A stretch of 34,687 nt of DNA from Syntrophobacterales bacterium (GTDB taxonomy: Bacteria > Desulfobacterota > Syntrophia > Syntrophales > UBA5619): contig JAHYJE010000032.1 of assembly GCA_019429105.1 (NCBI GenBank), positions 1 to 34,687 of the forward strand. The letters are read 5' to 3'. Both the position numbers and the translations under genes were made by a program. Positions 1 through 34,687 of this stretch are shown here, piece by piece; positions within the stretch are counted from its first letter, which is position 1; every line of letters begins with the position of its first letter. Below the pieces are notes generated by a model that searched no databases, was not told the origin of the DNA, and was given only the letters and a program-made list of their open reading frames with translations.

Positions 1-243
1 CCTGTATGCTGGCTCATTTTTTCCTCTGGCACATGAGAATCCGGTTGGGGAAAAAAAGCACCAGCCATTACGCTGTCGCAGCTTAGGCTGCTCATCAGCG
101 TTGCCTTACCCATGAAAAAGTTTGATGCTATTGATCTCATTGACCTTGTCTTATGGATACAAATGAAGAACCACCGGGCATATCTCTCTCATAGGAAACG
201 AAAACTTGATGCGTTGAAAATGAATAGTCATGTATCGTTGTAG
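1..243 (+). pseudogene. C-terminal fragment of an IS transposase (IS4/IS701-like), frameshifted
   Basis: Reading from base 3 gives a transposase-like stretch (LAHFFLWHMRIRLGKK). At the A7 run (51-57) the open frame ends, and the homologous reading continues in the frame beginning at base 58, through LSQLRLLISVALPMKKF and the typical basic tail HRAYLSHRKRKL, to TAG at 241-243. A tail of this kind (NHRAYLSHRKR) is known from IS4/IS701-group transposases. The change is a net +1 (or -2) shift, so it is either a mutation or slippage on the A run. No terminal inverted repeat is visible between the stop and the next gene fragment. The window cuts off the N-terminal part. The family assignment is from memory of the motif. 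Confidence 0.45.
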
Positions 244-714
244 GGTTATGACGATGCAGGTTTGGTTTTCAATTCGACAATAATTGGATTGGTTCCTTGG
301 TACACACTTACTGGTGTTGGCAACAATTCACTTAAGAAAGCTACTCGCTACCGAAGCGAGAAGCCACGACCCGATCTGCCGAAGCGCGAGGAATTAGAGG
401 TTATTAGCCGTCGTTTCGCTGTGAAATACCTGCTTGGTGTTATGAATTCAACGCCAGCGCGACACTTTCTCCTTAATAATCGACGACACAATGTTAGTCT
501 CTACCCCGACGACTGGAAGCAACTCCCCATCCCTGATGTCCCGCCAGAAAAACAGGCTCCGATTGTGACGCTGGTTGAGCAGATTCTGGCGGCAAAGACA
601 GCCGACAAAACCGCAGATATAACCGCCCTGGAAGCCAAAATCGATATACTCGTTTCAACCCTCTATGGGCTAACGGAAAATGAAATCGGCGTTGTGGAGG
701 GAAAATATTCTTAA
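244..714 (+). pseudogene. C-terminal remnant of a type IIG (Eco57I-like) restriction-modification enzyme
   Basis: The frame is open directly from the transposase stop codon and encodes about 156 residues ending at TAA 712-714. The sequence SLKKATRYRSEKPRPDLPKR, followed by KYLLGVMNSTPARHFL, YPDDWKQLPIPDVPP and a helical tail (LVEQILAAK...LEAKIDILVSTLYGLT), matches the C-terminal specificity region (TaqI-like/Eco57I C-terminal) of single-chain type II restriction-methylase proteins, as I know the family. Such enzymes usually exceed 900 residues and carry an SAM-binding NPPY motif, which is absent here. This is therefore a 5'-truncated relic. The TTG at 262 is the first possible in-frame start but has no convincing ribosome site. 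The fragment marks an eroded defence locus. Confidence 0.6.
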
Positions 715-741
715 TAAGGAGAATATAGAGGAAATACAGGC

Positions 742-1106
742 ATGGTAAGATTGCCGGGGGCATCGAAAGAAGCCTTACAAAAAGCAAGAGATTTCGCCCT
801 GCCTGCTGTTGAAGTCTACAACAAGTCGGCTATTACATTCGCACTGCAACTTTATCCATCTGCGGAAAACCTTGCTGAAGCGGTACGTTGCAAGCGTGAC
901 GTCAAGGCAGCCGCAGAATTCGTGGAGCAGTATAGTTCATCTATGGCAACGGAGGTGTTTCAGAGCAGACCGAAATCAAGTATTGTATCTATAACAAGCG
1001 CCACAATGACTATGGCTACACAGACGAATGGGTGAAATTCCTTACCGTAAAGTTTAAGGATGAAAAGGCATATGAGGAACTGTTCACAACAGCAGGAGAG
1101 CCATAA
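742..1106 (+). pseudogene. Frameshifted gene of unknown function, N-terminus faintly DUF3644-like
   Basis: An ATG at 742 follows GAGG at about 729. The first frame encodes a helical segment (ALQKARDFALPAVEVYNKSAITF) faintly like the start of DUF3644 proteins. It continues to about 936 (EFVEQYS). From 936 the coding-like reading switches to another frame (FIYGNGGVSEQTEIKYC, then a Tyr/Asn-rich stretch and KFKDEKAYEELFTTAGEP) and ends at TAA 1104-1106, three bases before the next ATG. The uninterrupted first frame runs instead into a low-complexity tail and stops at 1035. The natural end so close to the next gene suggests the second frame is the original 3' end and that one base has been lost near 936. 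I do not recognise a function. Confidence 0.45.
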
Positions 1107-1108
1107 AC

Positions 1109-2752
1109 ATGAGCGATTTTGATTGGATTCTTCATCAAGAGGAAGGGCAGTTCTTCGAGCGGAAGAGCTGTTTTGACCGTTCGCAGGATAAGGTCAGGCG
1201 ACGACCGGTTCGCGATGTGGCGTGGGATGTGGCCGAGACATTGGCGGCAATGGCGAACGCAGACGGCGGCACGCTGGTACTCGGCATCGAGGATGACGGC
1301 GCCGTTTCCGGTGCGGACTATCCGGAAGATCGTCTGAAAATCCTGCACTCGGCCCCAAAAACCCATATCAAACCGGCGGTAAAGGCCCGGATTAGGGAGA
1401 ACAACCTCGACGGAAAGCCGGTTCTCCTTTTCGAGGTGGACTGGAGTATGGAAGCGCACCAGCTTACCGACGGCCGGTATCTCCTGCGCATCGACGACAA
1501 AAACATTCCGTTCCCCGCCGCTGACATTGAAGCCATGAAGGAAGGTAAGCGACGCCGTGTTACCGAAACGCGCTTTGTCTCCGAGGCGACGCTTGCCGAC
1601 CTCGATCTTGCACTTATCGACAGACTTGGCGAACGGCAGGGGATGAGGGCTTCGTCGGAGGAGATCCTGGCGCATTACCGTCTTGCGGAAGGACGCAATG
1701 GCAAGACCGTCCTGACTATGGCAGCGCTTCTGCTTTTCGGCAAGGCCCCGGGGCGCTGGCATCCGCGTTGCGGCATCGATTTCGTCAAGTACGAAGGAAC
1801 AGAGCGCCGTGTGGGCGCAGCGCTGAACATCATCAAGCGGGAACGGATCGAGGGTCCGCTTGTGCTGCTAATCGAGAAGGCCTACGAGACCATCCGACCG
1901 CATCTGCGGGAACGTCAGCGCCTTGTCGATCTTTTCTTTGAAGAGAAGCTTGAATATCCAACCTTTGCCTGGCAGGAGACCATCGTCAACGCCGTCGCCC
2001 ACCGGGACTATCGTTACGAAGGACTGGGCATCGAGATCTGGATGTTCGACGATCGCCTTGAGATCCGCAGCCCCGGAGAGCTGGTGGAGCCGGTGACGCT
2101 GGAGAGACTGCTTAGACGAGAGCGCATTCATGCCTCCCGTAACCCGCGAATCGTGCGGGTGCTAAGCGATTTCGGCTACATGCGCGAACAGGGCGAGGGC
2201 ATACCCCGCATCTTCGAGGCGATGGAACGCGACGGCCTCTACCCGCCGGGAATCAGGCTGGAGGCAGAGGCCATTTTTACCGTCACGCTGCGGAACACCG
2301 TGGCCTACTCGCCCGAAACGCTCCGCTGGCTGGTGCAATTCGAGCCTCAGGGACTCAACGGCAATCAGAAGCGCATCCTGGTCTACGCAAAGGAGCATCA
2401 AAATGCCTTTACCAGCAGGGAATATCAGAAACTGGTGGGCGCGGACATCTACCAGGCGTCGCGAGATATCAAGGATCTGATCGGTAAAGGACTCGTGAAA
2501 TTGCCCCGAAAAGGCGGCCGGATTTATGAGCTTCTTCCGGTCGCTTCCGGAGCAACGGCCGAGAAGCCGCCGGAGTATGTCGCGCTGGAGGCGGTGCTGA
2601 AGGAAAACGGTTTTATAAAAAATGAAGACATCCGCAAGGTGTTAGGGGTGTCACGATTTAGTGCCAATCGTATTGCCAAACGGTTCATTACAGAGGGGTG
2701 GTTGAAATCGGAGGGCAGTAAACGAGGAAGGCGTTATATTTCAGCAATTTGA
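1109..2752 (+). CDS. AlbA_2 (Schlafen-type) / HATPase_c_4 ATP-binding protein
   Basis: 547 residues; the ATG at 1109 has AGGAG at 1093-1097. Residues about 10-140 form an AlbA_2/Schlafen-AlbA domain (EGQFFERKSC, then ETLAAMANADGGTLVLGIED). Residues about 270-410 form the HATPase_c_4 domain typical of RecG-like regulators: WQETIVNAVAHRDY (N-box), IEIWMFDDRLEIRSPG, SRNPRIVRVLSDFGYM and QGEGIPRIFEAM. The C-terminal about 110 residues look like winged-helix segments (LIGKGLVKLPRKGGRIYEL; IRKVLGVSRFSANRIAKRFI). The family is annotated as putative transcriptional regulators or ATP-dependent DNA-binding proteins and is frequent near defence and toxin loci. The substrate and DNA target are not evident. 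The gene is intact, follows a broken gene by 2 nt and precedes the Hsp70/helicase cassette. Confidence 0.85.
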   Translation: MSDFDWILHQEEGQFFERKSCFDRSQDKVRRRPVRDVAWDVAETLAAMANADGGTLVLGIEDDGAVSGADYPEDRLKILHSAPKTHIKPAVKARIRENNLDGKPVLLFEVDWSMEAHQLTDGRYLLRIDDKNIPFPAADIEAMKEGKRRRVTETRFVSEATLADLDLALIDRLGERQGMRASSEEILAHYRLAEGRNGKTVLTMAALLLFGKAPGRWHPRCGIDFVKYEGTERRVGAALNIIKRERIEGPLVLLIEKAYETIRPHLRERQRLVDLFFEEKLEYPTFAWQETIVNAVAHRDYRYEGLGIEIWMFDDRLEIRSPGELVEPVTLERLLRRERIHASRNPRIVRVLSDFGYMREQGEGIPRIFEAMERDGLYPPGIRLEAEAIFTVTLRNTVAYSPETLRWLVQFEPQGLNGNQKRILVYAKEHQNAFTSREYQKLVGADIYQASRDIKDLIGKGLVKLPRKGGRIYELLPVASGATAEKPPEYVALEAVLKENGFIKNEDIRKVLGVSRFSANRIAKRFITEGWLKSEGSKRGRRYISAI

Positions 2753-2778
2753 AACAAATATCAAGCATCCTCAGGTAA

Positions 2779-2827
2779 ATATCGAGCAGTCCCACGAAAC
2801 GGCTGCTCGATATGAAGCTGCTCGATA
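2779..2827. repeat. Inverted repeat upstream of the Hsp70-like gene
   Basis: ATATCGAGCAG (2779-2789) pairs perfectly with CTGCTCGATAT (2803-2813), leaving a 13-nt spacer. A further direct copy of CTGCTCGATA lies at 2818-2827. No T-run follows, so it does not look like an intrinsic terminator. It lies in the 223-nt gap between the AlbA gene and the Hsp70-like gene and could be an operator for a regulator, possibly the AlbA/winged-helix protein next door. That role is inference. I see no gene in the rest of the gap. Confidence 0.35.
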
Positions 2828-2975
2828 AAGGCGAGGGAATTTATTCTTTGAAAAACGAGGCGTTACTTTCCTATTTATCGGACACTCTCCGATCGTTATT
2901 GGACATCTTAAATAACCGTATGTCCAATCAGACGATGACCTATTCGATGAATACATCGCAATAACGGGGTTGGGT

Positions 2976-5384
2976 ATGAAAGAAATTCAGTTGTTCACAT
3001 CGGCAATGGATGTCAAGGGGCGCACCCAGACGACACGCGCCTTTGGCATCGATCTGGGCACCACCAATTCCAGCGTTGCGGAGGCTTCGTGGGAAGCGGG
3101 GGGAAAACCGGTCTGCCGAGTTCTGGAGATCGATCAATCGCTCTGGCCGGCGGGAACCATGACGAGCTCCCTCGTGCCTTCGGTGGTGGCTGTTCTGGAC
3201 AACGAAGGCACGATCATCGGCGAAGGGGCGAAAAGGCTGCGCACCAGACCCCAGGAGGCCAACCTGTTTCCGGAAAGGAACCTGTTTTACGAGACAAAAA
3301 ACGATATGGGGTTGCGTAAAACCTATCATCGGGCGCCAGAGTCTTTCAATCACGCCTCGAAGATCGCCGGTCACCTTCTCCGATTTCTGAAAGACGCCGT
3401 ATGTCAGGATGAGCAAGGTAAGCCTGCTCACTTCTGCGTCACGGCGCCCGCCTCCTTCCAGCTCAATCAACGCCGGGATACGCTTCTCGCCTGCGGTTAT
3501 GCAGGTATCAACCTTCAGGATGACGATCTCCTCGATGAACCCACGGCTGCCCTCATCGACTACATTATAAGCGAGGGGTCCGACCGCATCGTCGAGGCGG
3601 GCAAGACAACCAAGTGCGTCGTCTTCGATTTCGGTGGCGGCACCTGCGATGTGTCCGTATTGGAAATCACAGGAGACAAAAAAACGAAACAGATCCAAAT
3701 GGGCCAGATTGCCGTTTCCCGTTACCATCGCCTGGGAGGCGGGGATCTGGACGCCGCAATCGTCCACGAACACCTGATTCCCTCGTTGCTGAAGGAAAAC
3801 AACCTGGGGCCGCTTGATCTTACCTGGGCGGAAAAGAAACGTGGGCTCGAACCACAGCTTCTGGGAACGGCGGAAGCCCTGAAAGAGGCCCTCTGCCGAG
3901 AGATCGACCGGCTGAAGAAGTTTGGCAAATACGACGAAGCGGTTAAAGAAGAGGTGATGGCGAGACAGCCGGGAATTACGCTGTATTTGGGAAAGAGCTC
4001 ATTCCACATGGCCCGCCCGACCCTGACCGCGATGCAATGGGAAACTATCCTGGCGCCGTTTCTCGACCGGGATCTCCTCTATGCCAGGCAGACGGAATTC
4101 CGTCTGACCCAGTCCATCCTCGCCCCCCTTCAGGATGCCCTGGATCGGGCTGCCCAAAAGCCGGAAGAAATTGATTTCTGTCTCATGGTCGGCGGCAGTT
4201 CCCTGATTCCCCAAATACGGGAGGCGATCGAGACATTCTTTCAGAAAAGCGCCGTTGGTTTTTTTCAGGATCCTCTCGCCATCCAACTCTCCGTCGCTCG
4301 GGGTGCCGCCTGGAACAGCCTCTACAAGGCCCTTACAGGGCAGAACCTCATTTGCCCCGTCCTCCATGATGCTTTGTCACTGGTCACCACGGGTGAAGAG
4401 CTCTTTCCACTTATCCCGGCGCAGACAGCCCTTCCCTATCCTGCTGAAGAGGCCTGGGCTCAGGTGGAACTCGTCATTCCTGCCCACGAGGATCTATTCA
4501 CGGAGAAGCTGCTTTTGAAAGTCGTGAGTGCAAAGGACGGACAGGCGATATTTCATGAAATATGGAACATCCCCGAGCACGTGACAGCCGGGACAGAGAT
4601 TGTCATGGAATATCGACTCACGGCGGGCAAGCAGTTTCAATGCCGGGCCTTTCTGAAAGATGATCCGGAGGCCGTTTTCGAACATACCGTGGAGAACCCG
4701 TTTGTGAATGTCGTCAATCCCGGCAGCATCCGACTGCTCATCGAAGAAAAGGAAGAAGAGTTGAAAAAGAGGAGTGGCGGATCGCCTAGTGACCGGGATG
4801 ATTTCATTAAGCTTGCCCGGTGGTACGCCGAGTTGAATCAGAAAGAGAGGGCCTTGGATTGGTTGAGATCGGCTTTGAAAAGCCTCGGAAAGCCCGATGT
4901 GGAGATTCTGAATCTTCAAGGAATCTATTATGGAGGACTCGGCGACCATGAGCGGGCAGACAAACTCTACCGGGAAGCGGACCGCGCTACGACATCCTGG
5001 AATGGTCCCTTGTTCAACCTGGCCCTGAGCTTTTTCCGAAGATCGATGTACCAGGAGGCGGTCGATACAATCGAGGCGGCGATCAGGAAGGGTGGGCAAA
5101 AAGGTGAATGCCTGACGCTGAAGGGAATGTGCCTGGAGAAGATCGATCCCGACAAGGGTTACAAACCCATCTACCTGCAGGCCATCAAGGCTTTCGGCAG
5201 ACCCGACACCCTGTCCGACTGGGAGCTGGGTTGGTTTATAACGGCGGCACGAGGTGCAGAGGATGAAAAGGCCACCCAACAGGCGGAAAAGGAAAAGAGC
5301 AAACGAAAGAAAAAAGGGGAACCGGATATCGATTTGGAGGCGCCACTGCCGGGGATCAAGGGCGGATTGATCGTGAGGGGGTAA
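2976..5384 (+). CDS. Hsp70-like (DnaK-type) ATPase with C-terminal TPR repeats
   Basis: About 802 residues from the ATG at 2976; GGGG at 2966-2969 is a weak ribosome site, and an in-frame TTG at 2970 is an alternative start. The Hsp70 nucleotide-binding domain spans about residues 20-470. Phosphate-1 is GIDLGTTNSS (about 24), connect-1 is LLDEPTAALIDYI, phosphate-2 is VVFDFGGGTCDVS (about 215) and the adenosine motif is LMVGGSSLIPQIREAIE (about 403). In place of a standard peptide-binding domain and lid there is a divergent beta-rich region (about 470-590). Then come TPR-like helical pairs (about 605-740; RWYAELNQKERALDWLRSAL, YYGGLGDHERADKLYREA) and a Lys-rich tail. It is therefore a specialised Hsp70 relative, not the housekeeping DnaK. 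It is separated by 2 nt from the helicase gene, which implies co-expression. Partner or client proteins are unknown. Confidence 0.85.
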   Translation: MKEIQLFTSAMDVKGRTQTTRAFGIDLGTTNSSVAEASWEAGGKPVCRVLEIDQSLWPAGTMTSSLVPSVVAVLDNEGTIIGEGAKRLRTRPQEANLFPERNLFYETKNDMGLRKTYHRAPESFNHASKIAGHLLRFLKDAVCQDEQGKPAHFCVTAPASFQLNQRRDTLLACGYAGINLQDDDLLDEPTAALIDYIISEGSDRIVEAGKTTKCVVFDFGGGTCDVSVLEITGDKKTKQIQMGQIAVSRYHRLGGGDLDAAIVHEHLIPSLLKENNLGPLDLTWAEKKRGLEPQLLGTAEALKEALCREIDRLKKFGKYDEAVKEEVMARQPGITLYLGKSSFHMARPTLTAMQWETILAPFLDRDLLYARQTEFRLTQSILAPLQDALDRAAQKPEEIDFCLMVGGSSLIPQIREAIETFFQKSAVGFFQDPLAIQLSVARGAAWNSLYKALTGQNLICPVLHDALSLVTTGEELFPLIPAQTALPYPAEEAWAQVELVIPAHEDLFTEKLLLKVVSAKDGQAIFHEIWNIPEHVTAGTEIVMEYRLTAGKQFQCRAFLKDDPEAVFEHTVENPFVNVVNPGSIRLLIEEKEEELKKRSGGSPSDRDDFIKLARWYAELNQKERALDWLRSALKSLGKPDVEILNLQGIYYGGLGDHERADKLYREADRATTSWNGPLFNLALSFFRRSMYQEAVDTIEAAIRKGGQKGECLTLKGMCLEKIDPDKGYKPIYLQAIKAFGRPDTLSDWELGWFITAARGAEDEKATQQAEKEKSKRKKKGEPDIDLEAPLPGIKGGLIVRG

Positions 5385-5386
5385 CG

Positions 5387-6619
5387 ATGGGAACATGGCT
5401 CTTGCCACCGGGAGATCTAACGCCGGACCAGACCCGGGCCGTTGAAATGAAGCCGGATCAAAACCGTGTCGTCTTCGGAATTGCCGGATCCGGAAAAACG
5501 CAGGTTCTGATCCATCGGGCGAGCTACCTGGCCAAGACATATAAAGTTCCTTCGGAAAAATACAGGGTCTTCGTCTTCACAAACGTCATCAAACAGTACA
5601 TCAAATCGGGGATTCAATTCCTGGGACTCCCTGATGAGACGGTCAGCACCTTCGATCACTGGTGCCGCCTCATCTACGAGAGGGAAATATCGAAAAGCCT
5701 CCCTTGGGCAGGGAGAACCATCGATTTTGAAAAGATCCGTCTATCCGTCCTGGAGCGCTTGAAGACGCGTCCTGCTCTTCAAAAGACCCTGGATTTCATC
5801 CTTGTGGATGAAGGGCAGGATTTGAGCCCACAGGCCTTTGAAATCATTTCCTTGGCGGCACGGCATGTCACCGTCTTCGCCGACCGGATGCAGCAGATAT
5901 TTGAAGAGGGCGCCGGGGAAGAACAGATCTTGGCAAGGATGGGACTCAGGAAGGAAAACGCCACGCTGTTGGGAGCTTATAGAAACTCACCCTATGTGGC
6001 TCAACTGGCGGCATATTTTATACCCGACCCCGTACGTCGCGGACATTATCTTTCTCAAATCGGTACGCAGCAACTGACGAAGGAACGGCCGCTCTGCTTT
6101 ATCGCCAGCAATCATGACGAGGAGATGGATCGCATGGCCGAGGTCATTCGACAGCGCCAGTTGAGGAACGAACGTGTCGGCATCGTTGTGCCGAAAAACA
6201 AGCAGGTACATGGTTTTGCCACCGCCATGCAGGAGAGGGGGATCGATATTGAGAAAGCCGTACCTCCAAAGAGGCCGGGTATGCCGGCGGATTTTGATTT
6301 TGGCAACAACCTTCCCAAGATCGCAACGTACCACAGCGCCAAGGGCCTTACGTTCGACAGTGTCCTTCTCCCGAAAATAACGGCGAGTGCCTTCGATAAT
6401 ATTCATGACAGCAGGTTGAAGCAACGAATGTTGTTCGTTGGTGTCGCCCGCGCAACCCAGTGGGTTTATCTCAGCACAACAAAGGGTATGGAACTTGAGG
6501 AATTTTCTCTTCTCAAAGATGCGGCAGCCAAGAATCACCTGACCATTCAGGACGGAAAAACATCACCGATCAAACCCAAGACGGCGCAACCGGATAACGA
6601 TTATGACGCTCCGTTCTGA
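5387..6619 (+). CDS. Compact UvrD/Rep-like superfamily I helicase
   Basis: 410 residues; the ATG at 5387 is preceded by GAGGGGG at 5374-5380 and lies 2 nt after the Hsp70-like stop. Motifs seen: Q-motif LTPDQTRAVE (11-20), Walker A GIAGSGKT (31-38), motif Ia VFVFTNVIKQYI, Walker B ILVDEGQDLSPQ (about 138-149), motif III-like VTVFADRMQQIF, motif IV LGAYRNSPYVAQLA, motif V ATYHSAKGLTFD (about 313) and motif VI RMLFVGVARAT (about 347). Typical UvrD/Rep proteins are about 650-720 residues, so the accessory 1B/2B subdomains are largely missing. It is probably an ATP-dependent DNA or RNA translocase or helicase working with the Hsp70-like protein. That cooperation is inferred from spacing only. Confidence 0.85.
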   Translation: MGTWLLPPGDLTPDQTRAVEMKPDQNRVVFGIAGSGKTQVLIHRASYLAKTYKVPSEKYRVFVFTNVIKQYIKSGIQFLGLPDETVSTFDHWCRLIYEREISKSLPWAGRTIDFEKIRLSVLERLKTRPALQKTLDFILVDEGQDLSPQAFEIISLAARHVTVFADRMQQIFEEGAGEEQILARMGLRKENATLLGAYRNSPYVAQLAAYFIPDPVRRGHYLSQIGTQQLTKERPLCFIASNHDEEMDRMAEVIRQRQLRNERVGIVVPKNKQVHGFATAMQERGIDIEKAVPPKRPGMPADFDFGNNLPKIATYHSAKGLTFDSVLLPKITASAFDNIHDSRLKQRMLFVGVARATQWVYLSTTKGMELEEFSLLKDAAAKNHLTIQDGKTSPIKPKTAQPDNDYDAPF

Positions 6620-6672
6620 GGTCGTTGCTGGCTTGGAGATAGGTTATTGAATCATCTTTTCAGGAGACAGCC

Positions 6673-7050
6673 ATGAAAACCATCCGGATATCCGACGAAG
6701 TATGGAATGAAATCGCTAAAAGAGGCAAGTTCGGCGAGACGGAAGACGATGTTCTCAGGCGAGTATTCACCATTGCCTGTCCATCTCCTCGAACACCGAG
6801 ACCAATGCCGCCAAGAGTTAAAAAGGCGATCTTCCGGATGTCTACGTTTGTAAGGAGCGGGACCTTGTTTGTCGAGTTTGAAAACGGCAGGAAAAACCAA
6901 TGGGCCTTGCCCGATCAACGAGACAAGGACGGGATTCGGAAAGTTCGGGATGCTGCCGTTGACTTCGCCCAACAAAACAGCGCCTCACGGGGTCAAATGA
7001 ATGCGGTAAAAAAAGTCCTTACGGATGCGGGGTATTATGTATCGAGGTAA
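6673..7050 (+). CDS. Small protein with SeqA-N-like ribbon-helix-helix N-terminus
   Basis: 125 residues; the ATG at 6673 follows AGGAG at 6661-6665. Residues 1-35 (MKTIRISDEVWNEIAKRG, then GETEDDVLRRVF) resemble the N-terminal oligomerisation domain of SeqA, whose pattern in enterobacteria is MKTIEVDDELY...GESASDILRR. The C-terminal part (about 50-125; VRSGTLFVEFENGRKNQWAL, basic helices, ending DAGYYVSR) is not the SeqA methyl-GATC-binding domain and I do not recognise it. The gene lies 53 nt after the helicase gene on the same strand. It may be the DNA-binding or regulatory member of the cassette, for example a repressor or a nucleic-acid-binding effector; both ideas are inference. Confidence 0.65.
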   Translation: MKTIRISDEVWNEIAKRGKFGETEDDVLRRVFTIACPSPRTPRPMPPRVKKAIFRMSTFVRSGTLFVEFENGRKNQWALPDQRDKDGIRKVRDAAVDFAQQNSASRGQMNAVKKVLTDAGYYVSR

Positions 7051-7728
7051 CTTACCGAGTTTCCAATCTTCTTCTGCGCATTACGGAAAGAAAGCTTGTA
7101 TAAAAACACATCAGCCTCGGTTATTGACTACAATAAAGAGTTGTCAGCTAATCGCAATGATTGAAATAGATGATAAGTAGGTGAAGACAATTTCGAGGGC
7201 ATCTCAGCTTTATTACGGACGCCTTATTGATTGCCAAAAGTACTCCGCTATACAAACGCATTTTTCTCAAACATTTACTATAAGAGAAAGAATCCTCCGC
7301 TGCAAAACGATAAAATTCAAGACCCCATACTTTTGTTATTACAAGACAGGCGAAGTGTTTCAAGGGGCGAAAATAATTGCATCGCGTAGCCTGGAAGTGC
7401 AACAAAGCCGTATTTTTCGTAGAATTTAGATATTCGGGGGACATAATAACAATAAAAGGCATTGACCTGCAGGGAATCGGGATTGGAAAATTTGTATATC
7501 CACCGGGTGGATTATCGCATGCACAAAAGCCCACCGTAGATATTCCTGAGTGGGTTACACCTCTCGAGCCTGATTCATCACGTTCGACTGCGGCTCTCCC
7601 CCAAGCAGCCATCGTTATCCGTCCCTTTGCGATCACATCGACCATTTTCATCGCCACATCTTTGCCGCTTTGCCCCAAAAGACCTTTGATATATTTACCT
7701 TCCCAATCAATTTTTTTGACGATATTGA
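7051..7728. other. Long AT-richer stretch without a recognisable gene
   Basis: After the SeqA-N-like gene the sequence becomes AT-richer. It contains only overlapping open frames without recognisable domains on either strand: plus-strand frames of 82 and 123 codons, and a minus-strand frame listed separately. A GGGGGACATAATAAC string at 7436-7450 shares its GGGGACATAATA core with the direct repeats near 33157-33212 (reverse strand), a possible mobile-element trace. No tRNA, CRISPR array or clear terminator is visible. The stretch separates the accessory island from the rfbB operon. Confidence 0.4.
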
Positions 7729-7735
7729 TTGACAA
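7148..7735 (-). CDS. Possible hypothetical protein or gene remnant
   Basis: An open frame of 195 codons on the minus strand. The first about 60 residues have protein-like composition ([40 protein letters not shown]). The remainder is rich in Cys, Phe and His and reads like non-coding sequence, so a real gene could be limited to, or truncated after, the N-terminal part. The start region overlaps the plus-strand promoter of rfbB. No domain is recognised and no convincing ribosome site is evident. Treat it as a low-confidence candidate; it may be a random frame. Confidence 0.2.
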
Positions 7736-7756
7736 CAGCGCAAAATAAAATATTAT
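7729..7756 (+). promoter_or_regulatory. Sigma70-like promoter of rfbB
   Basis: A perfect -35 box TTGACA (7729-7734) is followed, after a 16-nt AT-rich spacer, by TATTAT (7751-7756), a good -10 box. Transcription would start near 7763, giving a leader of about 90 nt before the ATG at 7852. The leader contains a small GC hairpin, CCCCC (7808-7812) with GGGGG (7818-7822). No other strong promoter is seen between 7051 and 7851, so this is the likely start of the rfbB/crotonase transcript. Confidence 0.6.
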
Positions 7757-7851
7757 GGCGGACGAAGGTGGATGGTCTCGTTAAAATACGCAGTCGTCAA
7801 CCTTCGACCCCCTTTCCGGGGGCAATGAACCGGCATCAGAAAAGGAGGAAA

Positions 7852-8946
7852 ATGGACAGCGAAAATCTACTGGTAACAGGGGGATGCGGATTTATCGGGA
7901 GCAACTTTATCCGTTATCTGCTGGCAAACGATAATTTTCACGGGCGGATCGTCAATGTTGACTGCCTGACTTATGCGGGAAATCCGGAAAATCTCCAGGG
8001 GCTCGCTGAGCAATATCCCGGCAGGTACGTCTTCGAAAAGGCGGATATTTGCGATTCGCCGGCAATCCAGGCGATTTTTTCACGCTATGCAATCGATTCC
8101 GTCTGCCATTTTGCCGCCGAGTCGCATGTCGATCGTTCGATAAAAAGACCGGAGGCGTTCATTCAGACCAACATCAATGGTACATTCAATCTGCTGGAGG
8201 CGGCCCGGGCAACTGCCTCTTCCGGGAAATTTTATCTCTTCCATCACATCAGCACCGACGAGGTCTATGGCAGCCTCGGTCCGGACGGATATTTTACCGA
8301 AGAGACGCCTTATCGTCCGAACAGCCCCTATTCGGCATCCAAGGCATCGTCCGATCACCTGGTGCGCGCCTACCATGAAACGTACGGTCTGCCGACCACA
8401 ATATCGAATTGTTCAAACAACTACGGCCCTTATCAGTTCCCCGAAAAGCTGATTCCGCTGGTTATTCTCAATGCCCTGGAGGGAAAGGCGCTGCCCGTTT
8501 ATGGAGACGGAAAAAATGTTCGCGATTGGCTCTACGTCACCGACCATTGCGAGGCAATTGCGGAAATAATGGGAAAGGGAAAGCGGGGTGGGACGTACAA
8601 CATCGGTGGACATGCGGAGATGGAAAATATTGTTATTGTCGAGATGATCTGTGATCTTTTAGACGAATTTTCGCCTGCCGGAAACCCACGCCGGGGACTG
8701 ATAACCTTTGTGAAGGATCGCCCCGGACATGATCGCCGCTACGCCATTGATTTCTCTAAACTGCATCGGGAACTGGGTTGGTCCCCGCGGGAGTCGTTTG
8801 CCACGGGGCTGAGGAAGACAGTTTTGTGGTATCTCGAAAACCGGGGTTGGGGGGAGAGGATTCGCAGCGGCGCGTATCTGAACTGGATTCAGGAAAACTA
8901 TGGAACGCGGCCGCAGGCCGCCGGGGAGGCAATGAATGGCGCTTAA
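7852..8946 (+). CDS. rfbB: dTDP-glucose 4,6-dehydratase
   Basis: 364 residues. The ATG at 7852 is chosen because AAGGAGG (7842-7848) precedes it and the NAD-binding motif then falls at the usual distance; the frame is open further upstream to 7729 but that part is leader. It is an extended short-chain dehydrogenase: the Rossmann motif GGCGFIG lies at 10-16, STDEVYG at about 134-140 holds the catalytic Thr-Asp-Glu triad, and Tyr160-xxx-Lys164 is in [19 protein letters not shown] is characteristic of RmlB. It converts dTDP-glucose to dTDP-4-keto-6-deoxyglucose in the cytosol, the second step toward dTDP-rhamnose and other deoxysugars for surface polysaccharides. No other rml gene lies in the window. 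Its last 11 nt overlap the downstream crotonase gene. Confidence 0.93.
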
Positions 8947-9745
8947 TTACGAAAAAGAGGGACATATTGTCAAGGTCGGCCTGAACCGTCCGAAGGAGAA
9001 AAACGCACTCGACCCGCAGATTCTGATGGATCTGCACCGGGCGTGGCAGGAGATCAATGCCGATGACGAAATCAGGGTCGTCATCCTCTATTCCTGTCTC
9101 CCGGATATCTTCTGCTCGGGGATGGACCTGGGTTCGGCGATCCCGATTCTGACCAAGATGCGGGAACCTCAGACCGAGGCGGAAAAATGGTTTGACGAAT
9201 TCGGAACTCAGGTTGCGGAGGCCATGTTGAAGCCGAACATCGTAAAAAAGCCGGTCATCGCGGCGGTAAACGGTTATTGTCTGACCGGCGGCTTTGAGAT
9301 GGTGATGGGCGCCGATCTGCGCCTTGCCTCCGCGGATGCGGTTTTTCAGATGCGGGAGGCAAGTCTCGGGATTATGCCGACAGGCGGTTCCAATGTTTAC
9401 CTGCCCCGCATCCTGACTCCCTGCCGGGCGATGGAGGTGCTTTTGACTGCGGACAATTTCAGCGCCCATACCCTTTATAACTGGGGTTTCCTCAATCGCG
9501 TTGTCCCCTCCGGCGGGTTGATGGAGGCGGCGCTGGAGATGGCCGCAAGAATAGCGGGCAATGGGCCCCTGGCAGTTCAGGGGATCGTGCGCTGCTTGCG
9601 GGAGAGCATGGACATGAGCTACCGGGAAGCCTTCCGGAAGGAGCTGGAAATCGGAATGCCTGTCTTCAGCAGTCTCGACGCCCGGGAGGGGATTAAAGCC
9701 ATGAAAGAGAAGCGCAAACCGGATTTCCCTGGCAAGTACCGATGA
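8936..9745 (+). CDS. Enoyl-CoA hydratase/isomerase (crotonase) family protein
   Basis: 269 residues; the ATG at 8936 lies inside the end of rfbB with GGGGAGG at 8922-8928, so translation is probably coupled. Crotonase features are [10 protein letters not shown] (17-26), the first oxyanion-hole strand CSGMDLGSA (60-68), [15 protein letters not shown] (107-121) with the second oxyanion glycine, and both catalytic glutamates: E141 in [12 protein letters not shown] and E167 in AMEVLL. It lacks the GxGGTQRL consensus, having [10 protein letters not shown], so it may be an isomerase, hydrolase or CoA-ester hydratase with a different substrate. Members act on acyl-CoA thioesters in the cytosol. The coupling to a sugar-nucleotide gene is unusual. 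Confidence 0.85.
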
Positions 9746-9855
9746 CAATGCCGAGGGGGTTAAGAAACGCCTGGCGTCTAACGTTTCGCCCACAGTTGAT
9801 CAAAGCGGTTCAAGGGAAGGAAAACAAGCAATCGAATTAACGAAAGGGGAATGTT

Positions 9856-10371
9856 ATGGAAGAACGATTGAATGCACTGGAAATGGCGCTGAAAAACGAG
9901 ATGACGGAGCGTAATTTCTATCTTGAGAATGCCGCGAGAACGTCAAACCCGCTGGGCAAGGCGATGTTTGCGCAGATTGCCGAAGAGGAGCTCGAGCACT
10001 ACGAGCGCCTGTCGCAGCTTGCCGAAGTCTGGAAAAAGGATCAGAAATGGCCGGGAACTGTTTCGCTGCAGGTGAAAAATTCTGCGGTGAAAGCGGTTTT
10101 CGGAACAGCGGCGAAGGGGACGGCAAACAGCAGCGGCGTTGAAGACGACTTAAAGGCCGTTCGCGTTGCCATTGATTTCGAGGCAAAAGGGGCGCAGTTC
10201 TATGCAGAGCTCCGAGACAAATCGGTGGAGCCGAAAGAGAAGGCCTTTTTTGAGCTGCTGGCGAATATCGAGCATGAGCATTTCACCTCCCTGAAGGACA
10301 CGGAAGAGTTCTTTGTCGATCCGGGTGGGTGGTTCCGGAAGCAGGAATCCTCCGGCCTGGACGGGGCATAG
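9856..10371 (+). CDS. Rubrerythrin-like ferritin-fold protein
   Basis: 171 residues; the ATG at 9856 follows AAGGGGA (9843-9849). There are two four-helix-bundle half-motifs. The first runs LEMALKNEMTERNFYLENAA to EEELEHYERL, the second from VAIDFEAKGAQFYAEL to IEHEHFTSLKD. They supply the E...ExxH...E...ExxH ligands of a di-iron site. No C-terminal CxxC rubredoxin domain follows, so it is a rubrerythrin-type protein without the rubredoxin part. Such proteins in anaerobes are linked to peroxide or oxygen detoxification or iron handling; the exact activity cannot be read here. The gene lies 110 nt after the crotonase and converges with the ABC-F gene. Confidence 0.82.
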   Translation: MEERLNALEMALKNEMTERNFYLENAARTSNPLGKAMFAQIAEEELEHYERLSQLAEVWKKDQKWPGTVSLQVKNSAVKAVFGTAAKGTANSSGVEDDLKAVRVAIDFEAKGAQFYAELRDKSVEPKEKAFFELLANIEHEHFTSLKDTEEFFVDPGGWFRKQESSGLDGA

Positions 10372-10419
10372 CCGCCTTTGTCCTCACCAATAATGACGAT
10401 TCCGTAAAAAGTCCCTGCC

Positions 10420-10505
10420 TGTCATTGCGATGAGCGTACCGGCGTGGCAATCTCTTTTATAATCAGCAACTTTGGAGATTGCCGCGTAGCGCTTGCAATA
10501 ACAAA
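10420..10505. repeat. REP-like palindromic intergenic repeat
   Basis: TGTCATTGCGA (10420-10430) starts the element. GGCAATCTC (10446-10454) is the exact reverse complement of GAGATTGCC (10475-10483). The other end (CGCTTGCAATAACA) is a degenerate complement of the beginning. This layout matches dispersed intergenic palindromes common in deltaproteobacterial genomes (known pattern; not searched here). It lies between the convergent rubrerythrin and ABC-F genes and could act as a bidirectional transcript end. Confidence 0.55.
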
Positions 10506-10567
10506 ATGGCAGCTTTCCGATTTGTTGCGAAGCCATCAACAATACCTTTCCCTTGCGGGCGGGGGCA

Positions 10568-12568
10568 TTACAGGGGCGCTGATTCTTCCCAAGCCTCTAT
10601 TTTCAGGGTGAGATCGTTCCATGCATAGTAGAGGTCTTCCAACTCCCCGTCAATAGACCTGAGTTCGAGGTTCATCTGCCGGACAAGCTCCGGTTGCTGA
10701 TATATTTCCGTTTGGCAAAGAGCCTCTTCGGTTTCCCGTTTTTTTTTCTCAAGGAGAGAGATTTTGGTCTCTGTTTTGGCCAGTTCCCTTTTGAGACTGG
10801 CGGTCGCCTTCGAGATGCGGTTTCTCTCCTCAGCCTCTGAGCGTTTTTCTTCTTTGGTCTTTTTTGCCTTTATTTCACCACCCGCTTGAACGAGTTCCAC
10901 CCCGGCATTGCCTTCTTTTTGCAGGGGCGAAGCGGAGAGGACAGAAGACGGCGCTGACTCCAGTTCCTTTCTTTTTTCAATGAACCACGAGTAGTTGCCG
11001 TTGTACTCATGGCAGATGCCGTCCTTGAGTTCAAATACCCGTCCCACGAGGTTGTCGAGGAAATAGCGGTCGTGGGAGACAATCAGGATGGTTCCCCCGT
11101 AACTCAACAAGGCGTTCTGAAAGACCTCCTTGGTCTTGATGTCGAGATGGTTTGTCGGCTCGTCAAGGATCAGGAGGTTTGTGTCTTCGAGGAGTATCTT
11201 CAACAGGGCGAGACGAGATTTTTCGCCGCCGGAGAGGACGGAGATTTTCTTGTAAACGTCATCCCCGGAAAACAGAAAGGCGCCGAGAAGGTTGCGCCGT
11301 TCCTGGTCGTTGCTTCTTGTGCCGACGAGATTGACCTCTTCCCAGATCGTTCTGTCGTAATCTAGGTTCAGCGCGCTTTCCTGAGAGAAAAAAGCGGTTT
11401 TCACATTCAGGCCAATGGCTATATTTCCGGAGGACGGTTCTTCGGCGCCGCTCAATAGGCGCGAGAGAGTGGATTTGCCGGCCCCGTTCATTCCCACGAC
11501 TGCGGCCTTTTCTCCGCGATAGAGGGTAAAATTGAGATCGTGAAAGACAGCATGATCGCCGTACGCTTTGGCCAGGCCGCTGACCGAGAGGACTTCCTTG
11601 CCGCTTTTGGGGCTTTCCGGAAAGCGGATCGTCACGGTTTTTCCTTCCCCTTCCTCGCGGATAGAGTCGAATCTTTCGAGCATCTTGAGGCGGCTTTGCA
11701 CCTGATTGGCCTTGGTTGCCTTGTAACGGAACCGCTCGACAAAGTCTTTGATCCGTTTGATCTCGGCCTTCTGGAGCTCCATCTCCTTTTTCAGGGCCTC
11801 TTTGCGGCGCTGCTTCTCCCTGAGATAATATGTGTAATTTCCTTTGTATATTTCAAGTTTTTGACCGGACAGCTCGGCGATGAAACCGGTTATTTTGTCC
11901 AGAAAAACGCGATCATGGGTGATCGTAATGATCATGCCGGGATAGTCCTTAAGCTGACTTTCCATCCATTCCATGCTCTCCGTGTCCAAGTGGTTGGTCG
12001 GTTCGTCGAGGAGCATTATATCCGGTCGGGAAAGCAGGATGACGGAAAGCATGATCCGCATCTTCCAGCCGCCGGAGAAGTCGGCGCAGTTCTTGAGAAA
12101 ATCCGTTTCCTGAAAGCCGAAGCCGGCGAGCATCTGCTTTGCCCGGGCCTCGAAGGCATAGCCGTTTTTCGCATCGAAGAGGGCCGTACTTCGTTCATAA
12201 TCGGATAAAAGTTTTTCGTGATCAGCGTCATTGCCGCTGGAGTTGGAAAGGGCTTCTTCGCAGAGTTTCAGCTTCTTTTCCAGATCAAACACGCCGCTTT
12301 TAATCCGGACAAATTCCAAAAGGGGAATGGGATCAAGTTCCACAAGGTCCTGCGGGAGATAGCCTATGGTCGCCTTTTTGCGGTTGGATATTTCTATTGA
12401 ACCCTTGTCCGGCTCAAGGATGCCGGCAATTATCTTCAAGAGGGTTGTTTTCCCCGCTCCGTTGTCGCCGACCAGACCGACCCGGCTGCGGTCAGGGATT
12501 GTCCAGTTGAGATTGTCGAAGATCTTCCGGTCGGCAAAGGAAAGGCTTAACTCTTTGATGTAAATCAA
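10568..12568 (-). CDS. ABC-F family ATPase (Uup/YheS-like)
   Basis: 666 residues with a TTG start (codon at 12568-12566); GGGAG lies about 11 nt upstream and no in-frame ATG is available nearby. It has two ABC domains in one chain and no membrane segments. Domain 1 has GDNGAGKTT (34-42), the signature FSGGWKMRI and IMLLDEPTNHLD. The inter-domain linker is charged (KEALKKEMELQKAEIKRIKD, RFRYKATKANQVQSRLK). Domain 2 has GMNGAGKST, LSGGEKSRLALLKIL and LLILDEPTNHLD. A Lys/Glu-rich coiled coil ends the protein (about 570-660). ABC-F proteins bind ribosomes to relieve stalling or confer antibiotic protection; Uup-type members also affect DNA processing. The subfamily cannot be fixed by eye. Confidence 0.92.
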   Translation of the reverse strand: MIYIKELSLSFADRKIFDNLNWTIPDRSRVGLVGDNGAGKTTLLKIIAGILEPDKGSIEISNRKKATIGYLPQDLVELDPIPLLEFVRIKSGVFDLEKKLKLCEEALSNSSGNDADHEKLLSDYERSTALFDAKNGYAFEARAKQMLAGFGFQETDFLKNCADFSGGWKMRIMLSVILLSRPDIMLLDEPTNHLDTESMEWMESQLKDYPGMIITITHDRVFLDKITGFIAELSGQKLEIYKGNYTYYLREKQRRKEALKKEMELQKAEIKRIKDFVERFRYKATKANQVQSRLKMLERFDSIREEGEGKTVTIRFPESPKSGKEVLSVSGLAKAYGDHAVFHDLNFTLYRGEKAAVVGMNGAGKSTLSRLLSGAEEPSSGNIAIGLNVKTAFFSQESALNLDYDRTIWEEVNLVGTRSNDQERRNLLGAFLFSGDDVYKKISVLSGGEKSRLALLKILLEDTNLLILDEPTNHLDIKTKEVFQNALLSYGGTILIVSHDRYFLDNLVGRVFELKDGICHEYNGNYSWFIEKRKELESAPSSVLSASPLQKEGNAGVELVQAGGEIKAKKTKEEKRSEAEERNRISKATASLKRELAKTETKISLLEKKKRETEEALCQTEIYQQPELVRQMNLELRSIDGELEDLYYAWNDLTLKIEAWEESAPL

Positions 12569-12711
12569 GTATTCTTAATCTCCCGAATGAAATAGTATGG
12601 CAGATCCCCTTTGTAAACAGGATGATCGCGTTTTTGAATGCAAATTCGTTCGGCGGGGCTTATAGCAGGCGCAGGCTTGGCTATCAAGGGCGGTTTTTAA
12701 ATTGATAATAA

Positions 12712-12751
12712 TTCCAGCGGACTTCCCGTTGGCAGGGGAAGCCCGCTGGAA
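12712..12751 (-). terminator. Probable intrinsic terminator of the cytochrome gene
   Basis: TTCCAGCGG (12712-12720) pairs with CCGCTGGAA (12743-12751), and the stem continues with CTTCCC against GGGAAG around a short loop. On the minus strand the hairpin is followed by TTATTATCAATTT, which is T-rich but not a pure T run. It begins 11 nt past the cytochrome stop codon. The 143 nt between it and the ABC-F start show no gene. Confidence 0.6.
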
Positions 12752-12762
12752 CGAAATGAGGT

Positions 12763-14121
12763 TTATTTCTTCTTTTTCAGGATCGGGTCATTTTCATACC
12801 CCAGCGCTTTCCAGTCAAGCTTCCCATGGGAGCCATGGCAGGCCGTGCAGCGGAAGGCCTGCTCTTTGGGGGCAACCATGTGGTTGACAGGCATTGCCAT
12901 ACTGGTTTCCACAAAGCCGTATTTTCCACTGTAGGGCTGGCCGCCGGCCTTCATTCCTTCTTCAATCGCCTTGTCCCAGTTGAAGTCTTTCCAGTAGCCG
13001 TTAAATAATTTTGCAAAAGCCATGGTGTTGTTGCCGGAGTCATAGGGCTGTTTCCCCCGCATGACCTTGAAGGGCATGAGCTTGGAATTCTTGTCGAAAC
13101 GATTGCCCTGCGGGCTATTTAATTTGACAACCTTTGCCGGGTTGATCTTGTCGCCGGGTAGAATTCTCTCGGCCTTGCCGTTGTACCAAAGCAGTTCCGG
13201 AGCGAAGTTTTTATTCCATTTGAATTCGCCCTTTATTTTCAGATAATTATCCATGCCGAAGGCATCCTTCTTCGGTTTGATGTTTTTGCCGGCTTTTGAC
13301 CAGTCCCACCAAACCTTGGTAGGCAGGCTTTTGGCGATTGTCGGGATGTGGCAGGCCTGGCAGGCTACCTTCGCGATGTGCTTTTCCACAAACTGATTTT
13401 TATGAATTTTGGCATCACTATGACAATCGGTGCAGGCGATGCGCTCAGCATTGCTGCCGGCAATCGTCAGCGATTGTCCCTTTATTGCATGCTTCTCGGC
13501 CGAGTGACACCCGGTGCATTCCATCTTTGCCTGGCCGCCCATGTGCACATCAATCTCCGCGGTCGGATTGGTCAGGGAGGAGTCCAGATCGCCGTGTTTA
13601 ACATGATCGCCGCCGCCCCCGTAGAAGTGGCAGGAGCCGCACGATTTTCGCGAAGTTGCCCCTACTTTCAGGGCGAGCTTTGCCAAATCGAGCTTCGGAT
13701 CCGGCTGAACGGCGGGAGACACCTTTTTGTACGAACCGGTTGTGTCGTGGCAGGCGAGACAATCGACATTTTCGGCCTTGGAGAAGTCGTAGCTGCCATC
13801 CTTCCAGTCGTAGCCGGCATGACAAATGGTGCAACCGGGCCAGTTGCCGGGAACGGCCAGGCAAAAGTTGTTGATGACGTTCTTCTTGCCTAACTCCATC
13901 TTCTTTCCGTTTACATCCTGTTCTTTAGACCATTTCCAGTGCGTTGTCTTCATTAAATCGGCGGCCTCCTTGTCGTGGCACTCCAGACATTTTGCGGTAA
14001 CCTCCTGGCCGCTTTTAAAAGTGGCGCCTTCGACAAACTGGGCGTGGTCAACCTCGGCGAAGGCAGTGGAAGCTAAGACTGCACCTAAAAAGGCTGCCAC
14101 CGCAAGAATCGTAATTCTCAT
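12763..14121 (-). CDS. Octaheme c-type cytochrome, tetrathionate-reductase (OTR) family
   Basis: 452 residues; the ATG (14121-14119) has GGAGGGAGG just upstream on the minus strand. Residues 1-22 (MRITILAVAAFLGAVLASTAFA) form a Sec signal peptide, so the protein is periplasmic. Eight CxxCH haem-binding motifs are visible: CLECH, CTICH, CLACH, CGSCH, CTGCH, CTDCH, CQACH and, after a gap of about 200 residues rich in Lys and Trp, CTACH. The haem number, length and late eighth haem fit the OTR family. The Shewanella member reduces tetrathionate, nitrite and hydroxylamine in vitro and has one Lys-ligated active-site haem. The physiological substrate here is unknown. The gene is monocistronic, with its own terminator. 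Confidence 0.87.
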   Translation of the reverse strand: MRITILAVAAFLGAVLASTAFAEVDHAQFVEGATFKSGQEVTAKCLECHDKEAADLMKTTHWKWSKEQDVNGKKMELGKKNVINNFCLAVPGNWPGCTICHAGYDWKDGSYDFSKAENVDCLACHDTTGSYKKVSPAVQPDPKLDLAKLALKVGATSRKSCGSCHFYGGGGDHVKHGDLDSSLTNPTAEIDVHMGGQAKMECTGCHSAEKHAIKGQSLTIAGSNAERIACTDCHSDAKIHKNQFVEKHIAKVACQACHIPTIAKSLPTKVWWDWSKAGKNIKPKKDAFGMDNYLKIKGEFKWNKNFAPELLWYNGKAERILPGDKINPAKVVKLNSPQGNRFDKNSKLMPFKVMRGKQPYDSGNNTMAFAKLFNGYWKDFNWDKAIEEGMKAGGQPYSGKYGFVETSMAMPVNHMVAPKEQAFRCTACHGSHGKLDWKALGYENDPILKKKK

Positions 14122-14245
14122 AGTAATTTCCTCCCTCCATTAATTTGTAGTTTTCAAATCCGGCGTGTCTAACTGCTAAAAAAGCTGCTACTTTTTTGGG
14201 AGTGTTGATTGGGTAGTTTCTGAACATATATTAGCTAATTATGCA

Positions 14246-14378
14246 AGAGCCAATTGCAAAACTATTTGTCATTCCCGAATGCTTCTATCGGGAATACGGT
14301 TTTTCAAGCAGTTAGAACCAGATTCCCGCTTAAAATCATTGCGGGAATGACAGAATGTGAGAGTTTTGCAATTACCTC
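14246..14378. repeat. Palindromic MITE-like element, copy A
   Basis: The ends are inverted copies: GAGCCAATTGCAAAACT at the left and, reversed, GAGGTAATTGCAAAACT at the right. Next to each end is TGTCATTCCCG. Inside are two small hairpins, TCCCGA...TCGGGA and TCCCGC...GCGGGA. A second copy lies at 32584-32759 in the opposite orientation. No coding capacity is evident. It fills the leader between the divergent cytochrome and MgtE-like genes and creates a false N-terminal extension of the downstream open frame. Confidence 0.8.
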
Positions 14379-14517
14379 GCAAGAAAAAATGTTTTTTCTT
14401 GACTCGAGGGTACGGACGTCAAAAACGTTATTCAGCCATAAACGCAGCGTTGAAAAAGATTGCTTGAATATTGGAATAAATGCTATACGCGGGCGTAATT
14501 TGGAGGCGCCTATAATC

Positions 14518-15792
14518 ATGGCAAACATGATCCCTAATCAGCATAATTCGGAACTCTTTATATTTTTCAGTCAATTGCTTGGCGAAAAGATAATTGATCC
14601 GAGGGGAAATTCTGTAGGCAGGCTCCTTGACCTGATCGTCAATATTGACGAAACGTATCCCCATGTTACGGGTGCGATGCTGCGTCTGGAAAAGAACAGG
14701 AAAATCCGTTTATTTTCGAGTCAGGGCTTTTATTTTACGGATGGTCATTTTACGGCAAGTTTTGCCGACGATGATTTGCCTCCGGATAAGGAACTTGCCG
14801 CCAGCGAACTCATGCTCAAAGAGGCGCTTCTGGATAAGCAGGTGGTTGACACCGATGGGGCGAAAATCAGGCGCGTTAACGACCTGCAGTTTCTGATAGC
14901 GAATAACGAGTTGTACCTTGTTCATGTAGATGTCGGTTTTCATGGACTCTTGCGACGTGTCGGCCTTAAAACTCTGTTCGGTTTTGTCCTCCGGGCCCTT
15001 TTTGATTATGAGATGTCCGACCAGCTCATTTCCTGGAAGTTTGTGCAGATGATCTCCTCTCCGGATCTGTTGCAATTGACGATCGCCCAGAATCGTCTTG
15101 GCCAACTGCACCCAGCAGATCTCGCTGATATCATTGAGGACCTTGATATCCATCAGCGCAAAGCCGTCTTTAACGCGCTGGACGTCGAAACAGCGGCGGA
15201 AACGCTCGAGGAGACTGATCCCAAGGTGCAGGTCAGCCTGATTGAGGGTCTTTCCACCGAAGATGCATCTGATATTATTGAGGAGATGTCTCTTTCTGAG
15301 GCAGCCGATCTCCTTGGCGATCTTTCGCCGGAAAAGGTCGAAGGCATTCTGAATGAAATGGAAAAGGATGCGGCCGACGACATGAAGGAACTTCTTGCCC
15401 ATCCGGAAGAGAAGGCCGGTGGGTTGATGACCACAGCTTATCCCAGCTTTTCCCCGAACTGCACCGTCGCGGAGGCTCTGCAAGCCATTCGCGCTGACGC
15501 GGACGATCTCGATCTTATTTACTATAGTTACGTTGTGGACGAGCAAGAGCATATCCTCGGCGTGGTTTCCCTGCGGGAGCTGCTTGCGGCGGAGCCGGAG
15601 GCTGCGCTCTCCGGGATCATGGATACGCGGGTAATCTTTGTCAATGTTGAAGAAAAAAAAGGGCAGATCGCTGACGATTTTTTCAAGTATGGCCTGCAGG
15701 CGATTCCTGTCGTGGATGATGATGAACAACTCAAAGGAGTTATTCTATTTAAAAATCTCCTTGAAGTAATAGCGGCGAAACTGGGAAGATAG
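14518..15792 (+). CDS. Soluble PRC-barrel / MgtE_N / CBS protein
   Basis: 424 residues from the ATG at 14518 (GGAGG at 14502-14506). The frame is open to 14254, but that part lies in repeat A. Two PRC-barrel-like segments (about 15-80, DPRGNSVGRLLDLIVNID; about 95-160, DTDGAKIRRVNDLQFLI) precede an MgtE intracellular N-domain (about 197-300: LHPADLADIIEDLD, LSTEDASDIIEEMSLSEAA, and AGGLM at its end). Two CBS modules follow (about 300-424). The MgtE membrane domain is absent. In MgtE these acidic N and CBS domains sense cytosolic Mg2+ and gate the channel. Here a stand-alone sensor is followed 30 nt later by an NRAMP-like transporter, which suggests it regulates that protein (inference). Confidence 0.85.
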   Translation: MANMIPNQHNSELFIFFSQLLGEKIIDPRGNSVGRLLDLIVNIDETYPHVTGAMLRLEKNRKIRLFSSQGFYFTDGHFTASFADDDLPPDKELAASELMLKEALLDKQVVDTDGAKIRRVNDLQFLIANNELYLVHVDVGFHGLLRRVGLKTLFGFVLRALFDYEMSDQLISWKFVQMISSPDLLQLTIAQNRLGQLHPADLADIIEDLDIHQRKAVFNALDVETAAETLEETDPKVQVSLIEGLSTEDASDIIEEMSLSEAADLLGDLSPEKVEGILNEMEKDAADDMKELLAHPEEKAGGLMTTAYPSFSPNCTVAEALQAIRADADDLDLIYYSYVVDEQEHILGVVSLRELLAAEPEAALSGIMDTRVIFVNVEEKKGQIADDFFKYGLQAIPVVDDDEQLKGVILFKNLLEVIAAKLGR

Positions 15793-15822
15793 CACCAAAA
15801 TGGATGAGGAAGGCGCTGAAGG

Positions 15823-17106
15823 ATGGGCAATGCGGTCAATAAAAGGGTGGGTGGTTTTTTGCACGCATTTTTCGGCGCCCGCCGCTGGCGGAAGCTTTGG
15901 CTTTTTTTCGCCCTTATCGGGCCGGGAATCATTACCTCCAATGTTGACAACGATGCCGGCGGAATAACAACCTACTCGCTGGCCGGCGCCGATTACGGCC
16001 TTTCGCTTTTGTGGACGCTAATCCCGATTACCGGGGTGCTGATCGTAATCCAGGAGATGTGCGCCCGGATGGGTGTGGTTTCGGGTAAGGGTTTATCCGA
16101 CTTGATCCGGGAGCGTTTCGGGGCGCGGATTACCTTTTACCTGATGATCGCCCTTTTTCTGACGAATCTCGGCAACACGATCTCCGAATTTGCCGGAATC
16201 GCGGCGAGCATGGAGATTTTCGGCGTCAGCAGATATATATCCGTGCCTGTGAGCGCGGCTTTTGTCTGGTGGCTGGTGGTGAAGGGGAATTACAAATCCG
16301 TCGAGAAGGTATTTCTCTTTGCCTGTGTTATTTATTTTTCTTATATAATCTCCGGCTTTATGGGGAATCCTGACTGGAGTGCAGTGGGTTCGGCATTCCT
16401 GACCCCGGTATTCAGAATGGATGCCGGTTTTCTGGCGATGGTTGTGGCGCTGGTCGGGACGACGATCGCCCCCTGGATGCAGTTTTACCTGCAATCGTCC
16501 GTTGTGGACAAGGGACTGAAGGCCGACGACTATCCCTTTACCAGGCTGGATGTGATCTTCGGGTCGGTTATGGTCAATGTGATCGCCTTTTTTATCATCC
16601 TGCTGTGCGCGATGACGCTCTTCAAAAACGGGATCCGGATCGAAAGCGCCGTTGACGCCGCCCAAGCTCTGGCCCCGCTCGCTGGCCAGTACGCGGCGCT
16701 GCTTTTCGCGTTCGGACTTCTGAACGCCTCCCTGTTTGCCGCCTCGATCCTGCCCATTTCCACCGCTTATACGATCTGCGAGGCCTTCGGCTGGGAATCG
16801 AGTCTCGACCGAAAGTTTCTGCAGGCCCCCCAGTTTTACAGCCTCTACACGCTGATGATTTTTCTGGGCGCGGGAATAATCCTCATGCCGGACATGCCGC
16901 TTATCCGTATTATGTTTTATTCACAGGTCATCAACGGGGCGCTCCTGCCGGTCATTCTTGTCTTCATGCTGCTTTTGGTAAACGACAAGCGCATTATGGG
17001 AAAGTATGTCAATGGTCCGATAATGAATGGCATTTCCTGGTTTACGGTTGCCGTATTGACCTTATTGTCGTTGGCAATGATATTTTTCTCACTGCTGGGC
17101 ACGTAG
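15823..17106 (+). CDS. NRAMP-related divalent metal (possibly Mg2+) transporter
   Basis: 427 residues, about 11 membrane helices; the ATG at 15823 follows AGGAAGG (15807-15813). GPGIITSNVDNDAGG (33-47) corresponds to the TM1 motif that is DPGN in classical NRAMPs; here it reads DNDAG. The TM6 motif usually ending MPH is TTIAPWM, with Ala216 where the metal-binding Met sits and Trp218 in place of His. Loss of the soft Met ligand is the hallmark of NRAMP-related magnesium transporters (established knowledge). The upstream MgtE_N/CBS gene agrees with Mg2+ transport. The substrate is inferred; Mn2+ or another hard cation remains possible. The stop abuts the convergent lepB stop with no space for a terminator. 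Confidence 0.85.
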   Translation: MGNAVNKRVGGFLHAFFGARRWRKLWLFFALIGPGIITSNVDNDAGGITTYSLAGADYGLSLLWTLIPITGVLIVIQEMCARMGVVSGKGLSDLIRERFGARITFYLMIALFLTNLGNTISEFAGIAASMEIFGVSRYISVPVSAAFVWWLVVKGNYKSVEKVFLFACVIYFSYIISGFMGNPDWSAVGSAFLTPVFRMDAGFLAMVVALVGTTIAPWMQFYLQSSVVDKGLKADDYPFTRLDVIFGSVMVNVIAFFIILLCAMTLFKNGIRIESAVDAAQALAPLAGQYAALLFAFGLLNASLFAASILPISTAYTICEAFGWESSLDRKFLQAPQFYSLYTLMIFLGAGIILMPDMPLIRIMFYSQVINGALLPVILVFMLLLVNDKRIMGKYVNGPIMNGISWFTVAVLTLLSLAMIFFSLLGT

Positions 17107-17718
17107 TCAGTTGAGTATTCTTCCGGTTCTGTTCCAGCGCACGTTGTTGTTGTCACTGTCCCACGACCAGTAGATGACCAGCGCCTTCCCCAGTATATCC
17201 TGTTGACGGACGAATCCCCAGAAGCGGCTGTCGTAGCTTTCATCCCGGTTGTCCCCCATCACGAAAAATGAGTCCTCAGGCACTGTCACCGGACCGAAGT
17301 TGTCGCGGGGCTGGACAGAACCGGGGATTACAAGATTGTCCACATGCTTTCCGTATTCGTCGTTCCACGGAAGGTTGTTGATAAAAACCTGCTTGTTCCG
17401 CACCTCGATCGTGTCTCCGGGAAGCCCGATCATCCGTTTGATAAAATCCTTGGATCTGTCTTCAGGATAAATGAAAACAACTATATCGCCCCGTTTTGGT
17501 TTGCCGAACGGAATCAGGGTTGAGCGGATTAACGGCAGTTTGACGCCGTAGTTGAACTTGGTTACAAGCAGATGGTCGCCGATCAGCAGGGTCGGCTTCA
17601 TGGAGCCGGACGGGATCTTGTAGGCCTGAACGAAGAATGTTCTTACGAAGAAGGCGATAACGACGGCTAAAATGATTGCTTCAAAATATTCCCGTAATTT
17701 AGATTTTTGTTTGGTCAT
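17107..17718 (-). CDS. lepB: Signal peptidase I
   Basis: 203 residues; the ATG (17718-17716) has AAGGA upstream. A single N-terminal membrane helix (about 12-30) is followed by box B, PSGSMKPTLLIGD, with catalytic Ser39. Box D, KRGDIVVF...DFIKRMIGLPGD, supplies the general-base Lys94. Box E is MGDNRDESYDSR. The catalytic domain faces the periplasm and removes Sec and Tat signal peptides after export. It is the last gene of the minus-strand queA-to-lepB run, 12 nt after the DUF456 gene. The length suits a short-form LepB without the second transmembrane helix. Confidence 0.95.
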   Translation of the reverse strand: MTKQKSKLREYFEAIILAVVIAFFVRTFFVQAYKIPSGSMKPTLLIGDHLLVTKFNYGVKLPLIRSTLIPFGKPKRGDIVVFIYPEDRSKDFIKRMIGLPGDTIEVRNKQVFINNLPWNDEYGKHVDNLVIPGSVQPRDNFGPVTVPEDSFFVMGDNRDESYDSRFWGFVRQQDILGKALVIYWSWDSDNNNVRWNRTGRILN

Positions 17719-17730
17719 CTGTTTTCCTTT

Positions 17731-18243
17731 TTAGTTATAGACGCCCGAGAGGGTGATCACGGTCATTGCAAGCGCGAAGGCCCCCTTGACGCAAACTCCG
17801 GCCGCCCTGCCGACAATACTTCCCCAGGCGGCCCGCAACGCCGGTTTCAGATTAAGCTGCTGAAGAAGCTCTACGGTAAAAACGCCGACAAAACCCCCTA
17901 AAAAGGCGCCCAGAACGGCCCCTAACCCCAGCATGACCGGGGACAGGAGAATGGCCCCGAGCATGCCTCCCAGAAAGGAAGCCAGGAGAGATTTTTTTGA
18001 GGCGCCGAATTTTACGGCGCCGGCCATGCCGATCGCAAAATCGGACAATTCGGCGAGGATGGAGAGAATAAACAGGACAAGCAGGATTTTTCCGCCGATT
18101 CGGTCAAAACCGGTAAACGCGGCATAAATGGCCGCGTCGATCAGGATGACCACCGTCCCGGGAAAGCCGAAAAGGATGGAGAATATCCCCAGCAGCAAAA
18201 CCAGCATGAAAAAACCTGTTCCTAAAAGCTCAAGCGGCGTCAA
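17731..18243 (-). CDS. DUF456 family membrane protein
   Basis: 170 residues, TTG start (18243-18241) with AAGGA about 10 nt upstream inside the end of secF. It is very hydrophobic: helices at about 8-50 and 53-75, then a Gly/Ala-rich membrane segment (FLGGMLGAILLSPVMLGLGAVLGAFLGG in two runs) with repeated GxxLG patterns, and a last helix near the C-terminus. The pattern fits DUF456, a conserved bacterial inner-membrane family of unknown role. It sits 2 nt after secF and 12 nt before lepB, which makes a link to envelope biogenesis possible but unproven. Confidence 0.75.
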   Translation of the reverse strand: MTPLELLGTGFFMLVLLLGIFSILFGFPGTVVILIDAAIYAAFTGFDRIGGKILLVLFILSILAELSDFAIGMAGAVKFGASKKSLLASFLGGMLGAILLSPVMLGLGAVLGAFLGGFVGVFTVELLQQLNLKPALRAAWGSIVGRAAGVCVKGAFALAMTVITLSGVYN

Positions 18244-18245
18244 GG

Positions 18246-19157
18246 CTATTTTTTCCTTTTAAGCCCGGAAGGCCGGATTTTTTCGAAAAGCAGCACGATC
18301 GGACTGGCAATAAAAACAGTTGAATAAACGCCGGATAATGTGCCGACGATCAAGGCGAAGGTAAAATCATGGATAACCTGCCCGCCGAAAAAGAACAAAA
18401 CCAACAGAACAATGAAGACCGTAAACGAGGTCAGGATCGTCCGGCTGAGGGTCTGGTTGACGCTGGCATTGATAATATCGTTCAGGGATTGTTTTATGTT
18501 TTTACGGGCATTTTCGCGGATCCGGTCAAAAATTACGATGGTGTCGTTGATCGAGTACCCGATAATGGTCAAAAGGGCGGCAACGATATTCAGGTCAAAT
18601 TCCTTGTCGAACAGCGAAAGGAAGGTTATCGTTACCAGAACGTCGTGGACCAGGGCGATGATCCCCCCCAGGGCATACCGGAACTCGAACCTGATGCCCA
18701 CATAGACAAGGATGCCGATCCATGAAAAAATGATTGCCAGAATTGCCTTGCGCGTCAGATCTCGGCCGACCTTGGGGCCTACCATCTCGATGCGCCGGAT
18801 TTCGTAATTGCCGGCGCCGAAGGCGGTTTGCGCGGCCTTTTCGACGTCAGTGGTCAGGCTTGCTGCATTCTGTCCTCTTTCAGGGGTTCTTACTATAACC
18901 TCGAGGGGACCGTAATCCTGAATGATGCTGCCTTCAAACCCGGATGATTGGAAGGCGCTCCGAATCTTGTCGGTATGGGTAGCATTTTTGAATTTTATCT
19001 GGATCAGGGTCCCGCCGGAGAAATCAATTCCGAAATTGGGCCCCCCGTGCCATATCAGTGATGCAATCCCTATTATAATAACCGCCAGTGACAAAATCAC
19101 AGTTGGTTTCATCAACTTTACAAAATTATAATGGGTTTCCGTTTTTAATATTTCCAT
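18246..19157 (-). CDS. secF: Protein translocase subunit SecF
   Basis: 303 residues; the ATG (19157-19155) has GAGGAG upstream. TM1 (about 18-36) is followed by the SecF signature GIDFSGGTLIQIKF, a periplasmic P1-like domain (about 50-125) and five further membrane helices. ALVHDVLVTITFLSLF and GYSINDTIVIFDRIREN are RND-type motifs conserved in SecF. With SecD and YajC it forms the proton-motive-force-driven accessory complex that pulls preproteins through SecYEG. It lies 63 nt downstream of secD. Length is typical. Confidence 0.96.
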   Translation of the reverse strand: MEILKTETHYNFVKLMKPTVILSLAVIIIGIASLIWHGGPNFGIDFSGGTLIQIKFKNATHTDKIRSAFQSSGFEGSIIQDYGPLEVIVRTPERGQNAASLTTDVEKAAQTAFGAGNYEIRRIEMVGPKVGRDLTRKAILAIIFSWIGILVYVGIRFEFRYALGGIIALVHDVLVTITFLSLFDKEFDLNIVAALLTIIGYSINDTIVIFDRIRENARKNIKQSLNDIINASVNQTLSRTILTSFTVFIVLLVLFFFGGQVIHDFTFALIVGTLSGVYSTVFIASPIVLLFEKIRPSGLKRKK

Positions 19158-19220
19158 GCCGTTCTCCTCGTTAGCAATATCTTGCCGTTTCCTTAATGTG
19201 GTTGCAGCCTTCCTGTTCGT

Positions 19221-20822
19221 CTAAATGCTGATCTTCTCAATCTTGCGATTCCAGACAAAATAGTCGAAGAGAATTCTTGTCACAAAGACTGCGGTGAACA
19301 TGCTGACCAAAATGCCGATTGTGAGGGTCACGGCAAATCCCTTGACCGGTCCGGTGCCAAAACCGAAGAGGAACAAGGCGGCAACGAGGGTCGTAACATT
19401 GGAGTCGAAAATGGTCAGGAAGGCCTTTTTATAACCAGCCTCAATAGCCGCCCGGGGAGTCTTGCTCAGGCGGAGTTCCTCTTTGATTCGCTCATTGATC
19501 AAAACGTTTGCGTCAACCGCCATCCCTATGGTGAGGACGATTCCGGCAATGCCGGGGAGGGTCAGCGTCGCCTTGAATGCAACCATGACGCCCAATAACA
19601 GCAGCATGTTCATAGTCAGGGCGACGTCTGCGATCAGGCCGGTCGCCTTGTAATAGGCGATCATGAACAAAAGGACCAGGATTCCGGCAATGATGCTTGC
19701 CCAGGTTCCCTTGTCGATCGAATCCTGCCCCAGGGAAGGACCAACGGTTCTCTCTTCGAGGATGGTGACCGGAGCGGGAAGGGCGCCGGCGCGCAGGACG
19801 ATCGCCAGATCGCTTGCCTCCTCCATCGTGAAAGAGCCGGTAATCTGCGCTTCACCGCCGGCAATTTTCTCCTGGATGACCGGCGCCGAGTGGACCACGC
19901 CGTCAAGGACGATGGCCAGACGTTTTTTTACGTTTTCGCCGGTAATCCGTTCAAATTCCGTTGCGCCCTGAGAATTGAATTTAATCGATACATGCGGTTC
20001 GCCGAAGCGGTCTCCGATCTGCACCTTCGCGCTTTCCAGGGCATCTCCGGACATCAACGTCCTGTTTTTGAGGAGCAGTGGAATCTCGTTTCTCCGTCCG
20101 GATGTTCGATCCAGACGAGATTCAGAGGCTATTACATCACCCTCCGGGATATTTCCCTTCAGCGCCTCGTCAAGGCTATTTTCTTCGTCAACCAATTTAA
20201 ACTCCAAAAGGGCCGTCCGGCCGATCAGGCTTTTGGCCCTTGTCGTATCCTTGATGCCGGGAAGCTGCACGATGATGCGATCGGTCCCCTGGGGAATGAT
20301 TTCCGGCTCGGTAACGCCGAACTGGTCAACCCGGTTGCGAATGGTCTCCAGACTTTGCTCGACCGCCATTTTTTTGATTTCGAGGGCGCGTTTATCCTTG
20401 ATTTTGACGGTTGCGATCCCCTTGCCTTCAACCGCGCCGGAAGAGGCAACCTCGAGATCCGGATACTGTTTTGCAAGCAGGTCGTCAAAGGCATCCCGCG
20501 CCGGGGCGTCCGGGAACTCAAAGGCCGCGTTTCCTCCGGCGGCATTTGTGGTCAGCTTGAAGCGGATCCTTTTTTCCATCATGTTTTCTTTGAGGTCGTT
20601 AATTGACCTGGCCAGCGTACTTTCCACTGCCTTTGCCGAATCTACCTCCAGAACAAGGTGCATCCCCCCTTGCAAATCAAGGCCAAGATGGATTTTGTCC
20701 ATGGGAAGATATTTCTTCCAGCTTTCGGGCAGACTGGTGGAGAGCGAAGGCGCCAGATAGACAAGCGCCGCCAGACAAAGCAAGATGACGATGGCGGCTC
20801 TTATTCTGATGCTTTTCAACAT
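19221..20822 (-). CDS. secD: Protein translocase subunit SecD
   Basis: 533 residues; the ATG (20822-20820) has GAAAGGGG upstream. The N-terminal helix (about 8-27) leads to GLDLQGGMHLVLEVD and a large periplasmic domain: P1 (QSLETIRNRVDQFGVTEPEI, GTDRIIVQLPGI) and P4 (SIKFNSQGATEFERITGENV). Five C-terminal helices follow, with GIVLTIGMAVDANVLINERI and FGTGPVKGFAVTLTIGI. It is partner to SecF in the Sec accessory complex. Length agrees with the single-chain SecD of many proteobacteria. It follows yajC by 131 nt and precedes secF by 63 nt on the same strand. Confidence 0.96.
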   Translation of the reverse strand: MLKSIRIRAAIVILLCLAALVYLAPSLSTSLPESWKKYLPMDKIHLGLDLQGGMHLVLEVDSAKAVESTLARSINDLKENMMEKRIRFKLTTNAAGGNAAFEFPDAPARDAFDDLLAKQYPDLEVASSGAVEGKGIATVKIKDKRALEIKKMAVEQSLETIRNRVDQFGVTEPEIIPQGTDRIIVQLPGIKDTTRAKSLIGRTALLEFKLVDEENSLDEALKGNIPEGDVIASESRLDRTSGRRNEIPLLLKNRTLMSGDALESAKVQIGDRFGEPHVSIKFNSQGATEFERITGENVKKRLAIVLDGVVHSAPVIQEKIAGGEAQITGSFTMEEASDLAIVLRAGALPAPVTILEERTVGPSLGQDSIDKGTWASIIAGILVLLFMIAYYKATGLIADVALTMNMLLLLGVMVAFKATLTLPGIAGIVLTIGMAVDANVLINERIKEELRLSKTPRAAIEAGYKKAFLTIFDSNVTTLVAALFLFGFGTGPVKGFAVTLTIGILVSMFTAVFVTRILFDYFVWNRKIEKISI

Positions 20823-20900
20823 GGTTTACCCCTTTCAATTTTCGGTTTTCGGCGATCGACGGCCGGCGTTATAAACCGCTGTTTTGTTAAGCTGTCTTTT

Positions 20901-20945
20901 GTCAGTCTTCAGTCTGCGGCCTGAAGGCGATCACCGAAGACTGAC
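20901..20945. repeat. Inverted repeat between yajC and secD
   Basis: GTCAGTCTTC (20901-20910) and GAAGACTGAC (20936-20945) are perfect 10-bp inverted repeats around a 25-nt loop. On the minus strand, the operon sense, the stem is followed by AAAAGACAGC and not a T run, so it is not a standard terminator. It begins 8 nt beyond the yajC stop and might stabilise the yajC mRNA or adjust secD expression. Confidence 0.4.
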
Positions 20946-20953
20946 TGTTATAA

Positions 20954-21283
20954 TTATTCCACGGAAGTCGATTTCTGAAGAACAGCGGAGATGAAGCTGC
21001 GGTTGACCTTGATCTTCACCTTGTCGGCAATTTCCAGGGTGACTACCGTCTCCGTCAAACCGGTCACCTTGCCCTGAATGCCGCCAGAGGTCATCACGGT
21101 GTCTCCGTGCGCCAAATTAGCGATCATATTCTTGATTTCTTTCTGTTTCTTCTGCTGAGGCCTGATCATCAGAAAATAAAAAATCCCGAAAAGTACCGCC
21201 ATCATTATGATGAAACTGATGTCACCGCCTCCGGCGCCTCCTCCACCCCCGGGCGGGGCCATCGCAAATGCTGAATTAATCAC
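20954..21283 (-). CDS. yajC: Preprotein translocase subunit YajC
   Basis: 109 residues with a GTG start (21283-21281), fixed by AAAGGAGGT at 21292-21300. A Gly/Pro-rich N-terminus (APPGGGGGAGGGD) precedes one membrane helix, FIIMMAVLFGIFYFLMI (about 24-40). Then come the YajC signature RPQQKKQKE and a small cytosolic domain (GDTVMTSGGIQGKVTGL). It associates with SecDF-YidC at the inner membrane. It sits between tgt and secD in the order seen in many proteobacteria. Confidence 0.94.
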   Translation of the reverse strand: MINSAFAMAPPGGGGGAGGGDISFIIMMAVLFGIFYFLMIRPQQKKQKEIKNMIANLAHGDTVMTSGGIQGKVTGLTETVVTLEIADKVKIKVNRSFISAVLQKSTSVE

Positions 21284-21313
21284 AGTAAATACCTCCTTTA
21301 GTAATTGGATTGG

Positions 21314-23484
<2,171 letters not shown>

Positions 23485-23517
23485 CTAAATCGGCGCCGCC
23501 TGTTTGCAAAGTTGCGG

Positions 23518-23547
23518 GAGATAAACAGAAACCTGAGCGAAAGTCAA
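23518..23547 (-). promoter_or_regulatory. Candidate promoter of the queA operon
   Basis: On the minus strand TTGACT (23547-23542) is followed after 18 nt by TATCTC (23523-23518). The -35 box is good and the -10 box weak. It sits about 35-60 nt upstream of the queA ATG, an expected position for the leading gene of the operon. Confidence 0.35.
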
Positions 23548-23783
23548 TGAAATAAAAGGGAAGCCGCGATAATTTTGTTCTACCCGGGAGGGGGTGAAGT
23601 TATGCGGGGTCCACCGCCTACGAGCATTCAAAATATAATGCGGCGCCTGTGTCCATATTTCTCATCCTTTCTAACGGGCGAACTCGGAAGCGAGGGGCGT
23701 GCAAATGACTTTGCCCTTCTTTTGGCCACTGAGGTTGCTCGAGAAAGAAAATTAATCTGGCTCCCTTTATTAGAAAAAAGTTC
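23548..23783. other. Gene-free part of the intergenic region between divergent queA and liv operons
   Basis: The gap from 23485 to 24021 separates two divergent operons. Apart from the candidate promoters on either side I see only a plus-strand frame of 70 codons (23575-23787) with no recognisable domain and no convincing ribosome site. No riboswitch-like or palindromic structure stands out. Confidence 0.4.
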
Positions 23784-23813
23784 TTGACAGTTCCGAAGGG
23801 TTGCTGTTAGACA
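23784..23813 (+). promoter_or_regulatory. Candidate promoter of the liv operon
   Basis: A perfect -35 box TTGACA (23784-23789) is followed after 18 nt by TAGACA (23808-23813), a weak -10 box. It would give a leader of about 200 nt before livM at 24022. I see no obvious regulator-binding palindrome in the leader. Confidence 0.35.
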
Positions 23814-24021
23814 CTCTCCGCGCATATCTACAATAACAATCATTCATTGGTTCGCAGAACTGCCTTATCTGCAATGTTAATTTGTAGGTTTTTGAAAAAT
23901 ATTTCAGCAGCAGAAACAGCTTTCGATAGTTATTGCCCTTGGCCGGCCTTGCAGTTGCTTGACGATTATTTATATGACTTCTTCGGTCGGATGAATACTG
24001 TCATTTTTGAGGTGTCTCTCT

Positions 24022-25092
24022 ATGGATATGAAACGCGATTACTATGAAGACGTTCAGCTCTTCAAGAGCGGGGTAGTGCTCTTCTGGACATCCGCCCTGC
24101 TGATCCTTCTTTTCACCTTTCCCCTTTATGCCCCCAATTATTACATATACCTGCTGAATATCATCATGGTGCACATGATCCTGGCCGTGGGTCTGAATAT
24201 ACTTGCTGGCTCGACCGGGCAGATATCCCTCGGTCACGCCGGTTTTTTTGCGATCGGGGCCTACGGAACCGCCATGCTTATGTCAACTTTTCATATCCCG
24301 TTTCTGCTGGCAATTGTCATTGCCGCGTTCGTCGCCGCCTTTTTTGGTTTTATTCTGGGGCTGCCGGCCCTGCGGCTGGAGGGCCCCTATCTGGCGATCG
24401 CCTCGCTTGGTTTCGGGCTGACGATAATGCATATCATCGGCGCCATGGAAATATTCGGCGGCCGCATGGGAATGAAGACGCCGCCCCTCGATCTGGGAAT
24501 AGAGCAGATCGGCCTCAGTCTGCCGGTGACGAATGACCTGCAGAAATATTACCTGATTCTTGTGATCGCGATTATTATGGTGGTCGGCGCGGTCAATATC
24601 CTGAAAACACGGGTTGGTCGCTCCTTTGTGGCGATCCGCGACAGCGATATCGCGGCGGAGGTGATCGGGGTAAATCTGACCATCTACAAAACACTGGCCT
24701 TTGCGGTCAGCGCCTTTTATGCCGGCATTGCGGGCGGCCTTTTTGGTTTTATCCTGGGATTCTTTGATCCCTTTACCTTCAACATGATTTTATCGATCAT
24801 GTTTTTGGTGATGGTTGTCGTCGGCGGCCTCGGCACTGTCTCGGGGAGCATCATGGGGGCGACGCTTATCACCTATCTGCAGTACGACCTGTTTAAAAAC
24901 ATCGCCGAGGTTCCCTATTTCGGGAAGTTCATGCTCTACATTTCCGATAAGTGGTTCACGACCGTAGGTCTCGAAAATTTCAGCAGCATGGCCATTGGGC
25001 TTATTATGATCGGAATCATCATCTTCGAGCCGCTGGGAATGTTCGGCGTCTGGATCCGTTTTAAAAAATACTGGATGACTTGGCCGTTTTAG
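24022..25092 (+). CDS. livM: Branched-chain amino acid-type ABC transporter permease (LivM-like)
   Basis: 356 residues from the ATG at 24022 (GAGGTG at 24009-24014); a TTG at 24007 is in frame but lies on that ribosome site. There are about 8-10 hydrophobic helices, with the LivM/LivH-family signature GLNILAGSTGQISLGHAGFFAIGAYG (about 62-87) split over the third and fourth helices. GRSFVAIRDSDIAAEVIGVN (about 200-220) is the cytosolic coupling loop, and a conserved Gly-rich segment VVVGGLGTVSGSIMGA follows. It forms the inner-membrane channel with the LivH-like permease. In this operon livM comes first, before livH, unlike the E. coli order. Confidence 0.9.
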   Translation: MDMKRDYYEDVQLFKSGVVLFWTSALLILLFTFPLYAPNYYIYLLNIIMVHMILAVGLNILAGSTGQISLGHAGFFAIGAYGTAMLMSTFHIPFLLAIVIAAFVAAFFGFILGLPALRLEGPYLAIASLGFGLTIMHIIGAMEIFGGRMGMKTPPLDLGIEQIGLSLPVTNDLQKYYLILVIAIIMVVGAVNILKTRVGRSFVAIRDSDIAAEVIGVNLTIYKTLAFAVSAFYAGIAGGLFGFILGFFDPFTFNMILSIMFLVMVVVGGLGTVSGSIMGATLITYLQYDLFKNIAEVPYFGKFMLYISDKWFTTVGLENFSSMAIGLIMIGIIIFEPLGMFGVWIRFKKYWMTWPF

Positions 25093-25141
25093 AGATGGAT
25101 ATTTGGCAACTGCTCAGGTGGATAGTCTGTTAGGATACTTT

Positions 25142-25159
25142 GATAAAAGCGGTTTTATC
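25142..25159 (+). other. Small hairpin between livM and livH
   Basis: GATAAAA (25142-25148) and TTTTATC (25153-25159) pair around GCGG. No T-run follows. It lies in a 202-nt gap with no evident gene. A mild attenuation or mRNA-processing role is possible. Confidence 0.25.
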
Positions 25160-25294
25160 GGCTATGGCTCGAAACTTTTAGAGACTTTAAGCGAAGCTTG
25201 CCGTTCATGAAAAATGGTGGGGATCATTGATTCGTTCCTTGGTAGGGGTGTCGCGAATCTCCCCTGCTTTAGCATAATTCGGGAAGGTGATAAA

Positions 25295-26170
25295 ATGCCC
25301 TTTGGTCAGCTTTTTGTGGAAGGATTGGCAATTGGCGCTTGTTATGGTCTCTTTGCCACGGCGGTGGTAATAATTTACAAGACGTCAGAGGTGGTTAACT
25401 TTGCCCAGGGGGAGATGGCGATGTTTTCCACCTTTGTTGCCTTTCATATCCTTAATTTTTATGGATACCCTTTTTGGATGGCCTTCCTGATCACGATGCT
25501 GTTTTCAATCGTGATGGGGGTTCTTATAGAGTTTCTCTTCCTGCGTCCCGCCAAGCATCCGACTATCCTGGGAATGATTGTCATTACGCTGGGGGCGGAG
25601 ATGTTTCTTATGGGACTGGCAAGCTGGAAATGGGGCGCCGAGCAGCAGTTCTTTTCCCTCCCCGTGAATCCCTCGGTTACCTACGAACCAGTAAAGGGGA
25701 TGATTATCAACAATTGGGCAATCGCCATACTTGCTGTTACCGCCTTCATCATGCTTTTTCTTTTTGTTTTCTTTAAATATACCCGCCTGGGAACGGCGAT
25801 GCGGGCGACGCAGCAGAATAAAAACGCCGCAAAAATCATGGGGATAAGAACCGAAAGGATGTTCTCCTTCGCCTGGGGGTTCAGCTCCCTGATTGGCGCG
25901 ATTGCGGGAATGTTTTTTGCCTCCCGGGCAACGCTCGATCCTGCCTTCATGATGGAGCCGTTTCTGCGCGCCTTTGCCGCCGCTGTTCTCGGGGGGCTCA
26001 TGAGCATCCCGGGGGTGATCATCGGCGGCGGGCTGATGGGGCTAATTGAGAACTATTTCGGGTATTTCTGGCCGGAATGGAAACCGATCATCGCCTTTAT
26101 AGTCATAGTTCTTGTGCTGTGCGTACGTCCGAGCGGGCTTTTCGCCAAGCATTACATAAAAAAGGTTTAG
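25295..26170 (+). CDS. livH: Branched-chain amino acid-type ABC transporter permease (LivH-like)
   Basis: 291 residues. The ATG at 25295 is chosen because GGAAGGTG (25282-25289) precedes it and residues MPFGQLFVEGLAIGACYGL start the usual LivH fold; the frame is open to 25214 but that part reads as leader. It has about eight membrane helices. The signature NFAQGEMAMFSTFVAF (about 41-56), the coupling-loop motif GTAMRATQQNKNAAKIMGI and AAVLGGLMSIPGVIIGGGLMG are typical. It is the second permease of the heterodimeric channel. Confidence 0.9.
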   Translation: MPFGQLFVEGLAIGACYGLFATAVVIIYKTSEVVNFAQGEMAMFSTFVAFHILNFYGYPFWMAFLITMLFSIVMGVLIEFLFLRPAKHPTILGMIVITLGAEMFLMGLASWKWGAEQQFFSLPVNPSVTYEPVKGMIINNWAIAILAVTAFIMLFLFVFFKYTRLGTAMRATQQNKNAAKIMGIRTERMFSFAWGFSSLIGAIAGMFFASRATLDPAFMMEPFLRAFAAAVLGGLMSIPGVIIGGGLMGLIENYFGYFWPEWKPIIAFIVIVLVLCVRPSGLFAKHYIKKV

Positions 26171-26312
26171 CCTTTTTTAATCATTCGTTGCGCCCGCTGC
26201 GGGCAGGGGAGTTAAGATAAAGGAGTGTCGTTGTTTTTTGCAGGACGGAAGTGTGGATAAAGTGAGCCGGCTAACGGAAAATCCCAAACGTTCAAAAAAG
26301 GAGGTCACAATC

Positions 26313-27509
26313 ATGGGCAGCAAGAAATTTTTTGTCACAATGGTAGCGTTAGTGGCGCTATTGTCGCTTACGGCTTTGTCATCGGCGGCAAATCCCCCGG
26401 GGTTTGACGATAACGAGATCCGCATCGGTCAGTGGGGGCCGCAGACCGGGCCGGCGGCGCCTTGGGGGTCGGTGGCGAGGGGCAGCAAGCTGCTTTTTGA
26501 TATCGTCAATGAAGAGGGCGGCATTAATGGCAGGAAGATCAAATATTTCATCCGGGATGACATGTACAATCCCGCCCAGACATCGGCGGTGGTCAAGGAA
26601 CTGGTCGAGCGCCAGGGGGTCTTTGCCTTTGTCGGCGGCGTTGGCGCTGCCTGCGGCATGGCCGTCAAGGATTATCTTTCCAAAAACAAGATTGTATGGG
26701 TTGGTCCTTCCGCAGCCGATGACAACTTCATCGAGCCGCTTGATCCGTATTTGTTTGCCGTTTACCCTCTCTACAACGATGAGGGGAGCATCCTTGCGAA
26801 ATACATCGTCGAAAAACTCAAATCCACAAAGATAGCGATGCTCTATCAGAATGACGCCTACGGAAAAGATGGCCTGGAGGGGGCAAAGAAACGATTGGCT
26901 ACTTACAAAATGCAGTTTGTAGCGGAAATTCCCGTGGAGCCGACCGAGAAGGATTTGGGCTCCCAGATCCTCCGTCTGAAAAATTCAGGGGCTGAAACAG
27001 TGATGATGTTTGTTGGTCCCACTACCGCCGTTATTGCCCTGAAGACGAGTGCGAATGTCGGCTTCAAGCCTCAGTGGGTTTCTTCGAACACACTTTCCGA
27101 TTACCCGCTTATGTTCAAGATTACCGGCGGATTATGGGAAGGGGTTATAACTGGCGCTTTTGGAGAGATTCCCAGCTCGACCACCAACAAATACATGGTC
27201 AAATACCGTGAGGCGGCCAAAAGGTTTGCCCCACAGGAGCGCTGGGGAACCTTTTATCTGGCGGGACTGCTCTTTGCCGACCCCATTGTCGATGCGCTCA
27301 AGAGGGCCGGGAGAAACCTGAGTACAGAGTCGCTGTTAAAGGCGTTAAACTCGGTCAAGGGGCATCAGACGATTGGTCCTCCGGTCACCTGGACCGAAAA
27401 ACAGCATCAGGGGACTGATTCGGTAATGATTCAGAAATGCGGTCCGAATGGCAGCTATATTGACCTGCAGGGCTGGACCAAGAACGATCTGGCGACCTGG
27501 AACAAATAA
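26313..27509 (+). CDS. Branched-chain amino acid-type substrate-binding protein (LivK-like)
   Basis: 398 residues from the ATG at 26313, fixed by AAGGAGGT (26298-26305); earlier in-frame codons read as leader. A signal peptide of about 25 residues (FFVTMVALVALLSL core, cleaved after SSA) sends it to the periplasm. The mature protein is a type I periplasmic-binding fold: IRIGQWGPQTGPAAPWG, VKELVERQGVFAFVGG, KIAMLYQNDAYGKDGLEGAK, EPTEKDLGSQILRLKNSGAE. It captures the solute for the LivHM channel. The ligand could be a branched-chain amino acid or, given the adjacent acyl-CoA ligase, an aromatic or fatty acid. Sequence alone does not decide. Confidence 0.88.
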   Translation: MGSKKFFVTMVALVALLSLTALSSAANPPGFDDNEIRIGQWGPQTGPAAPWGSVARGSKLLFDIVNEEGGINGRKIKYFIRDDMYNPAQTSAVVKELVERQGVFAFVGGVGAACGMAVKDYLSKNKIVWVGPSAADDNFIEPLDPYLFAVYPLYNDEGSILAKYIVEKLKSTKIAMLYQNDAYGKDGLEGAKKRLATYKMQFVAEIPVEPTEKDLGSQILRLKNSGAETVMMFVGPTTAVIALKTSANVGFKPQWVSSNTLSDYPLMFKITGGLWEGVITGAFGEIPSSTTNKYMVKYREAAKRFAPQERWGTFYLAGLLFADPIVDALKRAGRNLSTESLLKALNSVKGHQTIGPPVTWTEKQHQGTDSVMIQKCGPNGSYIDLQGWTKNDLATWNK

Positions 27510-27520
27510 CGGCATATTGC

Positions 27521-27559
27521 GGCAGCTTCCGGACAATTTGCAGACGTTCGGAAGCTGCC
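27521..27559 (+). terminator. Hairpin after the binding-protein gene (attenuator-like)
   Basis: GGCAGCTTCCG (27521-27531) pairs perfectly with CGGAAGCTGCC (27549-27559), an 11-bp stem with a 17-nt loop starting 12 nt after the stop codon. TGCTTTGT follows, not a full T run. Such hairpins often lie between a binding-protein gene and the ATPase genes, letting the binding protein be made in excess. Confidence 0.5.
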
Positions 27560-27622
27560 TGCTTTGTACTGGAATCGCCTTTAGTCTCCCGACCCCGAAT
27601 TCAAGGAATGGAATTTTCGGAA

Positions 27623-28396
27623 ATGGATCATTTTAAGGTTGAAAATTTAAGCATCAGCTTTGGCGGCCTGAAGGCGGTCAATGATATCAGCTTCAGCGTC
27701 GAAAAGAATTCCATCTTTTCCATAATCGGACCGAACGGCTCCGGCAAGACTACCATTTTCAACATGATCAGCGGAATATACAAGCCCAGCCACGGCAGTA
27801 TTATCTGCAATGGGGAAAATCTGGTAGGGTTTTCCCCGGATCACATCGCCCGCAAAGGGGTTGCCCGAACCTTTCAGAATATCGAGCTTTTTGGCAAGGC
27901 GACGGTAATGGACAACCTGATGCTGGGCAGGCATTTGCACATGAAGACCGGTGTTTTTGCCGGCGCCTTTCTTTGGGGCAGGGGATCATTTGCCGCAAAA
28001 GAGGAGATAGCCAACCGGAAAATAGTGGAAAAGATAATAGATTTTCTTGACCTTCAGTCTGTTCGCAACAGCTATGTGGGAAACCTGCCCTATGGGAAGC
28101 GCAAGCTGGTCGAACTGGGACGGGCGCTAGCGCTGGAGCCGCAAGTCCTTCTGCTCGATGAACCATCCGCCGGGATGAACACCGAGGAGAAGGAAGACCT
28201 GAATATCTGGATCAAGGACATTCAGGCGGACTATGACGTTACGATCCTGCTTATTGAACACGATATGAAGATGATCATGGGCATCTCCGACCGGATACTT
28301 GCGGTGAATCAGGGGCAGAAGATTGTTGAGGGGACTGCGGCAGTCGTGCAGAGCCACCCGGAGGTTATCAAAGCCTATCTTGGGGAGGAGCACTGA
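27623..28396 (+). CDS. livG: Branched-chain amino acid-type ABC transporter ATPase (LivG-like)
   Basis: 257 residues from the ATG at 27623 (MDHFKVENLSISFGG); an ATG at 27608 in the same frame is possible but sits directly on AAGGA. Walker A is GPNGSGKTT (36-44), the Q-loop region is ARTFQNIELF, the signature is the LivG-type NLPYGKRKLVELGRAL, Walker B is VLLLDEPSAGMN and the H-loop is LLIEHDMKMIM. It hydrolyses ATP on the cytosolic face of the LivHM permease. Its stop overlaps the livF start by one base (TGATG), so the two ATPases are translationally coupled. Confidence 0.92.
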   Translation: MDHFKVENLSISFGGLKAVNDISFSVEKNSIFSIIGPNGSGKTTIFNMISGIYKPSHGSIICNGENLVGFSPDHIARKGVARTFQNIELFGKATVMDNLMLGRHLHMKTGVFAGAFLWGRGSFAAKEEIANRKIVEKIIDFLDLQSVRNSYVGNLPYGKRKLVELGRALALEPQVLLLDEPSAGMNTEEKEDLNIWIKDIQADYDVTILLIEHDMKMIMGISDRILAVNQGQKIVEGTAAVVQSHPEVIKAYLGEEH

Positions 28397-29178
28397 TGCT
28401 GAAAGTAAACAATATCGAAACCTGGTACGATTTGATCAGGGCCCTCCACGGCATCTCTTTTGAGATAAAACAGGGCGATATCGTGGCCCTGCTTGGTTCA
28501 AATGGCGCCGGCAAGACAACCACGCTCAAGACGATCATGCGGCTTCTCTATGATTTAAAAGAAGAGCAGCCGGAAAAGGGGACCATTGAATTTCTCGGCG
28601 AGCGCATCGATCGCAAAAATACCGATGAAATCGTTCGCATGGGGATAAGCTATGTACCGGAAGGAAGAGAGGTTTTCCCGGAACTTTCCGTGATCGAAAA
28701 TATCCGGATGGGCGCCTATACCAGAAGGGACAGAAAAGAAATCAATGACGATATAGAACGTATATTCGAATACTTTCCGATCCTGAAAAAACGGCACGAT
28801 CAGGAGGCCGGACATCTCAGCGGCGGCGAGCAGCAGATGCTGGCCATCGGGCGGGCTCTGATGAGCCGTCCCAAATTGCTGATGCTCGATGAACCTTCCC
28901 TGGGTCTGTCGCCGCTGCTGACGCAGGAGATCTTCACGATCATCGCCGACATCAACAAGCAAGACGGGGTCACGATTCTGCTGGTCGAGCAGAATGTCAA
29001 TATGGCGTTGAAGTATTCCAATTTCGCGTTTCTTATGGAAAACGGCCGGATTGTCCGCGCCGACAAGCCGGAGGTCTTGCGGGAAGATGAGGACGTCAAA
29101 GAGTTTTATCTGGGAATCGCCAAAGAGGTTTCGGTGAAGGGCTACAAGCGGTATCGCCGCAAGGTCCGTTTCCGGTAA
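28396..29178 (+). CDS. livF: Branched-chain amino acid-type ABC transporter ATPase (LivF-like)
   Basis: 260 residues. Walker A is GSNGAGKTT (about 35-43), the Q-loop region ISYVPEGREVFPELSV is typical of LivF, the signature is LSGGEQQMLAIGRAL, Walker B is LLMLDEPSLGLSP and the H-loop is ILLVEQNVNMAL. It forms a heterodimer with LivG. A short basic extension ends the protein (GYKRYRRKVRFR), slightly longer than the usual about 235-240 residues. It is followed after 51 nt by the acyl-CoA ligase gene on the same strand. Confidence 0.92.
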   Translation: MLKVNNIETWYDLIRALHGISFEIKQGDIVALLGSNGAGKTTTLKTIMRLLYDLKEEQPEKGTIEFLGERIDRKNTDEIVRMGISYVPEGREVFPELSVIENIRMGAYTRRDRKEINDDIERIFEYFPILKKRHDQEAGHLSGGEQQMLAIGRALMSRPKLLMLDEPSLGLSPLLTQEIFTIIADINKQDGVTILLVEQNVNMALKYSNFAFLMENGRIVRADKPEVLREDEDVKEFYLGIAKEVSVKGYKRYRRKVRFR

Positions 29179-29229
29179 AACAAAAGAGCAGCTTGAATAA
29201 AATATTATGCCAATAGGGAGAAAAGCGGC

Positions 29230-31035
29230 ATGCTTATAGATACACTGCCCAAGGCCTTGATTAACATGACGGGTTTGCAGCCGGAAAGGGTGGCCTTGAG
29301 ATATAAGGACCTCGGCATCTGGAAGGATGTTCACTGGTCGGAATATCTGCAAAAGGTCAAATATGTGGCCCTGGGGCTGCACGAACTGGGCGTGCGCAAG
29401 GGCGATCATGTATCGATCATCGGTGAAAACAAACCGGAGTGGCTCTACTGCGCCTTCGGGGCAATGTCCGCGGGGGCCACTTTTGTCGGCGTCTATACGA
29501 CCAATCCCGTCAAAGAGTGTGAATATGTAGTCGGCCATTCCGAGTCGGTTATCTATCTCTGCGAAGACGAAGAACAATTGGACAAGGCCCTCACCTTTCG
29601 CCAGAATACCCCCGCCCTGAAAAAGATGATCGTCTGGGACACGGAAGGATTGCGCGATTTTCATGACCCGATGGTGATGAGTTTTGACGATTTGCTGGCG
29701 CTCGGAGAAAAGATCGACAAAAAGATGCCGAAACTTTTCGATGAGCTGGTCGCTCTGGGAAAAGGGGAGGATATTGCAGGCATTATCTATACTTCGGGAA
29801 CAACTGGTCCGCCCAAGGGGGCCATGCTCTCGCATGAGGGGTATCTTTGGGTAGGCCAGAAAGCCACCATCGTTACCCAGGGCAGCCCGGATGATGAAAC
29901 TATATCATTTCTTCCATTAAATCACGTATATGAACAGATTTTTGATATGATGGTGCACATGACGGTCGGCCACACCGTAAACTTTACCGAAAACACCGAC
30001 ACGGTTATGGCGGACATGAAGGATGTCTCGCCGACGTTGTTTCATGCGGTGCCGAGGATTTGGGAAAAATATTACTCCGGCATTGTCCTGAAGATGAAGG
30101 ATGCCACGCCTTTTAAAAAACTCGTTTACAAGACATCGATCATGATCGGGGAACGTTACAATAACCAAAAACTGTCGGGCAGTCCGGTTTCTTTGTGGTT
30201 GGCAATTGTCTATCAGATCGCGTATTTTGTAACCTTCCGCAAGCTCAAGGAGCGTCTGGGGTTTGACCGTGTGAAAATCGGTTTTTCCGGGGCCGCGCCT
30301 ATTTCAGCCAGTATCTTGAAATATTTTCAGAGCATAGGAATTCCAATCCGCGAAGGTTACGGGATGACGGAGACCACCGGCATTACCCACATGTCTGAAG
30401 AAAAGAACTTCAAGATAGGAACGGTCGGCAGGGCTCTTCCGGAAACAGAGGTCATTATTGCCGAGGATGGAGAGATTCTTGTGCGCCACAAGGGGATCTT
30501 CAAGGGTTATTACCGCGATGAGGAGACAACCCGCGAGGCCCTGCAGGACGGCTGGATGCATACCGGCGATGTCGGGGTGATCGACGAGGATGGTTTTCTG
30601 AAAATCACCGATCGTAAGAAGGATTTGATCATCACCGCCGGCGGCAAGAATATCGCCCCGCAGTTTATAGAAAATCTACTGAAGTTCTCCCCCTACATCA
30701 ACGATGCGGTGATAATCGGCGACAAGCGCAAGTTTGTCAGCGCCATCATCGTCATCGATGAGGAAAACGTGGTCAAATACGCCCAGGATATGAAGGTTCA
30801 ATTTACCACGTTTGCCAGTCTCACCCAGACGGCGGAGGTGATAAATCTTATTCAGGAAGAGATAAACAAGGTCAATGATCAGGTGGCGCGCGTCGAAAAC
30901 ATCCGTAAATTCCGTATCCTCGACAAAAAACTTTATACTGAAGACGGGGAGGTCACCCCGACCATGAAGGTCAAACGCAAGTTCATCAATGCGCAATACG
31001 CCGACCTGATAGAGTCGATGTACAAAGGGGATTAG
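29230..31035 (+). CDS. AMP-forming long-chain acyl-CoA synthetase-like ligase
   Basis: 601 residues; the ATG at 29230 has GGGAG at about 29216-29220. ANL-superfamily motifs: A3 P-loop IIYTSGTTGPPKGAML (about 181-196), FLPLNHVYEQ, A5 GYGMTETTGITHMS, A7 DGWMHTGDVGVIDEDGFLKI, A8 DRKKDLIITAGGKNIAP and the C-terminal lysine region GEVTPTMKVKRKF. The GGKNIAP and KFINAQYADLIESMY endings place it with long-chain (FadD/FAA-type) ligases. It adenylates a carboxylate and forms its CoA thioester in the cytosol. Its place directly after the transporter genes suggests it activates an imported acid, which is inference. Confidence 0.9.
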   Translation: MLIDTLPKALINMTGLQPERVALRYKDLGIWKDVHWSEYLQKVKYVALGLHELGVRKGDHVSIIGENKPEWLYCAFGAMSAGATFVGVYTTNPVKECEYVVGHSESVIYLCEDEEQLDKALTFRQNTPALKKMIVWDTEGLRDFHDPMVMSFDDLLALGEKIDKKMPKLFDELVALGKGEDIAGIIYTSGTTGPPKGAMLSHEGYLWVGQKATIVTQGSPDDETISFLPLNHVYEQIFDMMVHMTVGHTVNFTENTDTVMADMKDVSPTLFHAVPRIWEKYYSGIVLKMKDATPFKKLVYKTSIMIGERYNNQKLSGSPVSLWLAIVYQIAYFVTFRKLKERLGFDRVKIGFSGAAPISASILKYFQSIGIPIREGYGMTETTGITHMSEEKNFKIGTVGRALPETEVIIAEDGEILVRHKGIFKGYYRDEETTREALQDGWMHTGDVGVIDEDGFLKITDRKKDLIITAGGKNIAPQFIENLLKFSPYINDAVIIGDKRKFVSAIIVIDEENVVKYAQDMKVQFTTFASLTQTAEVINLIQEEINKVNDQVARVENIRKFRILDKKLYTEDGEVTPTMKVKRKFINAQYADLIESMYKGD

Positions 31036-31037
31036 GG

Positions 31038-31070
31038 GCAGGGGAGACTGTCCCGAGAAATACCCCCTGC
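31038..31070 (+). other. Weak hairpin after the ligase gene
   Basis: GCAGGGG (31038-31044) can pair with CCCCTGC (31064-31070). No T run follows, so termination is doubtful. The rest of the gap to 31163 is AT-rich near its end (TTTATAAATTATAAGGAG) and supplies the ribosome site of the next gene. Confidence 0.25.
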
Positions 31071-31163
31071 GGGGGAGGGCTATGGTGGAGGGCAATTTAA
31101 ACCCGCTCACCGATGAATATGTCTGCAATTATCTATTATGTTTATAAATTATAAGGAGTTCAC

Positions 31164-31961
31164 ATGGCTGATGTTCTCTTGAAGGAAAGGACCGAGGAAG
31201 GAATCCTTACCCTCACGCTCAATCGCCCCGAGGCGATGAACTGCTTCAATTTTGAACTCCTGGCGGAGCTTGCCGAGACAATCCGCGAGGCAAATTTTGA
31301 TCTCGCGCTTAGGTGCATAATCATAACCGGCGCGGCGGGAGACGATCCTAAAAAGTCCTCTTTTTCGACCGGCGCCGACCTGAAGGAGCGCCGCACCCTG
31401 AGCGATGATCAGGTGCGCCGTTTTATTTTCACGATCCGCAACACCTTTACCGCGGTGGAACAGGTGCGTGTGCCGGTGATCGCGGCAATAAACGGCTATG
31501 CCTTCGGCGGCGGCATGGAAATTGCCCTTGCCTCCGATATCAGGATTGCCTCCGAAAACGCAATCATGGGGCTTACCGAGACCAGCCTCGGCATCATTCC
31601 GGGCGGCGGCGGCACCCAGCGGCTGCCGAGAATCGTCGGGCTTGCCAAGGCAAAAGAGCTGATCTTTACCGCCCGCAGGCTCGACGCCCAGACTGCCCTT
31701 AAGATCGGTCTGGTCAACCGCGTTGTCGAACCGGCGGAGCTGCTGACGGCGGCGCGGGAGATAGCCCTGGAGATAGCCAAAAACGGTCCTATCGGGGTTG
31801 CCCAGGCGAAGTTTGCGCTGAATTTCGGGACAGAGGCATCCCTTGGCGTTGCGCTTTCCCTCGAATCAAAGGCCTATGATGTGACCATCCCCACCAAAGA
31901 CCGCCTGGAGGCCCTCGCCGCCTTCGCCGAAAAAAGGAAACCGGTATTCCGGGGCGAGTAA
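31164..31961 (+). CDS. Enoyl-CoA hydratase (crotonase family)
   Basis: 265 residues; the ATG at 31164 has AAGGAG at 31151-31156. Crotonase motifs: LTLNRPEAMN, STGADLKER with the first oxyanion residue (about A71-D72), VIAAINGYAFGGGMEIALASD with the second oxyanion glycine (about G116), E139 in TETSLGIIPGGGGTQRLPR and E165 in KAKELIFTARR. Both catalytic glutamates are present, consistent with true hydratase activity: addition of water to trans-2-enoyl-CoA in beta-oxidation or aromatic-acid degradation. It lies 128 nt after the ligase gene on the same strand and probably works in the same pathway. Confidence 0.9.
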   Translation: MADVLLKERTEEGILTLTLNRPEAMNCFNFELLAELAETIREANFDLALRCIIITGAAGDDPKKSSFSTGADLKERRTLSDDQVRRFIFTIRNTFTAVEQVRVPVIAAINGYAFGGGMEIALASDIRIASENAIMGLTETSLGIIPGGGGTQRLPRIVGLAKAKELIFTARRLDAQTALKIGLVNRVVEPAELLTAAREIALEIAKNGPIGVAQAKFALNFGTEASLGVALSLESKAYDVTIPTKDRLEALAAFAEKRKPVFRGE

Positions 31962-32020
31962 CTAAAAGCGACTAAAGTCGTGCCCCTGCGGCGTTAGTTG
32001 TAAATCTCCAAGAGTACTGG

Positions 32021-32605
32021 TCAGCGGCCCCCGAGGTCCTTCTCCAACTGCCTGACGACATCTCCGATGAAATCGTGAAATCCCCAGCCGATGCCGTCGG
32101 TCATCCGTTCCACCCTCGTCAAGCGATCACGAAGCTGTGGATACATCTCCCGCGCCTCAGCGTGCAGCAGATCGGCAAGCTCCTCCAGTGCAGACTCCAC
32201 GCTGTCGTAAAACCGTTCGTCGATATCCCCATACTCGCGGGTGAATCTGGCGCCGTTTTCCACATAAGTCATCAGCAGTTCCACCGTACCGGCAAGGTTG
32301 CACGTGGCCTTGCGGTAATCGCTGATTGCCTTGCGCGCCTCGCGCAGCTTCAGTTTTCCGAAGCCTCGTGCGGGAAAGAACTGCGCCACAATCTTGGCCC
32401 GATACTTTTCCAGAGCCTTGCCGCCGCTTTCCCCGGCCTGACAACGGGCCTGGATAAAGTCGCGGTTCCCGGCGGCCGTTTCATAAAGGTCTTTCACCAG
32501 GGCGAGCAGCGCAGGTTGCTCCCAGGTGGCGAGTTGTTGGCGGGTCGCGCTCCAGCCGTCGGATTTTTTATTTTCATTAGTTAGAGGCAATTGCAAAACT
32601 CTCAC
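32021..32605 (-). CDS. Uncharacterised helical protein whose start lies in a repeat
   Basis: The open frame has 194 codons with a GTG start at 32605-32603. The first eight residues (MRVLQLPL) come from the terminal repeat of palindromic element B, and the conserved-looking part begins about residue 9 (NENKKSDGWSATRQQLATW). The body is helical and charged (LLALVKDLYETAAGNRDFIQ; KLREARKAISDYRKATCNL; SVESALEELADLLHAEARE). It resembles, from memory, the alpha-helical DUF6880-type proteins, but I am not sure. No ribosome site precedes the frame, so the element may have displaced the natural start. It may be expressed weakly or be a pseudogene. Confidence 0.5.
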   Translation of the reverse strand: MRVLQLPLTNENKKSDGWSATRQQLATWEQPALLALVKDLYETAAGNRDFIQARCQAGESGGKALEKYRAKIVAQFFPARGFGKLKLREARKAISDYRKATCNLAGTVELLMTYVENGARFTREYGDIDERFYDSVESALEELADLLHAEAREMYPQLRDRLTRVERMTDGIGWGFHDFIGDVVRQLEKDLGGR

Positions 32606-32759
32606 ATTCTGTCATTCCCGCAATGATTTTAAGCGGGAAAACGAAGTTTAATGTTCATAATCTGGTTCTAACTGCTTCAAAAACCGTATTCCCGATAGAA
32701 GCATTGTGTACATTAAGCTCCGCTTTCGGGAATGACAAATAGTTTTGCAATTGGCTCTT
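32584..32759. repeat. Palindromic MITE-like element, copy B
   Basis: This is the same element as at 14246-14378, in the opposite orientation. The ends GAGGCAATTGCAAAACT and (reversed) GAGCCAATTGCAAAACT match copy A. It is about 43 nt longer because of two inserts, about 32639-32659 (AAAACGAAGTTTAATGTTCAT) and about 32705-32727. These inserts are near reverse complements of each other (about 18 of 23 positions by eye), so they extend the palindrome symmetrically. Confidence 0.8.
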
Positions 32760-32774
32760 TAGGGTTTTCATTGT

Positions 32775-32956
32775 TCACCAACAGCTCAGGACCACCAACT
32801 CGTCATGCATGATGCGGATTTCCACCGGCTCCCGGACATCGTAGCCGCGGTGGTAAACGGAGTTTACCACTGCTTCTTCCCCTCTTTGAACTCCCGCCGC
32901 TCCCATTCGACACTCTTGCCACGGAGCAGTTCATGGATATTGATCGGTAAGGGCAT
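32775..32956 (-). pseudogene. Remnant of a second AlbA/HATPase_c_4 ATP-binding gene
   Basis: The ATG at 32956 starts MPLPINIHELLRGKSVEWER followed by REFKEG, the usual beginning of AlbA_2-type ATP-binding proteins. After KKQW the frame stops at once. A shifted frame then gives AVVNSVYHRGYDVREPVEIR, IMHDELVVLS and a stop at 32775-32777. The second piece is the HATPase N-box region, normally more than 200 residues further on. The gene has therefore lost its middle by deletion and only two joined fragments remain. It is a relative of the intact gene at 1109-2752 but not a recent copy. Confidence 0.65.
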
Positions 32957-33133
32957 TCAGATTTCCTCACAATCGCCCACCGTCCGGTAGGAGGATACAA
33001 TCTCATGCGGGGCCATGGGCAAAACTGGGGGTGCTTCCCGCATAAAATCATTCTTTATGATAACAGAGAAAGCGTTCCTCCATTTCCAAATTGTGGCAAA
33101 TTCGCCATTCTTAGAAGTCGAGAACAGGGGATA
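32957..33133 (-). pseudogene. C-terminal fragment of an unrecognised gene
   Basis: A minus-strand frame is open from a TAA at 33136-33134 down to TGA 32959-32957. That stop directly precedes the ATG of the AlbA/HATPase remnant, as is normal inside an operon. It encodes coding-like sequence (SKNGEFATIWKWRNAFSVII, then MREAPPVLPMAPHEIV and GDCEEI) with no good start, so it is probably the end of a truncated upstream gene. No family is recognised. Confidence 0.4.
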
Positions 33134-33156
33134 TTATACTGATCTACGAAATAACT

Positions 33157-33212
33157 GGTATTATGTCCCCACATTTTACCCACATTTTAGGTATTATGTC
33201 CCCACATTTTAC
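33157..33212. repeat. 23-bp direct repeats, probable mobile-element edge
   Basis: The 23-bp unit GGTATTATGTCCCCACATTT plus TAC occurs at 33157-33179 and 33190-33212. The 10-nt spacer (CCACATTTTA) repeats part of the unit. The second copy ends exactly where the lpxR-like reading frame is lost and supplies its stop codon. Tandem motifs of this kind occur at the ends of some insertion sequences; the element itself is not present. Confidence 0.6.
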
Positions 33213-33418
33213 AAGGAGATCTTCGTCCCATGGGTGTAATAGCGGTCATTGTTGTCGAAGGCGAAGACATCGTTTTCCAGGTAAATGGTCAGGGTATCCG
33301 ACCTCCGCGCTTCTTCGTCCCCGGCAAGGGATGTCCGTGGCAGGAAAAAAAGGATAAGGATAGGGATAAGGATAAGGATAAGGATCAAGGCGATCTCCAG
33401 AAACGGTTTTGGTTTCAT
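33209..33418 (-). pseudogene. Truncated LpxR-like (lipid A deacylase family) gene, N-terminus only
   Basis: The ATG at 33418 begins MKPKPFLEIALILILILIP, a strongly hydrophobic signal peptide ending SLAGD. The mature start of LpxR/DUF2219 outer-membrane proteins follows: LTIYLENDVFAFDNNDRYYT, HGTKIS. The intact family has about 300 residues, but here only 69 codons remain before a TAA created by the 23-bp direct repeat. An alternative upstream ATG (33490) would add 24 residues without a signal-like character. LpxR removes the 3'-acyloxyacyl group of lipid A at the outer membrane; this copy cannot do so. Confidence 0.65.
33351..33386. repeat. Hexanucleotide tandem repeat (GATAAG)n
   Basis: About six units of GATAAG, one changed to GATAGG, lie inside the signal-peptide coding region of the lpxR-like remnant. 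On the coding strand they read CTTATC, giving alternating Leu-Ile with one Ile-Pro. Gain or loss of a unit would lengthen or shorten the hydrophobic core by two residues without shifting the frame. Confidence 0.75.
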
Positions 33419-33514
33419 CCCACGGCAACATTTCAAATAACATTGGGACAACAGTGAAGAGAAAAGTATGTTTAAAATATCCGCCTTCATCTTTCAGACC
33501 TTTTAAACCGTGGT

Positions 33515-34564
33515 TCATAATCTTCCCGAGCGCAAAATGCCGAAGAGCAGCCATATACCCAAGATGCTGGCCACGAGGAAACCGGCAAGACCGAGGAGGG
33601 GATAGCCAAACAGTTCTGGGCCTGCTCCTGTTTGGAACACAAGGGATGATCCGATAATGAGGGCGGCAATGACCACCGCAAAGCTCAGACGATTGCTGGA
33701 TATATCCAATTCGTCGATAAGGCGTTCAAGTCCCCGATGTTCAAACCTGATTCCCAATTCATCCTTCTTCAATTTTACAAGGATGTCCCGTAAGTCGGTC
33801 GGCAATTCCTTCAGGAATGAGACAGTCTCTCCGGCCAGTTTGGAGAATTCCTTTAACTGCCTGGCTGGATCCAGCCTCCGCATCATAAGTTTCTGAACAT
33901 AAGGTCCGGCATGTTCAATAATATTAAATTCAGGATAGAGCATAGTGCCCACACCTTGATACATCACGAGCGCCTTTGCCATCATGACCAACTCCGGCGG
34001 AAACCGCAGCCCGTGACGGTGGACAAGACCCATAAGATCGTCGATAATTGCCTTGATGATTAACTGCTGCAAAGGGAGTTCATAGTAGCGTTCAATAAAA
34101 TCCGCCAGTTCCGCCCTGAAGGCTCTTCGATTCATTGGTTCCGGCGCCAGGCTAACACTCAGGAGAACACTTACCAGCGTATCCGCGTCCTTTTGCACGA
34201 TAGCTGTGAGCACGATGCCCAACTGGCGAACGATTTCCTCATCGAGCATCCCGACCATACCGAAGTCCACGGGCGCGATCACGTTATTTTCAAGGGCAAA
34301 GATATTTCCCGGATGGGGGTCGGCATGGAAGAAATGAAACTCAAAGACCTCCTTGAGGACAAAATTTGCTCCGTTGATGGCGACGGTCTTACGGTCTATC
34401 CCGGCCGCCCGCAGTTGTTCCAGTCCGGATATCTTGATGCCATGGATGTATTCCATGGTCAGTACTTTCGGCGTGGTTAAATCCCAATAAGCCTTGGGAA
34501 TATAAACGGTCTCATCATCGGCAAAGAATTTCCTGAACCTCTCTATATTTCGACCTTCCCTTGA
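33515..34564 (-). pseudogene. 5'-truncated AarF/UbiB-type (ABC1/ADCK) kinase-like gene
   Basis: The reading frame gives the C-terminal about 350 residues of the UbiB family: REGRNIERFRKFFADDETVY, then PKVLTMEYIHGIKI, the catalytic-loop-like FHFFHADPHPGNIFALENNV and the DFG-type PVDFGMVGML. The C-terminus carries two membrane helices (AVVIAALIIGSSLVF; LAGFLVASILGIWLLFGIL). The first ATG in this piece (34456) lies well inside the kinase fold. Upstream of about 34561 the similarity ends abruptly, although the frame stays open a little further, so roughly 200 N-terminal residues, including the KxGQ motif, are missing. Family members support ubiquinone synthesis in membranes. This copy is probably inactive. 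Confidence 0.65.
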
Positions 34565-34687
34565 GCACGGCCACAGAAAATGGTGGACAAATAATCTGAT
34601 TTAGCCAAGAAGGGTGAGGGGAAGTAAAAGGAGCCCCCTCGCGTTTCTTGACCGATTCGATGAAGGGACTCCTGCCCAGAGAAAGGC
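34565..34687. mobile_element. Probable insertion-sequence end interrupting the aarF-like gene
   Basis: Coding similarity to AarF stops abruptly at about 34561 and the remaining bases do not continue the gene in any frame. On the plus strand a frame near the window end opens with ATGAAGGGACTCCTGCCC (MKGLLPRER), which could be the start of a transposase. The family cannot be named and no inverted repeat is confirmed, because the window ends here. Confidence 0.3.

Follow-up and report, generated by a model that had tools for sequence, protein, structure and literature searches.

The closest described systems are the Nramp-related Mg transporters (NRMTs) and the channel MgtE. The NRMT motif consists of DxxG in TM1 and TxxA/T in TM6, replacing DxxN-AxxM (PMC8806188). 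In Shin et al. 2014 (PMC4072509), most NrmT genes adjoin a gene for a protein resembling the MgtE N-terminal cytoplasmic domain, cytoplasmic feedback control or chaperone activity is speculated for this accessory protein, and the M-box riboswitch marks high-affinity Mg transporters. The same study reports that the A. capsulatum transporter gave full rescue of a Mn2+-uptake mutant and only weak rescue of a Mg2+ mutant, and that the A. capsulatum accessory gene gave no better Mg2+ rescue, a result compatible with an inhibitory sensor, because inhibition would not improve rescue. The loci given there as NrmT plus an MgtE-cytoplasmic-domain ORF (C. acetobutylicum Ca_c0685 and Ca_c3329; A. capsulatum Acp2977) carry the same gene pair as the locus analysed here, and the Acp2977 locus has the sensor gene first, as does ours. 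The later literature that we found does not return to the question, raised in 2014, of what the MgtE-like gene next to NrmT does, and our search found no literature linking PRC-barrel, MgtE, and Nramp.

Both the gene pair, which is common, and the feedback idea have been in print since 2014 (PMC4072509). New here are the scale and statistics of co-occurrence, the mutual exclusion with MgtE, the survey of Mg2+ ligands, and the folding result; PRC domains, too, go unmentioned in the passages of that study that were consulted, and the operon of our locus lacks an M-box.

The window, the whole 34,687-nt stretch of DNA that was analysed, contains the sensor and transporter genes in a shared reading frame (Table 1). 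ORFs and Pfam matches agree with the original prediction that a gene for a soluble PRC-PRC-MgtE_N-CBS-CBS protein lies 30 nt ahead of an NRAMP-fold gene, and the two genes are probably co-transcribed. An Rfam search of the window gave no match, M-box included. The leader of the pair contains a MITE-like element, 140 nt 5′ of the sensor gene, with the ends GAGCCAATTGCAAAACT and AGTTTTGCAATTACCTC and ~40 copies of 74–100% identity in its own genome; the pair's promoter could lie within this element or be disturbed by it.

Table 1. Coordinates of features at the sensor–transporter locus (positions in the window)
Feature	Position	Strand	Description
Multihaem cytochrome c gene	12763–14121	−	Divergent from the pair; Cytochrome_cB E 4e-64, CXXCH repeats
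σ70-like promoter candidate	14205–14232	+	9/12 positions; alone no better than chance
MITE-like palindromic repeat	14247–14378		Leader of the pair; ~40 genome copies; no known riboswitch
Sensor gene	14518–15792	+	ATG 14518, stop TAG 15790–15792; 424 aa; ORF, Pfam, 2yvy/2zy9 similarity
Mg4-equivalent codons	15295–15300, 15754–15759		S260, N413
Intergenic spacer	15793–15822	+	30 nt; separates sensor stop from transporter start
NRMT-type NRAMP (SLC11) transporter gene	15823–17106	+	ATG 15823, stop 17104–17106; 427 aa

Sequence, fold, and site motif all identify the transporter of the window as an NRMT. In particular, its Nramp domain is matched at E 1.8e-100 (Pfam); its best PDB match is EleNRMT (7qia, E 5e-122), with canonical DraNramp at E 6e-28; and fold comparison gives Z 51.1 and 45% identity for EleNRMT, and Z 46.8 and 25% identity for canonical Nramp. 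The transporter has in common with EleNRMT of Eggerthella lenta (7qia/7qji; PMC8806188) the NRAMP fold, the DxxG-TxxA motif, and a Trp for the TM6 His. With canonical Nramp/MntH proteins (DraNramp, EcoDMT) it shares fold and overall topology, but their DPGN and their TM6 Met and His are all replaced. Specifically, the site motif is D44-A-G-G47 in TM1 and T213-T-I-A216 in TM6. Alignment to DraNramp and EleNRMT bears out the predicted replacement of the TM6 Met and His (by A216 and W218) and the predicted change of DPGN, but not the predicted reading "DNDAG", whose register is two residues early, starting at an extra residue, Asp42; the true replacement is D44-A45-G46-G47. An M-box on the operon is not required for NRMT membership. 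In a tree of 125 sequences, the transporter falls within Syntrophaceae, nearest to that of a Syntrophus aciditrophicus-like MAG (88% identity).

Two acidic residues of the transporter are absent from EleNRMT and DraNramp: Asp42, in or near TM1a, is Asp in 123/123 relatives, and Glu78, in or near TM2, is Glu in 117/123 relatives and mostly Asp in the others. EleNRMT has Gly and Met at these positions. The two residues possibly add a second site for cations to the inner vestibule. Asp42 was also considered as a mark of sensor dependence and was rejected: two Bacillota loci (L158, L160) carry the EleNRMT-like Gly yet have the sensor, so Asp42 is not a marker of pairing.

The sensor comprises two PRC-barrel domains (residues ~14–180; Pfam E 2.7e-6), MgtE_N (197–298; E 1.2e-26), and a CBS pair (~300–420; E 8.5e-17); Pfam detects no membrane domain in it, the MgtE membrane domain PF01769 being absent. 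Residues 192–423 resemble, in sequence and fold, the MgtE_N and CBS pair of the T. thermophilus MgtE cytosolic domain (2yvy, Z 27.5, rmsd 1.9 Å; 2zy9, Z 27.3). Unlike T. thermophilus MgtE, the sensor is a separate soluble protein, with PRC domains added and with the plug helix and channel missing.

The Mg2+ ligands of MgtE, mapped from the sites in PMC5882242, were surveyed in 108 sensors. MgtE residues E59, D91/D247, D95, and D226/D250 correspond to E228, S260/N413, D264, and G392/E416 of the window's sensor. All 108 sensors have Asp at the Mg6 ligand (D95), and the Mg7 ligand (E59) is Glu or Asp in 94/108. At the Mg4 pair (D91/D247), 63 sensors carry D/D and 35, the window's among them, carry S combined with N, S, or G, mixed cases being few; because S pairs with N, S, or G in these 35, the two Mg4 ligands were lost together, a sequence pattern that suggests retention of the contact between MgtE_N and CBS domains while one Mg2+ site is dropped. 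The Mg5 ligands are mostly altered across the family, and the plug helix, with Mg2 and Mg3, is missing, only 0–19 residues (most commonly 2–3) following the equivalent of T. thermophilus residue 255. The window's sensor thus retains the Mg6 and Mg7 ligands, has lost Mg4, and has an altered Mg5 (G392/E416), and so keeps the Mg2+ machinery in part, not whole. ATP sensing of the TtMgtE kind is made less likely for this sensor by a further substitution: Leu393 stands in place of Phe227, which TtMgtE needs to bind ATP (PMC5529423).

The original prediction, which took the two genes for partners, had called for a survey of how often they are neighbours, and the neighbourhood proved very strongly conserved: the genes lie on the same contig, less than 1 kb apart, in 54/64 same-phylum genomes, and the sensor accompanies the transporter at 74/74 and 28/28 loci elsewhere. 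In the phylum survey, which covers 297 genomes, related and so not independent, and uses an NRAMP match cut-off of E 1e-40, 66 genomes have an NRAMP match, joined in 64 of these 66 by a sensor of full or nearly full length; 2 genomes have the NRAMP match only, 1 the sensor only, and 230 neither. The two NRAMP-only exceptions (G119, G005) encode proteins 32–33% identical to the window's transporter, without the NRMT TM1 motif. The further surveys comprise genome_contigs, with 80 loci from at least a dozen phylum-level lineages and the sensor present at all 74 judgeable ones, and 299 Bacillota genomes searched with EleNRMT, where all 28 loci found have the sensor just upstream; combined, they give a sensor at 102/102 judgeable loci. 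Both the similarity matches and the gene pairing are far beyond chance.

The arrangement of the pair varies. Among the 64 genomes, 41 have a sensor-first tandem, 9 have convergent genes (G099, G179, G268, G226, G064, G174, G154, G203, and G027; e.g. loci L034, L038, and L045), 4 have the transporter first, and 10 have the genes on different contigs. Some of these last 10 are contig breaks and some are truly unlinked, since the transporters of L046 and L047 have no sensor within ~3 kb. Convergent genes share no mRNA, although they are neighbours still, and the convergent and unlinked pairs together argue for an association that is more than operon hitch-hiking. At one Bacillota locus (L162:109–1483), the sensor is split into two ORFs beside the NRMT gene, as reported for C. 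acetobutylicum. No natural sensor–transporter fusion was found among the loci examined; long open frames in G146 and G203, considered as fusions, turned out to be separate genes. Tree distances of sensor and transporter correlate with r 0.80 over ~104 pairs, a value not corrected for the species tree.

Because the two genes share a frame, the stops between them could be read as glycine and the pair folded as one chain, in which the glycine linker is artificial and the CBS dimer cannot be displayed. AlphaFold gave pLDDT 90.8 and pTM 0.76 for the window's read-through pair (862 residues; 147 rows, 21 of them identically paired) and pLDDT 90.1 and pTM 0.76 for a divergent Bacillota read-through pair. 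By our own arithmetic (d0 ~9.9 Å), a pTM of ~0.55 would be expected if both halves were well folded but their relative position were unknown. The value of 0.76 exceeds this estimate and so points, if indirectly, to a fairly definite placement of sensor and transporter relative to each other, which is suggestive of physical docking of the sensor on the transporter.

We consider it rather probable that the pair is a Mg2+ importer with a feedback sensor acting in trans. The two genes would constitute a two-protein Mg2+ uptake system, in which the NRMT would be an importer of the NRAMP fold whose metal site, widened and free of Met, admits Mg2+ in partly hydrated form; import of partly hydrated Mg2+ by the window's NRMT would follow from its NRMT membership and the published EleNRMT work. 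The sensor would be a detached MgtE cytosolic Mg2+ sensor that has gained PRC-barrel domains at its N-terminus and lost the plug helix. At high cytosolic Mg2+, the ion would bridge MgtE_N and the CBS domains and the sensor would compact; docked on the transporter from the cytoplasmic side, it would then impede inward opening or release, as negative feedback in trans. We infer that Mg2+ is the substrate, judging from the transporter's relationships, that the sign of regulation is negative, and that the PRC domains are the docking part. Counting against this reading are the A. capsulatum results described above, the loss of several Mg2+ sites and of Phe227 from the sensor, the absence of an M-box from the window's operon, and the absence of fusions among the loci examined. 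The stronger formulation, in which we have about equal belief and disbelief, is that the sensor is an obligate but dissociable subunit, a detector of cytosolic Mg2+ that gates, in trans, a secondary transporter of the APC/LeuT fold, so that a channel's regulatory module has been re-used on an unrelated transporter, and that in many bacterial lineages the pair takes the place of MgtE as a unit.

The link to Mg2+ is supported by NRMT membership, by an either/or distribution with MgtE, and by the M-box leaders of relatives. Across the 297 genomes, 5 combine the pair with the MgtE membrane domain, 59 have the pair only, 167 MgtE only, and 66 neither (odds ratio 0.03, p 3e-21, without phylogenetic correction). 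The same pattern recurs within eight families (f2, f11, f15, f20, f23, f43, f44, and f50), so the exclusion is not one old split. M-box riboswitches occur in 14/297 same-phylum genomes, 7 of the 14 with the M-box just upstream of the pair, and at 10/52 further loci scanned; a fast search found none in the window's own genome, and none is present among the loci scanned in the window's 64-row half of the tree.

The main rival to Mg2+ import is that the pair transports Mn2+ and that the sensor's specificity is different or broader. In this account, to which we give a minor share of our belief, the pair imports Mn2+, or Mn2+ and Mg2+, the sensor answers Mn2+ or general divalent load, and its MgtE-like part reflects ancestry rather than Mg2+ specificity. 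The A. capsulatum NrmT, which has an adjacent sensor and no M-box, showed the full Mn2+ and weak Mg2+ rescue noted above (PMC4072509); the window's operon likewise lacks an M-box, and its clade has lost Mg4; and EleNRMT and NRMT-like EcoDMT mutants still carry Mn2+ (PMC8806188). Set against this, however, are the either/or distribution with MgtE, a metal site closely identical to that of EleNRMT, and the content of the window's own genome. Rated 100% complete, that genome encodes neither CorA nor an MgtE membrane domain, no P-type ATPase in it reaches the cut-off for MgtA, and the pair supplies its sole NRAMP and sole MgtE_N protein. A ZnuA/MntA-type binding protein, also encoded there, could serve Mn2+ or Zn2+.

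Somewhat less probable again is that the sensor acts as an activator, or as an assembly or stability subunit on which the transporter depends for its surface expression or turnover, rather than as a Mg2+-gated inhibitor. PRC-barrel domains are often protein-docking folds. Such a role would agree with that tendency, with co-occurrence that is near-obligate even where the genes are unlinked, and with Mg2+ ligands that are kept just partly. It is harder to reconcile with the invariance of the Mg6 ligand in all 108 sensors and with the report that the C. acetobutylicum transporters needed no accessory ORF to function in B. subtilis (PMC4072509). That the pair merely reflects inherited operon structure, with two independent Mg2+-related proteins under common regulation, is very improbable: most pairs do form one operon, some under one riboswitch, and the tree-distance correlation carries no species-tree correction, but both genes are retained in convergent, NRAMP-first, and unlinked arrangements, and pTM in two divergent pairs is above the estimate for unplaced halves.

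If, as we favour, the sensor gates the transporter in response to Mg2+, the sensor module would be movable between unrelated transport folds, and the gating would account for how NRMTs are kept from Mg2+ overload. The distribution of the pair points to organisms, the window's included, in which it is the only recognised Mg2+ importer.
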